Below, one piece after another: positions 1 through 64,000 of a DNA stretch of 64,000 nt. Each line of letters starts with the position of its first letter. The stretch's first letter is position 1. Location of the stretch: positions 1-64,000 of the forward strand of contig CADBFX010000012.1 of the NCBI GenBank assembly GCA_902794125.1, written 5' to 3'. The notes under the pieces are model-generated. The model did not search any database. It was not told the DNA's origin and saw only the letters and a program-made list of their open reading frames with translations. A program made the position numbers and the translations under genes. This DNA comes from an uncultured Elusimicrobium sp. Lineage in GTDB: Bacteria; Elusimicrobiota; Elusimicrobia; Elusimicrobiales; Elusimicrobiaceae.

Positions 1-1
1 A

Positions 2-1825
2 GATATTAAAAAAATCGCAACAGATTTTAATAAAGCCTACAAAAATATTAAAAAACGTATTGTTATTTGCGGCGGGACCGGTTGTATTGCCGGCGGTTCG
101 TTAAAAGTATATGAAACTTTCCAAAAAGAAATGGCTGCCCGTAACATTGCCTGCAGCCTTAAAATTTCGGAAGGTTGTCGCGAAAATTATTTAAGCTTAA
201 GCGGGTGCCGCGGATTTTGTGCACAAGGGCCGCTCGTGAGCGTAGGCGATATTTTCTATACAAAAGTAAAACCGGCGGATGTAGCGGAAATTGTTGAAAA
301 AACACTTTTAAAAGGCGAAGTGATTGACCGCTTGCTTTACCACAACCCGGCCAATAATCAAAAAGCCAAAACGGTAGATGATGTGCCGTTCTATGCCAAA
401 CAAGAACGTATTTTGTTGCACGATTGCGGCCGCATCAACCCGGAAGATATCAACGAATATATTGCTCACGGCGGTTATGCGCAAGCCAAACGCGCTTATA
501 CCGAAATGACCCCGGAAGAAATTTGCAAAGAAATGACCGAATCGGGCTTGCGCGGACGTGGCGGAGCCGGTTTTCCTACGGGTAAAAAATGGGAATTTGC
601 CCGCATTGAACCCGAAGGCAAAAAATATGTAATTTGTAATGCCGACGAAGGTGACCCGGGTGCTTTCATGGACCGTTCCGTCATGGAAGGAAACCCCAAC
701 GCCGTGTTGGAAGGCATGATGATTGCCGCACGTGCTATCGGTGCTGATGAAGGATATGTATATGTGCGTATGGAATACCCGCTTGCTATTGAACGCATCC
801 GCAAAGCTATTAAGCAAGCCGAAGAACTGGGGATTTTAGGCGAAAATATTTTCGGCTCCGGACTTAATTTTAAAATCAATGTAATGGAAGGCGCCGGCGC
901 GTTTGTGTGCGGCGAAGAAACAGCTTTAATTGCCTCTGTGGAAGGTAAACGCGGTATGCCCAAAGTAAAACCGCCGTTCCCGACACTGGCCACGGTTGCC
1001 AAAGTGTTTGAAATGGGTGCCAAAGAATTTAAGAAAATCGGTACATTATCCAGCCCCGGTACCAAGACGTTTGCCGTAACCGGACATATTGCCAATACCG
1101 GGCTTGTGGAAGTGCCGATGGGTACGACCTTGCGCCAAGTAATTAATGACGTAGCCGGTGGTACTACCAATGACGACGGTACGGTTAACCCCGACGCGTT
1201 TAAAGCGGCGCAGATTGGTGGTCCTTCGGGTGGTTGTTTAACGCGCGAGCATTTAGATTTGCCGTTAGATTATGATTCGTTAAAAGCCGCAGGCGCGATG
1301 GTAGGATCCGGCGGGCTCGTGGTCATGAACGACAAGACCTGTATGGTCAACGTAGCGCGCTTTTTCTTGGAATTTACCAAACGCGAATCGTGTGGTAAAT
1401 GCGTACCGTGCCGCGAGGGGACCGAACAGATGCTTTCTATGTTAAACGATATTGTAGAAGGCCGCGGAACGTTAAAAACGTTGGAAAATTTGGAAGATTT
1501 AGCCAAAGCCGTTCAGAAAGCATCGTTGTGCGCGTTGGGTAAAACAGCACCGAATCCGGTGCTTTCTACGTTGAAACACTTCCGGGATGAATACATTGCC
1601 CACGTGGTGGAAAAACGCTGCCCGGCCGGTGTATGTAAAGCACTTGCCCGGTTTGAAATTGACCCGGCCAAATGCAAAGGTTGCGGCATGTGCAAACGTG
1701 CTTGCCCGGTGCAAGCTATTAGCGGTACGGTAGGTAAACCGCATCAAATTGACCCCAAAAAATGTATTAAGTGCGGTAGTTGCAAACGTACCTGCAAATT
1801 TGGTGCCGTTACGACGGGTGCATAA
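2..1825 (+). CDS. hydB: NADH-binding subunit of [FeFe] hydrogenase (HydB/NuoF-like), 5'-partial
   Basis: Flavoprotein subunit that takes electrons from NADH through FMN and passes them to HydA. The open frame runs in from the window edge, so the first in-frame ATG (131) is not the start. Upstream of it are a CGGTGC pair and then SGCRGFC, the four cysteines of a thioredoxin-like [2Fe-2S] domain. About 607 residues are visible, near the usual HydB length of roughly 600-630. Next come GRGGAGFPTG (NADH/FMN site), CNADEGDPGAF, GAGAFVCGEETAL, ESCGKCVPC with a later SLCALG (the N3-type [4Fe-4S] site), and two C-terminal ferredoxin motifs, CKGCGMCKRACP and CIKCGSCKRTC. hydA follows 19 nt downstream in the same operon; hydC would be expected just upstream, outside the window. 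Family knowledge: HydABC enzymes often bifurcate between NADH and ferredoxin. That property is inferred, not shown. Confidence 0.93.
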   Translation, partial: DIKKIATDFNKAYKNIKKRIVICGGTGCIAGGSLKVYETFQKEMAARNIACSLKISEGCRENYLSLSGCRGFCAQGPLVSVGDIFYTKVKPADVAEIVEKTLLKGEVIDRLLYHNPANNQKAKTVDDVPFYAKQERILLHDCGRINPEDINEYIAHGGYAQAKRAYTEMTPEEICKEMTESGLRGRGGAGFPTGKKWEFARIEPEGKKYVICNADEGDPGAFMDRSVMEGNPNAVLEGMMIAARAIGADEGYVYVRMEYPLAIERIRKAIKQAEELGILGENIFGSGLNFKINVMEGAGAFVCGEETALIASVEGKRGMPKVKPPFPTLATVAKVFEMGAKEFKKIGTLSSPGTKTFAVTGHIANTGLVEVPMGTTLRQVINDVAGGTTNDDGTVNPDAFKAAQIGGPSGGCLTREHLDLPLDYDSLKAAGAMVGSGGLVVMNDKTCMVNVARFFLEFTKRESCGKCVPCREGTEQMLSMLNDIVEGRGTLKTLENLEDLAKAVQKASLCALGKTAPNPVLSTLKHFRDEYIAHVVEKRCPAGVCKALARFEIDPAKCKGCGMCKRACPVQAISGTVGKPHQIDPKKCIKCGSCKRTCKFGAVTTGA

Positions 1826-1844
1826 TCACGGGAGAGAGCATATT

Positions 1845-3578
1845 ATGGAAAACGAAAATTTTGTTACGATTGAAGGGAAAAAAGTTGCGATTGAAGGCGA
1901 ACGGAATCTGTTGGAACTTATTCGCAAAGCCAACTTTAACATTGTTACATTCTGCTATCACCCGGAACTAGCCGTTTATGGAGCGTGCCGGTTATGCTTG
2001 GTGGAAGTGGAAGGAATGGGGATTGTGGCTTCGTGTACCGTTGCTCCTAAGCCGGGCATGAAAGTGCGCGTGAACAGTGATGAAATCCGCAAACTTCGCC
2101 GCATCAATTTGGAACTCTTGTTGTCCTCCGGGAATCACAACTGCACGTTGTGCTCCAAATCCGGTAACTGCAAATTGCAGAAATTAGCCAAGGATATGGA
2201 TGTAACGGAAATCCGCTTCAAATCCAAAAAATTAGATAGCCACAAAGATGCTACGTCCCCCGCTTTGGTGCGTGACCATAGCAAATGTATTTTGTGCGGC
2301 AACTGCGTTCGTATCTGCAATGAAGTACAAGGAATCGGAGCGATTGACTTTGCGTTCCGCGGGTTCCGCTCTAAAATTGCCACAGCTTTTAATAAAGAAC
2401 TCGGCGAAAGCCACGAATGCGTGTCGTGCGGTCAGTGCGCCCGCGTATGTCCGACGGGTGCTTTGATGCCGAACTCTTCTGAAATTGAAGAAGTCTTTAA
2501 AGCTATTAACGACCCCAAAAAGAAAGTAGCCGTACATATCGCGCCGGCTGTGCGTGTGGGGTTGGGTGAAATTTTCGGTTTGCCGCAAGGCAAAAATATT
2601 GACGGTAAAATTGCTACCGCCCTTCGCATGTTAGGTTTTGATTATGTGTATGATACGGCATTTGCGGCCGATTTAACAATCGTGGAAGAAGCTACCGAAT
2701 TCTTGGAACGCTTCAAAAAAGGTACAAACTTACCGCAACTCACCAGCTGCTGCCCGGCGTGGGTAAACTATGTGGAAAAATTCACACCGGAATTTATTCC
2801 TAATTTGTCCACTGCTCGTTCGCCGATGCAGATGATGGGGCCCGTTATTAAGGCCGACTATGTGGACCGCGGCGGCAAACGCGAAGATTTGGTAGTTGTT
2901 GCCATTATGCCGTGCTCGGCTAAAAAATCGGAATGTAAACGCGGCGAGTTTTACGTGGACGGCAACCCGGATACGGATTATGTCGTCACCACCGTTGGCT
3001 TGGCACGCATGATTAAAGAAGCCGGCATCGACTTTGCCAATTTGGAAAACGAATGGTTTGATATGCCGTTTGGTACCAAAACAGGCGCGGGCGTGATTTT
3101 CGGTGTGTCCGGCGGTGTGATGGAAGCGGCGCTTCGCTATGCGTTAGCCGAACTAGACCCGCAAGGCGCGCGCAGTGTTAAATTTACCAGCTTGCGCGAA
3201 AACAGCACGTTCAAAGAAAAAGAAATTACGGTAGGCGATATTAAAATTCGTGTAGCCGTAGTGAGCGGACTTAAAAATGCACGCAAACTCTTGGACGATA
3301 TCAAAGCCGGTAAAAATAAATACGACTTTATTGAAGTGATGTCTTGCCAAGGCGGTTGTGTGGCCGGGGCCGGTCAGCCGCAATTTGAAGGCTGGAGCGC
3401 TCGCAAAAAACGGGCTGAGGGATTGTATCAGGAAGATACCGAACTGGCCTATAAATCGCAAGATAACAGCGGTGTAATGGCTTTGTATGGCCGTGTGTTT
3501 GATAAGATTGGCGGCAAAAGAGCTCACCAATTACTCCACACGCATTATACCGATAAAAAAGACAGAACCGGTAAATAA
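1845..3578 (+). CDS. hydA: [FeFe] hydrogenase catalytic subunit HydA
   Basis: Catalytic subunit that reduces protons to H2. I chose the ATG at 1845 because GGAGAG lies 8 nt upstream; the longer open frame starts inside hydB. The product is 577 residues, close to clostridial CpI. Order: N-terminal [2Fe-2S] domain (cysteines from about residue 37), His/Cys-ligated [4Fe-4S] domain (HNCTLC then C), two [4Fe-4S] motifs (CILCGNCVRIC, CVSCGQCARVCP), then the H-cluster domain. All three H-cluster signatures are present: TSCCPAW (about residues 300-306), MPCSAKKSE (about 355) and MSCQGGCVAGAG (about 499-510). Every ligand cysteine is there, so the enzyme looks intact. It is cytosolic, as no signal or Tat motif is seen. 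Partners are HydB just upstream and an expected HydC. No maturase gene (hydE/F/G) lies in the window. Confidence 0.96.
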   Translation: MENENFVTIEGKKVAIEGERNLLELIRKANFNIVTFCYHPELAVYGACRLCLVEVEGMGIVASCTVAPKPGMKVRVNSDEIRKLRRINLELLLSSGNHNCTLCSKSGNCKLQKLAKDMDVTEIRFKSKKLDSHKDATSPALVRDHSKCILCGNCVRICNEVQGIGAIDFAFRGFRSKIATAFNKELGESHECVSCGQCARVCPTGALMPNSSEIEEVFKAINDPKKKVAVHIAPAVRVGLGEIFGLPQGKNIDGKIATALRMLGFDYVYDTAFAADLTIVEEATEFLERFKKGTNLPQLTSCCPAWVNYVEKFTPEFIPNLSTARSPMQMMGPVIKADYVDRGGKREDLVVVAIMPCSAKKSECKRGEFYVDGNPDTDYVVTTVGLARMIKEAGIDFANLENEWFDMPFGTKTGAGVIFGVSGGVMEAALRYALAELDPQGARSVKFTSLRENSTFKEKEITVGDIKIRVAVVSGLKNARKLLDDIKAGKNKYDFIEVMSCQGGCVAGAGQPQFEGWSARKKRAEGLYQEDTELAYKSQDNSGVMALYGRVFDKIGGKRAHQLLHTHYTDKKDRTGK

Positions 3579-3601
3579 TTCGGCTCTGTAACATACTTTG
3601 A

Positions 3602-3632
3602 CGCGGGGGCTTTTAAATGCCTCCGCGTTTTT
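3602..3632 (+). terminator. Rho-independent terminator after hydA
   Basis: CGCGGGGGC pairs with GCCTCCGCG (one G-U pair) around an 8-nt loop and is followed by five T. It closes the hydrogenase operon 23 nt after the hydA stop. Confidence 0.85.
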
Positions 3633-3701
3633 GCGTGTTTTAGAGGATAAGGAATTGTAAAATTAAAAAAAATTTGTTATCTTGTTACCAAGAGGCATGC
3701 T

Positions 3702-4631
3702 ATGAAAAAAACGATTTTCTTTTTGGTGGCTTTTTCTTTCTTTGCAGCGGGTTGTTCGGATGAACAACGGGCTCTTATTCAGCAATTTTGGGGGCAAAAA
3801 TTTGGTGCGCAAACGCCCGTTACGCTTCCTCCGATAGAAGAGGAAGAAATTGTGGTGGGCGAAACCGTTCCGGAACAGACCCCGGAAGTCGCCCCGGCCC
3901 CGGCTCCCGCCCCGGCTCCGGCTCCTAAAAAAAGACGGGCTAAAGCGCCGACTTCTTTAGCTATAGAAGTGGAAGATGCAGCGATCCCGGCTTACTTATT
4001 TTTATCGGATACGTGCCCCTGGTGCCGTCGTTTAAAACAACAAAATTTTGCCACTAAATTCAACAATAAACACGGAGCGGACGTTAACTTAATGGAATAC
4101 GAAGTTAATTCCTCTGCCGGTATGCGTGAATATAGCAAAATGATACGGAAACATAAATTGCAAGGTGGGGTGCCGCTATTAATTATCGGTGATACGGTGT
4201 TGCAAGGATATTCCGATGATATGTTGTCCCGGGCGGACCAGGCCGTGCAAAAGGAACTTAAAAAATTAAATCGCACGTCAGGCGGTTCGGCCAAAGCGGC
4301 TAACCAACCGGCTGTACTTAGCATTATGATGGAAGACGAAGATATCAAAACGGCTGCGCCAGAAGCGGATGCCCAACAAATAAAACGTTATTTAACCCGC
4401 GTACAAGAAGATAACGGCGAGATGTTAGATTCCATGGGCCAAATGTTTAGCCCGGCTGTTCGTAACCAAGCGATGTTGATTGCTAATACGTATGAGGAAA
4501 AGTTAAGAGGTTTGGCCGCGAAAAGCAAGTCTTATAAAAATTTTGAACAAGCTGCCAAAAAAATAGAAGCTGAACAACAACAAGAAATAGATCAGCTGGT
4601 GCGCTTGAATATCAAACATATCCGCAAGTAA
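3702..4631 (+). CDS. Lipoprotein with thioredoxin/glutaredoxin-like CPWC domain
   Basis: Predicted envelope lipoprotein of 309 residues. The N-terminus is a lipoprotein signal with lipobox AAGC near residue 18. A linker rich in Pro-Ala follows (about residues 60-80), then a thioredoxin-fold segment with a CPWC redox motif (SDTCPWCRRLK, about residue 105) and the cis-Pro region GGVPLLIIGD expected for glutaredoxin-like proteins. The C-terminal 100 residues are charged, helical and probably coiled coil. SD AAGAGG precedes the ATG and strong terminators flank the gene, so it is probably monocistronic. Likely a thiol-disulfide exchange protein on the periplasmic side, but neither substrate nor direction of electron flow can be read from the sequence. 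No DsbB/DsbD-like partner is adjacent. Confidence 0.75.
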   Translation: MKKTIFFLVAFSFFAAGCSDEQRALIQQFWGQKFGAQTPVTLPPIEEEEIVVGETVPEQTPEVAPAPAPAPAPAPKKRRAKAPTSLAIEVEDAAIPAYLFLSDTCPWCRRLKQQNFATKFNNKHGADVNLMEYEVNSSAGMREYSKMIRKHKLQGGVPLLIIGDTVLQGYSDDMLSRADQAVQKELKKLNRTSGGSAKAANQPAVLSIMMEDEDIKTAAPEADAQQIKRYLTRVQEDNGEMLDSMGQMFSPAVRNQAMLIANTYEEKLRGLAAKSKSYKNFEQAAKKIEAEQQQEIDQLVRLNIKHIRK

Positions 4632-4651
4632 ACAAAACGAAATTTTTTAAA

Positions 4652-4679
4652 AACGGAAGCCATCACTTCCGTTTTTTTT
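4652..4679 (+). terminator. Rho-independent terminator
   Basis: AACGGAAG pairs with CTTCCGTT around a 6-nt loop and runs into a T tract. It ends the thioredoxin-fold lipoprotein transcript just before the promoter of the DMT permease. Confidence 0.88.
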
Positions 4680-4703
4680 ATTTCGTCTTATCTCCAAGTA
4701 AGA

Positions 4704-4709
4704 TACAAT
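4704..4709 (+). promoter_or_regulatory. -10 box of a predicted leaderless transcript (DMT permease)
   Basis: TACAAT ends exactly 6 nt before the ATG at 4716, so transcription should start at the A of the start codon. No Shine-Dalgarno is present and no good -35 is visible at 17 nt spacing. Shares its geometry with the -10 boxes at 13422, 13485, 26494 and 49198. Confidence 0.55.
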
Positions 4710-4715
4710 ATTATT

Positions 4716-5663
4716 ATGACCCGTTTAAAAGGTATTTTATGTGGCATTTTAACTTCTGCCACGTTTGGAATGATTCCGCTGTTTACATTGCCGCTAATGA
4801 AACAGGGGATGACTTTTTTGTCTATTTTGTTTTACCGGTTTTTGATTTCTTCCGTGCTTTTAGCCGGACTCATCTTTTTTAGCAAACAACGTTTCCGAGT
4901 TACGCGGAAAGAACTTTTTACCTTAATGTGGTTGAGTGTTTTATATACGGGATCCGCGTTATTTTTATTTTGGGGATATAATTATATGCCCAGTGGCGCG
5001 GCTACAACAATTGTGTTTTTATATCCTATTTTTGTAGCTATTATTATGGCCTGTTTTTTTGGCGAAAAAGCCTCTTTATCCACTTATACTGCGATTGTGC
5101 TTGCCGTGACGGGGGTGGCTTTATTGTCCGGGGCAGGCAGTACGCAAGGAGTGCAATTAAAAGGCGTGTTAATAGAAGTAATTTCGGCCCTTTCATATGC
5201 GCTTTATATTGTGGGGGTAAATCAATCGTGTGTCAAAAATATGGGTGCTTGGAAAATAACGTTTTATGTTTTTATGTTTGATACTATTACCTTTGCTCTC
5301 TGCGCCCAATGCACGGGCGGTTTGCAACGGATTCCGGACATTGGCGCAGGGATTTATTTATTCATCCTGGCGTTAGTGCCGACGGTGATTTCTAATTTGT
5401 CTTTGGTATATGCTATAAAATGGATAGGCTCTACGTTTTCTTCCATTTTGGGAGCGTTTGAACCGCTTACGGCTATGTGTATTGGTGTATGGGTATTTCA
5501 GGAACCGTTTACGGTGGGGCTTGCGTGGGGTTTGGTGCTCGTAATTAATGCAGTAAGTTTAATTATTTTTGCTCCGGCTATGCGGAAAGGGTACCGCCGG
5601 GGGAAGTTAGTGTATATTACCAAAATTAAAAAGAAACATCCGGGAATGATTCCGTATCACTAG
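4716..5663 (+). CDS. EamA/DMT-family transporter
   Basis: Integral membrane permease of the drug/metabolite transporter superfamily, 315 residues with about ten hydrophobic helices in two EamA-type halves. Typical DMT features include the repeated helix pattern GAATTIVFLYPIFVAIIMA in the first half and STFSSILGAFEPLTAM in the second. The substrate cannot be assigned; members export amino acids, metabolites or drugs. The C-terminal 30 residues are basic and probably cytoplasmic. The gene begins without a ribosome binding site, 6 nt after a TACAAT box, so a leaderless mRNA is likely. The pilin-like gene starts 10 nt after its stop and is probably co-transcribed. Confidence 0.85.
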   Translation: MTRLKGILCGILTSATFGMIPLFTLPLMKQGMTFLSILFYRFLISSVLLAGLIFFSKQRFRVTRKELFTLMWLSVLYTGSALFLFWGYNYMPSGAATTIVFLYPIFVAIIMACFFGEKASLSTYTAIVLAVTGVALLSGAGSTQGVQLKGVLIEVISALSYALYIVGVNQSCVKNMGAWKITFYVFMFDTITFALCAQCTGGLQRIPDIGAGIYLFILALVPTVISNLSLVYAIKWIGSTFSSILGAFEPLTAMCIGVWVFQEPFTVGLAWGLVLVINAVSLIIFAPAMRKGYRRGKLVYITKIKKKHPGMIPYH

Positions 5664-5673
5664 GGGGAAAATA

Positions 5674-6096
5674 ATGCGCGGTTGGATAGTAATTTTAATT
5701 TTTTGTTTATGTATGTTTTTAGCATTAGGTAGCGTGATTGCGTGGCCGTTTTACCTGCAGCACCAGCGGCATATAAGAGGTGTGGATGCCGCGGAATTGG
5801 GAGCGGAGCTGGCATTTTCGGAGGATAAATATCAGGCGGCAACGGGCCATTACACGCCGGATTTTACGCAGTTGGGAAAAGTAATGGACCGGGAGCTCCC
5901 TTGCCCGGTAGAAGAAAACGGAACGAAACTGGTTTGTTCGGATTATACATATCAATTAGTAGCTGGGAACCGGCTGGTTGCCTTGCATAAAAAATCTTCC
6001 GCAAAATTTGTATTTGAGCTGGATACAGGGATTGTAGATTGTTCGCAAGCTCCCAATAAAGGGGAAAACGTATATGTATGTTCCTCTTTGGAATAA
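5674..6096 (+). CDS. Membrane-anchored type IV pilin-like protein without a prepilin cleavage site
   Basis: Small protein of 140 residues with one N-terminal membrane helix (about 3-25) and a periplasmic domain. The start follows a GGGGG-rich SD. The segment after the helix (an ELAFSEDKYQAATGHYTPDF stretch, then QLG) resembles the mature N-terminal region of elusimicrobial type IV pilins, which commonly carry a short YYxxxGxYTxDFxxL motif. A later TGIVDC...YVCSSL pair of cysteines resembles the pilin D-region. The GFTLIE prepilin peptidase motif is absent; the N-terminus is simply a hydrophobic anchor after MRG. It may therefore be an unprocessed pilin paralogue, a minor pilin-like decoy or assembly factor. 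No pilus assembly genes are nearby. The relationship is by eye only. Confidence 0.5.
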   Translation: MRGWIVILIFCLCMFLALGSVIAWPFYLQHQRHIRGVDAAELGAELAFSEDKYQAATGHYTPDFTQLGKVMDRELPCPVEENGTKLVCSDYTYQLVAGNRLVALHKKSSAKFVFELDTGIVDCSQAPNKGENVYVCSSLE

Positions 6097-6139
6097 AATT
6101 TGATAGGATAGAAGAAACCATTACAAAAGGAGATCTGCT

Positions 6140-6730
6140 ATGAAAAAAATATGGCTTGGTTTGTTAGTCGTTCCGTTTGTATTTGCCTGTTCTCCCAGCG
6201 TGAAACGGGTAGAAACGAACCTCGTTAAAGACGTAGGCGGTGGTTGGAACGATACCGACGCGCAAATGGTAGCCCAAGAAATGATTACCGATTGTTTAAA
6301 CGGCGGTTGGTACAATAAATACGTCACCCGCTATGCCAAAGAGCCGGTGGTGATCGTGGGAACGGTAGTTAACAATTCTATGGAACATATCAATACCGGT
6401 GTATTTATTGAAGAAATGCAACGGGCTCTTATTAATTCTGCCAAAGTAGATTTTGTGGCTTCTGCCAGTGAACGCGGCGAAGTTCGCACGGAACGCTTGG
6501 AACAAGACGAATTTGCTTCCGAGGCTACCCGCAAGGCTTTTGGCAAAGAAGTCGGAGCTGATTTTATGCTTAGCGGGGTATTGAACTCCGTCGTAGATAA
6601 ATCCGGCTCCAAATCATTGGTGTTCTACCAAGTTAATTTGAAATTGATTAACATTGAAACGAACCAAATCGTTTGGAACGGGCAAAAACAAATTAAAAAA
6701 TACGTAAAACGCAGTAAAGTTTCTTTCTAA
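6140..6730 (+). CDS. LpoB-like penicillin-binding protein activator lipoprotein
   Basis: Outer-membrane lipoprotein of the LpoB/YcfM family, 196 residues, with signal peptide and lipobox VFAC around residue 17. Family-typical segments are GGWNDTDAQMVAQEM, the strand KEPVVIVGTVVNNS, the helix IEEMQRALINS, then EVGADFMLSGVLNS and a C-terminal IETNQIVWNGQKQIKK. In enterobacteria LpoB reaches through the peptidoglycan to stimulate PBP1B. Here the possible partner in the window is the PBP1A at 47116-49191. SD AAGGAG precedes the ATG. First gene of a run of lipoprotein genes (LpoB, COG3014, LPP20-like, FKBP) with 10-14 nt gaps, so one operon is likely. Confidence 0.82.
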   Translation: MKKIWLGLLVVPFVFACSPSVKRVETNLVKDVGGGWNDTDAQMVAQEMITDCLNGGWYNKYVTRYAKEPVVIVGTVVNNSMEHINTGVFIEEMQRALINSAKVDFVASASERGEVRTERLEQDEFASEATRKAFGKEVGADFMLSGVLNSVVDKSGSKSLVFYQVNLKLINIETNQIVWNGQKQIKKYVKRSKVSF

Positions 6731-6740
6731 GGAATTATTT

Positions 6741-8051
6741 ATGAAGGCGCGCGTATACTGGTTGGGGCTAGTGTTGTTGTGCTCCGCGTGTGCGGCGCCT
6801 TCTTTGCGCTATAAAACGGAAGTGAATAAATTGGCGGCCGCTGGGAAATTTAAAGAAGCGGACGCTTTAGTGGTTTCCAAACAAAAAAAGATGTACGCCA
6901 ACCACGATTATGCACTGGTGTATTTAGACCGCGCCGCCTTATTGCACGACGCAGATGACCCGGTTCAAAGCGATCGACTGCTTGATTTAGCCCAACAACG
7001 TATCACGGACTTATATACAAAAAGCGTAACGGCCAGCGTCGGAAAAATATTAATCAATGATTTAACAACCCCTTATTATCCGGCCGCTTACGAACGTGCG
7101 CTAACCTGTTTTTACCGGGCTATGAATTTTTTGCAACGGGGTGACGTTATAGGGGCGGGCGTAGAAGCCCGCCGGGCCGTATTCTTTTTAGACCACTTGC
7201 GCGGCAGTAAAAAAAGCGGCTATAACGACGATCCATTTATTCAATATGTGGCTAGTTTGATTTTTGAATCGCTCGGGCAATTATCGGACGCACGTATTGC
7301 TCGCCAAAATGCGCTTAATGCATATGCCAACTTGGGCGGCAGTTTGAAAGTTTCGGCACCGGAATTCCACGTTCCCGGCAACGCTTCGGAATTTGGCGAA
7401 GTTATTATTTTCCATTATAACGGGCGCATTTCCTTGAAAAAAAACCAAACCACTCAAATAGCTTGGGACCGTGCTTTGACCCTCATTTCTACGGAGAGAG
7501 AATCCCGCTCCGGGATGGACCCGCAAGTAGCCAATGCGTTGGATGCTGGGTTTTTAGGGCATGCAATTACGCTGGCCTACCCGGTTTTGGAACCGCAAAC
7601 ATTTTTAATTGCTTCTTCGGCTGTGCAAGCAAACGGGCAACTATACCACTTACAAAAAGTGGCTGATTTTGCCGCCGCCGCCCGCATGGATTTAGATGAA
7701 AACTTACCCGGCATTTGGTTGCGCACCATTACGCGTGCTATTGCCAAACAAATTGCGGCAGAACAAGCACGCCAAGCTGTTAAATCGGCTACTAAAGACG
7801 ACAGCTGGGGTAATTTAGCGGGACTGGCTCTTAATATTTTTGGAGCTGCCACCGAAAAAGCTGATACCCGCCAATGGTTCACGCTGCCGGCGGAAGTTCA
7901 TATGACGCGAATTTTTGTTGCCCCGGGGCAACAGGATATCCGGTTACTCTTGCGTGACGGATATGGTAATATAGTAGGAGAGAAGGTTTTTGAGCAGGTG
8001 CAGGTAAAAAAAGGCGGGCGGGTATTTTTACATTTCCGCACAGCCTATTAA
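6741..8051 (+). CDS. COG3014-type lipoprotein with helical repeats
   Basis: Lipoprotein of 436 residues; signal peptide with lipobox CSAC near residue 18. The N-terminal half is helical and TPR-like: a KFKEADALV segment, a LDRAALLHDADD segment and a FYRAMNFLQRGD segment that includes an EARRAVFF helix. The C-terminal half is beta-rich, with GEVIIFHYNGR and the tail RDGYGNIVGEKVF. This matches the COG3014 family by eye, whose members are often encoded beside LpoB-like genes; its molecular role is not established. It starts 10 nt after the lpoB-like stop with SD AAGGAA and ends 10 nt before the next gene. An accessory role in cell-wall synthesis or outer-membrane lipoprotein assembly is inference from context only. 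Confidence 0.68.
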   Translation: MKARVYWLGLVLLCSACAAPSLRYKTEVNKLAAAGKFKEADALVVSKQKKMYANHDYALVYLDRAALLHDADDPVQSDRLLDLAQQRITDLYTKSVTASVGKILINDLTTPYYPAAYERALTCFYRAMNFLQRGDVIGAGVEARRAVFFLDHLRGSKKSGYNDDPFIQYVASLIFESLGQLSDARIARQNALNAYANLGGSLKVSAPEFHVPGNASEFGEVIIFHYNGRISLKKNQTTQIAWDRALTLISTERESRSGMDPQVANALDAGFLGHAITLAYPVLEPQTFLIASSAVQANGQLYHLQKVADFAAAARMDLDENLPGIWLRTITRAIAKQIAAEQARQAVKSATKDDSWGNLAGLALNIFGAATEKADTRQWFTLPAEVHMTRIFVAPGQQDIRLLLRDGYGNIVGEKVFEQVQVKKGGRVFLHFRTAY

Positions 8052-8061
8052 GGAGAAGATT

Positions 8062-9003
8062 ATGAAAAAGTTATTACTGATCGGCGCTGCCACGCTGTTT
8101 ATGGGTGCGTGCACAGGGCTTAATAAAAATACGGTAGCATACAATACTGCCAAGTACGACCCGGCAAAATATTATGTCGTGGCAGGGGAAGGTTCCAGCA
8201 AAGAACAAGCCTCTCAAAATTCGTTGGATAATTTAAAACGCGACCTGGCCCAAAACGCTCCGGACGCCGATGAACAAGGCGTGTTGACGGACTTGGTAGC
8301 TAATGCGTCGGTAGATAGAGTTTGGCAAGATAAAGATGCTAAAAACAAACATTATTATGCGTTAGCAGTGTTACTGCGCAAAAATGCTCAAAAAATCTTG
8401 GAACCGCAAATGGACCAAGCCGATGCACAATTGGAAGGATTAACGGCGCAATTTTCTTCTACGGCTGACCCGTTAGCCGATTTGCGCGTGGCTTACCGCA
8501 TGCAACCGGTTGTTACCCGCCGCAATGCGTTGGATGAAGCGTATCAATTTTTATCGGCTGACCGCCATCATTACAATTCGGAAAAGTTCCAACCGTATAA
8601 AAATATCTTAAAAGAAAAATTAGCGGCGGTGTTAGTAGGTGTAGATGTGCAAGGGCAAGAAAGCAAAGTCATGATTACGTATATCGTGGATGCGCTGAAC
8701 CAAATGGGTTTAGGCGTGGTAGATTTGGCAGACCCCGATAAAACGCTTTCCGTGGAAGTAATGACCAGCATAGATGGTTATGATTCTAAAAAAGTAAAAG
8801 GGCTTATTTGGTGCTCCAGCAACGCGGCTATTAGTTTAATAGACCATACCCGCGGTGGGGTTACGTTTGCCCGTTTTAACGTATATGAACGCGCCGGAAC
8901 TTCCCGCGCCGAAGATTCTAAACGCCGCAGCATGGAAAGTGCCGGTGAACAGGCCGCTAAACAAATTATGGCCCGCTTGGAAGCTTATTTGAAAACGAAA
9001 TAG
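8062..9003 (+). CDS. LPP20-like lipoprotein
   Basis: Lipoprotein of 313 residues, with lipobox MGAC near residue 16. The region YYVVAGEGSSKEQASQNSL followed by an acidic helix and then DKHYYALAVLLRKNA-like strands is the pattern of LPP20/FlgT-N-like domains, which often occur in lipoproteins next to LpoB. A second half (about 160-310) has SKVMITYIVDALNQMG and ISLIDHTRGGVTFARFNVYE, resembling the ligand-binding fold of LpoB/CsgG-like proteins. SD AAGGAGA. Third gene of the lipoprotein cassette. Function unknown; membership of an outer-membrane complex with its neighbours is inferred from gene order. Confidence 0.6.
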   Translation: MKKLLLIGAATLFMGACTGLNKNTVAYNTAKYDPAKYYVVAGEGSSKEQASQNSLDNLKRDLAQNAPDADEQGVLTDLVANASVDRVWQDKDAKNKHYYALAVLLRKNAQKILEPQMDQADAQLEGLTAQFSSTADPLADLRVAYRMQPVVTRRNALDEAYQFLSADRHHYNSEKFQPYKNILKEKLAAVLVGVDVQGQESKVMITYIVDALNQMGLGVVDLADPDKTLSVEVMTSIDGYDSKKVKGLIWCSSNAAISLIDHTRGGVTFARFNVYERAGTSRAEDSKRRSMESAGEQAAKQIMARLEAYLKTK

Positions 9004-9016
9004 AGGGGGAAAATAA

Positions 9017-9724
9017 ATGAAAAAAATTTTAGTACTTATTTTATTGGGGCTACCCTTGTTGGCTTGTGCCCAAAGCCAATCTGCGCAAGAAACGGACGCT
9101 AAAGAAACTGCCGCGCAGCAGGATCCGGCCGAACGCAACAAAATGTTATATTCGTTGGGTTTTTTATTGGGAGATAATTTAAAACGCCAATTGGTGTTAG
9201 ATAACGAAGACGATTATAAAGCCTTGTCCCAAGGGATGCGCGATAGTTTGCTTAACAAAAAAGCGCAAACGGATATTGAAAAATACAAACCGCAGATTGT
9301 TAAAAAATACGAAGATGATGCCAAGACTATTGCGGCTAAGCGTCAAGCCGAACAACAAGAGTATTTGACCAATTTTGCCAAAGAAAAAGGCGTCAAAACT
9401 TTGGATAACGGAGCGATGGTTAAATTGTCCCGCGCCGGCAAAGGGAAAAACCCGAAAGCGGACAGCGTGGTAAAAGTGCATTATACAGGCACGCTCATTG
9501 ACGGCACTAAGTTTGATAGCTCGCGCGACCGCGGGGAAGCCTTTAAAACCCGTTTAACGGACGTTATCCCGTGCTGGACTAAAGCCGTGCAACAATTAAA
9601 ACCCGGTGCCCGTGCCACGGTGGTTTGCCCGCCCGATACGGCGTATGGAAACCGGCCGGTTGGCCAAATTCCGCCCAGCTCGGCGTTGGTGTTTGATATT
9701 GAACTTATAGACGTAGGAGCATAA
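9017..9724 (+). CDS. FKBP-type peptidyl-prolyl isomerase lipoprotein (FkpA/Mip-like)
   Basis: Peptidyl-prolyl cis-trans isomerase for periplasmic protein folding, 235 residues. Lipobox LLAC (about residue 16), an FKBP_N helical dimerisation region (about 35-125) and a C-terminal FKBP domain (about 135-234) with VKVHYTGTLIDGTKFDSS and YGNRPVGQIPPSSALVFDIELI. The usual VIPGW of the active site reads VIPCW here, a Gly to Cys change; the other pocket residues seen (Y, D, F, W) are kept, so activity is plausible. SD GAGGGGG. The stop overlaps the start of the next gene (TAATG), which indicates translational coupling. Last enzyme of the lipoprotein cassette. Confidence 0.88.
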   Translation: MKKILVLILLGLPLLACAQSQSAQETDAKETAAQQDPAERNKMLYSLGFLLGDNLKRQLVLDNEDDYKALSQGMRDSLLNKKAQTDIEKYKPQIVKKYEDDAKTIAAKRQAEQQEYLTNFAKEKGVKTLDNGAMVKLSRAGKGKNPKADSVVKVHYTGTLIDGTKFDSSRDRGEAFKTRLTDVIPCWTKAVQQLKPGARATVVCPPDTAYGNRPVGQIPPSSALVFDIELIDVGA

Positions 9725-10308
9725 TGTCTAAGACCAGTATTTTTTTAATTATAGTAATGGCGGCCGCGCTCGTGTATATGGGCGCGGTCCGCGGTTATGA
9801 GTTTTATCAACAAAAAGTAGCCCAATGGGAAGAAGAACGGGCCGAACAAATTGATTCTTTTTCATTCCAAAATGTGCCGGTTTCTTTAGCGGCTCCACAA
9901 GCCGAACCAATGGCGCGGCCCGTGTTGTTTAACCCGAAATCAGCCCAAGAACAAGAAGTATTTTACGAAGATGTACCGCTAAATCCGCAAGAGCAAACCA
10001 AACAAGCACAAGACACCATTTTATCAATCGTACAAGATTTTAATGAGCAACCCGAAGTGCAAGCATTTAATAAAGATTTAATACAAGCCACCCAGGGGGC
10101 TGCGGTGGATTTAAGTGCTCTAAGCGGGGGAGATGTGGCCCAAGTGCTTAAACAAAATCCGGAAATTGCACAAATCATTACCAAACATATGCAAAACCCG
10201 GAATTTGCCCAAACTGTTCAACAAATTTTTTCCAATCCGCAATTTGTGGAAAGCGTCCGGCAGCTTCAGCGGGCACAAGAACCGGTACAACCAAAAAAAA
10301 CGAAATAA
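9724..10308 (+). CDS. Membrane-anchored protein with STI1-like Asn-Pro repeats
   Basis: Not a recognised family. The product is 194 residues with one N-terminal membrane helix (about 5-22) and then a Gln/Glu-rich linker. The C-terminus carries three short repeats, QNPEIAQIITKHM, QNPEFAQTVQQIF and SNPQFVESVRQLQ, which resemble STI1/heat-shock chaperonin-binding repeats (NPxhxxhhxxhhxNP). The start overlaps the FKBP stop by one base, so production is probably coupled to the PPIase. A chaperone-associated or client-binding role is tempting, but this is inference from motif and context. The topology cannot tell cytoplasm from periplasm with certainty; a single N-terminal anchor with a polar C-terminus most often faces the periplasm. 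Confidence 0.5.
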   Translation: MSKTSIFLIIVMAAALVYMGAVRGYEFYQQKVAQWEEERAEQIDSFSFQNVPVSLAAPQAEPMARPVLFNPKSAQEQEVFYEDVPLNPQEQTKQAQDTILSIVQDFNEQPEVQAFNKDLIQATQGAAVDLSALSGGDVAQVLKQNPEIAQIITKHMQNPEFAQTVQQIFSNPQFVESVRQLQRAQEPVQPKKTK

Positions 10309-10355
10309 ACCGCTGAAAATATTGTATCCTATAACTATTACAGAGGAGGAAACTT

Positions 10356-10889
10356 GTGTTAAAAATTTTACTCAAAGCCGCGTTATTGGTTTTTATTATT
10401 TTAAGTATTTATTTTATTGTAAATCCGGCTGCTTGCACGAATTTAATGTTAGGCCGTGTAACGAACTCAACCGATAAAGAACCGGTCATTGAACAACCGA
10501 CCGATGCCCATAACGAATTGTTTACGCCAACGGGTGACAAACCGTTGCGTACAGACCCTGCCACCCCGGCTACGCCCGCGGCAGCAGAGCCTGTACAACC
10601 TTCTACCGGCACGGTGGAAGGCGTAATAGATACCAATACGCTTAAAGAGGCGGAAATTCCTACCTACTCGCAAGAAGATATTGATTATGCGGTAGCCAGC
10701 CGTTATGTGGAATTAGAAAATGAATACGCCAAGGATAAAAAAATTGGTAAAGATACCGCCAAAGAAATTTCGTATAAGGTAATGGATGACTTCGAACTGA
10801 CGCCGGAAGAATGGGAAGCTTTCTTGCAACGCGCAACGGAGACGAACCTGTTTAATAAAATCCGCACCGAAGCCGCTCATACGAAGTAA
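10356..10889 (+). CDS. Hypothetical single-pass membrane protein
   Basis: Unrecognised protein of 177 residues. The start codon is GTG at 10356, chosen because GAGGAGGA lies 5 nt upstream. Residues 5-25 are a hydrophobic anchor; a Thr/Pro/Ala-rich low-complexity linker follows (about 60-90), then an acidic helical C-terminal domain (a segment with QEDIDYAVASRYVE and an ELTPEEWEAFLQRA helix). No catalytic motif is visible. It follows the STI1-like gene by 47 nt and shares its layout (anchor, linker, helical tail), so it probably belongs to the same operon and ends at the strong terminator after it. Confidence 0.55.
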   Translation: MLKILLKAALLVFIILSIYFIVNPAACTNLMLGRVTNSTDKEPVIEQPTDAHNELFTPTGDKPLRTDPATPATPAAAEPVQPSTGTVEGVIDTNTLKEAEIPTYSQEDIDYAVASRYVELENEYAKDKKIGKDTAKEISYKVMDDFELTPEEWEAFLQRATETNLFNKIRTEAAHTK

Positions 10890-10907
10890 TTCAAAAATAA
10901 ATAATGA

Positions 10908-10936
10908 AAAAGGGCCCCGTAAGAGGGGCCCTTTTT
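10908..10936. terminator. Bidirectional terminator between convergent genes
   Basis: AAAAGGGCCCC pairs with GGGGCCCTTTT around a 6-nt loop, with A and T tracts on the two sides, so it can end both the lipoprotein operon (+) and the GGDEF gene (-). Confidence 0.88.
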
Positions 10937-10952
10937 GCTGGGTAAAAAGCAA

Positions 10953-11888
10953 TTAAGCACGGCGATCCATTATAAAGCTGCTTCCTTCTTCATGGCGTTT
11001 GGCCAAACATTTTAGTTCGGCGCCAATTCCGCTAACTTGTGCAAAAGAGGTCAGTGCTTTTTTGGTGTTGTGCACAATGCCAATACCAATGGCTAAGAAC
11101 GGGAATTTTTCGGTTTCGCCTTTGCGGTTTTCGGCCAACATATATCCATTGGCACGGTCTTCTTCGTTGTAAAAGCTGGGGGCGGTTTTATCCATTTCAT
11201 CGGCGATAGCCTGGGCAATCGGGATGGCTTTGTCAAACGTGCATACTACAATAAAATCATCCCCGCCAATATGTCCCACAAAACTGTGTGGGTCTTGCTG
11301 TGCGGCACGTACAATGATGGAGGCCGTGGTTTTAAGGACGTGATCGCCGGCTTCAAAACCGTACTTATCATTAAACGATTTGAAATTGTTTAAGTCGCAA
11401 TACAATACGGCAAATTGATTTTTTTCGGCGATTTCGGTTTCTATACGAGCTTGAATAGAGGGGTTGCCCGGCAGGCGAGTTAATGGGTTAGAGTCCATCT
11501 TTTGCTTGTTGCGCTTTAAGAGAAGTTTTACACGCGCTACAATTTCTTCTTCGTCAGCCGGTTTGTTTAAATAGTCATCAATATCCAGCCCGAGGCCTTC
11601 TAGTTTAGTAGATTTATCGGTATTGGCGGTAAAGATGATAATAGGGGTGTGCAAATATCCGGTACGGCTACGCACTTCCTGTACCACTTCAAACCCTGTT
11701 TTTTTAGGCATTTCATAATCTAAGATTAACAAATCGGGGTTTTCTTTATACGTTTTTTCAATCGCTTCCTGACCGTCCTGCGCCATGATGACCGTAAATC
11801 CGGCATTGGTTAAAATTTCGGACACTAAAAACCGGATTGCGTATGAATCGTCGGCCAGTAAAATTTTAGCAGTTGTTTCCATAGGCAT
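10953..11888 (-). CDS. Response regulator with GGDEF domain (probable diguanylate cyclase)
   Basis: Two-domain signalling protein of 311 residues. The receiver domain (about 5-125) has LLADD, phospho-acceptor Asp in LILDYEMP, Thr in IFTANTD and Lys in LNKPAD. The GGDEF domain (about 140-305) has YCDLNNFKSFNDKYG and the signature HIGGDDF, a catalytic-type variant (GGDDF). The product-inhibition RxxD site five residues before the signature is absent (DPHS there), so feedback by c-di-GMP is unlikely. HIGGDDF with an LTRLPGN start marks a known GGDEF subgroup in which activity has to be tested. No SD is visible; a TATATT box ends 9 nt before the ATG, so the leader would be only about 3 nt. A second in-frame ATG lies two codons in. 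Monocistronic. Confidence 0.87.
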   Translation of the reverse strand: MPMETTAKILLADDSYAIRFLVSEILTNAGFTVIMAQDGQEAIEKTYKENPDLLILDYEMPKKTGFEVVQEVRSRTGYLHTPIIIFTANTDKSTKLEGLGLDIDDYLNKPADEEEIVARVKLLLKRNKQKMDSNPLTRLPGNPSIQARIETEIAEKNQFAVLYCDLNNFKSFNDKYGFEAGDHVLKTTASIIVRAAQQDPHSFVGHIGGDDFIVVCTFDKAIPIAQAIADEMDKTAPSFYNEEDRANGYMLAENRKGETEKFPFLAIGIGIVHNTKKALTSFAQVSGIGAELKCLAKRHEEGSSFIMDRRA

Positions 11889-11923
11889 ATTAAATGAAAT
11901 ATAAGCGTTTTGTGCAAGTAAAA

Positions 11924-12613
11924 TTACGGTTTATAGATAAATGAAAGCAAATTTTCTTTAACGTGGTCGCGCCGCCACGAAAAGAAATTTGCCTTGTCTC
12001 CGCAGGTGCAATAGTAAGGCGCTGCAATCGTATCCGGCTTTAGGCCGGCCGCATATAATTGCTGACGTATTTCGCCTGTTAAATCTACAAATAATTTCCC
12101 GTCCTTGTGTAATACGTTGGCGGGTGAAAATTGTGCGGCCACGTCCTGTTGTACTTCAAAACAGCACGATTGAATATGCGGCCCTAACCACGCTTGGAGG
12201 GGGGTATCCCCTACTTTTTGGCGCAAGGCTTGTGCGGTTAACAGCGGCAGTTTATTTACAACGCCGCGCCACCCACAATGCGCTAGTGCAAATGCACGAC
12301 CGTCTTGAGCCCACAAAAAAAGAGGAACGCAATCTGCTGTTAAAATAGCGGCTCCCCAACCGGAGGCGGTAAATAGCCATGCATCGGCCTCTTGGAGGGG
12401 TAATTGTTGAAATTGTTGTGCCGCCTCCGGCGAGTCTATTGTAATAATGCGGGTGCTATGTGTTTGGTGAAAGTGTAAAATACGCTGTGCCGGAACACTC
12501 AATTTCTCATATACGGGGGTTTGAGCTTCGCTGGCGCGCATATTCCCCTCATGTCGGGATAACGTGCCGCCAACAAGTCCGGCAGAAAGCAAACGGGGGT
12601 CGGTGTAAATCAT
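11924..12613 (-). CDS. pgeF: YfiH/PgeF/LACC1-family protein
   Basis: Member of the multicopper-polyphenol-oxidase-like fold (DUF152/Cu-oxidase_4), 229 residues. Conserved metal-site segments are present: FHQTHST, TADCVPLFL and LAHCGWRGVV, with LGPHIQSCCFEV nearby. Family knowledge: bacterial members were shown to act as purine nucleoside phosphorylase/adenosine deaminase, and PgeF edits mis-incorporated L-Ser in peptidoglycan precursors. The link to peptidoglycan fits its partner: its start lies 1 nt after the murI stop, in the same operon. Which of the reported activities applies here cannot be told from sequence. Confidence 0.82.
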   Translation of the reverse strand: MIYTDPRLLSAGLVGGTLSRHEGNMRASEAQTPVYEKLSVPAQRILHFHQTHSTRIITIDSPEAAQQFQQLPLQEADAWLFTASGWGAAILTADCVPLFLWAQDGRAFALAHCGWRGVVNKLPLLTAQALRQKVGDTPLQAWLGPHIQSCCFEVQQDVAAQFSPANVLHKDGKLFVDLTGEIRQQLYAAGLKPDTIAAPYYCTCGDKANFFSWRRDHVKENLLSFIYKP

Positions 12614-12614
12614 A

Positions 12615-13415
12615 TTATTTTGTTAAATTTTTAAGATGTACTTTGCCGATCGGGTCGGAAAGTAAGCACGCGGCTAAGCGTTTAAAACGGTGCGGGTCAT
12701 CACTTGCGTAAACAGTTAATGTCCCTTTGCCGGTAGTTTCTTGTTGTTTGTGTTGTTGTAAAAAGGCAGATACGGCCTGTGCAACGGTGTCTGCGGAATC
12801 TACCAACTGAACGCGCGGACCGGCTATTTTGGACAGTACCGGTTTTAAAACCGGGTAATGGGTGCAACCTAAAATGACGGTGTCGGCTTTTGCTTTTAAT
12901 ACAGGTTTTAAATAACTGGCGGCAATTTCACGTGCGGCACGGGTGCGGGTCCAATTCTCTTCCACTAACGGCACAAATAGCGGACACGGTTGTTGGATGA
13001 TATTAGCGGTTGGGCGTTTTTTTAACAGGGCTTTTACGTACGCTTTGCTACGTACGGTAGCTTCGGTGCCTAATACGGCAATTTTTCCGGTTTTGCTGAC
13101 CTTAGCCGCTTTGGCAGCCCCGGGTTCAATAACGCCCATTACAGGCACTTTGCAGACTTTGCGCAATTGAGCCAACGCCAGGGCCGAAGCGGTATTACAG
13201 GCCACTACAATCAGTTTAACGCCTTGTTTTTCCAAAAAGCGGGCAATATCCAGCGAGAAACGGGTAACCGTTTCTTTAGATTTAGAACCGTACGGCACGT
13301 TTGCCGTATCCCCAAAATAAATTAAATCTTCGTGCGGTAACTGACGGCGCAAAGCACTTAGAATCGTCAGGCCGCCCAGGCCGGAGTCAAAAACCCCGAT
13401 AGCTTGTTTTTTCAT
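12615..13415 (-). CDS. murI: Glutamate racemase MurI
   Basis: Converts L- to D-glutamate for peptidoglycan precursor synthesis. The product is 266 residues, the normal length. Motifs: GVFDSGLGGLT at the N-terminus, first catalytic Cys in VVACNTASA (about residue 74) and second in LGCTHYPVL (about residue 185). Cytosolic. The start has no Shine-Dalgarno; a perfect TATAAT ends 6 nt before the ATG, so its mRNA is probably leaderless. First gene of a two-gene operon with the YfiH-family gene. It diverges from the Ser/Thr kinase gene across 81 bp. Confidence 0.95.
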   Translation of the reverse strand: MKKQAIGVFDSGLGGLTILSALRRQLPHEDLIYFGDTANVPYGSKSKETVTRFSLDIARFLEKQGVKLIVVACNTASALALAQLRKVCKVPVMGVIEPGAAKAAKVSKTGKIAVLGTEATVRSKAYVKALLKKRPTANIIQQPCPLFVPLVEENWTRTRAAREIAASYLKPVLKAKADTVILGCTHYPVLKPVLSKIAGPRVQLVDSADTVAQAVSAFLQQHKQQETTGKGTLTVYASDDPHRFKRLAACLLSDPIGKVHLKNLTK

Positions 13416-13421
13416 ACTTCT

Positions 13422-13427
13422 ATTATA
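13422..13427 (-). promoter_or_regulatory. -10 box of a predicted leaderless murI transcript
   Basis: On the minus strand TATAAT is followed by exactly 6 nt (AGAAGT) and then ATG. The AGAAG in the gap is only 1 nt from the ATG, too close to act as a Shine-Dalgarno. The predicted +1 is the A of the start codon. Confidence 0.6.
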
Positions 13428-13481
13428 GTAATTTTGGGAAGGGTACGTCCTGGGAAAAATTTCCCTGCAAAGGGTACTTTG

Positions 13482-13490
13482 TGCTAGAAT
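13482..13490 (+). promoter_or_regulatory. Extended -10 of a predicted leaderless kinase transcript
   Basis: TGCTAGAAT (extended -10, TGn plus TAGAAT) ends 6 nt before the ATG at 13497. There is no Shine-Dalgarno. It faces the murI promoter; the two -10 boxes lie about 55 bp apart. Confidence 0.6.
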
Positions 13491-13496
13491 ATCTAT

Positions 13497-14990
13497 ATGA
13501 TGAAAAAATGGATGTTTGTTGGAATGTTGCTATGGCTGTTAGGGCTGGGAGCGTGGAGCTTTGCGGCCGATAATGCCGCTCCGTTAATCGTAGGGGGCAA
13601 TTTTTCTAACCAAACAAACGTTTCCCAAAGTACGCGCGCCTTCACGCAGGAAGCCCGCAATGCGGAAGTGGCTTCGTTAAATGCCAAATTAAAGAAAAAA
13701 CAATTTGCCGATGTTATTAAACGCATCAACGATTTAACAGCCAACAATTTTTTAGATAACCGTTTTCATCTGCTTTTAGCTATCGCCTACGACGGACTTG
13801 GCAAATATGATGATGTAATTTATTCCGCCAGCCAAGCCATAGCCGTTGCCCCACAAGATCCGCGTCCCTATTTGTTGCGTGCCTCCGCCTATTTGCAACA
13901 GGGCCAATACGAACGCTGCGATATGGATTTGGACCGGGCGGTTAAGTTAAATCCGTCCTCCAAGTTAGCCCAACGGCTGCGCGACGAACTTAATAAAAAG
14001 ACATTTCTCCCTACCCCCAAAAAAGAAGAACCGGTAAAACCTACCCAATCCAATCCTTCTTCGTTGTGGATGATTATTTATGTAGCGGTAGTGTTAGGGG
14101 CTATTTTGTTGTACGTTTATTGGCGGTATGAAGATTTATTCCGTCGTCCTAAAAATGAATTTTCCCGCCGGGAAGTGGAAGTAAAAGAACAGTACAATTT
14201 TATCCGCCAAATCGGCGAGGGCGGCATGGGAACGGTGTACGAGGCCTATGATAAGGTGCTCAAACGCAAAGTAGCCATTAAGCGGGTACGCCCGGAACTG
14301 GTGCGCAGTGCTTATGTGCGCGAGCAGTTTTTGTCCGAAGCACGCATGGTGGCTCTGTTGCGCCATCCGTGCATTGTGGAAATTTATACCGTTATTGAAT
14401 CGGAAAGTTCCCTTTATTTAGTATTTGAATATGTGGACGGACAAACGCTGGAAACCCGGCTGGATATTGATGGCCGGTTGCCGTTTTCTAAAGCGAAACA
14501 GATTTTTGAATATGTATGCCGCGGTTTACACTATGCCCATTCGCAGGATATTATCCATTGTGATTTAAAGCCCGGTAATATTATGATTTATGGCGATGAT
14601 AAAGCCAAAGTGATGGATTTTGGCGTAGCTAAAAAATCGGTAGATCACGACACAGGTGCCCGCACCGTAGCGGGAACACCTGCTTATATGGCTCCCGAAC
14701 AACAAAAAGGTTTTATGCGCAAACAGTCGGACGTGTATTCGCTCGCGCTTTGTTTGTATGAGGCCCTGGTCGGGCAAGTGCCGTGGACGGTAAAAGGATT
14801 TGATATTGCGAAGAAAAAAATTGTGCCGGCTTCCAAATTGGCTCCTTTTGTGCCGGAAGCGGTGGACGGACTGTTGGAAGATGCGTTGAAAGAAGACCCG
14901 AAAGAACGTATCCAATCTATTGATGAATTTTGGAGCCGTTTAGAAGCCATTGAGCCCATGGAAGAAGACATGGAGCGCACTCATTATTAA
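13497..14990 (+). CDS. Membrane Ser/Thr protein kinase with N-terminal TPR domain
   Basis: Predicted Hanks-type protein kinase, 497 residues. Order: signal peptide (1-24), helical TPR-like domain (about 55-165, with LDNRFHLLLAIAYDGLGKYDDVI and PRPYLLRASAYLQQGQYE segments), membrane helix (about 190-208), then a C-terminal kinase domain (about 233-490). Kinase motifs: GEGGMGTVYEA (P-loop), Lys262 in AIKRV, HCDLKPGN with catalytic Asp356, DFG Asp374, and GTPAYMAPEQ. The HRD arginine is Cys, so it is a non-RD kinase that may not need activation-loop phosphorylation. Usual PknB-type kinases have the kinase first and the sensor last; here the order is reversed, with the TPR domain predicted outside. 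Leaderless start (ATG-ATG, no SD). No partner phosphatase is in the window. Confidence 0.85.
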   Translation: MMKKWMFVGMLLWLLGLGAWSFAADNAAPLIVGGNFSNQTNVSQSTRAFTQEARNAEVASLNAKLKKKQFADVIKRINDLTANNFLDNRFHLLLAIAYDGLGKYDDVIYSASQAIAVAPQDPRPYLLRASAYLQQGQYERCDMDLDRAVKLNPSSKLAQRLRDELNKKTFLPTPKKEEPVKPTQSNPSSLWMIIYVAVVLGAILLYVYWRYEDLFRRPKNEFSRREVEVKEQYNFIRQIGEGGMGTVYEAYDKVLKRKVAIKRVRPELVRSAYVREQFLSEARMVALLRHPCIVEIYTVIESESSLYLVFEYVDGQTLETRLDIDGRLPFSKAKQIFEYVCRGLHYAHSQDIIHCDLKPGNIMIYGDDKAKVMDFGVAKKSVDHDTGARTVAGTPAYMAPEQQKGFMRKQSDVYSLALCLYEALVGQVPWTVKGFDIAKKKIVPASKLAPFVPEAVDGLLEDALKEDPKERIQSIDEFWSRLEAIEPMEEDMERTHY

Positions 14991-15058
14991 TTTTTACTCC
15001 GGTGCCGCTCACACGGTGCCGGGGTATTATTATGCCGTTATAAATAGGAAAATAAAGT

Positions 15059-16411
15059 ATGGAAACATCATTTTTAGAGTTATTTACGCAAGGGGTAGTG
15101 CGGTTTAATGCTTTCTTGTGGGGCGTACCCATGATGGCACTTATCGTGGGGACCAGCTTGTACTTTACCTGGAAATTAAAATTTATCCAACGGCATTTAC
15201 CCAGTGCTATTTTATTATCGGCCCGTAAGAGTCAATCGGCCGGGGCAATTAGCAGTTTTGGGGCCCTCGTGCTTGCGCTGGCGGCCATGGTGGGAACCGG
15301 TAATATCGTAGGGGTGGCCGCGGCTATTTCTACCGGTGGACCGGGGGCACTTTTTTGGATGATTCTCTCCGCTTTTTTTGCCATGGCTACTAAATATGCC
15401 GAAGCTGTACTGGCCGTAAAATACCGCGAAAAAAACGAACAAGGCGAATATGTGGGCGGGCCGATGTACGTGCTTAGAAATGGGCTGAATATGAAAAAAA
15501 TGGCGGCTGTTTTTGCCGCGGCCACGGCATTGATGGGGTTTGCCGATGCCCTTATGCAGACCAATTCGTTGGTGGCAATTTACGGCTCGGTGTTTAGTGC
15601 GCCGGCGTGGGTGACGACAGGTATTTTAATCGGGTTAACGGCTTTGGTTATTTTGGGCGGCGTGAAAAAGATTGCGTCAGTTTGTAAGTGGTTGGTGCCG
15701 GTGATGGCACTGCTCTATATTTTATTTTGCTTGGGAATTATTTGCTTGCACTTTACGCGGATTCCGTGGGCGCTATTGTGCATTATTAAAAGTGCGTTTA
15801 CCGGCACGGCTTTGCTAGGCGGAGCAGTAGGTATTACGATTAAAGAAGCGGTGCGCTACGGGGTATCGCGCGGGGTGCTTTCCAACGAGGCCGGTAGCGG
15901 TAGCGGTGCAATTGCCGCCGCGGCGGCCCAAACGCCTAATTCTGTGCGGCAAGGGCTTGTATCGGCCAGCACGGTGTTCTGGGATACGCTTGTGATTTGT
16001 TTGCTCTCCGGCGTGGCCGTTGTAATTGCCGGGGATTGGCAAAGTGGCAATCTTTTTGGGGCTGAACTAGCGCAGAGTGCGTTTCGTTCGTTACCCGGTG
16101 GCCCGTATTTACTTTTGGCCTCACTTACTTTATTTGCATTTAGTACGCTAGTGGGTTGGAGTTATTATACGGCCAAATCGGTACAGTTTTTCATCCCGGG
16201 CCGCGTGGAAAAAACGGTCTATGGGTTGTGGTTGGTGGTCATGTGCGTGGGGGGCTTTTTAAGTCCCAAATTAGTATGGGAACTGGCCGATACGGCGATT
16301 GCGCTAATGTGTTTGCCTAACTTGTTGGCGTTGTGGTTACTACGTAAAGAAGTGTGGAACGAAACGAAAGAGCATTTGGCTGGCGAGTTAGCCGCCGCGC
16401 GCCAAAAATAA
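15059..16411 (+). CDS. Alanine/glycine:cation symporter (AGCS family)
   Basis: Sodium-coupled amino-acid carrier in the inner membrane, 450 residues with about 11 hydrophobic helices. AGCS signatures are clear: ALAAMVGTGNIVGVAAAISTGGPGALFWM (about residues 80-108), ATKYAEAVLAVKYRE, GGPMYVLRNG, and the downstream RGVLSNEAGSGSGAIAAAAA. SD AGGAAAA precedes the ATG. Likely transports alanine and/or glycine with Na+. It is slightly shorter at the N-terminus than E. coli YaaJ-type members. A weak GC-rich hairpin (14996-15025, several G-U pairs, no T tract) sits between it and the kinase gene, so limited read-through from the kinase is possible. Confidence 0.92.
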   Translation: METSFLELFTQGVVRFNAFLWGVPMMALIVGTSLYFTWKLKFIQRHLPSAILLSARKSQSAGAISSFGALVLALAAMVGTGNIVGVAAAISTGGPGALFWMILSAFFAMATKYAEAVLAVKYREKNEQGEYVGGPMYVLRNGLNMKKMAAVFAAATALMGFADALMQTNSLVAIYGSVFSAPAWVTTGILIGLTALVILGGVKKIASVCKWLVPVMALLYILFCLGIICLHFTRIPWALLCIIKSAFTGTALLGGAVGITIKEAVRYGVSRGVLSNEAGSGSGAIAAAAAQTPNSVRQGLVSASTVFWDTLVICLLSGVAVVIAGDWQSGNLFGAELAQSAFRSLPGGPYLLLASLTLFAFSTLVGWSYYTAKSVQFFIPGRVEKTVYGLWLVVMCVGGFLSPKLVWELADTAIALMCLPNLLALWLLRKEVWNETKEHLAGELAAARQK

Positions 16412-16476
16412 AAAACTTTACAAGCCTGTTTTCAGGTGGTATCATTTAAGTATAGAATCTATGGGGCCGTATAAAA

Positions 16477-17391
16477 ATGTTGAAGAAATATATCATCTCT
16501 GCTAAAAAATTATTGGAAACCGATACCGATAAGGCACAGGTATATGTATATACCAACCCGACGGTGGAGGAACAACGTTTTTTGGTGGATTCTTACCAAA
16601 TTGATGAACATACGCTGGCGTCTGCGCTAGACCCGGATGAACTCCCGCGGCTAGAATTTGAACCGGAACATATCGTAATGATTTATAAACGCCCCAAAAA
16701 TTATTCCGGTAAAGACCAGTTGGAATTTAAAGTTGCTTCGGTGGGGATGTTCTTATTTGAAGATAAATTAGTTGTAGTGCTGGCTGAAGATATTCCGCTT
16801 TTTGTAGGCAAACGATTCCAATCTATTTCTTCCATTAAAGAAGTTTTCTTGAAACTCGTGTATAACTCAATTTCACATTACGTGGAACACTTGCGTATTA
16901 TCCATATGATTTCCGAAGAAATTGAAGATAAGATGACCGAAGCTATGGATAATACGTATCTACTCAATTTATTTAGTTTGGAAAAAAGCTTGGTGTATTA
17001 TGCCGAAGCTATTACGTCTAACGGATTTGTGTTTGAAAAGATGCGCAACTTATCGGCCCGTATTGGTTTTGAAGAAAAAGATGAGGAAATGCTCGACGAT
17101 ATGATTGTGGAAAATATGCAATGTAAAACACAAGCCGACATTCACTCCAACGTACTTGCTCAGTTATTGGGCGCGCGTGCATCTATTGTAAGCAATAACT
17201 TAAACCTGCTTATTAAAAAACTAAACGTCATCACGATTTGGATGATGGTGCCGACGCTGGTGGTAAGTGCCTACGGCATGAACGTGGCCTTGCCGCTTTC
17301 GCAACACCCGGATGCATTTTGGATGTTAATGGGCGTGTGTCTGTTGCTGGTTGGCCTTGTGATGATGTATTGGAAACACAAGAATTGGTAA
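16477..17391 (+). CDS. corA: CorA-like divalent cation transporter
   Basis: CorA/Mrs2-type channel for Mg2+ (or another divalent cation), 304 residues. A large soluble N-terminal funnel with a long charged helix (about 150-230) precedes two C-terminal membrane helices, with the signature YGMN between them (about residue 266), followed by VALPL. The C-terminal tail is short and basic (YWKHKNW), as in CorA. Start: a TAGAAT box ends 18 nt before the ATG, and no Shine-Dalgarno is seen in the roughly 12-nt leader. Strong terminator after the stop, so monocistronic. Members of this subgroup also carry Co2+, Ni2+ or Zn2+; substrate not decided by sequence. Confidence 0.9.
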   Translation: MLKKYIISAKKLLETDTDKAQVYVYTNPTVEEQRFLVDSYQIDEHTLASALDPDELPRLEFEPEHIVMIYKRPKNYSGKDQLEFKVASVGMFLFEDKLVVVLAEDIPLFVGKRFQSISSIKEVFLKLVYNSISHYVEHLRIIHMISEEIEDKMTEAMDNTYLLNLFSLEKSLVYYAEAITSNGFVFEKMRNLSARIGFEEKDEEMLDDMIVENMQCKTQADIHSNVLAQLLGARASIVSNNLNLLIKKLNVITIWMMVPTLVVSAYGMNVALPLSQHPDAFWMLMGVCLLLVGLVMMYWKHKNW

Positions 17392-17405
17392 AAATTTGGA
17401 CATGG

Positions 17406-17439
17406 AAAACCGGCCTAACAAAAGTTAGGCCGGTTTTTT
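17406..17439 (+). terminator. Rho-independent terminator after corA
   Basis: Perfect stem AAAACCGGCCTAAC / GTTAGGCCGGTTTT with an AAAA loop and a T tract. Confidence 0.92.
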
Positions 17440-17456
17440 GTAACTAAAATATTTAG

Positions 17457-17502
17457 AAGAGCAAAGAGACCTACGAAGTAAGTCTTTTTGCTCTTGTTTT
17501 TT
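17457..17502 (+). terminator. Second hairpin with T tract
   Basis: AAGAGCAAAGAGAC pairs with GTCTTTTTGCTCTT (one G-U pair) around an 11-nt loop, then T6. It lies only 17 nt after the corA terminator and before the next gene, so it may back up the first terminator or be an attenuator-like element for the downstream locus. Confidence 0.65.
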
Positions 17503-17549
17503 GGGTAATTTCGAATATACTATGTTGTGGAATAGGGAGAAACTGTTTT

Positions 17550-18629
17550 ATGTATAAAATAATGTCTATCGTGCTAAGTTTTTTGCTGGTTTCGGAACCC
17601 ATATTTGCAGAAACAATGCAAGGTCGTCCTTCTGCACAGCGTAGAGGATTTGCTAGTCGTATTGAACAAAATATTTCCAAGCAGGTTCCTCTTAAAAGTT
17701 CCGCACAGAATAAATGCACTTATCTGGATATGTTGGCCCGCTTAGAGCAAGATACTATTACATGGTCTTGTGTGGAAAATGCCGTGTTGTATTTAGAAAA
17801 ACTAGACGATCCGGCACAAAAATTTTCTCAACAAAAACTCACTCTAACCCAGTCAGATAAATTAAGAAAAAAAATCATTTCTTGGAACAAAGAACCAGTG
17901 ATTGTAGATATTATTAGCTACTATCTAGGGATATTAGGCTGGGATTCTAATACCATTAACCCCTATACGGGCAGGCATTTGGATGAAGATACCTGTAGAA
18001 AGGACTCTTGGCAGGTACTCATAAAAAACGAGAAAATAAGGCCCGGGTGTTTTTATGGGGCACTTGTTTATTATGAAACCCATCCGAATGAATTTGATAC
18101 AACAGTTCGGGATTTGGCGTTGCAAGGTAAACAACGGGCACAAGCATATGTGGCAACCCTTAGTAACGAAAAGAAAGAAAAATATAAGTGGGCATTATAT
18201 TTTCAAGAAATTTTATACAACCGTTTAGATAAGCTAATACAGAATTCTTTTTCACAAGGAGCCGCAGGAAATGATACTTCTTGGGGAAATTCCCGAGAAA
18301 TGGTGGAATTGCGGCAATTATTAGCGAACTGGCCCCGGCAAGACGTAACACAAGAAATTCATGAAAACAAAATAAATCCCGAAGTAAAAGCTCGGTTAGA
18401 GAAGTTGGTGCGTGCCTATGAAAACGGGGTGGATTTAACGACCTTTATTGAAATTTTGGCTAAAGGGAATGATTCCTTGGATAGTCCTAGTTACGTATCT
18501 CCTGTTTTGTTAACATATAGCTTTATGTTGTGGGCTAAATCAAATGCTGTGCGCCCACAGGATAAGAAGAAAGTATTGAATTATGTGTCTGGAGATTATC
18601 CTTTTCGTGTAAAATGGAGCGGCTACTGA
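17550..18629 (+). CDS. Unrecognised secreted protein, helical (first ORF of a possibly split gene)
   Basis: Unknown protein of 359 residues with a cleavable signal peptide (about 1-22, SEPIFAE). SD GGGAGAA upstream. The body is mostly helical with several Cys and Trp; no known domain recognised. The final helical segments (ELRQLLANWPRQDV through KKVLNYVSG) run straight into similar helical sequence in the +1 frame after its TGA, where a second ORF begins at 18631. The two may be one interrupted gene or a coupled pair. It is bounded upstream by two terminators, and codon use looks a little more AT-rich than its neighbours. A signal peptide is present here but absent in the second ORF. Confidence 0.5.
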   Translation: MYKIMSIVLSFLLVSEPIFAETMQGRPSAQRRGFASRIEQNISKQVPLKSSAQNKCTYLDMLARLEQDTITWSCVENAVLYLEKLDDPAQKFSQQKLTLTQSDKLRKKIISWNKEPVIVDIISYYLGILGWDSNTINPYTGRHLDEDTCRKDSWQVLIKNEKIRPGCFYGALVYYETHPNEFDTTVRDLALQGKQRAQAYVATLSNEKKEKYKWALYFQEILYNRLDKLIQNSFSQGAAGNDTSWGNSREMVELRQLLANWPRQDVTQEIHENKINPEVKARLEKLVRAYENGVDLTTFIEILAKGNDSLDSPSYVSPVLLTYSFMLWAKSNAVRPQDKKKVLNYVSGDYPFRVKWSGY

Positions 18630-18630
18630 G

Positions 18631-19866
18631 TTGGCCGGGGGAAAATTCAATTTTACCGAAGCAGAAAAGCAATTGTTGCTTTCTGTATTTGCGCAGATTA
18701 ATAAAAACTTACCGGAAGAGAATAAAAATAATCAAGTTATGTATCGGATGTTGCTGCACCTAACGGGCAAACTGTATTCTTCTCCGGAAGATGCCTTGGC
18801 TTCTGCGACTTCTGCAATTAATTCAGCACATATCCCTCCAGCAGTAGTAGTCGTATGCGCTCCTGGGGCTAGGCAAGCTGGCATGTATTATGCTCTTCCT
18901 GTAATTGCGGGCATAGGGGTATATCTCTGGATTGTAAAAAGTCTTGAAAATGCCACGCATGATTATCTGAGCAGTGAATATAGTGGGGCTTTAGCAGAGA
19001 GCTTGAGTGCGGGGGGCAGTGCATATGCTGTGGAACCTGTGTTAGATTCCCTTAGTGCGGATGGGGAAAATTGGATTATTAGGGAATATGTTACTGCTGG
19101 GCAAAGTATTTTTGACGTAAGCATTGTTTTGGAAACCCCAGCCTTAAGAGAGTATCTAATTACATTGAATGCTTCTGCGGGTTCTGTTGCAATTTCTGGC
19201 GTACGAGAAGCTTCTTTGACGAGGGTTTTGAACGAGGGGTGCCCGGACCCTGGTGGGGGCAGATATTTTGGAAATACAGATAATTATATTGTCCGTTTTG
19301 AAGACTTGTTTAACAATGGAGATCTTGTTACAAAGAAAGCTTTTGCAAAATTGTGTAAAAATAATCAAATTAAAAAATGGTTAAAAGAATATTCTAGGAA
19401 CGGGAAACTTCAGCCAGAATTTTGGAAAAAACTAGCAGCTAGTGATTTTGAAGAATGGCAACAATTGTCAAAAATTGCTAAATCTCGTCCTTTTTCGGAG
19501 TCTTTCGTGCGTGCGATTTATGTGGAGGGGAAAGGGTGGAGACCAGAGGTGGTAAAAGCCGTAAAAGTGACGGGAACAAGATTAGTAGGTATTGTAGATA
19601 GACAATGGTTGAAATCTTTTGTAACCTGCACTTCGGATCACGTTGCTAAATTCGTAGAGAACCCACATATGGATTTGGGGAACGGAAAATTTTACCGATA
19701 TGGGGCTCATGAAAAGAGCAATGGACATTTTCATTATGAAAGTTGGGAAAAAGATCGAAACGGGGAAGAATATCTGTGCAATCAAGAAGTTTATTTTGGG
19801 AAAGGAAAAGATGTAAATGGTCAAAAGTATATAGACCTGTTTTTAGCAGGGATTTCTTGCTTGTAA
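18631..19866 (+). CDS. Unrecognised protein, second ORF of a possibly split gene
   Basis: Unknown; 411 residues if started at TTG 18631, which lies 1 nt after the stop of the upstream ORF. GGAG sits 11 nt before the TTG, so coupled re-initiation is possible. The frame is blocked upstream by TAA at 18610-18612, so any frameshift joining the ORFs must fall in the last 15 nt before the TGA. A hydrophobic stretch (about residues 85-105, YYALPVIAGIGVYLWIV) is followed by a long soluble part. The C-terminal 80 residues contain a His/aromatic-rich patch (GAHEKSNGHFHYESW) and look like a distinct domain. No known family recognised; a toxin-like tail is only a guess. ATG alternatives exist near residues 40-43. 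Confidence 0.4.
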   Translation: MAGGKFNFTEAEKQLLLSVFAQINKNLPEENKNNQVMYRMLLHLTGKLYSSPEDALASATSAINSAHIPPAVVVVCAPGARQAGMYYALPVIAGIGVYLWIVKSLENATHDYLSSEYSGALAESLSAGGSAYAVEPVLDSLSADGENWIIREYVTAGQSIFDVSIVLETPALREYLITLNASAGSVAISGVREASLTRVLNEGCPDPGGGRYFGNTDNYIVRFEDLFNNGDLVTKKAFAKLCKNNQIKKWLKEYSRNGKLQPEFWKKLAASDFEEWQQLSKIAKSRPFSESFVRAIYVEGKGWRPEVVKAVKVTGTRLVGIVDRQWLKSFVTCTSDHVAKFVENPHMDLGNGKFYRYGAHEKSNGHFHYESWEKDRNGEEYLCNQEVYFGKGKDVNGQKYIDLFLAGISCL

Positions 19867-19883
19867 TCTTAAGTATTGCATAA

Positions 19884-19915
19884 AAAGCCGCGCTTTCAAT
19901 CAAAAGCGCGGCTTT
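19884..19915. terminator. Bidirectional terminator
   Basis: Perfect 13-bp stem AAAGCCGCGCTTT / AAAGCGCGGCTTT with a 6-nt loop between convergent genes, with a T run on the minus-strand side. Ends both the unknown locus (+) and the pssA operon (-). Confidence 0.85.
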
Positions 19916-19932
19916 AATATGCATATTTATAT

Positions 19933-20724
19933 TTATTTTTCTACTTTGATACCGCGGAAAGCCCGGTAAAGCACCATTAGTAACCCCACGATAACGTATA
20001 ACGAAAACACAATGAAAATTACGTCTTGCGGGAAGCGGATGAGCATGACTACCAAAAACACAATCAGTAGTAACATCCAGACGCTTAAATGTTTTTCGCG
20101 TTTGGCTTTGAATGCCGCATAGGGAACGTTGGATACCATGAGTAGCGACAGGATCAGCATAGCAAACCAAACAAAATTATAAATGTGCGGCAGATAGACG
20201 GTAAGCAAGCGGATGTTGTGGCCGCCCATGTTACCTTCCATAATGCTATATGAAATGGCAAACGAGGCTAAAATGGCCGCCGCTGCCGGTGTAGGCAAGC
20301 CGGAGAAGTATTTTTTAGAACCTTCCCCTGCTAATGCCATAGAGTTAAATTTGGCTAAGCGTAACACCCCAAAGCAGGCATATACACAGGCAATAGGGGC
20401 TCCCCATAACGGTTGTTCGTGCAGTACAAAAAAGTACATCAGCATGGCAGGCGCGGTGCAGAACGAAACGGCATCAGCCAGCGAGTCCATTTCTACCCCA
20501 AAATTGCTTTCCGTGCCCAACAAACGCGCCATGCGACCGTCGAACATGTCAAACCCCATAGCTAAAATAATAAGCCACCCGGCGTGGGCGAAATTACCTT
20601 TAGCTGCCGCCAAAATAGAAAAGAATCCGCAGGCCAAATTGCCTAGCGTGAATAAAGAAGGAACAGTAACGGCTCCCGTATGTTTCAGTTTTTCTACGAC
20701 TTTGCTTTCTTTGTTGTCTTGCAT
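19933..20724 (-). CDS. pssA: CDP-diacylglycerol-serine O-phosphatidyltransferase
   Basis: Makes phosphatidylserine from CDP-diacylglycerol and serine at the inner membrane. About 263 residues from the ATG at 20724, chosen because GGAG lies 7 nt upstream inside the end of psd; an ATG four codons earlier lacks an SD. CDP-alcohol phosphatidyltransferase signature: FDMFDGRMARLLGTESNFGVEMDSLADAVSF (D-x2-DG-x2-AR-x8-G-x3-D-x3-D), about residues 53-83. Around eight hydrophobic segments. Follows psd with no gap; together they make phosphatidylethanolamine. Confidence 0.94.
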   Translation of the reverse strand: MQDNKESKVVEKLKHTGAVTVPSLFTLGNLACGFFSILAAAKGNFAHAGWLIILAMGFDMFDGRMARLLGTESNFGVEMDSLADAVSFCTAPAMLMYFFVLHEQPLWGAPIACVYACFGVLRLAKFNSMALAGEGSKKYFSGLPTPAAAAILASFAISYSIMEGNMGGHNIRLLTVYLPHIYNFVWFAMLILSLLMVSNVPYAAFKAKREKHLSVWMLLLIVFLVVMLIRFPQDVIFIVFSLYVIVGLLMVLYRAFRGIKVEK

Positions 20725-20726
20725 GT

Positions 20727-21395
20727 TTATCTCCACAACGCGAGTACGGTTAATCCGCCTTGTACTTTTTGTCCTTCTTTTACTACGACGCGCACTTTAT
20801 CTTTCGGTAAATAGACGGCCACTTGAGAGCCAAAACGAATCATCCCGATCCGTTCCCCGATTTTTACATCCATACCGGTATGCCGCCACGATTCAATACG
20901 CCGGGCAATGGCTCCGGTGATTTGCTCTACGTGGGCAAAGTTTTCCGGCTGACCGTTTTTAAAAATTTGAATTAAATTGCGTTCGTTCTTGTCAGAATCC
21001 GGGTGATCGGCGAACAGGAAAGTACCTTTATTGTAAAAAATTTCCCCAATTTTCCCGTTTACGGTGGAGCGTTGTACGTGCACGTCAAAAATGGACATAA
21101 AAATCCGCACCACTACGGAGTTGGGGTCATCTTCTGTTTTAATGGAGAGAACAGTTCCGTCTGTCGGGCAGGCAATCTCATCATCCGCAAATACGGCGTT
21201 TCGATTCGGATCGCGGAAGAAAAAGGCACAAAATAAGGCTACTAATAAACAGATAGCGCCTAAAAAGTGCAAATGACAAAGTGAAAAGAAACCGGCTACC
21301 AATACTCCGATAGCGAAAAACTTAAGTCCTAAAGGTAAAACTGTAGAAACCCAACCAAAACATTTTAGTAACGTGCGTTTGATATCTTCTAACAT
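20727..21395 (-). CDS. psd: Phosphatidylserine decarboxylase proenzyme (short type)
   Basis: Decarboxylates phosphatidylserine to phosphatidylethanolamine. I place the start at ATG 21395 (MLEDIKRT), giving 222 residues; the longer open frame would read into tRNA-Leu. Two N-terminal hydrophobic segments (about 15-55), then the catalytic domain with FMSIFDVHVQRSTVNGKI, the loop NERNLI and the self-cleavage site in RFGSQVAVY, where Ser becomes the pyruvoyl group. The short size and FGS site fit the PSD-A/archaeal-type subfamily. No clear Shine-Dalgarno; the gene begins 46 nt after tRNA-Leu in the same direction, so co-transcription with the tRNA is likely. pssA follows immediately. Confidence 0.92.
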   Translation of the reverse strand: MLEDIKRTLLKCFGWVSTVLPLGLKFFAIGVLVAGFFSLCHLHFLGAICLLVALFCAFFFRDPNRNAVFADDEIACPTDGTVLSIKTEDDPNSVVVRIFMSIFDVHVQRSTVNGKIGEIFYNKGTFLFADHPDSDKNERNLIQIFKNGQPENFAHVEQITGAIARRIESWRHTGMDVKIGERIGMIRFGSQVAVYLPKDKVRVVVKEGQKVQGGLTVLALWR

Positions 21396-21441
21396 GTTAT
21401 TTGTTACTGGTGGGATAAATTGAAAGGCAGAATTTAAAGAG

Positions 21442-21524
21442 TGGGCAGGGGGGGACTTGAACCCCCACGACCTTGCGGTCAACAGATTTTAAGTCTGTCG
21501 CGTCTGCCATTCCGCCACCAGCCC
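21442..21524 (-). tRNA. tRNA-Leu (anticodon UAA)
   Basis: 83-nt tRNA on the minus strand. The acceptor stem GGGCTGG/CCTGCCC has one U-U mismatch; anticodon stem ACAGA/TCTGT with loop CTTAAAA gives anticodon UAA; a long class II variable arm (TGACCGCAAGGTCG); T arm GGGGG TTCAAGT CCCCC. CCA is not encoded (A then CTC), so a CCA-adding enzyme is needed. Sits directly upstream of psd. Confidence 0.95.
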
Positions 21525-21562
21525 TCTGTTATTATTGTAACAAAAAAAAGGATGCTTGGCTA

Positions 21563-21973
21563 CTATTTTTCGGGCCTTTTTAAACCGTTATAAAATTTAC
21601 GGCAAAACTGCGTTTTAACGCCTAATTCTTTCAAATCTTCTTGCAAAGCACGGTCATCTGTCACCGCAATTACACGTTGCCCGGTTTGGGCTAAGTAACC
21701 GGCACGTTCGTAAATGATTTGGTCGGCGCTGTCGCCTTCCGTAAAGCTAATGTGTACACCCCCGCGGTATAGCGGCCCTACCGGCCGGAACGAGCCGTCA
21801 AAAATTACTTCGTAGGTGTGCATGGCGTAGGGTTCTTCTTGGGAGATGTCTGCTAAAAAATCTAAAAAGTCGGCGGTTACTTCTTCTTCCGAGCGGGAAA
21901 ATTCGTACAAAAAACTGCGGACCAGATTTAATCCGTCAATTAGATAAGTAGTCGGTTTAGTGGTTAAATACAT
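21563..21973 (-). CDS. YacP-like NYN/PIN-fold protein
   Basis: Probable RNA-binding or ribonuclease-like protein of 136 residues. Start chosen at ATG 21973 (MYLTTKP), with AAAGG about 10 nt upstream; the open frame extends 27 codons further but overlaps the tmRNA promoter. NYN features: LIDGLNLVRSF with the first Asp, a VIFDGSF strand with Asp, GDSADQIIYERA, and AVTDDRALQEDLKELG with the last acidic residues. YacP/Rae1 of Bacillus cleaves mRNA in the ribosomal A site; whether this shorter homologue does so is unknown. Gene order next to tmRNA (ribosome rescue) makes a translation-related role attractive, as inference only. Confidence 0.78.
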   Translation of the reverse strand: MYLTTKPTTYLIDGLNLVRSFLYEFSRSEEEVTADFLDFLADISQEEPYAMHTYEVIFDGSFRPVGPLYRGGVHISFTEGDSADQIIYERAGYLAQTGQRVIAVTDDRALQEDLKELGVKTQFCRKFYNGLKRPEK

Positions 21974-22013
21974 AGTCCGGTTGCCTTTCTTTGTAAAAAT
22001 TGTTATAAGAAAA

Positions 22014-22027
22014 TGATACAATATAAT
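22014..22027 (+). promoter_or_regulatory. Promoter -10 region for tmRNA
   Basis: TGATACAAT (extended -10) overlaps a second TATAAT (22022-22027). Either would start transcription about 34-39 nt before the mature tmRNA 5' end, leaving a short leader for RNase P to remove. Confidence 0.5.
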
Positions 22028-22067
22028 ACCATTTTGGGTATAGGTCTTTGACAATTTCCGTATTTAC

Positions 22068-22356
22068 GGGGGTGTAATAGATTCGACGGGTATCTGTTGC
22101 CACTCGGGAGCAAGTGCCGGTTGGCCAGGCCGGCTAAAATAGGGCCAAAAAAATAAGCAACAACAATCAAGTTGCCTGGGCTAACGCTTAGTCCACGGCG
22201 CCTCGGGCGCGGTTCGTCTTGCTTGATATAAGACCCACGAACCACACCGTCGCCGTGCCGTTTCGCGCTTAGACGGCGGTTAAACCAGCGAAACTAAACT
22301 TGTAGCGCCTGGGAGGAGAAGATGTTCGGACGGGGGTGCGAATCCCCCCACCTCCA
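22068..22356 (+). ncRNA. ssrA: tmRNA (SsrA)
   Basis: Ribosome-rescue RNA. The 5' GGGGGTG pairs with 3' CACCTCC to close the tRNA-like acceptor; AGATTCGACGGG near the start and T arm GGGGG TGCGAAT CCCCC near the end are typical. CCA is not encoded (the sequence continues ACTT). The tag reading frame begins at resume codon GCC 22144 and ends at TAG 22189-22191, encoding AKKISNNNQVAWANA. The central part resembles other tags, but the end is AWANA rather than the usual ALAA. One-piece form, 289 nt before CCA addition. Confidence 0.94.
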
Positions 22357-22397
22357 CTTATATATACGGAAATTGGAAATTATCAACAGGAGAAACT

Positions 22398-23807
22398 ATG
22401 GCAGCAGAAATTAAATTTGGTACCGACGGTTGGAGAGGCATTGTGGCTTGGGATTTTACGTTTGAAAACGTGCGCCGTGTAGCGCAGGCCTTGGCCGATT
22501 ACATCAGCGAAAATGCCCCCAGTGACGAAAACGGAAAACTGCCCAAAGTGTTTGTGGGGTACGACCGCCGTTTTATGTCGGATTTATTTGCTGCCGATAT
22601 CGCCAGTATTTTCCGCTCCAATAAAATTGATGTAACCCTTTCGGACCGGCCCATCTCTTCGCCGGTAGCGTCGTGTTTAAGCCTTAGCAAGTTTTGGATG
22701 TGTGTGGTGGTAACTGCCAGCCATAACCCGGCTCAATATAATGGTATTAAAATCAAAGTGGCTGGCGGGGCGGCTTCGGCTCGTTTAACAAAAGAATTGG
22801 AAGAAGGAATAGATAAAAATTCCGTGCTTTTGTTGTATGGACAGAAAGCTGAAAAGAAAGATTTTTCGGACGTGTATTTTAAATACGTATCCTCCCACGT
22901 AAACATGAAAAAACTCAAAGCTTTTAAAGGCAAAGTGGTGATGGATTACATGTATGGGGCTGCCAGCGGATACTTGGAGAAAATTTTACCTTCCCGCCAA
23001 GTAATCGCCTTGCATGCGGAGCATGATGCTACGTTTGGCGGCGGGCAGCCGGAGCCGGTAGAGAAAAATTTACACGAACTTAAAAAAGCTGTACTGGCTA
23101 ACAAAGCTGCACTCGGGGTGGCCTTTGACGGCGACGGCGACCGCGTGGCTCTTATTGACGAAAAAGGTACCTATTTAACTCCGTGTGTAATTGCGGCGGT
23201 GTTGTGTCACTATTTAATTAAAGTAAAGAAATTAAAAGGCAAAATCGTGCAGACGGTTTCTATGGGCTATTTGCTAAAACGGATTGCCCGCCAATACAAT
23301 ATGCTTTTTGAAGAAGTGGGCGTTGGTTTTAAAAATGTAGCCGAACGGATGGCACTGGAAGATGTGGCTTTTGGCGTGGAAGAATCGGGCGGGTTTGCTT
23401 GGAAAGGGAACTTGCCGGACCGGGACGGCCTTACCGTTGCTTTGGCTTTCTTGGAAGTAATGGCGGCCAGTGGCAAAAAAGCCAGTGAATTGTGCGCCCA
23501 AGTAGCCGAAGAGTTTGGAACTTCCGTCTATTTGCGCCGCGATATCGCGATTGTAAAACCCGTAGATAAAGCTGCTTTGACGGAAAAAATGCGCAAGAAA
23601 TTGCCTAAAAAAATCAACAACCGCAAAGTGACAGAACTATTAACGTTTGACGGCCTTAAAATTTTATTTGATAATGATGAGTGGCTCCTTATCCGCCCTT
23701 CCGGCACGGAGCCGGTAGTGCGTATTTACGCGGAAACAGCCAGCAAAAAAGAAACGCAGGCACTGTTGGACTTCGGTGAAAAACTGCTTGTGCCTTTTCT
23801 AAAATAG
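22398..23807 (+). CDS. Phosphoglucomutase/phosphomannomutase family protein
   Basis: Alpha-D-phosphohexomutase, 469 residues, interconverting hexose 1- and 6-phosphates. Signatures: FGTDGWRGI (N-terminal), catalytic phosphoserine in TASHNPAQYNGIK (about residue 109), Mg2+ loop FDGDGDRVA (about 239-247), sugar-binding EESGG (about 331) and phosphate loop RPSGTEPVVRIYAE near the C-terminus. All four domains are complete. SD CAGGAGAAA. Exact substrate (Glc, Man or GlcN phosphate) cannot be fixed; the GEVE/S sugar-loop type reads GVEESGGF, which fits glucose/mannose mutases rather than GlmM. The CheY-like gene starts 4 nt after its stop. Confidence 0.88.
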   Translation: MAAEIKFGTDGWRGIVAWDFTFENVRRVAQALADYISENAPSDENGKLPKVFVGYDRRFMSDLFAADIASIFRSNKIDVTLSDRPISSPVASCLSLSKFWMCVVVTASHNPAQYNGIKIKVAGGAASARLTKELEEGIDKNSVLLLYGQKAEKKDFSDVYFKYVSSHVNMKKLKAFKGKVVMDYMYGAASGYLEKILPSRQVIALHAEHDATFGGGQPEPVEKNLHELKKAVLANKAALGVAFDGDGDRVALIDEKGTYLTPCVIAAVLCHYLIKVKKLKGKIVQTVSMGYLLKRIARQYNMLFEEVGVGFKNVAERMALEDVAFGVEESGGFAWKGNLPDRDGLTVALAFLEVMAASGKKASELCAQVAEEFGTSVYLRRDIAIVKPVDKAALTEKMRKKLPKKINNRKVTELLTFDGLKILFDNDEWLLIRPSGTEPVVRIYAETASKKETQALLDFGEKLLVPFLK

Positions 23808-23811
23808 ATCT

Positions 23812-24174
23812 ATGGCAAAAATTGCGCTTGTGGATGATTCGGGAATATTACGTGCGGCTCTTCGCAACGTATTGGAGTCGTCCGGCTTTACGGTAGCGAT
23901 AGAGGCCGAAAATTCGCAGGAATTTTTTGCCGATATGAAGAAAAATCCGGTTGATTTAGTGCTGCTGGATGTGTTTTTCCCTAACGAAAGCGGACTAGAT
24001 ATTCTGGTTCAAATAAAGCAGTTGTATCCGTCGGTAAAAGTATTAATGGTGACGGGGCTGCGGCAAGAAAGCGTTCTAATTCAGGCCCAAAAAAACGGAG
24101 CAGACGGTGTGCTTTACAAGCCCTTTGATACCGCCGAACTAATCGCAGCGATAGAAAGGGTAATTTCCAAATAA
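23812..24174 (+). CDS. Single-domain CheY-like response regulator
   Basis: Stand-alone receiver domain of 120 residues. Conserved acidic pair in ALVDDSG, phospho-acceptor Asp in LLDVFFPNESG (about residue 48), Thr in VTGL and Lys in YKPFD. No output domain. Only 4 nt separate it from the mutase gene, so it is co-transcribed with it. No cognate kinase or chemotaxis gene is close; a link to motility or to the hexomutase is not shown. Confidence 0.87.
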   Translation: MAKIALVDDSGILRAALRNVLESSGFTVAIEAENSQEFFADMKKNPVDLVLLDVFFPNESGLDILVQIKQLYPSVKVLMVTGLRQESVLIQAQKNGADGVLYKPFDTAELIAAIERVISK

Positions 24175-24184
24175 ATTTGGTGAT

Positions 24185-24221
24185 AAAAAAGGGAACGAGT
24201 AAAAACTCGTTCCCTTTTTTT
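24185..24221. terminator. Bidirectional terminator
   Basis: AAAAAAGGGAACGAGT / ACTCGTTCCCTTTTTTT with an AAAA loop, between the CheY-like gene (+) and lptG (-). Confidence 0.9.
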
Positions 24222-24231
24222 GTTTACAAGA

Positions 24232-25323
24232 CTATAACTTCAACCATTTAAATTCAAAGAATACTACCGCTCCGAATAATATCACCGGGCCCCAACCGGC
24301 CAGGAACGGATTAAGATATCCGTTTTCGCCAAGCGAGGTGCACATGGACATGAGCCACCAAAAGGTAAACGCGATTACCATGGAAGCTAAAATGTTAATA
24401 ATTTTGCTTTTGCGGCGCGTGCTAATGGCAAACGGCATACCAAGTAAACACATAATAACTGTTACAAACGGAGTGGCTAATTTTGATTGTCGCATCGTTT
24501 CGGCCGAGTAAGAAGCAATACCGGTGCGCTTATGAAAACGAATCCGCTTGGTCAGATCCCGCACGCTCATTAATTTCTCATACACGCGTCCGATAGACAT
24601 TTGATCCGGCCGAATTTCTACCGGAGAAATTTCTTCTTCAAAGGGCTCTTCTTGCATATCTACCAGGTTTGTAAACGTACGGCGAAAGCCGTTTTTAAAT
24701 ATCCATTTTTGTTGGGCTTTATCCCACACCATTTGTTCAGCTACAATTTGGGAAGCAATGTTCCACTCGTCATCATAAGTATCAAACGATACTTTGGTCA
24801 TGGTGCCAGTGGTTAAGTCAACCGATTTGGCATATAACATTTGGCGGGAAGATAGTTTAATCAGAACATCTTGTTCCAAGTATTGATTGTAATTGGGGCG
24901 CGGTTTCATGCGCGTGTAATAGATATAATTGGCTTTTACGTTCAATGGCGGAACGATAAATTCCTGCATTAGTAGCGTAAGCCCGGCTACTAATAAAATG
25001 CATGCAATAATCGGTTTAAAAAGTTGTTTGGGGGAAAAGCCACCCGCCACACAGGCCGTCCACTCGCCGTTGGAAACCATTTCCGAAATAACCGAAATAG
25101 CCCCTAGCAAACAAGCCACCGGCATAATCGTGGCCAACCAATTGGGAAATGTAACCAACGAATACGATAAAATATCCCATAGTGTCGTGGTGCCGTTGCC
25201 CAGATTTTTCATTTTTTCAAACGTATCCCCTAACACTACTAACGCGGCAAACACGCCCATGGCAAACAGAAAAGGTCCCCAGAATTTTTTAGAAATATAC
25301 GAAGAAATAAGACGGGTTTTCAT
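24232..25323 (-). CDS. lptG: LPS export permease LptG-like (YjgQ family)
   Basis: Transmembrane half of the LptB2FG transporter that extracts lipopolysaccharide from the inner membrane. 363 residues from ATG 25323, which overlaps the lptF stop (TAATG), so translation is coupled; the longer open frame starts inside lptF. Architecture: N-terminal helices starting in SYISKKFWGPFLFAMGVF, a periplasmic beta-jellyroll (about 130-260) and three C-terminal helices. Typical LptG segments: LPVACLLGAISVISEM-like helix and the C-terminal MCLLGMPFAISTRR. The matching ATPase LptB and LptC are not in the window. Confidence 0.85.
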   Translation of the reverse strand: MKTRLISSYISKKFWGPFLFAMGVFAALVVLGDTFEKMKNLGNGTTTLWDILSYSLVTFPNWLATIMPVACLLGAISVISEMVSNGEWTACVAGGFSPKQLFKPIIACILLVAGLTLLMQEFIVPPLNVKANYIYYTRMKPRPNYNQYLEQDVLIKLSSRQMLYAKSVDLTTGTMTKVSFDTYDDEWNIASQIVAEQMVWDKAQQKWIFKNGFRRTFTNLVDMQEEPFEEEISPVEIRPDQMSIGRVYEKLMSVRDLTKRIRFHKRTGIASYSAETMRQSKLATPFVTVIMCLLGMPFAISTRRKSKIINILASMVIAFTFWWLMSMCTSLGENGYLNPFLAGWGPVILFGAVVFFEFKWLKL

Positions 25324-26417
25324 TAAATGTTTAACCTCTTTTTCCACAGCCAGTAGCCCACCGCGGTTCCCACAAACACAGGTAACCACGGCCCGGGGTA
25401 AGAAATCCAGGCATATTTTTTACCGAGCGAAAGGCCCAAGGTCATCAGTAAATAAAACGAAAAGATAATAATTACGCTAAACAACATGCCCCATCCTTTG
25501 TTGGTGCGTTTTCCCAAAGAAAAACCGATCGGGCAACTGACAAAAAGTAAAATAAGCGGCGACAGTGCCAGCACGTTTCGCATGCTAATCCCGGTGCGGA
25601 ATTCGTTGGCGGTTTTTTCATCCAACGGATCGTTGCGCAGGCGGCGTAAAAGTTTAGTGGTGGTCATTTCGCCAATACGTAATTTGCGGGTATGCTCTTT
25701 AATAAGGGAAATGTTCATGGTGTAGTCATCAAAGTTAGCCGCAATAATGGAAGAAGCATCTTTATCAGACACGCGTTGCATTTGCCCGTCTTTGAGTTGT
25801 AAGCCGATGGCCGTGTCGCTTAAAATAATTTTGCCGGAGGAAGCGTTTACTTTGGTGCTTAAAGCCCCGGCATCATTTTTGCGAATTAAGTGGATTAATT
25901 GCGCGGTATTGGTTTTGTCGTCCAAGTTTTCCAGGTACAAATCCCAATCGCCCAAATCAATAAATGTTTTCGGCTCCAAGGTAACTTTTGTAATTTTGCT
26001 ATAGGCTTCTTCGCGCCGGTTGATAAATTTTTTATAACTGCGCGGTGTCAGCCAGTTACCCATAATAACCAGAATAATGGAAAGAACGATGGCGCACGCT
26101 AAAAGCGGGCGGACAATTTCCTTAAATGAAAACCCGGCCGCACGCAGGGCGATTAATTCGCCTTGTTCGCTCATGTTAGTTAGCGTGAGTAATACCGCGA
26201 TTTGAAAGGCCATGGGAGCACTTAAACAGAATACGTCCGGCAAAATGTTTAGTAGCGAAGAAATAATCCACCCCAACCCCGTGCCGTAGGTCATGGCCAT
26301 ATCCAGCACTTTGATGAAGTGGTTCATAAAAATTACAAACGTCAATACGCCGACGACACCGGCAAAAAACGTTAGTAAACTTTTAGCTATGTAGCGGGTG
26401 AAGATACTTACACGCAT
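25323..26417 (-). CDS. lptF: LPS export permease LptF-like (YjgP family)
   Basis: Partner permease of LptG in LPS transport, 364 residues. N-terminal helices (SIFTRYIAKSLLTFFAGVVGVL), a coupling-helix region MSEQGELIALRAAGFSFKEIVRP that contacts the ATPase, a periplasmic beta-jellyroll (about 130-250) and three C-terminal helices with FVSCPIGFSLGKR. The GELIALRAAG segment is the family hallmark. No Shine-Dalgarno; an extended -10 (TGTTAGAAT) ends 7 nt before the ATG, giving at most a 1-nt leader. Divergent from the SprA-like gene across 108 bp, and both concern the outer membrane, so coordinated control is possible. Confidence 0.87.
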   Translation of the reverse strand: MRVSIFTRYIAKSLLTFFAGVVGVLTFVIFMNHFIKVLDMAMTYGTGLGWIISSLLNILPDVFCLSAPMAFQIAVLLTLTNMSEQGELIALRAAGFSFKEIVRPLLACAIVLSIILVIMGNWLTPRSYKKFINRREEAYSKITKVTLEPKTFIDLGDWDLYLENLDDKTNTAQLIHLIRKNDAGALSTKVNASSGKIILSDTAIGLQLKDGQMQRVSDKDASSIIAANFDDYTMNISLIKEHTRKLRIGEMTTTKLLRRLRNDPLDEKTANEFRTGISMRNVLALSPLILLFVSCPIGFSLGKRTNKGWGMLFSVIIIFSFYLLMTLGLSLGKKYAWISYPGPWLPVFVGTAVGYWLWKKRLNI

Positions 26418-26424
26418 ATCTTTT

Positions 26425-26433
26425 ATTCTAACA
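26425..26433 (-). promoter_or_regulatory. Extended -10 of lptF (near-leaderless)
   Basis: Minus-strand TGTTAGAAT ends 7 nt before the lptF ATG. The predicted mRNA starts at or 1 nt before the start codon. Confidence 0.5.
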
Positions 26434-26493
26434 AAATATCAGAGGAAGTAAAACCCCGAACGCGTTTTCCGCACGCGCACGCGCGAAATGTTA

Positions 26494-26499
26494 TAGAAT
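26494..26499 (+). promoter_or_regulatory. -10 box ahead of the leader ORF of the SprA-like gene
   Basis: TAGAAT ends exactly 6 nt before an ATG at 26506 that opens a 7-codon frame. Same geometry as four other leaderless starts in the window. Confidence 0.5.
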
Positions 26500-26505
26500 G
26501 AAATA

Positions 26506-26529
26506 ATGAGGTATTTTTCCTTCTTATGA
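26506..26529 (+). CDS. Predicted 7-residue leader ORF (MRYFSFL)
   Basis: ATG at the predicted +1 opens a frame encoding MRYFSFL. Its TGA overlaps the ATG of the 1792-residue gene (ATGA, 26526-26529), in a different frame. The big gene has no well-placed Shine-Dalgarno of its own (only GAGG 14 nt upstream), so initiation by coupled re-initiation after this leader is plausible. Too short for compositional evidence; support comes only from promoter spacing and the exact overlap. Confidence 0.35.
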   Translation: MRYFSFL

Positions 26530-29500
26530 AAATACTGCGGCTGTTTGTTGCCCTGGCAATACTGCTGCAATTTGTTTCGGCTCCTGTGTTAGGTGCCGAA
26601 ACGTTGCCGTATAGTTTGGTAGACAAAAGCCAATACGCTATCTTTGAAGAAGAACAAGCCGCTCAAAAAGAAGCCGAACTTGCCCTGGAAGACCCACCGG
26701 ATGATGCTGAACTGTTAAGATATACGAATGAATTTTGGCGCCAGGCCGTTACGTCGGTAGAAGGGGCCTATAAGTTAGATAAAGAGCCGGAGCCTATTCC
26801 GGACTTGACCCTTTTAAACCCCACGCTTTCTTTACCGCTTTACGGTACCAGCGTCGCTTTGACAGGCCGCTATGTGCTGGGTTTTAAGATGGCTTCCAAA
26901 AAATACAAAAAAGATAAAAATAATGATATTACTTCGCGCAACCAACACAGCACCGAAATGAAACAAGAACTGCAACTGAAAATGCAGGGTAAAATTGTGG
27001 ACCGTGTGTTTGTGGATATTGATTATGATGATCAGCGCGAAGAAGAAAAGACACTCTCCGTGGCGTACCGCGGTAAACCCGGCGAACTGGTACAGTTGGC
27101 AGAGTTCGGGGATATTGATTTATCGCTTCCGAAAACGGAATTTATTGCCTACGAAAAACAGCTCTTCGGGGCAAAAATGCATTTGCAACACAAAAATGCC
27201 AATTTGTATTTAATCGGTTCACAAACAAAAGGTTCCAGTAAACAAAAGAAATTCGTGGGTAGCAGCGTGTCGGAAATTGTTTCGCTGGCGGATACTTCTT
27301 ATATACGGCGTACGTATTACGATTTGACGTTTGGCGGCAATATTAAAGGCGGTTCGGTGGATCCCAGTGCCTATACGCAATGGTATAACAATATGGGAAA
27401 CATCTCGGTGGGGAGCGAAGAAATTTACCTTTATTCCAACAAAGTGTCTTCGGATTATGTACCGGTTACCAAAACCGCTACCGATTATCTAGGCACTCGC
27501 GAATATACCGCCCAATGGCAATTACTTACTCGCGGGGTAGATTACACCATCGATTACGCGCGCGGTATGATTACATTTAAAAAATCTATCACGGCAGCCA
27601 GTGTGCTGGCGGTAGATTACCGCAACTCTACCGGAACTCAATTAAGTTCCACCGGGCAAACGCCTAATACGATTAAACTAATTAAGACGGAAAACGATAA
27701 ACCCTGGGAAGTAGCCCCCTATACGGATACGGAAACGGCCGATAAAATGGAAATCAAACGTTTCTACAATATCGGGGCACAGAAAATCACACAGGATAAC
27801 GGCAAAGGCAATTTCATCTTGCGGCTTTTAGACGCCAACGGTCAGGAAGTCGGCGAAAGTGCTTCTCCTCGCCAGGTCTATCCGTCAACGATTACGATGG
27901 ATTTTGACCAAGGTATTTTTGAACTTGACAGCCGCATGACTGATGACCGCGGATTATATAACGTAACCCCGGTTTCTTCGCGTAACCGCACTTTTAAAAT
28001 TCAGTACGAAAGCACCGTTAAGACGTATTTTATTGAGTCTAACATCGTTTTACAATCAGAAACCGTTAAATTAAACGGCCGCCAATTAACCCGCAATAAC
28101 GATTACTATATTGATTATACTTCCGGTTTTATTACGTTCTACAAAGGCGATCAAATTACCGAAAACTCCGTCATTGATATTACGTACGATACCGTTACCG
28201 GGTCTAGTTCTAATAACTCGGTGATGGGCGGCCGATTAGATTATAAACTGTTTGATAAAATCGTCTTGGGTGCTACCATGCTCAAAGAAGGCGGCGATAA
28301 ACCCAACACCGTGCCGCAAGTGGGGGCCTACAACAAGGAACTGTTGGTGTACGGGGCGGATATCAATGGGCGTGACATTAAAGTAGCGGATAACGTATCG
28401 TTAGATTTCGGCGCGGAAGTAGCCAAGAGTAAAAAAGACCAAAACATGTTTGGCTACGCGATGGTTGACAGCATGAATGATACGCACGAACAAGTAGCCG
28501 TATCGCGCGTATTTAGAGATTGGGTTGTTGCCTCCAACCCCAACAATAAACCGAACTTTTTAGATGCTATCCATTGGGATACACAAGATGTCAATGCATT
28601 AGAAATTAACCCGCATTCTATTGCCAATTACAACGATAAACAACAAGTCTTGGTAATTGATTACGATTTTAGCCGCAGTACCGGCCCGTATGCGGACCGC
28701 GATGAAGTCTCTATCGTCTATCCGATTAGCCACAGCGGGGTGGATTTGTCCGAAAAGACATCGTTTGAACTCACTATGCTCGGCGAAACGAATGGCCCGG
28801 AGATTAACGTAACATTTGGTAATATTAGCGAAGATTCGGATAATAGCGGCGGCATGACGACCCAGTGCGGCGCAGGTGTGCCGAAAACGGAAGATATTTA
28901 TTGCCGCAACAGTTTGGCTCCCAACGAAGATATCGGCTGGCTTTATACCAACCCGGACGGAAGCGAACAACGCTACAACCCGTTTGTGCATAACGTGTTT
29001 AACCCCGAATCGCAACCTAACGGTCGTATTGATACGCAAGACTTAAACGGTAACGGAAAATTTGATGTGGAAGATATCCCGGCGCAAGGGAATTTCGGGT
29101 TTAACGGGGCGACTATTCCCACCGCCGCCGGGCAGCAAGCTCCGGGGCAAGATCCGGCTTGGCAAACGTACACCGCACCGCTGTTGATCCCGTCGGCAGA
29201 TAAACCCCGTTGGACGGCTGTCCGCCATGTGCGTATTACGCTCAAAAAAGGTACGAATACCAAAGAAAAAGGGCAGATTAAAATTGCCAATGTGTCTTTA
29301 TCGGGTACCGCTTGGAACGTAAAAGACAATACTGATCCCAGCCAATTTGCTGTGGCAGGTATCAACAACGTGGATAACGCCTCTTACGAACCTATCTTTG
29401 CCGACCGCCGCGGGGACGGGCAACGCGTGTTTAATTATTTGTATGGTTCTATTGAAAATTATAAAAGCACCATAGATTCTGCTAACGCTTTAGATCAGTC

Positions 29501-31904
29501 ACTTAACATTACATTTGATACCACTCCGTCTTCCGTTTTGGAAGTGGATGATAGTTTGGGCGAGCTGCAACCCGCGGGTGAATTATTTGCCAACCGTAAC
29601 TTTCAAAGTATGGATTTTTCGCAGCACAAAGAATTTCGTTTCTTGTTGCATAGCACGCCCGGCAACGTGGGAACGGAATTTTTTATGAAAGTGGGGACGG
29701 AAACCAATTACGATAAAATCGTTGTTCCGCTGGGGAGCGACTTTGATGGCTGGCGACTGATTTCGTTAAAAATGGTGGACACGAACGGAGACGGCGTTAC
29801 CGATGCATTTGTAGATGCCTCCGACCCTTCCTACAACGTAAAAGTATATAACCGCCGGACGGGAAACGGAACCTTAAACTTCCGCGAAGTCAGTTTAATT
29901 TTAACCGGGGTACAAAAGCCGGTGGGCAGCGCGGGGAGCGTTGGTTCGGTGTGGCTTAACGTAATTCACTTGGCTGAATCTATCACGTCGGAAGGCGAAG
30001 CATACAAAGCGGATGTGGCGTTGAAATGGGAAGGTTGGGGAAGTGCCGGCGCCAAGTACAAGCACAAAGACAGCAATTTTGAAACCCCGTTAGTTGTATC
30101 TAAACAACAAGAAACAACGGAAGAAGAATACTTTGTTAAAGTGGACCGCATTAAAGAATTCCCCATGCAAGCTACCTTGGCCCGCAGCAGTACTACGACT
30201 CCGTTGGTAACCGATAGCCGGGAATATAACACTGTTAGTTTATTAGATAAAGGCAAAGTAGAGCGGCAAAATGCCGTTGTACGTGGTGATTTTATTAAAG
30301 AGAATATGCCGCGCATCGGTTTAGAATATACGATGGAACAAGTAGATTACGATTTAATGCGCCGCAAAGATGATGCCCAAACATACGGGGCCACGTTATC
30401 ACATTCTACGGGTGCATTTAAAAATATTTCTGCCGGATATTACGTAACCAATTCTTCGGTAGAGTATGATAAAATTCGTCACTTGGAATCCAGCACCTAC
30501 TACGATACGGATGAAAATAGACAGAAAATGAATATGAAATTTACGTACCAACCGAGTAATTCATTTCATATTACACCGTCTTACAGTTATAGCAAGAGTA
30601 AAGAGGACCGTACTCATTTCGCCATTGGCGGGCAGGATAATTTGCACTATCCCAAAGCCATGACGCAAAACACAGGTTTTAACTCCACGTGGAAAATTAC
30701 CAACTGGTTGGCACCGTCAGCCAGTTACCAAATTAATACGGTGGAAAATAATAACTTAACGGCCAAAACTATTACGGCTTCGGGTGTTTCAACAAATGTG
30801 GGAGTGGGGCAAGTCAAAACGGTGAACCGTAATGCCGATGGGGGCGTGTCACTTACGCTTAACGGAAATGAAATTTTACCCAAAAGTAAATTGTTCAATA
30901 CGTTGATTATTTCGTCGGGTTACCGCATTCAGGACGCGGACTCCTGGGCAGATGTAGACAGCGGGTTTGACTCGCGCAAAGAATTGTGGATTCGCCATTC
31001 GTTTAAGGATGTGGGCAGCTATGGTTACCGCAAAAGTATGACGTTGCGTGATACATTTACTTCTACCCAACGTTGGAGTCCGTTAGCCAAATACGAACTT
31101 ACCGGCGCGGCTGCTCCGTTACAAACTATTTCCATTATTAATAACTTTAGTAAAACTTTCCAAACGAACGAACAAACAGGTACCGCATACGATTCCACCA
31201 GCATAACATTGCCGGATTTAACTTTCTCCATTTCGGATTTGGAAAAATTCTTGTATGCGGGGCGTTGGCTAAGTGCATCTAATTTAAAATTACGTTACAG
31301 TTGGGTGGAGCAAAAGAACATCGGCACCGATGAACAATATACCACGCAATACGGGGGCGATTTACGCTTTATGTTGTTTAACTACTTTGATACGGTGCTG
31401 AACTATACTCACAAAGAGGCGGACAAAACCGATTTGCGTGCCCGCACCAGTTTGGAACGGGTGAAAGATAATAATCTTTCCGCGCAGACTTCCTTCTACG
31501 TCGGCGCCATGCGTATCACGCCTAAAATTATGCACAACTCGTTTGATAAATGGCTCGTGCATGGGAAGATCAGCGAGAGCTACACGGAAACGATTCCCAG
31601 CTTAAATTTACGGTGGGACTTCAACCTCCCGCATGGAATCAAACTGCCGTTTATTAACCGCATTTACACGGCCACTAACCGCGTGATTTGGAATACTACA
31701 TTTACTTATAAAGATAAACGCTCCGAAGTGGAAGTAAAAGATAACTACAAAATGTTTGATGCTACCACGTCGTTAGATTATGAAATGTCGCGCAATTTAC
31801 GTTTTACGCTTTCCGGCGGATTTACGATTTTAAACCACGCTTACGTAGAAACGGAAGATTATACTGCCTACAATGTAGCCGCTAACGTGACGGTGCAATT
31901 CTAA
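26526..31904 (+). CDS. Giant outer-membrane beta-barrel protein, SprA/Sov-like
   Basis: 1792 residues; signal peptide MKILRLFVALAILLQFVSAP...LGA, then an almost wholly beta-rich protein ending in a phenylalanine (VTVQF), as outer-membrane barrels do. Segments resembling SprA/Sov, the type IX translocon: AEFGDIDLSLP followed by QLFGAKMHLQ (about 190-220), repeated LTRGVDYTIDYARGMITF / LTRNNDYYIDYTSGFITFY modules (about 338 and 520), a region where IKIANVSLSGTAW recalls SprA strand patterns, and a C-terminal half of alternating amphipathic strands. An EF-hand/dockerin-like acidic loop lies near 828-850 (GRIDTQDLNGNGKFDVED). Four Cys near 785-800. Shorter than typical SprA (about 2400). comF overlaps its stop (TAATG). 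No other T9SS gene is in the window; assignment is by eye. Confidence 0.65.
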   Translation: MKILRLFVALAILLQFVSAPVLGAETLPYSLVDKSQYAIFEEEQAAQKEAELALEDPPDDAELLRYTNEFWRQAVTSVEGAYKLDKEPEPIPDLTLLNPTLSLPLYGTSVALTGRYVLGFKMASKKYKKDKNNDITSRNQHSTEMKQELQLKMQGKIVDRVFVDIDYDDQREEEKTLSVAYRGKPGELVQLAEFGDIDLSLPKTEFIAYEKQLFGAKMHLQHKNANLYLIGSQTKGSSKQKKFVGSSVSEIVSLADTSYIRRTYYDLTFGGNIKGGSVDPSAYTQWYNNMGNISVGSEEIYLYSNKVSSDYVPVTKTATDYLGTREYTAQWQLLTRGVDYTIDYARGMITFKKSITAASVLAVDYRNSTGTQLSSTGQTPNTIKLIKTENDKPWEVAPYTDTETADKMEIKRFYNIGAQKITQDNGKGNFILRLLDANGQEVGESASPRQVYPSTITMDFDQGIFELDSRMTDDRGLYNVTPVSSRNRTFKIQYESTVKTYFIESNIVLQSETVKLNGRQLTRNNDYYIDYTSGFITFYKGDQITENSVIDITYDTVTGSSSNNSVMGGRLDYKLFDKIVLGATMLKEGGDKPNTVPQVGAYNKELLVYGADINGRDIKVADNVSLDFGAEVAKSKKDQNMFGYAMVDSMNDTHEQVAVSRVFRDWVVASNPNNKPNFLDAIHWDTQDVNALEINPHSIANYNDKQQVLVIDYDFSRSTGPYADRDEVSIVYPISHSGVDLSEKTSFELTMLGETNGPEINVTFGNISEDSDNSGGMTTQCGAGVPKTEDIYCRNSLAPNEDIGWLYTNPDGSEQRYNPFVHNVFNPESQPNGRIDTQDLNGNGKFDVEDIPAQGNFGFNGATIPTAAGQQAPGQDPAWQTYTAPLLIPSADKPRWTAVRHVRITLKKGTNTKEKGQIKIANVSLSGTAWNVKDNTDPSQFAVAGINNVDNASYEPIFADRRGDGQRVFNYLYGSIENYKSTIDSANALDQSLNITFDTTPSSVLEVDDSLGELQPAGELFANRNFQSMDFSQHKEFRFLLHSTPGNVGTEFFMKVGTETNYDKIVVPLGSDFDGWRLISLKMVDTNGDGVTDAFVDASDPSYNVKVYNRRTGNGTLNFREVSLILTGVQKPVGSAGSVGSVWLNVIHLAESITSEGEAYKADVALKWEGWGSAGAKYKHKDSNFETPLVVSKQQETTEEEYFVKVDRIKEFPMQATLARSSTTTPLVTDSREYNTVSLLDKGKVERQNAVVRGDFIKENMPRIGLEYTMEQVDYDLMRRKDDAQTYGATLSHSTGAFKNISAGYYVTNSSVEYDKIRHLESSTYYDTDENRQKMNMKFTYQPSNSFHITPSYSYSKSKEDRTHFAIGGQDNLHYPKAMTQNTGFNSTWKITNWLAPSASYQINTVENNNLTAKTITASGVSTNVGVGQVKTVNRNADGGVSLTLNGNEILPKSKLFNTLIISSGYRIQDADSWADVDSGFDSRKELWIRHSFKDVGSYGYRKSMTLRDTFTSTQRWSPLAKYELTGAAAPLQTISIINNFSKTFQTNEQTGTAYDSTSITLPDLTFSISDLEKFLYAGRWLSASNLKLRYSWVEQKNIGTDEQYTTQYGGDLRFMLFNYFDTVLNYTHKEADKTDLRARTSLERVKDNNLSAQTSFYVGAMRITPKIMHNSFDKWLVHGKISESYTETIPSLNLRWDFNLPHGIKLPFINRIYTATNRVIWNTTFTYKDKRSEVEVKDNYKMFDATTSLDYEMSRNLRFTLSGGFTILNHAYVETEDYTAYNVAANVTVQF

Positions 31905-32626
31905 TGGTGCGAAAAATAATTGCTTATTTGTTGCATGTGCTACTGCCGCGCACTTGCCACGCGTGCGGGTGTGATTTGCCGTGGAATTATAACCAACCTT
32001 TATGCAAGAATTGTATGAAGCAGTTGCAAGTGCCCGGCCCACTAATTTGTCGTCGGTGCGGGGCTGTACTTAAAAGCGGGGGCGCGCATTGTTTTGCTTG
32101 CCGCGGAAGTAAAGCTAAAAAATACAAGTGTCAAACAATTCGTTCGGCGTGGGTATTTAATACACCTTCCCGTGCGCTTGTGCATGCGCTTAAGTACAAT
32201 CAACAAGAATATGTGGCCCCGTTTATGGCCGAGCAAATGATGAAACGGTTTTGTGCATATCCGGAATTATCCGAGGCGGATTTAATTATTCCGGTTCCCT
32301 TGTTTCCACGCCGGAAGCGTGCGCGCGGCTACAATCAAAGCGAGTTATTGGCACGGTATTTTTCTAAGCAAACGGGGATTGATTTGGATGTCGCTTCATT
32401 AGTCCGTGTGCGTAACACGGTTAGTCAAACCACTTTGGGGCGCCGGGGCCGGTTAGAAAACATGGTAGGAGCCTTTTTGTGTAAAAATCCATCTAACATC
32501 AAGGGGAAAACGGTGCTACTGATTGATGATGTGGCCACCACGGGCGCCACTTTGGAAGGTTGTGCAGTTGCATTAAAACAATCCGGTGCCAAAAAAGTGT
32601 TGGCTTATACGTACGCCCGAGAGTAA
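31904..32626 (+). CDS. comF: ComF family phosphoribosyltransferase-like protein
   Basis: 240 residues. N-terminal double zinc ribbon (CHACGCDLPW...CKNC and CRRCGAVL...CFACRG, about 16-65) followed by a type I PRTase domain with PVPLFPRRKRARGYNQSELLARYF and the PRPP-binding loop VLLIDDVATTGATLE (about 204-218). ComF homologues act in DNA uptake during natural transformation, or in recombination-related steps. The start overlaps the stop of the SprA-like gene (TAATG), so it is translationally coupled; a functional link to that gene is not obvious. The convergent gene starts 7 nt downstream with no terminator visible. Confidence 0.9.
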   Translation: MVRKIIAYLLHVLLPRTCHACGCDLPWNYNQPLCKNCMKQLQVPGPLICRRCGAVLKSGGAHCFACRGSKAKKYKCQTIRSAWVFNTPSRALVHALKYNQQEYVAPFMAEQMMKRFCAYPELSEADLIIPVPLFPRRKRARGYNQSELLARYFSKQTGIDLDVASLVRVRNTVSQTTLGRRGRLENMVGAFLCKNPSNIKGKTVLLIDDVATTGATLEGCAVALKQSGAKKVLAYTYARE

Positions 32627-32633
32627 AGAACCG

Positions 32634-33149
32634 TTATTTTCTGATGTATAGGTTTCTAATAAAATTGGGCAGATTTTCGTATTTTTCGTCCGGTTCTTGT
32701 AAAATTTCCCGTACGCGCAATTCGTTAAGCAGGTGCTCACGTTCTGCTTTTTTTAGTAAAAAGAAATCCCGTATTTTAAGCGGCTCTTTGGTAGGTGTAT
32801 GGGTTTGAAACACAATCACGCGGGCCAGCACATTATTCTTGCCATGTTTCACCCATTCTTCTTTTAAATGAAATGAGGCGATTTCCGCCCATAGTAATGA
32901 ATATTTTTTCCGGCGCAAAAAGGGGCGATGGTACCATTCTATTTTTTCCAAATAAATTAAGCACACCGGCGAGGGGAAAAATCCTTGCCAGCCAAACAAA
33001 AAAGCCAGCACCTCAGAGCAAATAGCCATCGCGCGGTCGAAAGATGCGCAGAAAAAGAAAATTCCCAAGAGCGCAAATAAAACAGCCAATACTTTTAGCA
33101 CCGTGGTATTGGGATAATAAGCGGTAGCACCGGAAGGCAACCTTTTCAT
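32634..33149 (-). CDS. Hypothetical membrane protein with two helices
   Basis: Unrecognised; 171 residues from ATG 33149, chosen because AAGGAG lies 6-7 nt upstream (the frame extends 8 codons further without an SD). Two adjacent hydrophobic helices (about 20-60) are followed by a soluble domain that could be PH-like (bPH2-type): IEWYHRPFLRRKKYSLLWAEIASFHLKE. The C-terminus is charged (LNELRVREILQEPDEKYENLP). Starts 10 nt after radC in the same operon. Function unknown. Confidence 0.6.
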   Translation of the reverse strand: MKRLPSGATAYYPNTTVLKVLAVLFALLGIFFFCASFDRAMAICSEVLAFLFGWQGFFPSPVCLIYLEKIEWYHRPFLRRKKYSLLWAEIASFHLKEEWVKHGKNNVLARVIVFQTHTPTKEPLKIRDFFLLKKAEREHLLNELRVREILQEPDEKYENLPNFIRNLYIRK

Positions 33150-33159
33150 TTTTTTCTCC

Positions 33160-33846
33160 TTATAATAAACCATTCAACTTAAAGCTAAAACATTTTTCTC
33201 TGCCCACAATAATATGGTCAGCTACACTTATATCAAATAGACGTGCCGCATCTACAATCTTGTTTGTAAGTTGAATGTCTGCCGCGGAAGGAGATATTTC
33301 ACCAGACGGATGGTTATGTACTAAAATCAACGCGGCCGCATTGGCCTGCAACGCACTGGCTATCACTTGGCGTGGCGAAATGGATACTTGGTCCAACGTG
33401 CCGGAAGCAAGTAGTTGGGTAGATAATATAGTGTGCCGGCGGGATAAGAAAATAACTTCTAAAAATTCTTCTTTTTTGTCTGCCAGCGAAGTCCGGCAAT
33501 AGTCCATAACCAGCTGAGGGGTTTTGAGCGGGCGTTTGTTTTTTACTTCGCCTAGCATATATTTTTTGAAAGAAGCGCGGATAATTTTTAGAAACAAGGC
33601 TGAGCTGGGGCCCATTCCTTTTACACTACTTAACTCTTCTGCGGAAGCGTCCAACACGTTGGCCAGCGAGCCGAAATTTTTTAACAGAGCCCACGCCAAA
33701 GGTTTTGTGTCTTTGCGCGGCAGGGCATAGGTAAGCAACAGTTCTAAAATCTCGTGTTCTAAAAAGGATTCCGCTCCCGCGGTGAGAAATCTTTTGCGTA
33801 GGCGGGCGCGGTGTCCTAAATAAGAGGGTTTAGTAGTTGGGTTCAT
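33160..33846 (-). CDS. radC: RadC/MPN (JAB) domain protein
   Basis: 228 residues. N-terminal helix-hairpin-helix-like region (SVKGMGPSSALFLK, about 68-80) and a C-terminal MPN+/JAB domain with metal-ligand motif LVHNHPSGEISPSAADIQLT (H-x-H-x7-S-x2-D). RadC was once thought to be a DNA repair factor, but its role is unresolved; the domain is a putative metalloprotease or nuclease-associated fold. SD GAAGGAA. Divergent from lpd. Confidence 0.93.
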   Translation of the reverse strand: MNPTTKPSYLGHRARLRKRFLTAGAESFLEHEILELLLTYALPRKDTKPLAWALLKNFGSLANVLDASAEELSSVKGMGPSSALFLKIIRASFKKYMLGEVKNKRPLKTPQLVMDYCRTSLADKKEEFLEVIFLSRRHTILSTQLLASGTLDQVSISPRQVIASALQANAAALILVHNHPSGEISPSAADIQLTNKIVDAARLFDISVADHIIVGREKCFSFKLNGLL

Positions 33847-33880
33847 ATTCCTTCTAAAAGTTTATTCCACTTGCTTTTAA

Positions 33881-33889
33881 TGGTACAAT
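33881..33889 (+). promoter_or_regulatory. Extended -10 promoter of lpd
   Basis: TGGTACAAT with predicted +1 near 33896, leaving a 31-nt leader that contains the SD AGAGGGG. A conventional leader, unlike the leaderless promoters elsewhere. Confidence 0.5.
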
Positions 33890-33926
33890 AAGTATAACGA
33901 GTTAGCAAGAGGGGAAAACAAATTTT

Positions 33927-35294
33927 ATGAAAAACATTATTGTTATCGGGGGCGGGCCGGCCGGGTATCCGGCTGCTTTAAAAGCCGCTTCATTGGGTGC
34001 CCAAGTTACGTTAATTGAAAAGAATAAATTGGGTGGCGTGTGTTTAAATTGCGGTTGTATTCCGTCTAAATCATTGTTAGATGCCGCCCACCGCTTTCAA
34101 ACGGCCCGCGGACTGGTAGGCCTTTGCCAAGAAGGCGCGCAAGAAGCGGCAGATAGATTGTTTTCCCTGCGTGATTGGAATAAAATTCGTGCCCGTCAAC
34201 AAGCGGCCAGCCGCAAACTCGTACAAGGAATCGGTTTTTTACTCAAAAAAGCCGGAGTAACCGTTTTGGAAGGGGAAGGCTCTTTTGTAGATGAAACACA
34301 CGTGCGCGTGAAAACGGCCGAAAAAGAAGAAGTGCTTTCTTGCGACGGCGTGATTATCGCTACCGGCTCCGAAGCATTTTTCCCGCCGCCGTTTGACGTA
34401 TTGAAAGGCCAAATCTATGATAATTCCACCATTTTTAATATGGAGCAATTGCCGGAAAGTTTGGCAATAATCGGCGGTGGCGTAATTGGCTGTGAAATGG
34501 CAGATTTAATGAGTGCGCTGGGCGTAGCGGTCAGCGTGGTGGAAATGCAACCGCGTATTTTACCTACCGAAGACGAAACGGCCGCCCGCACGCTGTTTCA
34601 GGCCTTGTCCAAACGAGGTGTTACCTTCTACACGGGGGTGAGTGCCGCCAAAGCCGAAAAAACGGCAGACGGTTTTAAATTGACTTTATCCGACGGTAAA
34701 GAAATAACAGCCCAAGCCGTGTTGGCTGCCATTGGGCGCAGTGTGAATTTATCTTCCCTGCAACTTGAAAATATCGGGGTTACCTATACTCGCAAAGGGG
34801 TGCAAGTCAATCCGAAGACGTTGCAATTAAAAAATAATATTTATGCTGCCGGAGACGTTACCGGTCTTTTATTATTGGCACACGCCGCTACCCGGCAAGG
34901 CGAGGTAGCTGCCTCTAATTTGTGCGGTTTTGAAATGCAATATCATAATGAACAAATTCCCCGCGCGGTTTATACTTCCCCGGAAATTGCTGCTGTGGGA
35001 CTAACCCGTGCACAGGCCCAAGCCCAAGGTCTGAACGTGCGTGCCCAAAAGTCATTTTTCTTAGCTAACGGGCGGGCCGTGGCGCAAGAGCAAACCGAAG
35101 GTTATGTAGAACTAATTAGCGAAGAATCTACCGGCCGGTTAGTGGGGGCCACGTTGGTAGGGGCAAACGCGGCAGAACTAATTCATGTCATGGCGGTAGC
35201 GTTAAATGCTCAGCTGACAGTAAGCCAATTAAAAGAGGTTGTTTTTGCACACCCTACGTTTGCCGAATCTATCGCGGAGGCGGCAAACCGATGA
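33927..35294 (+). CDS. lpdA: Dihydrolipoamide dehydrogenase (E3)
   Basis: FAD-dependent E3 component that reoxidises dihydrolipoamide in 2-oxoacid dehydrogenase or glycine-cleavage complexes; 455 residues. FAD-binding GGGPAGYPAALKAASLG, redox-active CLNCGCIPSKSLL (Cys pair near residue 42), NAD-binding IIGGGVIGCEMADLMSALG (about 178), FAD second motif IYAAGDVTG and the C-terminal active-site HPTFAES (His-Pro-Thr). All catalytic residues are present. SD AGAGGGG. It heads a run with trmJ, buk and ptb. No E1 or E2 gene is adjacent, so the complex it serves is encoded elsewhere. Ptb-buk-lpd order recalls branched-chain 2-oxoacid operons of enterococci. Confidence 0.93.
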   Translation: MKNIIVIGGGPAGYPAALKAASLGAQVTLIEKNKLGGVCLNCGCIPSKSLLDAAHRFQTARGLVGLCQEGAQEAADRLFSLRDWNKIRARQQAASRKLVQGIGFLLKKAGVTVLEGEGSFVDETHVRVKTAEKEEVLSCDGVIIATGSEAFFPPPFDVLKGQIYDNSTIFNMEQLPESLAIIGGGVIGCEMADLMSALGVAVSVVEMQPRILPTEDETAARTLFQALSKRGVTFYTGVSAAKAEKTADGFKLTLSDGKEITAQAVLAAIGRSVNLSSLQLENIGVTYTRKGVQVNPKTLQLKNNIYAAGDVTGLLLLAHAATRQGEVAASNLCGFEMQYHNEQIPRAVYTSPEIAAVGLTRAQAQAQGLNVRAQKSFFLANGRAVAQEQTEGYVELISEESTGRLVGATLVGANAAELIHVMAVALNAQLTVSQLKEVVFAHPTFAESIAEAANR

Positions 35295-36004
35295 TTTCTT
35301 TTTGCGTGGTGCTCGTGCGCCCGCGCGACCCGAATAATATTGGGGCCGCGGCGCGGGCGATGGCGAACTTTGGCCTATCCGATTTGCGGGTGGTGGCTCC
35401 TTTTGCGGTTGCTTGGCGCGAAGCCGTCAGCGCGGTTGGCGCGGAAGATATTATGCACCAAGCCGTCCAGTACGAAACGTTGGATGAAGCCTTGGCAGAC
35501 ACCTCTTTTTCGCTCGCGGCAACCGCTTTGCGAAACCGCCGTATTGAACAAGAAATTATTACTTTGCCGCAATTAAATGTACGTTTGGAAAGCGTGCCGG
35601 ACGGTAAAATAGCTTTAGTCTTTGGCAATGAAAAAACGGGCCTTAGCGGTGACGATATCAAACGCTGTATGGCGGTGTTAAATATTCCGACAGTTTCCAA
35701 GCAACCCTCTATCAATCTGGCGCAAGCGGTTATTTTAACGTGTTATGAACTATCCCGCCGGGACGGTTTTACGCCGCTTCGCAGCGGGGGGAGTTTAGAA
35801 GCCCCAGCCCCCACAGACAGCCAAAAAGAAATTTTAGTGGAAAAATTATTTGTTTTGTGTGAAAAGGCTGATTTGCGCCCGGATTTAACGACCGATCAGC
35901 GCAAAGCGTTTTTGCGCCGTATTGTAGGGAATTTATCTCTCAACGAAGTGCAACTGTTTTTTGCCAAATCCCTAGCGGAACGTATCAGCCAGCGTGTTAA
36001 GTAA
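35291..36004 (+). CDS. SpoU/TrmJ-like RNA 2'-O-methyltransferase
   Basis: SPOUT-family methyltransferase of 237 residues using SAM through a C-terminal trefoil knot. Motifs: VLVRPRDPNNIGAAARAMANFG (N-terminal), LVFGNEKTGLS (about 113-123) and IPTVSKQPSINLAQAVILTCYEL (about 135-157). Closest in layout to TrmJ, which methylates position 32 of tRNA anticodon loops; the C-terminal helical extension (about 180-237) fits. The start overlaps the lpd stop by 4 nt (ATGA), so translation is coupled. Its presence in a fermentation operon probably reflects convenience rather than function. Confidence 0.88.
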   Translation: MISFCVVLVRPRDPNNIGAAARAMANFGLSDLRVVAPFAVAWREAVSAVGAEDIMHQAVQYETLDEALADTSFSLAATALRNRRIEQEIITLPQLNVRLESVPDGKIALVFGNEKTGLSGDDIKRCMAVLNIPTVSKQPSINLAQAVILTCYELSRRDGFTPLRSGGSLEAPAPTDSQKEILVEKLFVLCEKADLRPDLTTDQRKAFLRRIVGNLSLNEVQLFFAKSLAERISQRVK

Positions 36005-36064
36005 AACAGGCCGAGTCAAACGTCTTATATTTTGTTAAAATATAAAAAACCATAAGGGGGACGT

Positions 36065-37174
36065 ATGGACTATAACATTCTGGTTATCAACCCGGGTTCT
36101 ACTTCGGATGATATCGGTTATTACCGAGGCGATAAACCCGTTTTTGAAGTAACTGTGCGTTATTCCCCTGCTGCGTTGGAACCCTACGAAGGCCGTAATG
36201 TCACCGAACAACTACCCTTGCGCCGTAAATTAATCTTAGATTATTTGTTAGATCATAAAGTGCCGCTGGAGGAAATTGATGCGGTAATCGGCCGCGGGGG
36301 GCTTGTTCATCCGCTTCAAGGCGGTGTGTATGCCGTTAATGATTTAATGATAGAAGATTTAACTTCCGGCAAATACGGCAGCCATTCCAGTAATTTGGGC
36401 GGCATTTTGGCGCGCGAAATTGCACAATACGCTAAATGCCCCAGTTTTATTGCTAATCCGGTAGTAATTGACGAAATGCAACCGCTGGCGCGTTATTCCG
36501 GTATGCCGGAAAATCCGCGCATTTCTATTTTTCATGCGCTTAGCCAAAAACGCGTAGCCCGGTTAGTGGCTGAAAATTTAGGTAAACCGTACGAAGAAGT
36601 GAATTGTATTGTGTGTCATGGCGGAGGTGGCGTATCTATCGGGGCGCACCAACGTGGCAAAGTGATTGACGTTACGAACGGTTTTGAAGGGGATGGTCCG
36701 ATGACCCCGCAACGCAGCGGCAGTACGCCTAACGCGGAACTAGTTAAAATGTGTTTTTCGGGCAAATATACCCCGCGTGATATCCATTTAAAATTACGGG
36801 GCCGCGGTGGCCTGGTGGCTTATACGGGCACGTCGGATGTAAAGGAACTGGAAGAATTTATCCGTACCGGTAAAAAGCGGCCGGGGTCGCTGATTTCCTG
36901 TTCTCAAGAAAAAGCTAAAATGGCCGAAGATGCCATGATTTACCAAATGGCACAATATATTGGAGCCATGGCGGTGGTTCTTAAAGGCAATGTAGATTTT
37001 ATTGCACTAACGGGCGGGCTTATGTATAGCAAATACATCCCGCAGGAAATCGGTAAATACGTCGGTTGGATTGCGCCTTTGTATATTTTCCCCGGTAGCG
37101 AAGAAAAAGATGCGCTGCGGGCGGCTGCCAAACGGGCACTGGACAATCCGAAAATTGTGCAACAATATAAGTAA
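36065..37174 (+). CDS. buk: Butyrate kinase family protein
   Basis: Acyl kinase of the acetate/butyrate kinase family, 369 residues; makes ATP from acyl phosphate. Family features: VINPGSTS at the N-terminus, AVIGRGGLVHPLQGGVYAVND, CHGGGGVSIGAHQRGKVIDV, GFEGDGPMTPQRSG, TGTSDVKELE and ALTGGLMYSKY. Oddity: the usual STSTKIA at the phosphate loop reads STSDDIG, losing the conserved Lys. All else is typical. SD AAGGGGG. ptb follows 33 nt downstream, supporting an acyl-CoA to acyl-phosphate to acid route. The acyl group (butyrate, isobutyrate or isovalerate) is not set by sequence. Confidence 0.9.
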   Translation: MDYNILVINPGSTSDDIGYYRGDKPVFEVTVRYSPAALEPYEGRNVTEQLPLRRKLILDYLLDHKVPLEEIDAVIGRGGLVHPLQGGVYAVNDLMIEDLTSGKYGSHSSNLGGILAREIAQYAKCPSFIANPVVIDEMQPLARYSGMPENPRISIFHALSQKRVARLVAENLGKPYEEVNCIVCHGGGGVSIGAHQRGKVIDVTNGFEGDGPMTPQRSGSTPNAELVKMCFSGKYTPRDIHLKLRGRGGLVAYTGTSDVKELEEFIRTGKKRPGSLISCSQEKAKMAEDAMIYQMAQYIGAMAVVLKGNVDFIALTGGLMYSKYIPQEIGKYVGWIAPLYIFPGSEEKDALRAAAKRALDNPKIVQQYK

Positions 37175-37207
37175 ATTTTTATTATTATGTAGTAAGGAGA
37201 AAATCGT

Positions 37208-38029
37208 ATGAAATTCAACAGTTTTGCTGATTTGATTAACCAAGTGAAAGGCAAATCAAACAGAGTTGCCGCTGTGAAAGAAATGGTGGCCCAAATCGGT
37301 TTGCCGGAAGATAAATTTGAATTTATCGATTGTGAAGATGTACCCACTATGTGCAAACTCGCCGTGGATCAAATTCTAGCCGGGAAAGGTGATTTTTTAA
37401 TCAAAGGTTTAGTGGATACCAAGTATTACATGAAAGCCATTTTAAATAAAGAAGCCCACCTCGTGCCGGAAGGGGCGCTACTCTCTCACTTTGTGCTATT
37501 TAGCACGCCCAAATACAAAAAACCGTTTGCCGTTACGGATTCGGCTGTTGTAATCGCACCTACCTTGGAACAAAAAGTAAAAATTATTCAAAATGCCGTA
37601 AACACCATGCACAAACTTGGGCTTGAAAACCCGAAAGTGGCTTGCGTGTGCCCGGTGGAAAAAGTGAACGAAAAAATCCCCAGCACCGTGGAAGCTGCCG
37701 CTTTAGCGCAAATGAACAAAGAAGGCAAAATTACGGGATGCACGGTGGAAGGTCCGTACGATTTGTACATTTCTTTATCGGCCGAAAAAGCCGCTGAAAA
37801 AGGAATCAAAGGAGCTCAAGTGGCCGGGGATGCGGATATTTTGATGCTGCCGGACTTGGATGCGGCCAACCCGCTTTATAAAGCATTGGCTTTCTTTGGC
37901 GATCATATGGAAGCTGCGGCCGTGCTCGTTGGGCCGAAAATTCCGGTCATCTTGCCTTCCCGCGCAGATGACCCGAAAGTAAAACTCAATGCAATTGCAT
38001 TGTGCTCTTTCTTAAAAGATCAAAAATAA
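37208..38029 (+). CDS. ptb: Phosphate butyryltransferase family protein
   Basis: Transfers an acyl group from CoA to phosphate, giving acyl phosphate for Buk; 273 residues. Recognised from the Pta/Ptb fold: an AAVKEMVAQIG start, KGDFLIKGLVDTKYYMKAILNKE, the segment SHFVLFSTPKYKKPFAVTDSAVVIAPTLEQK, VEGPYDLYISLS, and the C-terminal DADILMLPDLDAANPLYKALAFFG. SD AAGGAG. Ends at a terminator 7 nt after the stop, closing the lpd-trmJ-buk-ptb run. Confidence 0.9.
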   Translation: MKFNSFADLINQVKGKSNRVAAVKEMVAQIGLPEDKFEFIDCEDVPTMCKLAVDQILAGKGDFLIKGLVDTKYYMKAILNKEAHLVPEGALLSHFVLFSTPKYKKPFAVTDSAVVIAPTLEQKVKIIQNAVNTMHKLGLENPKVACVCPVEKVNEKIPSTVEAAALAQMNKEGKITGCTVEGPYDLYISLSAEKAAEKGIKGAQVAGDADILMLPDLDAANPLYKALAFFGDHMEAAAVLVGPKIPVILPSRADDPKVKLNAIALCSFLKDQK

Positions 38030-38035
38030 TGATAT

Positions 38036-38060
38036 AGGGGCGGTATTTCCGCCCCTTTTT
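38036..38060 (+). terminator. Terminator after ptb, abutting the next start codon
   Basis: AGGGGCGG pairs with CCGCCCCT around a 5-nt loop, then T5; the next gene's ATG is at 38062. Confidence 0.85.
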
Positions 38061-38061
38061 A

Positions 38062-39342
38062 ATGTACATGAAAGAAAAATTTCTAGCTTTCCTTCAAGCT
38101 CATTACCGCCGATATCACGACGTGCTTTTCTATATGATGACGTTAGCGGTGATTGGTTTTTCGGCCTGGTTTGCCATGCAAATTACGCAGCAAAAAAATC
38201 AGCAAGCACGCGAAAATTTGCATACGCGCGAAATCCCGGTGCATGAATACTCCGTCGGTGAAAAGCCAATTTATGTAGCCTTGCAGGAATCCGGGCTTTC
38301 CAAGCAAGAAGTAGCGTATATTGTTAGTAAATTGTCTTCCGTGGTAGATACCCGCAAATTACAAAAACGGGATACATATTCTATTTCCATAGAAAACGGA
38401 CAATTTGTATTGTTTCTTTTAACGCAAGGGTTTAAGAGGTATTTTGTAGCCAATGTAGATGGCGGTCTGGTGGCCGGCGTGAGTGATGTGGAAATTAAAA
38501 CGCGCATTAAAACGGCGGCCGGAGAAATAAAAGGATCTTTGTTTAATTCTATGTTAGCGCATGGATTAGAAGTGCCGCTTATTTTAGATTTTACGGATGC
38601 TTTTTCGTGGACGATTGATTTTAACACCGATACCCGCAACGGCGATCAATATACTGCATTGTGGGAAGAAAACTTTGCTCCGTCCGGCGAAATTGTCAGC
38701 CAAGATTTATTGGCCGCTTCTTATACGGGTGCGGAAACGAAAAACACCACGTATGCGTTTTATTTTGAAGATGATTTTTATGACGAAACGGGTAAAGTCA
38801 GCAAAAAAATGTTCTTAAAATCGCCGATTAGTTTCCGCGGATACCGTATTTCTTCGCGCTTTTCGTATGGGCGCTTACATCCCATTTTAAAAATCCGCCG
38901 CCCGCATTTGGGGATTGATTACGCGGCTCCGGTAGGTACACCGGTGCAGGCCGTGGCGGATGGAACTGTAAAATTTGCCGGGAAGAAAGGCGGTTTTGGT
39001 AATTTTGTGGAAATTAAGCACGCCAACAATTACACCACCATGTACGGCCACTTAAAAAGTTTTGGTAAAGGCGTTTCCGTGGGGGCTAAAATAAAACAAG
39101 GCCAAACCGTAGGTTATGTGGGAAGCACCGGGCTTTCCACCGGGCCGCACTTGGATTTCCGCATTAAAGAGAAAGAAAAATTTTTAGACTTTTTAAAAAT
39201 GAAAAACCGTAATTCTGCCGTACGGGATATCCCGGCGGAAAAGAAGGCCGAATTTGAAGAATTAAAAGAGTTGTATTTAAAAGAATTAAATGCGGCGCAG
39301 GTTAAAGAGCAATCGGCCGCACAGGAGCAACATGAAGCGTAA
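38062..39342 (+). CDS. M23 peptidase (LytM-type cell-wall endopeptidase)
   Basis: Peptidoglycan endopeptidase, 426 residues. N-terminal basic segment and membrane helix (about 22-42) anchor it; an OapA/LysM-like and beta-rich middle (about 60-260) precedes the M23 domain (about 270-375): HLGIDYAAPVGTPVQAVADG (zinc His and Asp), YGHL, and GPHLDFRI (second His). All zinc ligands are present, so it is probably active. The C-terminus is helical and charged. The first ATG (38062) is 2 nt after a terminator T tract and a second ATG is at 38068; neither has an SD. The next gene's ATG overlaps its end. Confidence 0.88.
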   Translation: MYMKEKFLAFLQAHYRRYHDVLFYMMTLAVIGFSAWFAMQITQQKNQQARENLHTREIPVHEYSVGEKPIYVALQESGLSKQEVAYIVSKLSSVVDTRKLQKRDTYSISIENGQFVLFLLTQGFKRYFVANVDGGLVAGVSDVEIKTRIKTAAGEIKGSLFNSMLAHGLEVPLILDFTDAFSWTIDFNTDTRNGDQYTALWEENFAPSGEIVSQDLLAASYTGAETKNTTYAFYFEDDFYDETGKVSKKMFLKSPISFRGYRISSRFSYGRLHPILKIRRPHLGIDYAAPVGTPVQAVADGTVKFAGKKGGFGNFVEIKHANNYTTMYGHLKSFGKGVSVGAKIKQGQTVGYVGSTGLSTGPHLDFRIKEKEKFLDFLKMKNRNSAVRDIPAEKKAEFEELKELYLKELNAAQVKEQSAAQEQHEA

Positions 39343-39901
39343 AAAAATAGCATTAACGGGGGGGCCGAACAGCGGTAAAACAACGGCTCTTTCCGTGCTG
39401 AAAGAAACGTTCGGCCCGCAAGTGGAACTCGTGCGCGAGGCGGCCACGCTGATTTTTAGCGGCGGATTCCCTCGCCAAGATAATAGTCGCCCACATATTG
39501 AAGCGGCCCAGAAAATCATCTTTTTCGCTACGCAACAAATGGAAAGTTTGGCTGAAAAATCGTCGGATGCACAACTAATCGTGTGTGACCGCGGCACCGT
39601 GGACGCAGCCGTTTATTGGCCGGGGGGCATAGATGACTTTTTTAAACAAATGAATACGACCCTGGAAGAACAATTGGCTCGCTATGATGCTGTTTTGCAT
39701 TTGTCCCCGCCGGAGAACCCGGCTTTTTATCAATCCACGCACGTGCGTACGGAAAGTTTGGAACAGGCTTTTGAAATTGACCGCAAAATTTTACAAATCT
39801 GGGATAAACACCCCAATCGTAAAATTATCGGTGGGACGGAACATTTCTTTGAAAAAGCAGAAGCCATTAAAGATTTTGTAGAAAAAATTATTAAAGGATA
39901 A
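39332..39901 (+). CDS. P-loop NTPase (AAA_28-type), copy 1
   Basis: Small nucleotide-binding protein, 189 residues, from ATG 39332 with SD AGGAG 5 nt upstream, overlapping the M23 stop; the ORF extends upstream but without SD. Walker A is GGPNSGKTTA; then REAATLIFSGGFPR, ICDRGTVDAAVYWP (Walker B-like with Asp/Arg/Gly), and a helix HVRTESLEQAFEID. This is the AAA_28 family, which resembles thymidylate/NadR-type kinases; substrate unknown. A paralogue of more than half identical residues by eye follows 3 nt downstream. Confidence 0.75.
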   Translation: MKRKKIALTGGPNSGKTTALSVLKETFGPQVELVREAATLIFSGGFPRQDNSRPHIEAAQKIIFFATQQMESLAEKSSDAQLIVCDRGTVDAAVYWPGGIDDFFKQMNTTLEEQLARYDAVLHLSPPENPAFYQSTHVRTESLEQAFEIDRKILQIWDKHPNRKIIGGTEHFFEKAEAIKDFVEKIIKG

Positions 39902-39904
39902 TCT

Positions 39905-40468
39905 ATGAAAAAAATCGTTTTAACCGGCGGCCCCAGCGGCGGCAAAACAACGGCTCTTTCTATTTTGAAAGAAACGTTTGGTAATAAAATTGCACTCGTG
40001 CAAGAAGCGGCCACGCTTATTTATAGCGGTGGTTTCCCACGTAAAGATAATAGCCCGGTGCATATTGAGCATGCCCAAAATATTATTTTCTATACGGTGC
40101 ATCAATTGGAAGAATTGGCCCAGCGCACCTCGGACGCGAGTGTGATGGTGTGTGACCGGGGTTCTATTGACGGAGCTGTTTATTGGCCGCACGGGCCGGA
40201 AGATTTCTTTACGGCTATGCATAGCTCTTTAGAAGCGGAACTAGCGCGGTACGACGCGGTAATTCACCTGTCCCCGCCGCCGGAAAAAGATTTTTACCAA
40301 GCCACCAATGTGCGCACGGAGAACTTACAACAAGCCTTTGAAATTGACGATAAAATTTTAAAGATTTGGGAAAAGCACCCCAACCGCTTGGTGGTTCCGC
40401 GCGAAAAACATTATTTTGAAAAAGCGGAAATTATTAAAAATTTTGTGGAACAATTGCTTTCCAAATAA
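39905..40468 (+). CDS. P-loop NTPase (AAA_28-type), copy 2
   Basis: 187 residues, tandem paralogue of the preceding gene with the same features: [56 protein letters not shown]. The gap is 3 nt, pointing to a local duplication kept as two separate proteins. Differences fall mainly in the middle helix and in the last 50 residues; both retain all visible P-loop residues, so both may be active, perhaps as a heterodimer (inference). Function unknown. Confidence 0.75.
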
Positions 40469-40482
40469 GCAGAGGAGTTGGT

Positions 40483-40887
40483 ATGATTTGGAATCCGTTT
40501 AAAAAGAAAGAGGACGCTGCTGCGCCTGCGGCCGCCACAAAACCTGCGGCTAAAAAAGCAGATAAAAAAGAATCCATTGAAGAACGTTTGGAAAAAGAAA
40601 TTGATGCGCTCCCCGGGTTTATTAAAGGCAAATTAAAAGACCCGGCTGTTAAACAACGCTTTATTGATATTGCCAAGCGCATGGAAAAAGACGGGGTGGA
40701 TTTTAAAAGCCCACGTCAAATGAAGAAATGGATGAAAGAGCACGAAGCCGAACTTCGTGCCGAGCAAAACGGCCAGATGCCTAAGGTGGAAACTGTGGTG
40801 CATGACGGCCCGCGCGTGGGCCGTAACGACCCGTGCCCGTGTGGTAGCGGCAAGAAATATAAAAAATGCTGCGGCGCCGATAAATAA
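40483..40887 (+). CDS. SEC-C motif protein
   Basis: Small protein of 134 residues. A Lys/Ala-rich N-terminal 40 residues, a helical middle ([22 protein letters not shown]) and a C-terminal SEC-C zinc motif [19 protein letters not shown] (C-x-C-x8-C-C). The motif occurs at the SecA tail and in many unrelated small proteins, so the motif alone gives no function. SD AGAGGAG. Last gene of the M23/P-loop NTPase run; the terminator follows. Confidence 0.82.
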
Positions 40888-40910
40888 GGGAATTACACTT
40901 ATTGCAAAAT

Positions 40911-40935
40911 GGGCGGGAACAAAATGTTCCCGCCC
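40911..40935. terminator. Bidirectional terminator
   Basis: GGGCGGGAACA / TGTTCCCGCCC with an AAA loop between convergent genes; only short T runs flank it, so strength is moderate. Confidence 0.7.
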
Positions 40936-40958
40936 TGATTTTGATAGTAAAAGTTTAA

Positions 40959-41873
40959 TCAACTTTTTTTCACTGCAAATAAAATGGCCGATTCCATACT
41001 GCTGGGGTCGGCTTTATTTTTGCCGGCAATATCAAACGCCGTTCCGTGTGTGGGGGAAGTGCGTACAAAAGGTAGGCCGGCCGTTAAATGGACAATCGGC
41101 TCTTTAGCAGCTAATTTTAAAGGGGCTAATGCCTGGTCGTGGTACATACATAAAAGCCCATCATATTCACGGTGAGCGTGGGCAAGCCAGGCTGCGTCGG
41201 TAGGCAAAGGGCCTTGTATTAAAAATCCGCGGTGTTTTAAGTTTTTTACAACCGGTAGTAACACTTTATTTTCTTCCGTGCCGAACTGCCCGTTGTCGCT
41301 AGCGTGCGGATTAAGCGCACATAACGCTATGCGTGGTTTTTTAATGCCCAAGCGTTGCAAGGCTTTTATAAAATGCACCGCCGCCTTTTGTACCCGGTTT
41401 TTAGTAAGAAGCCGGGATAAATCTGCTACTGCAAAGTGCTCCGTAACCAATGCGCACCGTAGCGATCCGCTGGCAAACATCATAAGCCCGTCCGCGCCGG
41501 TTTGAGCGCGCAATACTTCGGTATGCCCCGTGAAAGGAATTTTGGCCATCGCCCAACTTTGTTTGGAAATCGGTGCCGTTACGAGTGGCGAACCTGTTTG
41601 CAGGGCCAATTTGATGCCGGTTTGAACAGCTTTAAAGGATGCTTGCCCACCTTCGGCGGTTGGGCGCGGCAGGCCTTTTAAAACAGCAGGAGTGTCTATT
41701 GGCAGTAGTTGACCTAAATTATCCGTCCAGCCAGCTTTTAATAGAGAGGCCGTATCTCCTAGTACAACCGGGCGGCAAACCGCCTGCACGCGGCGGGAAC
41801 GCAACGCTTTAACGGTAATTTCCGGGCCGATGCCCAAAGGGTCTCCGGCTGTAATAAATACGAGTTTTTTCAT
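40959..41873 (-). CDS. pdxA: 4-hydroxythreonine-4-phosphate dehydrogenase PdxA
   Basis: NAD-dependent step in de novo pyridoxal-phosphate synthesis (DXP-dependent route), 304 residues, slightly shorter than E. coli PdxA (329). Signatures: ITAGDPLGIGPEIT, VTAPISKQSW, FTGHTEVLRAQTG (metal His), ALNPHASDNGQFG and MYHDQALAPLKL (metal-site Asp, His). Metal ligands are retained. Starts 2 nt after the terminator T tract of the upstream ppiC gene and has no SD. PdxJ and the other B6 genes are not in the window. A PdxA2-type 4-hydroxythreonine salvage function is possible for shorter members. Confidence 0.93.
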   Translation of the reverse strand: MKKLVFITAGDPLGIGPEITVKALRSRRVQAVCRPVVLGDTASLLKAGWTDNLGQLLPIDTPAVLKGLPRPTAEGGQASFKAVQTGIKLALQTGSPLVTAPISKQSWAMAKIPFTGHTEVLRAQTGADGLMMFASGSLRCALVTEHFAVADLSRLLTKNRVQKAAVHFIKALQRLGIKKPRIALCALNPHASDNGQFGTEENKVLLPVVKNLKHRGFLIQGPLPTDAAWLAHAHREYDGLLCMYHDQALAPLKLAAKEPIVHLTAGLPFVRTSPTHGTAFDIAGKNKADPSSMESAILFAVKKS

Positions 41874-41875
41874 AT

Positions 41876-41905
41876 AAAAAAAGGGAAGGGGTTTCCCTTC
41901 CCTTT
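41876..41905 (-). terminator. Terminator between ppiC-like gene and pdxA
   Basis: Minus-strand stem AAAGGGAAGGG / CCCTTCCCTTT with a 4-nt loop, then T7. It ends the PBP1A-mfd-ppiC operon. Confidence 0.85.
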
Positions 41906-41918
41906 GAGAGTAAATTTA

Positions 41919-43094
41919 TTATTTTTTCTTTTCGTCTTTTTTAGCCGCGGCTTCTTTGGTAGCAGCTTCTTTGGCGGCGGCTTCGTCTACGGCAAAAGTT
42001 TTAGTGATTTTTACATCGGCTTTGTTGTAGAGTTCTTCCACATATTGGGCCATAGCCAATTGAATGCGTTGTTGGGCTAAGTATTGGGCCAAGTCGCGCG
42101 AGATATCATCAAACGTAACGGTGCGTTCGGCACGTTTTTCTTTTACTTTAATGATATGCCAACCGAGGTCTGTTTTAATCGGCGCGCTCACTTTGCCAAC
42201 GGCCAAGGTGAAGGCTTTGGCATCAATTTCTTTGGGCGCAACGCCTTTAATTAAAATCATATCGCCACCACTGGCCAAGGCAGTTTGGTCTTCAGTGTAT
42301 TTTTTAACAGCGGCGGAAAAATCTAAGCCTTCGTCCAACTCTTTTTTAATTTGTTTGGCTTTTTCTTCTTTTTGTTTGGCTTCTTCTGCGGTCATATCTT
42401 TGGTGACGGCTAAATAGATATGCCCAATGCGGACTTGTTCGCCGGTGAGTTGTTTGATTTTAGCAGCAATCAGTTGCGCTTCTTTGAGTTTGGCCGGATC
42501 TTCTTTTTCTAAGGCTTTTAATTTCTTAGTGTTATTTTTCAGTACCGCTTCCACGTTGTTGTAGAGGGCTTTGGCGTCTTCTTCTTCCACGGGTTTGACG
42601 GTCTGACGCAATTTATCTTCCATCAGTTTGCGAACGGCAATATCTTTTTTAATTTTTTCTTTGTAGCGTTTTAAGGTTAACCCTTGTTTTTTTAGAGCTT
42701 CATTAAAGCGTTTATCGGCTCCTTTAGGATCTTCTTTGCCGGTAATTTCATCCACGATAAAACGGGATTTAATTTCGTTGATGCCTTCGTCAATTTCCGA
42801 GTCTTTTACTTGGATTTTGGCTTCATCGGCGGCTTGGTACAAGAGTTCCTTGGAAAGTAATTCTTGCAATACTTCTTTTCCCAAAATATCTTCTGCATAC
42901 GGCTGAGCCAGCAGTTGCGGAGCAGCCGCTTTATATTGTTCAATTACGCCTTGCAAATAAGAGTCATACTCGGAGGCGAGCACCGGGCGGCCATTAACGG
43001 TGGCCACCGAAGATTCCATCACTTTAGCATAGGAATTTACGCCCAAGGCGGCAATCAGCCCCGCGGCGAGAAAGTATTTATTCAGTTTTATCAT
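41919..43094 (-). CDS. SurA/PpiC-type parvulin peptidyl-prolyl isomerase
   Basis: Periplasmic chaperone/isomerase, 391 residues. Signal peptide (about 1-24), SurA-N-like helical domain (about 30-170, VNGRPVLASEYDSYL), then one parvulin domain (about 240-345) with RIGHIYLAVTKD, FSAAVKKYTEDQTALASGGD, LAVGKVSAPIKTDLGWHIIKVKEKR. The C-terminus is an EAAAK-type helical Lys/Ala tail. SD GAGGT. The start overlaps the upstream PpiC lipoprotein by 17 nt. Probably helps outer-membrane proteins fold. Confidence 0.87.
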   Translation of the reverse strand: MIKLNKYFLAAGLIAALGVNSYAKVMESSVATVNGRPVLASEYDSYLQGVIEQYKAAAPQLLAQPYAEDILGKEVLQELLSKELLYQAADEAKIQVKDSEIDEGINEIKSRFIVDEITGKEDPKGADKRFNEALKKQGLTLKRYKEKIKKDIAVRKLMEDKLRQTVKPVEEEDAKALYNNVEAVLKNNTKKLKALEKEDPAKLKEAQLIAAKIKQLTGEQVRIGHIYLAVTKDMTAEEAKQKEEKAKQIKKELDEGLDFSAAVKKYTEDQTALASGGDMILIKGVAPKEIDAKAFTLAVGKVSAPIKTDLGWHIIKVKEKRAERTVTFDDISRDLAQYLAQQRIQLAMAQYVEELYNKADVKITKTFAVDEAAAKEAATKEAAAKKDEKKK

Positions 43095-43938
43095 AGATAA
43101 TAACCTCGTATTTATTTTGTAAATCTTCCAACACTTTATCCAGCTTTTTCTGTTCCAGCACCGCCCGGATGCGCGGTTCGGCTTCCGTGCGGGATAAGCG
43201 TTTTTCGCTCGTTTTCATTATTATATGAAATCCTTGTCCGGTTTTGATAAAACCTTGCACACTGCCGTTAGATGAGTTGGCGGCAATTACTTCTATTTCC
43301 GGTAAAAATTCGCCCGGCATAAACGAAAAACTGTTATCGCGAATGACTTCCGGCGCTATGCTGTATTGGCGGGACATGTCTTTCCATTTAGAAGGGGAGC
43401 GTTTTAACGTGCGAAGCACTTGATCGGCGGTTTCGGCATTATCCAAAATAATTTGTTTGACGGTCATTTCGTACGGATATTTTTTATAATATTCTTTAAT
43501 TTCCTCGTCGGAAACGCTAATTAAGCCTTTTTCGCGTTGGGTTTCGTACCATAAATTTTCTAATAACTGGGCCGCATATTCATCATAAATAGCATCCAAC
43601 TGGGCGCGTTTTTTAGCCAGTAATTCTTGGTAGCCTTCATTTTGTTCTAATTTGTTGGCCTTGGCGTCGGCGGCAATGAGTTTTTCGCGCAGAAGAATTT
43701 GTAATAAATTTTGATGGCCCATAGAAGTTTGAGCAAATTTGCGGTCTTTGTCCGACAGCAGATCCAAAGCGGCTTGAATATCTTGCGGTGTAATAGTTTC
43801 TTTGCCGGCCCGCACCGCAGCGGCAATTTCCTGTTCAACGGCCGGCGCGGGTGTATTCGCAGCCGGTTGAGAGGATTCTTCTTTGTGACAAGCCACTACT
43901 AATAAGACGGTGCAGATAAATAATAACCCTTTCTTCAT
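43078..43938 (-). CDS. PpiC-type isomerase lipoprotein
   Basis: 286 residues, lipobox VVAC near residue 17, then SurA-N-like helices (KFAQTSMGHQNLLQILLREKLIAADAKANKL) and a parvulin domain (about 160-265) with MTVKQIILDNAETADQVL, MSRQYSIAPEVIRDNSFSFMPGEFLPEI and GQGFHIIMKTSEK. It resembles PrsA/PpiC lipoproteins. Second of two isomerases in a row, downstream of mfd by 12 nt, in the PBP1A operon. Likely a folding factor on the periplasmic face. Confidence 0.85.
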   Translation of the reverse strand: MKKGLLFICTVLLVVACHKEESSQPAANTPAPAVEQEIAAAVRAGKETITPQDIQAALDLLSDKDRKFAQTSMGHQNLLQILLREKLIAADAKANKLEQNEGYQELLAKKRAQLDAIYDEYAAQLLENLWYETQREKGLISVSDEEIKEYYKKYPYEMTVKQIILDNAETADQVLRTLKRSPSKWKDMSRQYSIAPEVIRDNSFSFMPGEFLPEIEVIAANSSNGSVQGFIKTGQGFHIIMKTSEKRLSRTEAEPRIRAVLEQKKLDKVLEDLQNKYEVIIYDKTE

Positions 43939-43950
43939 ATATATACTATA

Positions 43951-46900
43951 TCATTTTTCCGGCTGTAATATGCCTTCAAAAAAGGTTAACACCTCGCGCG
44001 CAAAGTCGGCGGGGAGTTGCCCCTTGGCCGGGGAAATATGAATTCCGTCCCCGTTTTTGGTTTTAATAAATTTAATGTGTTCCGTGCCAAACCGGTTAAA
44101 AAGTTCTCCCGGCAGCTGAGGCGGCATTTGAAAGCGGTGGGTAAACAAAAGTTCCAATGCGCCGTCTATCCAATCTACGTGATAAATTTCTAGCCGGCCA
44201 GCTTGCGTAGATAAAGCAAACAAGGTGGTTAAATTTAAAATTTCTTGTGGAACAGGCCCGCACAAATCTGCCAGACGGTTTAATAGTTGCTGAGTTTTGG
44301 GGGCGTCTGCGTTCATGAGTTCTTTATATTGTTTTAATCGTTCCGCTTCATCGGGTAAATAATCCGGCGGGATATAAGCGGGTAGCGGCAAGTTGACGGT
44401 GGCACGTAACGTGCGTACGGGGGCTTCCCCGCGCAGTTTTTTTACTTCGGCCGCTACCAAGTCGCAATACAAACTAAGGCCCACTTCGTTTACATAACCG
44501 TGTTGTTTTACACCCAATAATTCACCCGCGCCGCGGATTTCCATATCGCGCAGAGCCAAACGAAAACCGCTGCCCAAATCGCCAAATTCCATTAGTGCAG
44601 CCAAGCGTTTTTTAGCTTCTTCGGTGGGATCCTTTTCGTCTTTCGGTTTCCAGTAAACGGCGGCTAAATCGGCAAAGTTATTTTCTTCCTGCGGCGTTTT
44701 TTTAAATAGCCAATCCGGATGGAAAAGATAACAATAGGCCTTTACGTCTCCGCGGCCAATACGACCCCGTAATTGGTAAAGTTGGGCCAAGCCAAAGCGG
44801 TGAGCATCTTCTACAATAAGTGTGTTGGCGTTAGTGATATCTATGCCGGATTCTATAATGGTAGAAGCCAGCAATAAATCGTATTTTCCATTATTAAAGT
44901 CCCACAGGGTTTGTTCCAACTCTTTTTCATCCATTTGACCGTGTGCCATACAAATACGGGCCTGCGGCACCAGTTGCCTTAAAAAAGATAAGCGCGACTC
45001 CATATTCTGTACGCTATTATAGACGTAATAAATCTGCCCGCTTCGGGCAAGTTCTTGGTTGATGGCCGCAGCGGCCAGTTCGTTGTTCCAAGCGGTAACA
45101 ACGGTTTTAATAGGAGTACGCCCGCGCGGGGGGGTATCTATTAGCGAAATATCCCGCAAGGAAGAAAGCGATTGGTTTAAAGTGCGCGGAATAGGAGTGG
45201 CACTGAGCATCAGGGAATGAACACCGCTGCATTTAGCCCGGATTTTTTCCTTTTGTTTAACGCCAAAGCGGTGTTCTTCATCTATGATAACAAGCCCTAA
45301 TTCTTTAAAGGAAATATCTTTGCTCATGAGCCGGTGGGTGCCGATAATAATATCGCATACCCCATTTTTGAGTTCTTCTATAACGGCGCGTTGTTCTTTG
45401 GGCGTTTGAAAGCGGCATAGCATACGCACTGTTACCGGGAACCCGGCTAAGCGTTTGGTGAAAGTTTTATAGTGTTGATCGGCCAAAATAGTGGTGGGAA
45501 CAACCATCATTACTTGCTTGCCCGAAAGCACCACCTTTAGTGCAGCACGCAAGGCTACTTCGGTTTTGCCAAACCCAACATCCCCGACCAGTACCCGGTC
45601 CATAGGTTTGGGTAAATCTAAATCGTGCAGAACGTCGCGGATGGCATCTTCTTGCCCGGGGGTTAGCGGGTAGGGAAAGGAATCGGCAAATTCTTGTTCA
45701 ATGCGTGCGTCCCCTTGTATAACCGGGGCTTCTACGGCTTGGCGGATGGCTTCCAATTTTAAAATTTCTTTTGCTGTTTTTTGGGCTTCTTCTTTGACGC
45801 GTTTTTTGACTTCTTTCCACGTAATGCCACCCAGCACAGACAACGCAGGCCGTTTGCCGCCCGCTCCGATATATTTTTGTACTTTTTTAAAGTCGTACAT
45901 GGGCACGTAAACGCGGCTGCCGCGGCGGTATTCAATAATAAGGCAATCAGTCGGGTTTTCTTCTTTGTCCATCACTTCCAAACCTAGATAACGGCCGATA
46001 CCGTGCTCCTGATGGACGACGTAATCTCCGGGTTGCAATTCTTTAAAACGGACGCGTTTGGCACCTTCCAAATCGGCTTGTTTAATGATGCGGGCCGTGT
46101 TATAGCGGCGGTTTAAAATATCGTTGGAAGTAATAAACGCTTTTTTAGCGGCCGGGTCGTAAAAACCTTGAGTCAACGGTGAAATGGAGAAAGCGGCTTT
46201 TTGTAAGTGTGGATAATCGGCGGCCAGTTCGGTTAAGCGGTCCAATTCGCCACGGTTTAAACACGTGATACAAACGGTAAATCCCTGCGTTTGCAACGAA
46301 GTAATTTCTTTTTCCAATAACGAAAAATTAGCATTAAACGCAATGGGAGATTGCATATTGCAATTTTTACCTTGCGGACAAGGTAACAAAGTAAGAATCG
46401 TGGCGTTAGGATAAGGTTCCAAACTAAAGGTATTTTCCGGTTCATGAAATATCGGCGAAAAATTAGGTAAATAATCTAAAAGCGAACACGGGCGTGTTTG
46501 AAAGTAAAGAGGCAGCAATGTAAGTTGGTCAATATATTTTTGGGAGTGTTGGGTATCTAAATCAAATAAACTAAGCATATCCACACGGTTACCTGAGAAA
46601 TATACCCGCACAGGTTGCTCTTGCCCTACACAAAAAATATCTACTACACTACCGCGGGCCGCATATTGTCCCGGCGTTTCGGCATAGTCGTCACGCGTGT
46701 AACCGGCTTGTTCTAAGGTGTCTAATAGTGCTTGACGGGGCAACGTATCCCCGCGGTGTAGTATGTGCGTGCGTGCTTTTAGTTCGGCCGGATCCGGCAG
46801 CGGAGCTGAGAGTAGTTCATAAGAGGTACTTAGTAAAACGGGTTGTTGCGGATGAGTAAGTAGCCTGTGCAAAGTAGCTATTTGCCCGGTTTCTTGCTGG

Positions 46901-47094
46901 GCAAATGCCAGTGCGTGTGCCCCCTTGGGCAAGAACGCTTGGGCGGCGGCGTCAAAATCGTCTGTATCTTGGGCCGATACAAAAACAGCGCTTTTGCCCT
47001 TTTCTAAGTAATGCTGACACAAAAAATAAGCGGTGGCTGCTTGATTGGGTAGCCCGTAAAAGAAAGAAGAGCAAGACGCAGAAGATTTCTTCAT
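43951..47094 (-). CDS. mfd: Transcription-repair coupling factor Mfd
   Basis: DNA translocase that releases RNA polymerase stalled at lesions and recruits UvrA; 1047 residues, about 100 shorter than E. coli Mfd. Domains: UvrB-like N-terminus (1-330), CarD-type RNAP interaction domain (LQPGDYVVHQEHGIGRYLGLEVM, about 355-420), RecG-like helicase with VGDVGFGKTEVALRAA (Walker A), DEEHRFG (motif II), SATPIPRT and QLRGRIGRGDVKAYCYLF (motif VI), and the TRCF C-terminal domain (about 890-1030). SD AGAGG. Lies between PBP1A (22 nt upstream) and the two isomerases, so it is expressed with envelope genes. Confidence 0.95.
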   Translation of the reverse strand: MKKSSASCSSFFYGLPNQAATAYFLCQHYLEKGKSAVFVSAQDTDDFDAAAQAFLPKGAHALAFAQQETGQIATLHRLLTHPQQPVLLSTSYELLSAPLPDPAELKARTHILHRGDTLPRQALLDTLEQAGYTRDDYAETPGQYAARGSVVDIFCVGQEQPVRVYFSGNRVDMLSLFDLDTQHSQKYIDQLTLLPLYFQTRPCSLLDYLPNFSPIFHEPENTFSLEPYPNATILTLLPCPQGKNCNMQSPIAFNANFSLLEKEITSLQTQGFTVCITCLNRGELDRLTELAADYPHLQKAAFSISPLTQGFYDPAAKKAFITSNDILNRRYNTARIIKQADLEGAKRVRFKELQPGDYVVHQEHGIGRYLGLEVMDKEENPTDCLIIEYRRGSRVYVPMYDFKKVQKYIGAGGKRPALSVLGGITWKEVKKRVKEEAQKTAKEILKLEAIRQAVEAPVIQGDARIEQEFADSFPYPLTPGQEDAIRDVLHDLDLPKPMDRVLVGDVGFGKTEVALRAALKVVLSGKQVMMVVPTTILADQHYKTFTKRLAGFPVTVRMLCRFQTPKEQRAVIEELKNGVCDIIIGTHRLMSKDISFKELGLVIIDEEHRFGVKQKEKIRAKCSGVHSLMLSATPIPRTLNQSLSSLRDISLIDTPPRGRTPIKTVVTAWNNELAAAAINQELARSGQIYYVYNSVQNMESRLSFLRQLVPQARICMAHGQMDEKELEQTLWDFNNGKYDLLLASTIIESGIDITNANTLIVEDAHRFGLAQLYQLRGRIGRGDVKAYCYLFHPDWLFKKTPQEENNFADLAAVYWKPKDEKDPTEEAKKRLAALMEFGDLGSGFRLALRDMEIRGAGELLGVKQHGYVNEVGLSLYCDLVAAEVKKLRGEAPVRTLRATVNLPLPAYIPPDYLPDEAERLKQYKELMNADAPKTQQLLNRLADLCGPVPQEILNLTTLFALSTQAGRLEIYHVDWIDGALELLFTHRFQMPPQLPGELFNRFGTEHIKFIKTKNGDGIHISPAKGQLPADFAREVLTFFEGILQPEK

Positions 47095-47115
47095 GGAATA
47101 GGCGCCTCTTTGCCG

Positions 47116-49191
47116 CTAAAAACTTTGCGGTTCGGTGCCGGAAATAAAGGCTTCTAAAAATTTGTTGCGCTCAGAAGGCATAGCGAGTTTGCCGGTATTG
47201 GGGTTGATGTATGCAAAAGAAATTCCTTCCGGCACGGCAAAATCGTCGTTGGGTTCGTTCTTTAAAACTTGTTCCATGATTTCCGTCCACCAACGGGCGG
47301 TGGTGCTACCTGTAAAGCGGGCACCGTTTTCATGGGAGGTGTCGTCGTCATATCCCATCCAGGCGGCGGCCGCGGTGTGCGGCGTCATGCCGATAAACCA
47401 CATATCGCGGTGGCTTTGCGTCGTGCCGGTTTTACCTGCAATATTGCGGCCCAACCGGTTCATGTTGATAAGCAGGTAAGAATGTTGCGGCGAAAATTCA
47501 GCCGTTTCAACAGGGATGTGTTGCTCTAACAGACGGCCGTTAGCATCTTCTACCCGTTCAATATAATAATTATCGGTGTGAATTCCGCCGTTAGCAAAGG
47601 TGGTTAAAGCTGCTAAATGTTCATCCATTTCTACCACGGCAACCCCTAACGCTAAGGCCGGTACGCGCGGCAAATTGGCGGTGATGCCTGCTTTGCGCGC
47701 TACCCGGATGGTTTCTTTAATACCGACAGCGTCAATAAGGTTAACGGCTACTTTTTCAAGAGCTTTTCTAAGTGTAATCCAGCCGTCGTTTTTCCCGCCG
47801 TAGTTTTGCGGAACCCAGACGTTAAAATCTTTGCTTGCGATGAAATTTTGTTTGGCTAAATCGAGTGAATACAGGTCGGCATTTTCATCAAAAGTGTGCC
47901 AATTCTTTCCGTCGTAATAGAACATGGTGGGCAAATCTTTTACTAACGTAGCGGGCGTGTAGCCTTTTTGCAAGGCCGCCATCCAAACATACGGTTTAAA
48001 GGAAGACCCCGGCTGACGTTTGGCCTGGGTAGCGCGGTTAAATTTGCTTTCATCAAATCCGCGTCCGCCAACGAGCACCCGTACGGCTCCCGTTTTAACA
48101 TCCCGCACCATAAAAGCCCCTTGTAAACGCGGGTATTCTGTTTTGGGGGTAGCGTCTTGCTCTTCGGGAGTTTGGGTAGTGTCAGCTTCGGTATCGTTCG
48201 GGTCAATTTCTATTCCCAACCCTTTGGCCACTTGCTCGTCATACTCCTGTAACTTCTTATTCATAATTTCTTCGGCGATGGCCTGCTGATCGATATCAAT
48301 GGTGGTGTAAATGTTAAGGCCTGCTTTCCACAGCACGTCCATGCCATATTTGGGTTCCAAGGTGCGGCGGACGATTTCAATAAAATATTGGCCGGGTTTA
48401 TCTTCTTGCACCGGCGGTTTTTGTGGCAAGACTTCCTGTTTGGCCTTTTCCAATTCTTCTTTAGAAATGTAGTTTTGGTTGTACATGACATCTAATACGA
48501 GGTTGCGGCGCTGGCGGGCGACGTCCGGGTTGGCAAACGGATTGTAACGTCCCGGTGCCGGAATTAAACCAACTAGTAGGGCAGCTTCACCGGTGGTAAG
48601 TTCGGATAAATCTTTATCAAAATATTTTTTGGCGGCTGATTTTACGCCGTATGCCCCGCTGCCGAGGTAGATTTCGTTTAGGTACAACTGCAAAATTTCG
48701 CGTTTGCTGAATTTGTGTTCAATTTGAATAGCCAAAATGATTTCCCGGATTTTGCGGATAAATTTTTTCTCTTGGGTTAAAAAGACACCGCGGGAAAGTT
48801 GCTGGGTCAGCGTAGACGCCCCTTGTTTGGCACGCCCGGTGGACAAATCGTAAATTAACGCACGGAATATGCCGCGCAACGAGAATCCGGCATGTTTAAA
48901 AAAATCGCGGTCTTCCATGGCTACTACCGCATTTTGTAAATCTACCGGAATATCTTCCAGCGGCACCATGGAACGTTTTTCAATAGAAAATTCGTGGATA
49001 AGGCGGTTGTTTCGGTCAAATACTTTAGTGGTTAGCGAAGGGGTGTATTCTTCCATTTCATACACGGGAGGCAAGCCGGAAAAAATAAAGTGCATAAATC
49101 CGGCCGCCAGCAAAATAAATGCCAGCAGGCCCGCTAACATGGCAAACACAACCGGTTTAGAAAATAAGATTTTTTTAAATTTACGCGCCAT
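47116..49191 (-). CDS. Class A penicillin-binding protein (PBP1A-like)
   Basis: Bifunctional peptidoglycan synthase of 691 residues. Membrane anchor (about 10-33), glycosyltransferase family 51 domain (about 60-235) with the catalytic region EDRDFFKHAGF, GASTLTQQL and SKREILQLYLNEIYLG, then a transpeptidase domain (about 365-680) with GSSFKP (active-site Ser) and AGKTGTTQ. Oddity: the SxN motif is missing. The sequence reads LRKALEKVAVNLIDAVG, where relatives usually have LxxALxKSxNxVAVxL; this looks like a 4-residue deletion. The glycosyltransferase part looks intact. Leaderless start (TATAAT 6 nt before ATG). First gene of an operon with mfd and two isomerases. Confidence 0.92.
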   Translation of the reverse strand: MARKFKKILFSKPVVFAMLAGLLAFILLAAGFMHFIFSGLPPVYEMEEYTPSLTTKVFDRNNRLIHEFSIEKRSMVPLEDIPVDLQNAVVAMEDRDFFKHAGFSLRGIFRALIYDLSTGRAKQGASTLTQQLSRGVFLTQEKKFIRKIREIILAIQIEHKFSKREILQLYLNEIYLGSGAYGVKSAAKKYFDKDLSELTTGEAALLVGLIPAPGRYNPFANPDVARQRRNLVLDVMYNQNYISKEELEKAKQEVLPQKPPVQEDKPGQYFIEIVRRTLEPKYGMDVLWKAGLNIYTTIDIDQQAIAEEIMNKKLQEYDEQVAKGLGIEIDPNDTEADTTQTPEEQDATPKTEYPRLQGAFMVRDVKTGAVRVLVGGRGFDESKFNRATQAKRQPGSSFKPYVWMAALQKGYTPATLVKDLPTMFYYDGKNWHTFDENADLYSLDLAKQNFIASKDFNVWVPQNYGGKNDGWITLRKALEKVAVNLIDAVGIKETIRVARKAGITANLPRVPALALGVAVVEMDEHLAALTTFANGGIHTDNYYIERVEDANGRLLEQHIPVETAEFSPQHSYLLINMNRLGRNIAGKTGTTQSHRDMWFIGMTPHTAAAAWMGYDDDTSHENGARFTGSTTARWWTEIMEQVLKNEPNDDFAVPEGISFAYINPNTGKLAMPSERNKFLEAFISGTEPQSF

Positions 49192-49197
49192 ATGTAA

Positions 49198-49206
49198 ATT
49201 ATATCA
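49198..49206 (-). promoter_or_regulatory. Extended -10 of a predicted leaderless PBP1A transcript
   Basis: Minus-strand TGATATAAT ends exactly 6 nt before the ATG at 49191, with no Shine-Dalgarno. The best-matching box among the leaderless set. Confidence 0.65.
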
Positions 49207-49273
49207 AATATGTACGGGGTAAAAAGCGAACTTTAGGAGACCCTTTGGGTAGAAAAACACCTTAAAACTATAG

Positions 49274-49279
49274 TAAAAT
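49274..49279 (+). promoter_or_regulatory. -10 box of the histidine-kinase operon (near-leaderless)
   Basis: TAAAAT ends 8 nt before the ATG at 49288, so the leader is 0-2 nt; no SD. Confidence 0.4.
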
Positions 49280-49287
49280 AAACATAT

Positions 49288-50328
49288 ATGAAGAAGAGCC
49301 CGTTACAGAAAAAAGGGGGGGCTGCGGCGCTTCCCGGCTACGATTTAATTTGCTGGATTGATGTATTGACCCGGCGGATAGCTCGCGTAGATAAAAAGCC
49401 CCTCAAGGAATTGGCTGTAACGGCGTATCAAAAGCAGCTAGTGCACCGGAACGCTTTTGAAGAAACTTTAAAACGCGGTATTTATCATTACGAATGGAGC
49501 CGTGACGTCGGTAAACGGCCTGTGTTATTTCAAACCACTTGCGTATTGCTTACCGACCCGGCAGGAAAGCCGAGTGGGGTGTTGACTCTTTCACGCGATA
49601 TTACCAATTGGGCAGATTCGTCTTTACAGAAAAATGTATTAAAGGACTGGGCCGCCCCGCAAACTTTTTCGCAGTTGTTATTAGCCGCCCGCGAGCAAGA
49701 AAAAAAAGCTATTTCCAAAGCATTGCACGACGAGATTGGTTCTTCGGCCGTGATGTTAACTACACTGTTAAAATTGGTGAAGGCAAACGTTTTGAAAGGT
49801 AAGGCCCAATTTGCTTTGCGCGATATTGCCCAACTGGATACTCAATTAAAAGAAAGTATTGAGCGGCTAAAAAATATCATCGTGTCGCTCCGTCCTCCTT
49901 CTTTAGAAAATAAAGGCGGGCTGGTGGGGGCCGTGCGAGATTTACTGGAAAATATCAGCACGCTTGGCCATTTTTCGTATCAATTTAAGCAGGATGAGTT
50001 GGAAGACAAAATTTGTTTATCGGACAATGTGAAAATTTTATTGTACCGCATTGTCCAAGAGTCGTTAACAAATATTGTAAAACATGCTCGTGCCAAACAA
50101 GTTCAGGTAAGCCTCAAGCAAGTACGGGGGAATATTCGCTTGGTGGTGCAGGATGACGGGGTGGGGTTCAATGTAACAGAATCCCGGTCGTTGCGCCATG
50201 TAGGGCTTTTAGCTATGAAAGATAGTGTGGAACTGTTAGGTGGGGAGTTAACGATTAAAAGTGCACCGGGCGAGGGGACACGTATTCAAGTGGTTTGCCC
50301 GAGTGTTGTATATGGGGGAGAAGAATGA
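49288..50328 (+). CDS. NarL-family sensor histidine kinase, cytosolic
   Basis: 346 residues without membrane helices. An N-terminal PAS-like domain (about 20-110, with VLTLSRDITNWADS) precedes a HisKA_3 dimerisation domain with phospho-acceptor His in AISKALHDEIGS (about 149) and a HATPase_c domain: LLYRIVQESLTNIVKHA (N box), VQDDGVGFN (G1) and KSAPGEGTRIQ (G2). All catalytic residues are seen. It senses something cytosolic, not defined by sequence. Its stop overlaps the response regulator start (ATGA), so the two form a coupled pair. Confidence 0.9.
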   Translation: MKKSPLQKKGGAAALPGYDLICWIDVLTRRIARVDKKPLKELAVTAYQKQLVHRNAFEETLKRGIYHYEWSRDVGKRPVLFQTTCVLLTDPAGKPSGVLTLSRDITNWADSSLQKNVLKDWAAPQTFSQLLLAAREQEKKAISKALHDEIGSSAVMLTTLLKLVKANVLKGKAQFALRDIAQLDTQLKESIERLKNIIVSLRPPSLENKGGLVGAVRDLLENISTLGHFSYQFKQDELEDKICLSDNVKILLYRIVQESLTNIVKHARAKQVQVSLKQVRGNIRLVVQDDGVGFNVTESRSLRHVGLLAMKDSVELLGGELTIKSAPGEGTRIQVVCPSVVYGGEE

Positions 50329-50972
50329 AAAAGAAAATTGTATTAGCCGACGACCATGCTATTGTACGTAGCGGCGTGCGGGCCGTGGTGGAAAATTTAG
50401 GAAAGAACATGGAGATCGCCGCCGAACTTTCCAACGGGAAAGAATTGGTGGAATATGCGGCCTCTCACAAAGCGGATGTGTATGTGGTGGATATTTCCAT
50501 GCCGGTGCTAAACGGAATTGAAGCCGTGGAACGGCTAGTCAAGCAAGACCCGTCGGCCAAAGTGGTGATGTTAAGCATGTATGACGACCGGCTATCGGTG
50601 GAAAAATCACTAAAGGCGGGGGCCAAAGGATTTATTGTAAAAGTATCTGCAGCCGATGAAATCGTGGATGCTATTGAAGAAGTAGCGGCCGGACGGTTTT
50701 ATTTGTGCAGTAAAGTTTCTAAATATATTGTGCAAGGTTTTTTGGGTAAAAATATGGCCCGCAAGCGCGATGGCACCGGGCTGACCCCCAAAGAAAAAGA
50801 AGTCTTGCAACTCATTGCGGAAGGGTATAGCAGCAAACAAATTGCTAAAAATTTCAATTTGTCGCTCAATACCATTCACGTACACCGCAACAATATTATG
50901 CGTAAACTCGGCATACATAAACAAGCCGAACTGGTGCGTTACGCTATTAAAGAGGGCATTGCCCAACTATAA
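50325..50972 (+). CDS. NarL/FixJ-type response regulator
   Basis: 215 residues from ATG 50325, with SD GGAG 4 nt upstream. The frame extends 10 codons further inside the kinase gene without an SD. Receiver domain with VLADDHAI, phospho-acceptor Asp in VVDISMP (about residue 56), Ser/Thr in LSMYDD, Lys in FIVKVSA. C-terminal LuxR/GerE helix-turn-helix (about 150-212): LTPKEKEVLQLIAEGYSSKQIAKNFNLSLNTIHVHRNNIMRKLGIHKQAELV. Cognate of the kinase just upstream. Target genes are unknown; rsmD follows 12 nt later and may be co-transcribed. Confidence 0.93.
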   Translation: MKKKIVLADDHAIVRSGVRAVVENLGKNMEIAAELSNGKELVEYAASHKADVYVVDISMPVLNGIEAVERLVKQDPSAKVVMLSMYDDRLSVEKSLKAGAKGFIVKVSAADEIVDAIEEVAAGRFYLCSKVSKYIVQGFLGKNMARKRDGTGLTPKEKEVLQLIAEGYSSKQIAKNFNLSLNTIHVHRNNIMRKLGIHKQAELVRYAIKEGIAQL

Positions 50973-50984
50973 AGGAAGATCATT

Positions 50985-51587
50985 ATGCGTATTATTGCAG
51001 GGACGGCCCGTGGCCGGCGTATTTTTTCCGTATCTAAAAATTTACCGGTAAAGCCAATTTCGGACCGTATTAAACAATCCGTATTTGACATTATCCGCCC
51101 GCGCCTTGCGGGAGCTATGATGTTGGATTTGTTTGCCGGAACGGGAAATGTGTCTTTGGAAGCTCTTTCCCGCGGGGCCTTGCGTACGGTTATGGTGGAC
51201 CGCGAACCCGCGTGCATTAAAAATATACACCGTAATTTGGAACATCTGGGCTTTGCGGACCGGGCTAAAGTATTACGTGGCGACGTGTTAAAACCGTTAG
51301 ATTATCTGCTTGCCTATAGCGATAACGAAGGATACGACATTATTTTTATGGGCCCGCCGTACCGCGATATCAATAACAAGATGCTATCTTTCTCGGAACC
51401 GGCACTAAAAAACGTGGCAGAAGCCGGGCTACTAGCCAAGAACGGCATTATTATTTTGCAGACGCACAAAACGGAAGAATTTGCCGTTCCCGCTACGCTG
51501 GAAATCTACCGGGTAGAAAAATACGGCGATACGTTGGTGCATTTCTTACGTGCACTGCCCAAGCAGGAGCCTGACCATGTACAGTGA
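50985..51587 (+). CDS. rsmD: RsmD-like 16S rRNA (guanine-N2) methyltransferase
   Basis: 200 residues, SAM-dependent. N-terminal MRIIAGTARGRRI, a PISDRIKQSVFDII segment and SAM motif I DLFAGTGNVSLEALSRGA (about 46-63) are typical of RsmD, which methylates G966 of 16S rRNA. Oddity: the catalytic motif IV, normally DPPY/F (or NPPY), reads MGPPYRD here, with Gly replacing Asp. The rest is standard. SD AAGGAAGA. The nuclease gene starts 11 nt before its stop. Confidence 0.85.
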   Translation: MRIIAGTARGRRIFSVSKNLPVKPISDRIKQSVFDIIRPRLAGAMMLDLFAGTGNVSLEALSRGALRTVMVDREPACIKNIHRNLEHLGFADRAKVLRGDVLKPLDYLLAYSDNEGYDIIFMGPPYRDINNKMLSFSEPALKNVAEAGLLAKNGIIILQTHKTEEFAVPATLEIYRVEKYGDTLVHFLRALPKQEPDHVQ

Positions 51588-52305
51588 TGTATATGAATTG
51601 AATTACTCCAAAATAAAAACGTATTTAGAATGTCCGCAGGCCTATAAATTGAAATATATTGAAGAAAAGCGGGAGGGTTTGGTGCCGGCATCTTCTTTAG
51701 GGGTTTCTATCCACCGTACCTTGGAGGAATACCACCGCAATAGCAACGACCCTTCCGAACTGCTTTCTTATTATGATGATTGTTGGTTGGGAGCCGGGTA
51801 TGCCAGTGCGGGTGAACAAATGGAGTGGTATTTAAAAGGCAAAAAAATGCTGGAAACGTACGCCGAACACGAATACGAACGCAAAACCACTGTAGACAGC
51901 ACCGAGCGCGAATTTATTTTTGAAGAAAAACCGTGGACCTTTCGCGGTAAAATAGACCGTATAGATAAACACCCGGACGGAAGTTGGGAAGTAATTGACT
52001 ATAAAACAGGAACGGATGTGGATTTATCGCTGGCGGTAACCGATTCGTTACAAATGGGAATCTACGCCGTGGGTGCCCGCCGCGCCTGGCATATGCAAAA
52101 AGGAAAAGCCACTTTTTATTTTGTGGCGTTTGATAAAACGGTCAGCGCTCCGTTCGAAGCGTTTGACGAGCGTAAAATTTTAGATACTTTTATTGAAGTA
52201 GGTAAAAAAATAGAAGTAAACGACTTTGAACCCAATACCGCGCACTGTGTACAATGCCCGTTTAATACGCGGTGTGAAAAAGCCGTTCTTCCGCCACAAC
52301 CCTAA
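51577..52305 (+). CDS. RecB-like PD-(D/E)XK nuclease with putative Fe-S cysteines
   Basis: 242 residues from ATG 51577, with SD AGGAG 6 nt upstream, overlapping the end of rsmD. N-terminal Cys in YLECPQAYKLKY, His in SIHRTLEEYH, catalytic Asp/Glu-x-Lys in GKIDRIDKHP and EVIDYKTG (about 127-148), and three more Cys in CVQCPFNTRCEK near the end. This is the AddB-nuclease/Cas4-like Fe-S clamp with one early and three late cysteines. It has the same layout as the C-terminal domain of the AddB-like protein at 57875-60895 but stands alone. A stand-alone DNA repair nuclease is the simplest reading. Confidence 0.8.
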   Translation: MYSDVYELNYSKIKTYLECPQAYKLKYIEEKREGLVPASSLGVSIHRTLEEYHRNSNDPSELLSYYDDCWLGAGYASAGEQMEWYLKGKKMLETYAEHEYERKTTVDSTEREFIFEEKPWTFRGKIDRIDKHPDGSWEVIDYKTGTDVDLSLAVTDSLQMGIYAVGARRAWHMQKGKATFYFVAFDKTVSAPFEAFDERKILDTFIEVGKKIEVNDFEPNTAHCVQCPFNTRCEKAVLPPQP

Positions 52306-52332
52306 TTTTATTTAATCTATAGAAGGTAAATC

Positions 52333-53475
52333 ATGCAATCTATTTTCAAAAAAGCAAAACGTATTGTCTTTAAATTTGGTACCAACGCGCTGAGCGCTGA
52401 TGATGGCAGTTTAGCTTTGTCGCGCTTATATTCCTTTATGGAAGATATTGCGGTTCTTCACCAGCAAGGGAAGGAAATTTTAATTGTCACTTCCGGTGCA
52501 GTAGGGGTGGGCCGCCGGATTTTGGGGCTTTCCGGGCAAGAGGACGGTGTTTCGTTTAAACAAGCTTGCGCTGCCGTCGGGCAGACAAGTTTAATGAAAA
52601 CGTACGAGGACGGATTTAGAGACTTGGGCATCGTTGCCGCGCAGGTACTACTAACGGAAGATGATTTTTCCAACCGGAGCCGTTATTTAAGTTTGCGTGA
52701 CACGTTGGGGCGGCTACTAGAATTAAAATGTATTCCCGTTATTAACCAAAATGATACTGTATCCCCCAACGAACTGCGTGGTTATAAAGAAAAAGGAGTC
52801 AAAGTTTGCTTTGGCGATAACGATAAACTTTCCGCCTTGGTAGCCAGCGGAATGGATGCCGATTTGTTGTGTATCATGAGTGATGTGGAAGGCCTGTATA
52901 ACGCCGATCCGCGCAAAGATAAAAAAGCCACGTTAATTCATCAAGTAAAAGGCGTGACGGAAGAAATAGAGGCATTAGGTTTTTGTGCTTCTTCTCGTGG
53001 TCGGGGCGGCATGAAAACCAAGTTGGAAGCCGCCAAAGTGGTTACCCGTTGCGGGGCGGCTATGATTATTGCATACGGCAAAAAACATGGAGCCGTGGGG
53101 GAAGTGTTTGGCCCTTCTTTTAAAGGAACACTTTTCTTGCCGGTAGAAGATTTACCCGGTAAAAAAGCATGGCTTGCATATGCTACCAACGTAACAGGGA
53201 GTATTAAAATTAATGCGGGGGCCAAGAAAGCACTGTGTGAAAAAGGGTCTTCGTTATTGCCGGCCGGCGTAGTGGACGTAACCGGTGATTTTGAGCCCGG
53301 AGATACGGTTGCTATTTATGATGCTTCCGGTAAAGAAGTAGCCCGCGGGCTGGCCAATTATTCCGCCAGCGACAGCCGCAAAATTATGGGATGTCGTTCG
53401 GAAGAAATTGCCAAAAAAATCGGATTTAAAAATTACGATGAGTTAATTCATCGCGATAATATTGTTTTATTGTGA
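52333..53475 (+). CDS. proB: Glutamate 5-kinase ProB
   Basis: First step of proline synthesis, phosphorylating glutamate; 380 residues with the amino-acid kinase domain (VFKFGTNALSADDG, IVTSGAVGVGRRILG, INQNDTVSPNE, FGDNDKLSALVASGMDADLL) and a C-terminal PUA domain (about 280-370, PAGVVDVTGDFEPGDTVAI). Kinase motifs are complete. SD AAGG. First of proBAC, 6 nt before proA. The PUA domain is common in ProB and is thought to have a regulatory or tetramer role. Confidence 0.95.
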   Translation: MQSIFKKAKRIVFKFGTNALSADDGSLALSRLYSFMEDIAVLHQQGKEILIVTSGAVGVGRRILGLSGQEDGVSFKQACAAVGQTSLMKTYEDGFRDLGIVAAQVLLTEDDFSNRSRYLSLRDTLGRLLELKCIPVINQNDTVSPNELRGYKEKGVKVCFGDNDKLSALVASGMDADLLCIMSDVEGLYNADPRKDKKATLIHQVKGVTEEIEALGFCASSRGRGGMKTKLEAAKVVTRCGAAMIIAYGKKHGAVGEVFGPSFKGTLFLPVEDLPGKKAWLAYATNVTGSIKINAGAKKALCEKGSSLLPAGVVDVTGDFEPGDTVAIYDASGKEVARGLANYSASDSRKIMGCRSEEIAKKIGFKNYDELIHRDNIVLL

Positions 53476-53481
53476 GGACGC

Positions 53482-54786
53482 ATGGACGTAAAATTACTGG
53501 CCCAAGAGGCAAAAGCGGCTGCTTATGTGCTCCCATCGCTAACAAGCGAAATTAAAAACCAGGCGTTAAAAGCCATGGCGCAGGCGCTTCGTGCCCGCTG
53601 TGGTGAGATTTTAAAAGCCAACGAAGAAGATTTACTGCTTGCTAAAAAGGAATTGGAAGCGGGCAACCTAAAACCGACTCTGTATAGCCGGCTCCACTTA
53701 ACTCAAGAAAAATTAGACGGTGTCATCCGGGGAATAGAAGAAATGGTGGCCTTGCCGGACCCGGTGGGGAAGGTGCTGTCTGCCGTGGAATTGGATGAAG
53801 GATTAACACTATATAAGATTTCTTGTCCGCTCGGATTATTGGGTGTAATTTTTGAAGCCCGGCCGGATGTAGTGCCTCAGATTGCGGCACTGGCGGTTAA
53901 ATCCGGCAATGCTGCGGTGTTAAAGGGGGGCAAGGAATCTGCCAATACAAACAGGGTCATGATGCAAGTACTCAAAGATGCATTGGCTACCGTGCACGGT
54001 TACCCACCGCAGGCCTTGCAACTTATTTACACGCGCGAAGAATCGGCCCAGATGCTCCTGTTAGATGATTTATTTGATTTAATTATTCCCCGCGGCGGAA
54101 ACTCACTGATTGCTTACGTGAAAGCTCATACCAAAATTCCGGTATTGGGGCACGCGGACGGGGTTTGTCACATTTATATCGCTCCGTCGGCCGATATCAA
54201 AATGGCACAAAAAATTTGTGTAGATGCCAAAACGCAATATCCGGCAGCGTGTAATACGGTAGAAACGCTTTTAATAGATAAACGTTGGCCCGTTGAACAC
54301 CAAAAAAATTTATTACAAACGTTGGTTCAGGCCGGAGTAGAGCTATACGGAGACGAACAGGTGTCTGCGTTGGCCCCGGTGACAGGTCCGGTGGCCGATT
54401 GGCACACGGAATACGGAGATAAAAAATTATCAGTTCGTTTTGTGTCCGATTTATTAGCGGCTGTTACGCATATTAATCAGTATGGGTCTCACCATACGGA
54501 TGCAATTCTTACCCAGTCCAGTGAAGAAGCGGAAGTATTTATGGAACTGGTTGATTCGGCCGGAGTGTACCACAACGCTTCCACGCGCTTTGCCGATGGA
54601 TACCGTTACGGTTTTGGAGCGGAAGTGGGGATTAGTACGGGCAAAACCCACGCGCGCGGCCCGGTGGGGTTGGAGGGATTAACGATTTACAAATATAAGT
54701 TATACGGTAGTGGCCAAGCCGTCGGCGAGTATATCGGGCCGAATGCCAAACCGTTTACGCATAAAGTGATAGGGAGTAAATCATGA
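53482..54786 (+). CDS. proA: Gamma-glutamyl phosphate reductase ProA
   Basis: NADPH-dependent reduction of glutamyl 5-phosphate to the semialdehyde; 434 residues. Motifs: GVIFEARPDVVPQIAALAVKSGNAAVLKGGKE (about 132-163), PRGGNSLIAYV, and catalytic Cys in TQYPAACNTVETLL (about residue 258). Complete length. Starts 6 nt after proB and overlaps proC by 4 nt (ATGA), so proBAC is one translationally coupled unit. Confidence 0.95.
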   Translation: MDVKLLAQEAKAAAYVLPSLTSEIKNQALKAMAQALRARCGEILKANEEDLLLAKKELEAGNLKPTLYSRLHLTQEKLDGVIRGIEEMVALPDPVGKVLSAVELDEGLTLYKISCPLGLLGVIFEARPDVVPQIAALAVKSGNAAVLKGGKESANTNRVMMQVLKDALATVHGYPPQALQLIYTREESAQMLLLDDLFDLIIPRGGNSLIAYVKAHTKIPVLGHADGVCHIYIAPSADIKMAQKICVDAKTQYPAACNTVETLLIDKRWPVEHQKNLLQTLVQAGVELYGDEQVSALAPVTGPVADWHTEYGDKKLSVRFVSDLLAAVTHINQYGSHHTDAILTQSSEEAEVFMELVDSAGVYHNASTRFADGYRYGFGAEVGISTGKTHARGPVGLEGLTIYKYKLYGSGQAVGEYIGPNAKPFTHKVIGSKS

Positions 54787-55583
54787 AATTAGGTTTTATC
54801 GGCGCAGGTGAAATGGGCAGTTCCATTATTAAAGGGCTATTAGCTCATGGATATGAAAAAGAAAATATAATGGCTTCCGTTCGCACACCGGAATCTATGG
54901 CGCGTCTGCAATCGGCACTGGGTATTACAGCGGTTGTGGATAATGCACGCGTTTTTCGCGAAGCCGATTGGATATTTTTAGCCGTAAAGCCGGCGCAGAT
55001 GCCTGAGGTATTGGCTCAAATCGTGGCGGAAAAAATTCCGTCTAAACCACTTGTCAGTATGGCGTTAGGCTGGACGGTAGAAAAAATTCAGCATGTGTTG
55101 CCCGCCTGGCCCGTTATTCGCATTATGCCCAATACCCCGCTTAGCGTGGGTGAAGGGATGACGCTTTTTGATTTTGCAAACGAAACGCCGGCCCCAACAC
55201 GCTGCGAAGTAATGAAACTTTTTGAAAAGATGGGAAAATCGTTAGAAGTAGCCCCTAATTTATTTGATGCGGCTACGGCTGTTTCCGGCTCCGGCCCGGC
55301 TTTTGTATATGCGTTTATTGATGCCTTGGCCCAAGGAGGCGTTGGACAAGGGATGGACGAAAAACAAGCCATTTTACTAGCGGCTCAAACCGTATTGGGG
55401 GCGGCTAAATTAGCCATGACCAGTCACGAAACTCCGAACGAGTTGGCCCGTAAAGTTGCCACGCCGGGCGGTTGTACGGCCGAAGGAATGAAAGAAGTAG
55501 ACGCCTCTGACCTAAAAGCAATTTTGCAAAAAGCGGTGGCGGCCACTACCCGAAAAGCCGAAGAGGTTTCTAAAAAATCATGA
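54783..55583 (+). CDS. proC: Pyrroline-5-carboxylate reductase ProC
   Basis: Last step of proline synthesis; 266 residues. N-terminal NAD(P)-binding GFIGAGEMGSSIIKGL (about 4-19), the IFLAVKPAQMPEVL segment, RIMPNTP, and C-terminal signature VATPGGCTAEGMKEVD (about 228-243). Complete. Overlaps both proA (ATGA) and the downstream ankyrin gene (ATGA). Confidence 0.95.
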   Translation: MKLGFIGAGEMGSSIIKGLLAHGYEKENIMASVRTPESMARLQSALGITAVVDNARVFREADWIFLAVKPAQMPEVLAQIVAEKIPSKPLVSMALGWTVEKIQHVLPAWPVIRIMPNTPLSVGEGMTLFDFANETPAPTRCEVMKLFEKMGKSLEVAPNLFDAATAVSGSGPAFVYAFIDALAQGGVGQGMDEKQAILLAAQTVLGAAKLAMTSHETPNELARKVATPGGCTAEGMKEVDASDLKAILQKAVAATTRKAEEVSKKS

Positions 55584-56503
55584 AAGAAGTTTGGAAAGAT
55601 CTATTTCTCGTTTTACTGCTTCCGGGCATGGTGTTATTTGTCGGGGTGGCTCTTTATTTAGATAAAAAAGAGGCCCGCACCGATAAAACGGTAGCAGCAA
55701 CGCGCGTAGAAGAACCGGCAGAGCAAACGCTTTCGCAAACATCGGATGAACCGTCCGCAGAAGAAGATATTTTAATAAAAATACCCACGGAACAAACTTC
55801 TACCGCATCGGATGAAAAATCTTCCGTGCAAGAAGGCACCCCGGGGGAGGTAGTCGCGGTTCCTGTTCTAAAGATTGAATCGGCTGTTTTGGAACAGATA
55901 AAAACGCTCCAAGTTACACCTCAACAGCAATTATGGACAGCCTGCCGTGACGCTAACGAGCCGGAAGTTTTGGCGTTGCTGGCGCAGGGAATAGACCCCA
56001 ATTTTTATATTAACGGTTTTACTCCGTTGATAACGGCCTGCTTTAAAGACAATGTAACGATTGTTAAAGCCCTTTTAAAAGCGGATGCTCTATCGGATGT
56101 GGCGGCTGATACAACGGATGGATTAGCCGGTTTAACCGCTTTGATGGCAGCCAGTTGGGAAGGCCATGCTGAAGTAGTAAAAGAATTGCTTGCGGCAGGC
56201 GCCAATGTAAATACGCGGGCCCGCGACGGCCGAACGGCTCTTATGTTTGCCAGTTACCATGGACACCCGGAGGTTGTTAAATTACTATTAAAGGCCGGGG
56301 CCCAAGTCAATGACCGCGCGTTTGACCGACCCGGTACATCGCTTACGTTTGCAGCCCAAAACGGACATTTAGAAGTTGTCCAAATACTTTTGGAGGCCGG
56401 AGCGGTTGATTATAATAATTTGTCACTTCGCGTGGCCCAGCGTTTTGAATATGATGATATTGTAAAAATATTAGAAGAAGCCAAACAAAAAAACAAACAA
56501 TAA
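55580..56503 (+). CDS. Membrane-anchored ankyrin-repeat protein
   Basis: 307 residues; N-terminal membrane helix (about 8-26), Glu/Thr-rich linker (about 30-110), then about five ankyrin repeats (about 115-305), clear in GFTPLITACFKDNVTIVKALLKA, GLTALMAASWEGHAEVVKELLAAGANV and GRTALMFASYHGHPEVVKLLLKAGAQV. Ankyrin repeats bind proteins. Predicted topology puts the repeats in the periplasm. It overlaps proC by 4 nt, so it is tied to the proline operon by translation; no functional link is evident. Partner unknown. Confidence 0.8.
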   Translation: MKEVWKDLFLVLLLPGMVLFVGVALYLDKKEARTDKTVAATRVEEPAEQTLSQTSDEPSAEEDILIKIPTEQTSTASDEKSSVQEGTPGEVVAVPVLKIESAVLEQIKTLQVTPQQQLWTACRDANEPEVLALLAQGIDPNFYINGFTPLITACFKDNVTIVKALLKADALSDVAADTTDGLAGLTALMAASWEGHAEVVKELLAAGANVNTRARDGRTALMFASYHGHPEVVKLLLKAGAQVNDRAFDRPGTSLTFAAQNGHLEVVQILLEAGAVDYNNLSLRVAQRFEYDDIVKILEEAKQKNKQ

Positions 56504-56504
56504 A

Positions 56505-56530
56505 AAACAGCCCCGGAAACGGGGCTGTTT
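56505..56530. terminator. Bidirectional terminator
   Basis: AAACAGCCCCG / CGGGGCTGTTT with a GAAA loop and A/T tracts on both sides, between the ankyrin gene (+) and uppP (-). Confidence 0.9.
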
Positions 56531-56547
56531 TTATTTAGAAACATTTA

Positions 56548-57336
56548 TTATTTCCAAAAATAAAACGCTACAATTACAGCCGCTAACAACCAACGGTAAT
56601 AAACAAACACATTAAACGTATGTGTTTTGATATATTTCATTAAAAATCCAATTACGGCCAGCGCCCCAATAAAAGCACTGATAAAGCCCCAACAAAGCGG
56701 AGTGGTAAAATCGCTTGCTGATAATTTACCGATTTCCAATATAGCCGCCCCCGCAATAATGGGGGTAGAAAGCAAAAAGGATAAACGCGCACTGGTGCTG
56801 CGGGAAAGCCCCAAAAATAAGGCGGCGGTAATGGTGATGCCGCTGCGTGATACGCCGGGCATTAAGGCCAAGGCTTGGGCACAGCCGATTAAAAATACTA
56901 TTTTAAACGGAACGGAAAATAAATCGGTTATTGTATTTTTATCAGCTTGGCGGTCGGCCAGCCATAAAATAGCGGCAAACAGTGCCAAGCAAACAGCAAT
57001 CATCAGCGGATTGCGAAAAACTTGTTCGGCCCAGTCGTTAAATAATACCCCGGCAATAGCGGCGGGTAAGGTGGCGGCAGCTAAGTACCACAACATTCGG
57101 CCTTGCGGTGTTTTGGGTTGAGTAAGACCATTTTTTAACAGGGTCCACCAATCTTTCCAAAAATATAAAAGTACCGCTAGTAGCGTGGCGGCGTGTAGAA
57201 TGACATCAAAGGCCAGCCCTTGATAGGATTGTCCGCGGAAATAAGGAAGTAACACCAAATGGGCCGAACTGGAAATCGGCAGAAATTCACCGAGTGCTTG
57301 TATAAGTCCAAGTAATACGCCGTCAAAAATAGTCAT
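56548..57336 (-). CDS. uppP: Undecaprenyl-diphosphatase UppP/BacA
   Basis: Recycles the lipid carrier for peptidoglycan and O-antigen; 262 residues with about eight membrane helices. Catalytic motifs: LGEFLPISSSAHLVL (about 16-30; consensus EFLPISSTGHL) and PGVSRSGITITAAL (about 160-173). SD GGAGAA, 3 nt after the SixA stop, so both genes form a small operon. Overexpression in other bacteria gives bacitracin resistance; not evidence here. Confidence 0.95.
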   Translation of the reverse strand: MTIFDGVLLGLIQALGEFLPISSSAHLVLLPYFRGQSYQGLAFDVILHAATLLAVLLYFWKDWWTLLKNGLTQPKTPQGRMLWYLAAATLPAAIAGVLFNDWAEQVFRNPLMIAVCLALFAAILWLADRQADKNTITDLFSVPFKIVFLIGCAQALALMPGVSRSGITITAALFLGLSRSTSARLSFLLSTPIIAGAAILEIGKLSASDFTTPLCWGFISAFIGALAVIGFLMKYIKTHTFNVFVYYRWLLAAVIVAFYFWK

Positions 57337-57339
57337 AAT

Positions 57340-57798
57340 TTATTCTCCGAAAACAATTTGTTGTGGTTGCAATTTTTCGTCAAATTCAATTACTACAAAC
57401 GAGCCGGGCGCAAAAGTGTAAACATGTCCGGTCAGCAAATGTGTTACATACGAAATGCTGGGGTTATGGGTAACGGCCGCTATTACATTTTGTCGGGTTA
57501 ATTGTTCTTTTAAAAAATCGCCTACTTCCTGATCCGGTTTTAGCCCGTTTAAGGTAGCGTCTTGCTCCACCGGGGCTTGAAGAATTTCGCCCAAAGTTTG
57601 GGCGGTTTGTACGGCGCGTAATAAAGGGCTGGTGAAAATACGCGCGGGGTGTAATTGGAGCTCTTTCAAGCGGTGGGCCGTTAAGCCTGCCTTTTGGAAT
57701 CCTTGCTCGGAAAGGGGACGCTGGCTATCGCTTGCCACTTGGGCGATATAGCCCGGCAAAGCATGGGCGTGACGTACTAAAATAAGCGTTTTTTTCAT
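57340..57798 (-). CDS. sixA: SixA-like phosphohistidine phosphatase
   Basis: Histidine-phosphatase superfamily member, 152 residues. Catalytic His in LVRHAHALPG (consensus RHG replaced by RHA, as in SixA), FTSPLLRAVQTAQ (phosphate-binding Arg) and second His in VTHNPSISY. SixA removes phosphate from histidine phosphotransfer proteins; substrate here unknown. First gene of the sixA-uppP operon, divergent from the AddB-like gene. Confidence 0.88.
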   Translation of the reverse strand: MKKTLILVRHAHALPGYIAQVASDSQRPLSEQGFQKAGLTAHRLKELQLHPARIFTSPLLRAVQTAQTLGEILQAPVEQDATLNGLKPDQEVGDFLKEQLTRQNVIAAVTHNPSISYVTHLLTGHVYTFAPGSFVVIEFDEKLQPQQIVFGE

Positions 57799-57874
57799 GA
57801 GAAACCGTTTAAATACACGTTTAAAAATGCAATAATAAAGTAAGCCTTTTTATTTTACTAATTCTGTGCGTATT

Positions 57875-60800
57875 ATGGAACTTTTTTACGGTCACTATGG
57901 TTCGTTAGAAAAATCGTTTTTTGCCTATCTGTCCAAGCGGCGCAATAACCCGTTAGAGCCATGGTTGGTGGTGTGTGCGTCGTCTTTGCTGGCCGATCGT
58001 TTGCGCGGGCAGTTGGCGCATAGCGGGGGAGTGGTGGCTAATGTTCATTTCGTAACGCTGTCTTCTTTGCTATCTACCTTGGACGCTTCCGCCGGGCCGG
58101 CCCTTCCTTTATTCCCGCAAGACCATTTACGCGATTTTTTATTAAAAGATATTTTATCGGAACCGGGTTTAAACCAGTATCCCATTTCTCCCGGGTTTGT
58201 TCGGGCTGTTAAGGCCTCTTTGCGCGATTTGGAAGATTCCCTGGCCGACCCGGATATTTTGGAAGAGCAATTACGGACGATTCCGGAAGACGTTTCTTGG
58301 TCGCAGGAACAAGAGCGGTTTGCATGGTTGGTGCGCGTGTACCGTCGTTTCGGTGAGCGTGTAGCGCAATTAACGACGTTCCGGCCATATCAACATTTGT
58401 TTGAACGGGCCTTGGCCCAGGTAGAAAATTCGGCCTATTTAAAAAGTTTTGCGGGGATTATTTTTTACGGCTTTTATGATATGCCCGGGCGTTCTTGGGA
58501 GCTGGTGTCGCGTGTGTGTGCTGCGTACCCGGTAGCAGTATTTGCGCCGTATCAAAAACATCCGGCGTATCGGTTTGCCAGTAAGTTTTTTGAAACAAAT
58601 TGGTTGGGCTTAAAAGGCCCTCACCAAGATGTAAACCAGCCCGATTTTGGGGCACTGGGCGATAGCGGACCTTTTTTGTTTGCGGCGCAAGGCAGTGCTC
58701 AAACGCAACAGGTGCATATTATTCCCGCCGCTGACCCGCAAGCCGAGGTGTTTTTTACGGCCAAAGAGATTTTACGCTTAGTAGAAAAAGAAGGCATGGC
58801 CTGGAAAGATATTGGCGTAATCGCGCGTACCTTGCCGCCTTATCAGGATGAAATCCGCCGGGTATTTAACCAAAATTGTATTGCTATCAATGCTGCGTTT
58901 ACGTATCCGCTTGCTCATTTCGCACTGGGTGTATTTTGTTTGAATTTATTTAATATGGTGGCGCACGGTTTTGAACGCGAAATTATATTGGCTATTTTGT
59001 GTTCGCCGTATTTTAAATATCCGCAAAAAAAACAATGGCGGCGTTTGGCGGAAAAATCGCTGGCGAGCCGTGATTTTAACCAATGGGCGGATTTATTGCC
59101 ACAAGTGGAAGGATTTGACCCGGAATTTTTAACCTGGTTGGAAAAATGCAAAACCTGTTTGGAAGCTATCAACCAACCGCGCAATTGGGCGGCAGTGAGC
59201 CAGCTGGCGCGTCAATTCTTGCAAGATAATGTGGATGTAACTTCATTGCAAGGTAAAGAGACCGAAATTTATCAAACCATTTGCCACACGTTGGAATCTT
59301 TAACTGCGTATGAATCTATTCGACTAACAAGTCGGCCCGGAGAAGCTGTTAAAGAAATTGTTGATAGTTTAACAGCTCTTTCTTTTAACGAAGCTGAAAA
59401 CATGCCGGGCGGTGTGACAGTTACGGATGCGCTGCGTGCGCGCGGTCTGCAATTTAAGGTAGTTTTTCTGTTGGGATTAACTGAAAAATCATTTCCGCAA
59501 CTTATTCCGGAAGATCCTATTTTCCGCGATAAATACCGTTATATTTTACGGGACACGTTAGGATATTGGGTAAACCAAAAATCAGAACGTGCCGACGAAG
59601 AACGGTTGCTCTTTTTTGCCGCGGCCTCCTCTGCGCAAAACCAATTATACGCGTTGTATGCCCGTTCAGGAGCCGATGGCAAAGAAACAATTCCTTCTCT
59701 TTTTGTGGCCGAGCTGGCCCGCGCGGCTCAGCTTAATTGGAAACCGTCTCAAGAAGCAATTGTCAGCGGTCGTTTTTCGGAGCAGTTGGCCAGCGTGGCG
59801 CGAAACTTTTTAACGCCGAAAGAAATTTCGTATTCTATTATTTTATCCCCAACTACGGCGAGTGAAAATTATCGGGCGGCTTTGTTGGAAACGCCGCAAA
59901 TACAACGTTCTTTAAAAGCCGCTGGTTTTTTGCGTTCGTTGGGTGCACCTACTTCGTTTGACGGTTGGGTGCAAAGCGGCGAAGCTATTTTTTCCAAAGC
60001 CCAACAAGGGAAAGGGTTTTCGCCTTCTGCTTTGCAAGAGCTGGCCGCCTGCCCATTAAAATACTTCTTTAGTAAAGCCTTGCAACTGGAAGAACCGGAG
60101 GAAGTGTATAGCCGCCATGCATTAGCACCGGATAAACGCGGCACAGCCTACCACGAAGTATTGCAAGATTTTTATACAGAACTTTTACGCCTCGGGCTTA
60201 CGCACGATTTGTTTGAAACGGGTGCTAAAGAATATATTCGTCGTTCGTTGGAAAAACGCTACAATGCCACCAGTTACCGTGCGTTTGGAATTTATCCGGT
60301 AGTGTGGGAACTTATTCTGGAAGATATGCGCCAAAAATTAGAAGATTTTGTGGTGCAGGATATAGCTCAGTTAGGTTCTTATAAACCCACGTTATTTGAA
60401 AAAGAATTTAATAATTTATCGGTAGAAGGGATTGCTTTTACGCTTCGTGGAATTATTGACCGCATTGATATAGATCCGGCCACGCATACGTTTGTGGTAG
60501 CGGATTATAAATCTTCCCGCAAGGGTACGAAAAATTTAGCTTCGGACTTTTTTACACACCTTATTTTTCAACCATTTCTCTATGTGCTGGCCGCAGAAAA
60601 ATTACCGGAATTGAAAGGCTATGCTTCGGCCGGTTCCTGCTTGCTGGCTATCAACAAGGGCTATGACAAGCGGGTTCTTTCAGTGCAAGATTTTGAGGCC
60701 CTACGCCCGAAGGCACAAGCATTTTTAAAACAATTGGCCGAATTAGTAAAAGCAGGCACGTTCTTTTTGGCAATGTCCGACTTGTGTACCTATTGTCCCT

Positions 60801-60895
60801 ATGCGGCTATTTGCCGAAGAGATAGTTTTGCCTGTTTGATGCGCGCGCGTAAAAGTGCGCCCAGTCGCGCGTTGGAGGTCGTCCGCCATGGATAG
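57875..60895 (+). CDS. addB: AddB/RexB-like exonuclease subunit
   Basis: Subunit of an AddAB-type helicase-nuclease for double-strand break processing; 1006 residues from ATG 57875 (an in-frame GTG at 57866 would add 3 residues; neither has an SD). N-terminal inactivated helicase-like region without a Walker A (VVCASSLLADRLRGQLAHSG), a middle helicase-like part (VTVTDALRARGLQFKVVFLLGLTEKSFP), and a C-terminal nuclease with early Cys LAACPLKYFF, DYKSSRKGTKN (PD-(D/E)XK) after GIIDRIDI, and CTYCPYAAICRR, the Fe-S clamp. The AddA start overlaps its end by 8 nt. Confidence 0.88.
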   Translation: MELFYGHYGSLEKSFFAYLSKRRNNPLEPWLVVCASSLLADRLRGQLAHSGGVVANVHFVTLSSLLSTLDASAGPALPLFPQDHLRDFLLKDILSEPGLNQYPISPGFVRAVKASLRDLEDSLADPDILEEQLRTIPEDVSWSQEQERFAWLVRVYRRFGERVAQLTTFRPYQHLFERALAQVENSAYLKSFAGIIFYGFYDMPGRSWELVSRVCAAYPVAVFAPYQKHPAYRFASKFFETNWLGLKGPHQDVNQPDFGALGDSGPFLFAAQGSAQTQQVHIIPAADPQAEVFFTAKEILRLVEKEGMAWKDIGVIARTLPPYQDEIRRVFNQNCIAINAAFTYPLAHFALGVFCLNLFNMVAHGFEREIILAILCSPYFKYPQKKQWRRLAEKSLASRDFNQWADLLPQVEGFDPEFLTWLEKCKTCLEAINQPRNWAAVSQLARQFLQDNVDVTSLQGKETEIYQTICHTLESLTAYESIRLTSRPGEAVKEIVDSLTALSFNEAENMPGGVTVTDALRARGLQFKVVFLLGLTEKSFPQLIPEDPIFRDKYRYILRDTLGYWVNQKSERADEERLLFFAAASSAQNQLYALYARSGADGKETIPSLFVAELARAAQLNWKPSQEAIVSGRFSEQLASVARNFLTPKEISYSIILSPTTASENYRAALLETPQIQRSLKAAGFLRSLGAPTSFDGWVQSGEAIFSKAQQGKGFSPSALQELAACPLKYFFSKALQLEEPEEVYSRHALAPDKRGTAYHEVLQDFYTELLRLGLTHDLFETGAKEYIRRSLEKRYNATSYRAFGIYPVVWELILEDMRQKLEDFVVQDIAQLGSYKPTLFEKEFNNLSVEGIAFTLRGIIDRIDIDPATHTFVVADYKSSRKGTKNLASDFFTHLIFQPFLYVLAAEKLPELKGYASAGSCLLAINKGYDKRVLSVQDFEALRPKAQAFLKQLAELVKAGTFFLAMSDLCTYCPYAAICRRDSFACLMRARKSAPSRALEVVRHG

Positions 60896-63800
60896 AAAAG
60901 AAGACCGTTTAAAGGTGCAGACTCATTTGAACGTCAATATGGTGGTGGAAGCCGGCGCGGGTACCGGTAAAACGACTTTGCTAATTAGGCGTTTGTGCTT
61001 GGCAGTTCTTGTACAGCAAGTGCCGGTGGAAAAATTGGTGGCGCTAACGTTTACGGAAAAAGCCGCGGCGGAAATTAAAACGTTGTTAATACAAGCGCTT
61101 CATCAAACGGTAGATTTTTGTAAAAATCCGCCCGCTGATCGGGAAGAAGCTCTTGTCAAACAAGAACCGACTTTATGGGAATTGTTGCGGGAATATTTTA
61201 AAGTGCCGGTGGAAGATTTACAATCCCGCGCCCAAACTGCTTTGGAACGATTAGACCGGGCCAGCGTGGGGACGATTCACAGTTTTTGTGCGGATATTTT
61301 AAAAACATTCCCGCTAGAAGCCGGGCTTTCCCCACAAGCGGAAATTGATTCGGGCGAAAAAGCAAACCGTTTATTTGAAGCCCGGTGGAACGCTTTTTTA
61401 GACAAAGAATTGGGGGTTAACGCCCCGCGTGCGGTGTTGTGGAAGCGGGTGTTGCCGGAGATTTCGCTAGCCGATTTAAAAATTTTTGCCCAAGAATTAT
61501 GCAGCGGAAAAATTGAAGAGTACGATTATTTTGCGCACCGTAAATTACTAATAAATGTATGTGAAGAAAAAATCCGCCAAGCTACCCTATGGAGCCAATG
61601 CTTTTTGCCGGCAGGCACTCGCCCGCGCAACAGCGAAAAAGCTCTAATATGGGCGAAACAATCGTTGGAACGGACTATTCTCTTTTTAAAAGGGGAAACC
61701 GTCCCTCCCGCGCCCGAAGATTTGCCGCCTGCTTTCCCCGCTACTTTATCCAAAGGGTGGGAAGAACAAACCTTTGAAGAAGCTCGCGCGTTAGCGGCTT
61801 TCGCTTTAAAAGTAACACCGGAAAAACAACAACTCTTTTTAGATGCTTTAGAATTGGTGCAAGCGGTAACACAACCAATTCGGGCCGATTATGCGCGGGA
61901 AGGAATTTTAAGTTTTGACGATTTAATTGTAAAAACGCGGGATTTACTGCGTACAAACGGTTATGTGCGGCGGCTATTAAAAGAGAAATTTGACGTATTC
62001 TTTATTGATGAGTTTCAAGATACGGACCCGGTACAAGGGGAGATCTTTTTATTTCTATCCGAAGAAAAAACCCAATGCGCGTCGCGCTGGCAGGATGTCC
62101 GTTTGGCTCCGGGGAAAATAATCGTCGTGGGGGACCCCAAGCAATCTATTTACCGTTTCCGTGGGGCTGATATTACGGCGTATGAACTGTTTACCGATTT
62201 GATTCTACAACAACACGGTGAAAAATGCTTTTTGCAGCAAAACCACCGCAGCGCACCCGATATTGTAGCTTCTGCTAACGAAATTTGTAGCCGCGCCATG
62301 GTGCAAGAAGCCGCTTTCCAACCACAATATGTGCCCATTTTCCCGGCAAAAGAAATTTCCGGCCCTTCGGTAGAGTGGTTATTTGTCCGTCCGGCTGACG
62401 AAGGAGCTGCGGCCGATGATTACCGCCATAACCAAGCCGAACGCATTGCCGATTGGATTAGCACACACGTTGGTCGTATGACGTTACAGGACGGACACAA
62501 ACTTACTTACCAGGATATCACGCTTTTGACCCGTGCCTCCACCACGGCCGGGCCCTACATCGATGCCTTGCGTCGCCGGAATATTCCCTTTAATGTGGAA
62601 ACGGACAAAGATTTTTTCCGCAAGCAAGAGATTAACGATTTCTTAAATTTTTTGCGTGTCATTGCCGACCCGAACGATAAAATTGCGCTAGCGGGTGTGT
62701 TGCGTAGTCCGCTTGGGGGGTTAACCGATGAGGAACTTTACCAAGTGCAAAAACGGGGTGAGTTGTCGCTCTATGTTTCTTCAGATAACGAAGCCGTAAA
62801 AACATGTTACGAAGAAATTAAAAAATTTGCCCAAAAAGCGGGCCGCCTGGATATTAAAAGTTTACTGGAGAGTATCTTGGCTGAATCGTTTTTGCCGGAA
62901 GCTTGCGCGGCCGCGTACGAAGGTGAACGGACGTTGGCAAGTTTGCATCGGCTGGTACGTATAGCCCAAACAAAGGTGGAGCAAACGCCGGCTAATTTAG
63001 GGCAATTTGTGGCGGGTATTAAAGAAGAACTGACGGCTCATCCGGAGCGGCTGGGTGCCGGTGTAGCCGAGGACGCGGCCAATGCGGTTTCGGTGATGAC
63101 GGTTCATAAGTCCAAAGGACTCGGGTTTCCAGTGGTTATTTTTGCCGATTTATCTAAAAAAGACAACACCTCCAGCGCCGATCCGGTGCGTCATGCTTTT
63201 TCGTGGCAATACAATATGCATGGTTTGCGTGCCGGCAAAATTTGCGATATCAATTTGGCCTTTTTGGAAGAAGAACAACGCAAACACAGCCGTTGCGAAG
63301 AAGTGCGTATTCTGTACGTAGCTTTAACCCGTGCCAAAGAACATCTGCTGCTGGTGGCTGACGGACGTAAAGGCGTAGAAAAAGCAGCAGCTTGGTTTGC
63401 CGCGGCAGGGTTACTGCCTGACGGAAAGTCGGTTCAGTTAACTAACGACGCTTTGACCGTTCCCGTTACGTATGCCGATTTTGAAGCGCCGGAACATTTT
63501 ATTTACCGCCCCGTTCTCGCACCCCTTGTGCAAGCAGATGCACACGCCTTTATGCAGTGGCGCCAACAGTATGATTTGCGCCGCACACGTTATGAACAGC
63601 TCAAGCAAACAGCCCTTTTGGCCCCCAGTCAGCGGGTTTTGCACGAAGATGTGATTGATCCCCGGCAACAAGAAGGTATGGCAATAGGAACGCTGTGTCA
63701 CGAAGTATTGGAACAGTTGCTTTTGTCTAAGACATTGGATGTGGGGGCTATCCTTTGCCAAGTAGCTCAAAAAAACGGATTGGAAAAATATATTCCCGCC

Positions 63801-64000
63801 GCCACGGCTATTTTAAATCCTTTTGTAGCAAGCGATATATACCGCGAATTGGCCGGTTGCCATTTGTTAGCCAGCGAAATGCCCTTTACGCTAGCCGAAG
63901 AAAAAGGCGGGACGGTGTCCGGCGTGATAGACGGTGTATTTCAAACCCAACGGGGAACGTATTGGGTGGTAGATTATAAAACAGACCAGATTCCCGCGGA
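60888..64000 (+). CDS. addA: AddA-like UvrD/Rep-family helicase-nuclease, 3'-partial
   Basis: Motor and nuclease subunit paired with the AddB-like protein. ATG 60888 with SD GGAGG 9 nt upstream, overlapping the end of addB. The frame is open to the window edge, about 1037 residues visible. Walker A AGAGTGKTTLL (about 23-32), motif Ia LTFTEKAAAEI, TIHSFCADIL, Walker B FIDEFQDTDPVQ (about 372-383), GDPKQSIYRFRGAD (about 414), VMTVHKSKGLGFPVVIFAD, and motif VI ILYVALTRAKEHLLLV (about 805-820). The last residues, GVIDGVFQ and WVVDYKTDQ, are the start of the RecB-type nuclease motif; the rest lies outside the window. Confidence 0.95.
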   Translation, partial: MDRKEDRLKVQTHLNVNMVVEAGAGTGKTTLLIRRLCLAVLVQQVPVEKLVALTFTEKAAAEIKTLLIQALHQTVDFCKNPPADREEALVKQEPTLWELLREYFKVPVEDLQSRAQTALERLDRASVGTIHSFCADILKTFPLEAGLSPQAEIDSGEKANRLFEARWNAFLDKELGVNAPRAVLWKRVLPEISLADLKIFAQELCSGKIEEYDYFAHRKLLINVCEEKIRQATLWSQCFLPAGTRPRNSEKALIWAKQSLERTILFLKGETVPPAPEDLPPAFPATLSKGWEEQTFEEARALAAFALKVTPEKQQLFLDALELVQAVTQPIRADYAREGILSFDDLIVKTRDLLRTNGYVRRLLKEKFDVFFIDEFQDTDPVQGEIFLFLSEEKTQCASRWQDVRLAPGKIIVVGDPKQSIYRFRGADITAYELFTDLILQQHGEKCFLQQNHRSAPDIVASANEICSRAMVQEAAFQPQYVPIFPAKEISGPSVEWLFVRPADEGAAADDYRHNQAERIADWISTHVGRMTLQDGHKLTYQDITLLTRASTTAGPYIDALRRRNIPFNVETDKDFFRKQEINDFLNFLRVIADPNDKIALAGVLRSPLGGLTDEELYQVQKRGELSLYVSSDNEAVKTCYEEIKKFAQKAGRLDIKSLLESILAESFLPEACAAAYEGERTLASLHRLVRIAQTKVEQTPANLGQFVAGIKEELTAHPERLGAGVAEDAANAVSVMTVHKSKGLGFPVVIFADLSKKDNTSSADPVRHAFSWQYNMHGLRAGKICDINLAFLEEEQRKHSRCEEVRILYVALTRAKEHLLLVADGRKGVEKAAAWFAAAGLLPDGKSVQLTNDALTVPVTYADFEAPEHFIYRPVLAPLVQADAHAFMQWRQQYDLRRTRYEQLKQTALLAPSQRVLHEDVIDPRQQEGMAIGTLCHEVLEQLLLSKTLDVGAILCQVAQKNGLEKYIPAATAILNPFVASDIYRELAGCHLLASEMPFTLAEEKGGTVSGVIDGVFQTQRGTYWVVDYKTDQIPA

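What the first reader, a model, noticed from the sequence alone, without database searches (positions are those of the whole stretch)
26526..31904. Giant SprA/Sov-like outer-membrane protein in a probable elusimicrobial genome
SprA (Sov) is the translocon of the type IX secretion system, classically tied to Bacteroidota and relatives. Here a 1792-residue protein with SprA-like repeat modules and a C-terminal barrel lies beside LptF/LptG, with no other T9SS component in the window. It could be a divergent T9SS or a stand-alone large-pore relative.
Basis: partly seen in the sequence, partly recalled or inferred. Interest (0 to 1): 0.6.

Follow-up and report, generated by a model that had tools for sequence, protein, structure and literature searches.

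The report
SprA-type secretion pore throughout Elusimicrobiota
This gene encodes the giant outer-membrane pore of a type IX-like protein secretion system, found across the bacterial phylum Elusimicrobiota together with its shuttle proteins and tagged cargo, although that system was thought to be confined to Bacteroidota and close relatives; the usual motor that powers it was not found.

Summary
Window 26526-31904 (+) encodes a 1792-residue outer-membrane protein homologous to SprA/Sov, the T9SS translocon. A profile of 21 relatives matches F. johnsoniae SprA at E=5.4e-39. AlphaFold models of both halves hit the four SprA structures first (E=8.5e-44 and 2.6e-10). The organism is an Elusimicrobiaceae MAG, outside the FCB group. 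SprA is not alone. It is present in 292 of 341 Elusimicrobiota genomes (180 of 192 good ones). PorV-family shuttles occur in 30/30 tested genomes (up to 50 per genome). T9SS type-A sorting domains occur in 22/30 (up to 55 per genome). Cargo and shuttle form gene pairs: 48 of 150 listed sorting domains have a same-strand PorV starting 79-463 bp downstream, against 0.26 expected. The window's own genome keeps such a pair, split across contig ends. Motor and hub parts GldL, GldM and GldN and the C25 sortase gave no credible hit, but those negatives lack a positive control. Genome-reduced Endomicrobiia-like lineages carry decayed sprA and mostly lack PorV. Best reading: a divergent, vertically inherited T9SS-type system with PorV paralogs dedicated to single cargos and an unidentified energy source. 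New variant of a known kind; the papers I could search do not describe it.

The parts
26526..31904 (+). sprA/sov-like gene, 1792 aa, outer-membrane translocon
   Evidence: ORF; TIGR04189 E=2.5e-27; profile vs PDB SprA E=5.4e-39; fold matches to SprA
26853..27317 (+). SprA N-terminal homologous stretch (TIGR04189 positions 99-253); matches SprA residues about 150-267
27504..27836 (+). SprA-homologous stretch (TIGR04189 367-478), holds the DYTIDYARGMITF module
28038..28544 (+). SprA-homologous stretch (TIGR04189 602-789), holds the DYYIDYTSGFITF module; matches SprA residues about 700-779
29673..31904 (+). C-terminal barrel half (residues 1050-1792): 27 strands of 8 or more residues, terminal Phe
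   Evidence: model m3fff0542eccc, pLDDT 84.5, strand count, Foldseek best hits SprA
25323..26417 (-). LptF/LptG-family permease, conserved divergent neighbour
   Evidence: PF03739 E=2.4e-68; LptF/G divergent upstream in 56 of 64 named loci
24232..25389 (-). second LptF/LptG-family permease, conserved divergent neighbour
   Evidence: PF03739 E=8.7e-69
31904..32626 (+). ComF-like phosphoribosyltransferase-domain protein; start overlaps the sprA stop by one base; conserved neighbour, probably unrelated in function
   Evidence: PF00156, PF18912; directly downstream in 64 of 71 loci

Best explanation
The gene encodes the SprA-type translocon of a T9SS-like protein export pathway of Elusimicrobiota. 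Proposed mechanism, by analogy with F. johnsoniae (PMC10994853). Large cargo proteins cross the inner membrane by Sec. Their C-terminal Ig-like domain (CTD) enters the SprA barrel from the periplasm and binds loops of a PorV-family barrel docked on the lateral opening. The PorV-cargo complex then leaves sideways into the outer leaflet, so the cargo ends up on the surface or is released. Unlike in Bacteroidota, where all type-A CTDs share one PorV, many cargo genes here have their own PorV paralog immediately downstream. The known rotary motor and hub (GldL/M/N) were not found, so energy probably comes from another source (an ExbBD/TolQR-type motor, or folding of the cargo outside). Shown: SprA homology and fold, PorV and CTD homology, gene pairing, phylum-wide vertical conservation. 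Inferred: transport, direction, PorV-CTD specificity, energy source.
For: SprA sequence homology. SprA structures rank first in both fold searches, far above other proteins for the N part (8.5e-44 against 9.8e-7) and ahead of TonB-dependent and other barrels for the C part. SprA in 292/341 phylum genomes, 180/192 of good quality, with a tree that follows kinship. PorV_fam in 30/30 genomes, 20 over the curated cut-off. TIGR04183 CTD in 22/30, 21 over cut-off. 48 CTD-PorV tandem pairs, always cargo first except one, against 0.26 expected. In the own genome, PorV sits at G000:C7:139-1116 (87.6 bits), preceded at C7:1-111 by the last 37 aa of a CTD cargo, 89% identical to a complete relative, with the N-terminal part on C30. 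In genus g74, SprA-positive genomes have PorV in 15/15 and SprA-negative ones in 3/26, with sprA pseudogenes in several.
Against: No experiment. The TIGR04189 score is below the curated cut-off in every genome of the phylum. GldM 0/30, GldN 0/30, GldL only one spurious coiled-coil hit, so the energised part of a T9SS is missing or unrecognisable. G303, G304 and G322 have PorV genes but no sprA was found, possibly assembly gaps. In the window's own genus no CTD passes in the genome search, and the complete relative scores 22.7 bits against a cut-off of 23. Co-loss of SprA and PorV is confounded by general genome reduction.
Confidence: 0.82

Rival explanations
1. A full canonical T9SS with motor and hub proteins too diverged for the profiles used; only ordinary extension of T9SS to another phylum.
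For: SprA itself scores below the curated cut-off in every genome, so fast-evolving GldM/GldN/PorK could be missed; no control genome rang for GldM, GldN or C25; GldK, SprE/PorW, PorE, SprT were not searched.
Against: The same loose search recovers SprA and PorV in nearly every genome while GldL/M/N give no credible hit in 30 genomes. In Bacteroidota porK-L-M-N are clustered (established knowledge); no conserved neighbour of sprA other than LptF/G, ComF and, in some families, glycolytic genes was seen.
Confidence: 0.35
2. SprA here has a different main job linked to its LptF/LptG neighbours, for example a large outer-membrane channel or OMP/LPS biogenesis factor, and the PorV-CTD pairs work without it.
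For: Conserved divergent LptF/G neighbours in 56 of 64 loci; three genomes with PorV but no sprA found.
Against: Fold and sequence match the secretion translocon specifically; strong co-occurrence with PorV and CTD cargo. The neighbourhood could be a housekeeping relic: ComF is equally conserved.
Confidence: 0.1
3. PorV-like and CTD hits are unrelated look-alikes (FadL-type porins; FlgD-type Ig domains), so the system is only an orphan SprA-like pore.
For: Some CTD-bearing proteins also match FlgD_ig (PF13860) and some PorV hits are weak; UPF0164 is a weak alternative for the own-genome PorV.
Against: CTD hits over curated cut-off in 21/30 genomes, PorV over cut-off in 20/30, and strict cargo-then-PorV tandem order far above chance; type-A motifs (YPNP, then W..N..G..vasGvY) in the alignment.
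Confidence: 0.05

Closest known systems
SprA (Flavobacterium johnsoniae; PDB 6h3i, 6h3j, 8gl6, 8gl8) / Sov (Porphyromonas gingivalis), T9SS translocon
   Same: Sequence homology over three long stretches (E=5.4e-39) and the same fold in both half models; accompanied by PorV-family proteins and type-A CTD cargo.
   Different: Shorter (1731-2031 aa against 2403), below the curated SprA cut-off, neighbours are LptF/G and ComF, in a phylum outside FCB, no detectable GldL/M/N.
PorV, type-A substrate shuttle of T9SS (NF033709/NF033710)
   Same: PorV_fam matches over the full length, up to 206.6 bits.
   Different: Many paralogs per genome, often placed directly after one cargo gene; in Bacteroidota type-A CTDs are all recognised by PorV (PMC12618676).
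Type-B CTD substrates with cognate SprF/PorP shuttle encoded directly downstream (F. johnsoniae)
   Same: One-cargo-one-shuttle gene pairs, shuttle downstream.
   Different: Here the cargo domain is type A-like (TIGR04183) and the shuttle is PorV-like, not SprF/PorP.

Membership tests
SprA/Sov translocon family | Curated TIGR04189 equivalog score (200 bits) | tested here: not met
   94.6 bits, E=2.5e-27; no genome of the phylum exceeds the cut-off. It is a homolog, not a member under NCBI's cut-off.
SprA/Sov translocon family | Homology and fold of the solved SprA | tested here: met
   Profile vs 6h3i E=5.4e-39; Foldseek first four hits are SprA entries for both halves
SprA/Sov translocon family | 36-strand barrel with lateral gate and cap | tested here: inconclusive
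   27 long strands in the C-terminal 743 residues plus further long strands in the N part; whole chain could not be folded in one piece (1200-residue limit)
Type IX secretion system | PorV-family shuttle in the genome | tested here: met
   Own genome G000:C7:139-1116, 87.6 bits, E=1.2e-24, just under the cut-off of 90; 30/30 phylum genomes, 20 over the cut-off
Type IX secretion system | Cargo with T9SS C-terminal sorting domain | tested here: met
   22/30 phylum genomes, 21 over cut-off. Own genome: only the 37-residue tail and an N-terminal piece of a homologous cargo; the complete congeneric cargo scores 22.7 bits, cut-off 23
Type IX secretion system | GldL/GldM (PorL/PorM) proton-driven motor | tested here: not met
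   GldM 0/30, GldL 1/30 spurious. No positive control rang for either, so divergence is not excluded
Type IX secretion system | GldK/GldN (PorK/PorN) ring | tested here: inconclusive
   GldN 0/30 without positive control; GldK not searched
Type IX secretion system | PorU C25 sortase | tested here: inconclusive
   PF01364 0/30 without positive control
Type IX secretion system | SprE/PorW, SkpA, PorE, SprT/PorT accessories | not tested
Type IX secretion system | sprA-dependent secretion of CTD cargo | not testable with these tools
   Needs genetics in a cultured elusimicrobium

The most novel reading that the evidence does not exclude
Elusimicrobiota possess an SprA-PorV-CTD export pathway that works without the GldKLMN motor and ring, with a private PorV shuttle for many type-A cargos: either an ancestral, simpler T9SS or one powered by another envelope motor. 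This would mean the translocon-shuttle core is separable from the rotary motor.
Probability: 0.45. Interest if true: 0.82.

Novelty: new variant of a known kind. Interest (0 to 1): 0.66.

Why it matters
Reviews and surveys state that T9SS is restricted to Bacteroidetes (PMC4793230) or to FCB phyla and absent elsewhere (PMC11285876). A near-universal SprA-PorV-CTD set in a non-FCB phylum changes that picture. It gives Elusimicrobiota, a phylum with one of the lowest predicted extracellular protein counts in a recent survey (PMC11495043), a surface-protein export route. If the motor really is missing, it makes testable what energises substrate release from SprA, the step now thought to need the motor (PMC10994853). 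The tandem cargo-PorV pairs also provide natural matched sets for studying shuttle specificity.

Tried and rejected
Single-sequence search against the PDB gave only chance matches. Pfam gave no hit for the protein. NF052337 'phage tail tube' (E=2.3e-6) was rejected as a repeat-module coincidence, far weaker than SprA. The single GldL hit (G309) lies in a coiled-coil repeat protein with 'IQKIAKTLEPA' repeats and is spurious. 'Stand-alone pore' rejected because PorV and CTD are present. Recent horizontal acquisition within this phylum rejected as the main story: the tree follows kinship and synteny with LptF/G is kept across families; an ancient transfer before the phylum radiated is not excluded. 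Several 'SprA-negative' genomes turned out to have sprA at contig ends (G064, G172, G194, G009, G232, G291), so absence counts are upper limits. Elusimicrobium minutum genome paper is not held.

Full report
Observation. The ORF at 26526-31904 (+) is open, 1792 aa, begins with a signal-like segment and ends in Phe. NCBIfam's SprA/Sov model TIGR04189 matches at E=2.5e-27 (94.6 bits, three stretches, cut-off 200). Pfam and a single-sequence PDB search give nothing useful.

Family. The window lies in contig C12 of a 1.43-Mb, 55-contig, 88%-complete genome. TIGR04189 hits were found in 292 of 341 genomes of the phylum and in 180 of 192 high-quality ones; in the 20 loci read in full the ORF is 1731-2031 aa. 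The named relatives are nearly all Elusimicrobia MAGs, many from animal guts and rumen, including Candidatus Avelusimicrobium. NCBI places the phylum Elusimicrobiota outside the FCB group. An alignment of 21 members from across the phylum has identities to the window of 28-75%, about 90 invariant columns and an invariant C-terminal Phe. Its tree follows the kinship of the host genomes, so the gene looks vertically inherited.

Homology to SprA. The 21-row profile finds F. johnsoniae SprA (6h3i, 6h3j, 8gl6 and others) at E=5.4e-39, with aligned stretches around profile positions 143-257, 513-592 and 807-1164. AlphaFold2 models were made for residues 90-1180 (pLDDT 78.1) and 1050-1792 (pLDDT 84.5). 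Foldseek against the PDB ranks SprA entries 1-4 for both: E=8.5e-44 for the N part (next unrelated 9.8e-7) and 2.6e-10 for the C part (next, other outer-membrane barrels, 4.9e-7). TM-scores are modest (0.35-0.48 by query), as expected from folding halves of one barrel. The C part alone has 27 strands of 8 residues or more; a 36-strand total is plausible but not proven.

Partners elsewhere in the genome. PorV_fam (NF033709) is present in 30/30 well-assembled genomes of the phylum, from 3 to 50 per genome, 20 of 30 over the curated cut-off. The T9SS sorting domain TIGR04183 is found in 22/30, up to 55 per genome, 21 over the cut-off. From the listed hits, 48 of 150 sorting domains have a PorV gene on the same strand starting 79-463 bp downstream. 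One has it upstream, none on the opposite strand, and 0.26 were expected by chance. These are lower bounds because both lists were truncated. In the window's own genus the sorting domain falls just under the profile threshold, but the arrangement is the same: in G025 a 1605-aa cargo (TIGR04183 22.7 bits, cut-off 23) directly precedes PorV (89.4 bits). In the window's genome PorV lies at C7:139-1116 (87.6 bits), preceded at C7:1-111 by the last 37 residues of that cargo (89% identical), while an N-terminal part lies at the end of C30. The cargo C-termini align with the type-A pattern.

Missing parts. GldM 0/30, GldN 0/30, Peptidase_C25 0/30, and GldL one spurious hit. No control genome rang for GldM, GldL, GldN or C25, so these are non-detections and not proof of absence. 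GldK, SprE/PorW, PorE, SprT and Skp were not searched.

Loss. In genus g74 (reduced genomes, Endomicrobiia-like by position; my inference), 15 of 15 tested SprA-positive genomes have PorV, against 3 of 26 SprA-negative ones (Fisher p=1.3e-8). The more sensitive profile shows decaying sprA remnants with stop codons in G286, G268, G289, G271 and G262. This fits co-loss, but general genome reduction and shared ancestry confound it. G303, G304 and G322 keep PorV without a detected sprA.

Neighbourhood. LptF/LptG lie divergently upstream in 56 of 64 named loci and a ComF-like gene directly downstream in 64 of 71. ComF suggests the cluster is a housekeeping neighbourhood rather than a T9SS operon. 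A link to LPS export is possible (some T9SS cargo is attached to LPS in Bacteroidota) but untested.

Mechanism. In F. johnsoniae the CTD binds PorV loops inside the SprA pore and leaves sideways with PorV; energy from the GldLM motor is needed for release (PMC10994853). The conserved SprA fold, PorV family and CTD make the same loading step the likeliest here. The difference is one PorV paralog per cargo for many cargos. In Bacteroidota, type-A CTDs use one PorV, and it is type-B cargo that have cognate SprF/PorP shuttles encoded downstream (PMC12618676). What powers release is unknown.

Literature. Abby et al. found T9SS only in Bacteroidetes (PMC4793230). A 2024 paper lists possible T9SS in other FCB phyla and states absence elsewhere (PMC11285876). 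Full-text searches for Elusimicrobia with T9SS or type IX secretion returned five papers; in the three opened, the two topics co-occur only incidentally, and broader searches added nothing. The library excludes most subscription papers, so prior description cannot be ruled out.

Noticed in passing
L095 (G000:C7:1-20000); L094 (G025:C2:507000-526999); L098 (G078:C1:1300000-1318000): In the window's family the main cargo-PorV pair sits directly beside a Tad/Flp pilus operon (TadE, RcpC/CpaB, secretin, T2SSE ATPase, two T2SSF). The giant cargo (1397-1605 aa, with FlgD-like Ig domains) might be a pilus-linked adhesin.
   Followed up: partly
G286:C25:27816-30546, G268:C13:21569-25127, G289:C1:953509-954112, G271:C10:24257-24799, G262:C11:3183-3557: Decaying sprA pseudogenes in reduced genomes of one genus (g74), a snapshot of loss of this system.
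   Followed up: partly
L099:4067-7549 (G087:C4): A cargo with FTP/PepSY propeptide and a weak M4 thermolysin-like peptidase match plus a C-terminal FlgD_ig/CTD-like domain, followed by PorV: a likely secreted protease.
   Followed up: no
G334 (50 PorV hits, 55 CTD hits), G325, G327: Strong expansion of PorV paralogs and CTD cargo in some distant members of the phylum.
   Followed up: partly
window 3702-4631, 6741-8051, 17550-18629, 18631-19866 (+): Four predicted proteins of 309-436 aa in the window without any Pfam match at 1e-5.
   Followed up: no
G303, G304, G322: Genomes with 2-7 PorV hits in which neither the SprA profile nor the phylum alignment finds sprA; assembly gap or PorV working without SprA.
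   Followed up: partly

What the first reader, a model, noticed from the sequence alone, without database searches (positions are those of the whole stretch)
39332..40468. Tandem twin AAA_28-type P-loop NTPases between a cell-wall peptidase and a SEC-C protein
Two 187-189-residue paralogues (more than half identical by eye) are separated by 3 nt and share unusual conserved stretches (REAATL, CDRGxxDxAVYWP, VRTExLxQAFEID). Keeping both copies suggests a heteromer or split roles. The M23-NTPase-NTPase-SEC-C order could be a small unrecognised module.
Basis: partly seen in the sequence, partly recalled or inferred. Interest (0 to 1): 0.5.

Follow-up and report, generated by a model that had tools for sequence, protein, structure and literature searches.

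The report
Twin nucleoside-kinase-like genes in Elusimicrobia
Two neighbouring genes for small nucleotide-binding proteins appear to have arisen by one duplication in a genus of gut Elusimicrobia and to have been kept side by side since; they look like small-molecule kinases of unknown substrate, which is tidy but not very surprising.

Summary
N1 (39332-39901, 189 aa) and N2 (39905-40468, 187 aa) are 65% identical AAA_28 P-loop proteins, 3 nt apart, between an M23 peptidase and a SEC-C protein. Of 66 genomes of the genus 58 hold two full copies; 32 matching genomes outside it hold one each. A tree puts one duplication at the base of the genus, with moderate support. 34 conserved positions are invariant in 48 of 48 N1 and N2 proteins; both copies are under purifying selection; N1 is the more derived.

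The order M23-NTPase-SEC-C is conserved in the family, and terminator-like hairpins bracket the four genes. M23 is absent from the 7 loci examined in the next family, where the core is Ptb-NTPase-SEC-C. The N2 model resembles the NadR kinase domain, thymidylate kinase and deoxycytidine kinase; by sequence it resembles the AAA_28 half of AAA_28-CYTH proteins.

Best reading: a nucleoside-kinase-like phosphotransferase duplicated into an ancestral-like and a derived copy, possibly a heteromer. Substrate and heteromer are untested. New member of a known kind.

The parts
38036..38060 (+). terminator-like hairpin between Ptb and M23, separating the unit from Buk-Ptb
   Evidence: a terminator-like hairpin follows Ptb in 34 of 50 loci (genus loci plus window) against 3.3 expected in shuffles
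38062..39342 (+). M23 peptidase with Csd3_N2 domain, first gene of the unit; overlaps the start of N1 by 11 nt
   Evidence: NCBIfam ShyC and MepM models match below their cut-offs
39332..39901 (+). N1: AAA_28 P-loop protein, the more derived copy
39905..40468 (+). N2: AAA_28 P-loop protein, the copy closer to single-copy relatives
40483..40887 (+). small SEC-C motif protein, last gene of the unit
   Evidence: follows the NTPase in 20 of the 20 single-copy loci fetched
40911..40940 (+). terminator-like hairpin after SEC-C
   Evidence: 42 of 48 loci (genus loci plus window) against 3.9 expected in shuffles
36065..37174 (+). butyrate kinase (Buk), conserved upstream neighbour
   Evidence: TIGR02707 434.7 bits against cut-off 289.1
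37208..38029 (+). phosphate butyryltransferase-like protein (Ptb), conserved upstream neighbour
   Evidence: best NCBIfam matches are phosphate butyryltransferase models, below their cut-offs

Best explanation
N1 and N2 are P-loop phosphotransferases of the AAA_28 / nucleoside-kinase fold. They come from one tandem duplication of a gene that sits in a Ptb-NTPase-SEC-C context in two families of the order. Proposed mechanism (inferred): the P-loop (N2 residues 8-15) holds the NTP; E34 after strand 2 acts as base; D84-R85 of the CDRG motif and R137/E139 of the lid loop position the phosphates and a small nucleoside-like acceptor that also meets Q58 and D89. N2 keeps an ancestral-like activity. 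N1, with the same residues, has shifted in substrate range or serves as a partner subunit. Shown here: paralogy, duplication inside this genus's lineage, residue conservation, predicted fold, gene order, terminator-like brackets. Inferred: kinase chemistry, acceptor, heteromer.
For: 65% identity. N1 and N2 clades inside one genus clade. 34 listed positions invariant in 48/48 N1 and 48/48 N2; median dN/dS 0.094 and 0.061. N2 model pLDDT 87.7, pTM 0.84. Fold matches: NadR kinase domain Z 17.9, a second NadR entry 16.2, thymidylate kinase up to 16.1, dCK up to 15.8; Foldseek ranks dCK and thymidylate kinases first. Profile alignments to the genome's own dTMP kinase (163 columns, prob 91, CDRG on CERY) and to a dNK (85 columns, prob 89, CDRG on QDRT). 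N2 is closer than N1 to six single-copy relatives in 48, 36, 48, 48, 47 and 48 of 48 genomes. Differences fixed between the copies lie in the P-loop (N2 S11 / N1 N13), near the EAAT motif (Y40 / F42) and just after CDRG (G90 / A92).
Against: No model that names a substrate reaches its cut-off. The one characterised AAA_28-type protein I found in print, TTD14, is described as GTP-binding and a trafficking regulator, not a kinase (PMC4624897, passages). NadR shares the fold but, by recall, not the DRG motif, and its lead rests on one entry. A profile search of PDB sequences gave nothing better than E 0.2. The roles of single residues are recalled from nucleoside kinases and were not measured on coordinates. 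The gene is not essential to the order: 12 listed genomes of the next family, seven of them at least 94% complete, have no match at E 1e-10.
Confidence: 0.5

Rival explanations
1. The twins are nucleotide-binding switches or regulators, as TTD14 is described, binding GTP or ATP without phosphorylating a small molecule, perhaps in a complex with the SEC-C protein.
For: A wider relative in Miltoncostaea is an AAA_28-CYTH fusion, the domain order of TTD14. TTD14 binds GTP and not ATP, and a Walker A proline mutation abolishes binding (passages); the matching proline P10 is invariant here.
Against: Residues placed like the acceptor side and lid of kinases (E34, Q58, D84-R85, D89, R137, E139) are also invariant; their roles are inferred. 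There is no CYTH domain here.
Confidence: 0.25
2. The duplication is for dosage or is near-redundant: both copies do the same reaction and no split of roles exists.
For: The 34 listed positions are the same in both copies. Short spacing and the hairpin pattern suggest joint expression.
Against: Within a genome the copies are 61-72% identical, with no sign of homogenisation, they carry fixed differences in and near the P-loop and CDRG motifs, and N1 diverges faster.
Confidence: 0.17
3. The gene order is inherited operon baggage without functional linkage.
For: M23 is absent from 7 of 7 loci fetched from the next family. The Photobacterium relative lies among ORFs that by eye are not Ptb, Buk or SEC-C. 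Lpd-TrmJ-Buk-Ptb upstream is conserved in the genus too, so part of this is plain synteny.
Against: SEC-C follows the NTPase in 20 of 20 single-copy loci fetched, down to about 40% NTPase identity. In L099 the longest frames of Ptb, NTPase and SEC-C overlap by 4 nt each. The window's own downstream genes PdxA, SurA and the second PPIase are found beyond SEC-C in 0 of 52 loci with at least 4 kb there; one locus has weak matches to Mfd.
Confidence: 0.3
4. The twins are nicotinamide riboside kinases or another standard salvage kinase.
For: Best fold match is a NadR kinase domain. The dNK family was found in only 1 of 66 genus genomes, so purine deoxynucleoside salvage lacks a standard enzyme.
Against: The PnuC-type transporter family is in only 8 of 66 genus genomes. 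A separate dTMP kinase is present in the window's genome and the TK family is over its cut-off in 61 of 66 genus genomes.
Confidence: 0.15

Closest known systems
AAA_28 (PF13521)
   Same: Both proteins score far above the cut-off over nearly the whole domain
   Different: A broad family; the model names no substrate
NadR ribosylnicotinamide kinase domain
   Same: Best fold match, Z 17.9, 171 residues aligned, rmsd 2.5
   Different: 16% identity; no adenylyltransferase domain and no NadR model listed by NCBIfam; PnuC family in 8 of 66 genus genomes
Thymidylate kinase and deoxynucleoside kinases
   Same: Fold; P-loop and CDRG-type motif align with the genome's own dTMP kinase and with a dNK
   Different: Far below the dTMP kinase cut-off (N1 18.6 against 83.25 bits, N2 not listed); no dNK Pfam match; a canonical dTMP kinase lies elsewhere on the same contig
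TTD14-type AAA_28-CYTH proteins
   Same: Walker A with proline and the hhhhDxG motif described for TTD14 (passages); a bacterial AAA_28-CYTH fusion aligns over 163 columns at 33% identity
   Different: No CYTH domain; stand-alone and duplicated here
Lactobacillus tandem deoxyadenosine/deoxyguanosine kinases (recalled; no call supports it)
   Same: Recalled as adjacent paralogous nucleoside kinase genes whose products form heterodimers
   Different: Another kinase family (dNK); complex formation not tested here

Membership tests
AAA_28 (PF13521) | score above the Pfam gathering cut-off | tested here: met
   90.5 and 92.6 bits against 27
P-loop NTPase | GxxxxGK[TS] Walker A | tested here: met
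   kept in 48/48 N1, 48/48 N2 and 19/19 single-copy relatives (one has S for T15)
NadR | fold of the NadR kinase domain | tested here: met
   VIA Z 17.9 and 16.2 for two NadR entries; thymidylate kinase at 16.1 is tied with the second
NadR | adenylyltransferase domain / NadR family model | tested here: not met
   single domain of 187-189 aa; no NadR model listed by NCBIfam at E up to 0.1
dTMP kinase (TIGR00041) | score above the curated cut-off | tested here: not met
   18.6 bits against 83.25 for N1, not listed for N2
dNK (PF01712) | match to the Pfam dNK model | tested here: not met
   not listed at E up to 0.1
TTD14-type AAA_28-CYTH protein | CYTH domain | tested here: not met
   only AAA_28 over its cut-off; weak AAA_18 and AAA_24
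TTD14-type AAA_28-CYTH protein | proline in Walker A and hhhhDxG motif | tested here: met
heteromeric tandem kinase pair | N1 and N2 form one complex | tested here: inconclusive
   read-through model of N1 and N2 as one chain: pTM 0.72, pLDDT 77.5; a forced 2-residue link and 15 rows 88% or more identical make this weak
nucleoside kinase | phosphotransfer to a nucleoside or nucleotide | not testable with these tools
   needs an enzyme assay

The most novel reading that the evidence does not exclude
N1 and N2 form an obligate heteromeric kinase with a new small-molecule substrate, working with the SEC-C protein in a unit that split off from an ancestral Ptb-NTPase-SEC-C operon and gained a cell-wall endopeptidase.
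Probability: 0.15. Interest if true: 0.5.

Novelty: new member of a known kind. Interest (0 to 1): 0.3.

Why it matters
Bacterial stand-alone AAA_28 proteins have the fold of nucleoside kinases, and two paper searches listed none with an assigned substrate.

Tried and rejected
Missing thymidylate kinase: rejected, a canonical one scores 154.4 bits at C12:75568-76125.

Defence system: PADLOC gave N1 one match (mad8, E 0.016), N2 none, and the SEC-C protein matches mostly through its C-terminal SEC-C region. Phage origin: no match in the phage collection, two viral-contig relatives at 27% identity, weak matches to PHROG thymidylate-kinase and related models (best E 4.4e-07 for N1).

Assembly artefact: rejected, because the pair recurs in 58 of 66 genus genomes with differences fixed between the copies. 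Contigs do break inside the pair in G003, G033, G036 and G046.

Literature: seven searches. Searches listed no paper on a bacterial AAA_28 kinase. The Lactobacillus tandem heterodimer is recalled: one search found no paper with all its terms, and PMC11662666 (one passage) only names a Lactobacillus dAK in an alignment. PMC4624897 was seen as passages. No search was aimed at the gene order itself.

Distribution outside the phylum: only the plasmid, phage and viral collections were searched with a protein or alignment that could reach it; the one genome-contig scan finds close relatives only. Absence elsewhere is not shown.

Rows dropped. One search printed loci L032-L103 only; one search also left out L001-L031, taken as second copies of genomes already held. 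Of 123 NTPase sequences kept there, 6 shorter than 170 aa were left out of the tree. 20 of the 32 single-copy genomes had their locus fetched (13 of 20 in the family, 7 of 12 in the next). In one search L100 was dropped (frame shortened by an in-frame stop), and L094, very divergent, was left out of the N1/N2 difference list but kept in the residue counts. The 34 residue positions tested were chosen because they were invariant or nearly so in the 35-row alignment, whose rows are part of the larger set. For dN/dS only pairs with dS 0.05-1.5 were used (526 and 653 of 1128). The terminator detector also fired in 10 of 50 stretches after M23 against 1.7 expected, and the simple scan of the window found 13 terminator-like sites against 9.3 (sd 3.4) in shuffles.

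Full report
What is there. N1 (39332-39901) and N2 (39905-40468) are intact ORFs on the + strand, 3 nt apart. They are 65% identical over 184 residues and both match Pfam AAA_28 at over 90 bits. Upstream is an M23 peptidase with a Csd3_N2 domain, whose end overlaps the start of N1 by 11 nt. Downstream, 14 nt away, is a 134-aa SEC-C protein. A search of the window's assembly with N2 found only these two places. A canonical dTMP kinase lies on the same contig.

Who has it. Of 66 genomes in the window's genus 58 show two full-length matches. Four (G003, G033, G036, G046) show pieces at contig ends; G036 shows a piece of one copy only. Four genomes of 66-83% completeness show none. In the same family outside the genus 20 of 24 genomes match, each once. 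In the next family of the order 12 genomes match, each once, while 12 listed genomes of that family do not match at E 1e-10, seven of them at least 94% complete. So the gene is patchy there. In the whole phylum 94 of 340 genomes match, all in this order. Named relatives are Elusimicrobium / Elusimicrobiaceae MAGs, several from rumen, rectum or faeces, and one Candidatus Avelusimicrobium excrementipullorum (L072). G067 is a contig of 1,643,562 bases, by recall the genome size of Elusimicrobium minutum.

History. A maximum-likelihood tree of 117 proteins places N1 and N2 as two clades inside one genus clade (support 87/80 for the joint clade, 96/98 for N1, 86/83 for N2; the single-copy group and the pair fall apart cleanly in 88% of 200 bootstrap trees). 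That reads as one duplication at the base of the genus, with moderate support. Within a genome the copies are 61-72% identical; between genomes N2 averages 89% and N1 79%. N2 is closer than N1 to six single-copy relatives in 48, 36, 48, 48, 47 and 48 of 48 genomes.

Both copies look functional. I took 34 positions that were invariant or nearly so in a 35-row alignment and counted them in 48 N1, 48 N2 and 19 single-copy proteins. All 34 are invariant in N1 and N2. In the single-copy set 31 are invariant, and T15, G86 and Y93 each differ in one row, which the alignment shows to be the divergent L094. They include G8-P10, G13-K14, E34, P45-R46, Q58, C83-D84-R85, D89, W94-P95, R137, E139, D148 and H158-P159 (N2 numbering). 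Median dN/dS is 0.094 (N1) and 0.061 (N2). Eight positions differ between the copies with at least 90% conservation in each, among them S11 (N2) / N13 (N1) in the P-loop, Y40 / F42 and G90 / A92. At the last two, 18 of 18 and 16 of 18 single-copy relatives have the N2 residue (L094 left out), which marks N1 as the derived copy. Against this: in G033 (L082) N2 is broken over two frames near a contig start, and the distant relative G110 has an in-frame TAG in its only copy. Assembly error or decay was not settled.

Gene order. 52 genus loci were compared (they overlap in part with the G genomes and are not independent). 46 show Buk-Ptb-M23-N1-N2-SEC-C, and the other 6 are cut by a contig end; 41 of the 46 also show TrmJ in front. 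I fetched 20 of the 32 single-copy loci. In the 13 from the same family the order is Ptb-M23-NTPase-SEC-C, and 9 of them also show Buk. In the 7 from the next family none has M23; 6 have Ptb-NTPase-SEC-C and one only NTPase-SEC-C. In L099 the longest frames of Ptb, NTPase and SEC-C overlap by 4 nt at each junction. So the deeper unit is Ptb-NTPase-SEC-C; whether M23 was gained in this family or lost in the other is not shown, and a gain is my reading. The window's own downstream genes PdxA, SurA and the second PPIase lie beyond SEC-C in 0 of 52 loci that hold at least 4 kb there; one has two weak matches to Mfd. Buk is over the butyrate kinase cut-off; Ptb is closest to phosphate butyryltransferase but below the cut-offs.

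Transcription unit. The two sites with the most G-C pairs in the scanned stretch lie between Ptb and M23 (38036) and after SEC-C (40911), though the total of 13 sites is not beyond shuffles (9.3, sd 3.4). Across genus loci plus the window a terminator-like hairpin follows Ptb in 34 of 50 and SEC-C in 42 of 48, against 3.3 and 3.9 in shuffles. It follows Buk in 0 of 50, N2 in 1 of 52, TrmJ in 3 of 44. After M23, inside the start of N1, it is 10 of 50 against 1.7, so the detector is not fully specific. N1 and N2 are 2-3 nt apart in 22 of 48 pairs, overlap by 4 nt in 14, and are 4 or 8 nt apart in 12. This supports M23-N1-N2-SEC-C as one unit in the genus; no transcript data were available.

What it works like. 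The AlphaFold2 model of N2 is good (pLDDT 87.7, pTM 0.84) except around the lid loop (134-136). Foldseek ranks human dCK and thymidylate kinases first. VIA-align puts a NadR kinase domain first at Z 17.9; a second NadR entry (16.2), thymidylate kinases (up to 16.1) and dCK (up to 15.8) are tied behind it. The profile alignment to the genome's own dTMP kinase matches P-loop to P-loop and CDRG to CERY, and that to a dNK matches P-loop and CDRG over 85 columns. By recall, E34, Q58, the DR pair and the lid arginine sit where nucleoside kinases have their base, base-binding, ERS-type and lid residues; I had no coordinates to measure it. Outside the phylum the two plasmid relatives found are a stand-alone ORF in Photobacterium (37% identity) and the AAA_28 half of an AAA_28-CYTH protein in Miltoncostaea. 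The latter has the domain order of Drosophila TTD14, which binds GTP but not ATP, and in which a Walker A proline is needed for binding (PMC4624897, passages). Small-molecule kinase and nucleotide-binding regulator both stay open; I favour the kinase because residues on the acceptor side and lid are invariant too.

Salvage context. In the genus the dNK family was found in 1 of 66 genomes (0 of 36 of high quality), the TK family is over its cut-off in 61 of 66, and the PnuC-type transporter family is in 8 of 66. A purine deoxynucleoside kinase role would fill a gap, but nothing here shows it. A dedicated nicotinamide riboside kinase is less likely.

Heteromer. A chain of N1 read through into N2 gave pTM 0.72 and pLDDT 77.5. 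The forced link and the 15 similar rows make this weak. The question is open.

Verdict. It is a lineage-specific duplication in a known family, of moderate interest because I found no assigned substrate for its bacterial members.

Noticed in passing
window 37208-38029: The Ptb gene lacks 32 residues after residue 20 that the three relatives aligned with it all have, an in-frame gap of 96 bases at about 37268; a real deletion or an assembly error.
   Followed up: partly
L110:4974-6104: A Miltoncostaea oceani plasmid gene annotated 'AAA family ATPase' is an AAA_28-CYTH fusion, the domain order of Drosophila TTD14.
   Followed up: partly
L109:5878-6531: Photobacterium sp. DA100 plasmid pDA100 holds a stand-alone relative (37% identity) with no listed gene; the collection's table lists only 3 features for that record.
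   Followed up: partly
L082:1-338: N2 of one MAG (RUG11187) is split over two frames near a contig start; assembly error or decay not settled.
   Followed up: no
L100 (from G110:C103): The only NTPase copy of one distant relative carries an in-frame TAG.
   Followed up: no
L113: The only dNK-family gene in 66 genus genomes lies near a contig end of G038; possibly a contaminant contig.
   Followed up: no
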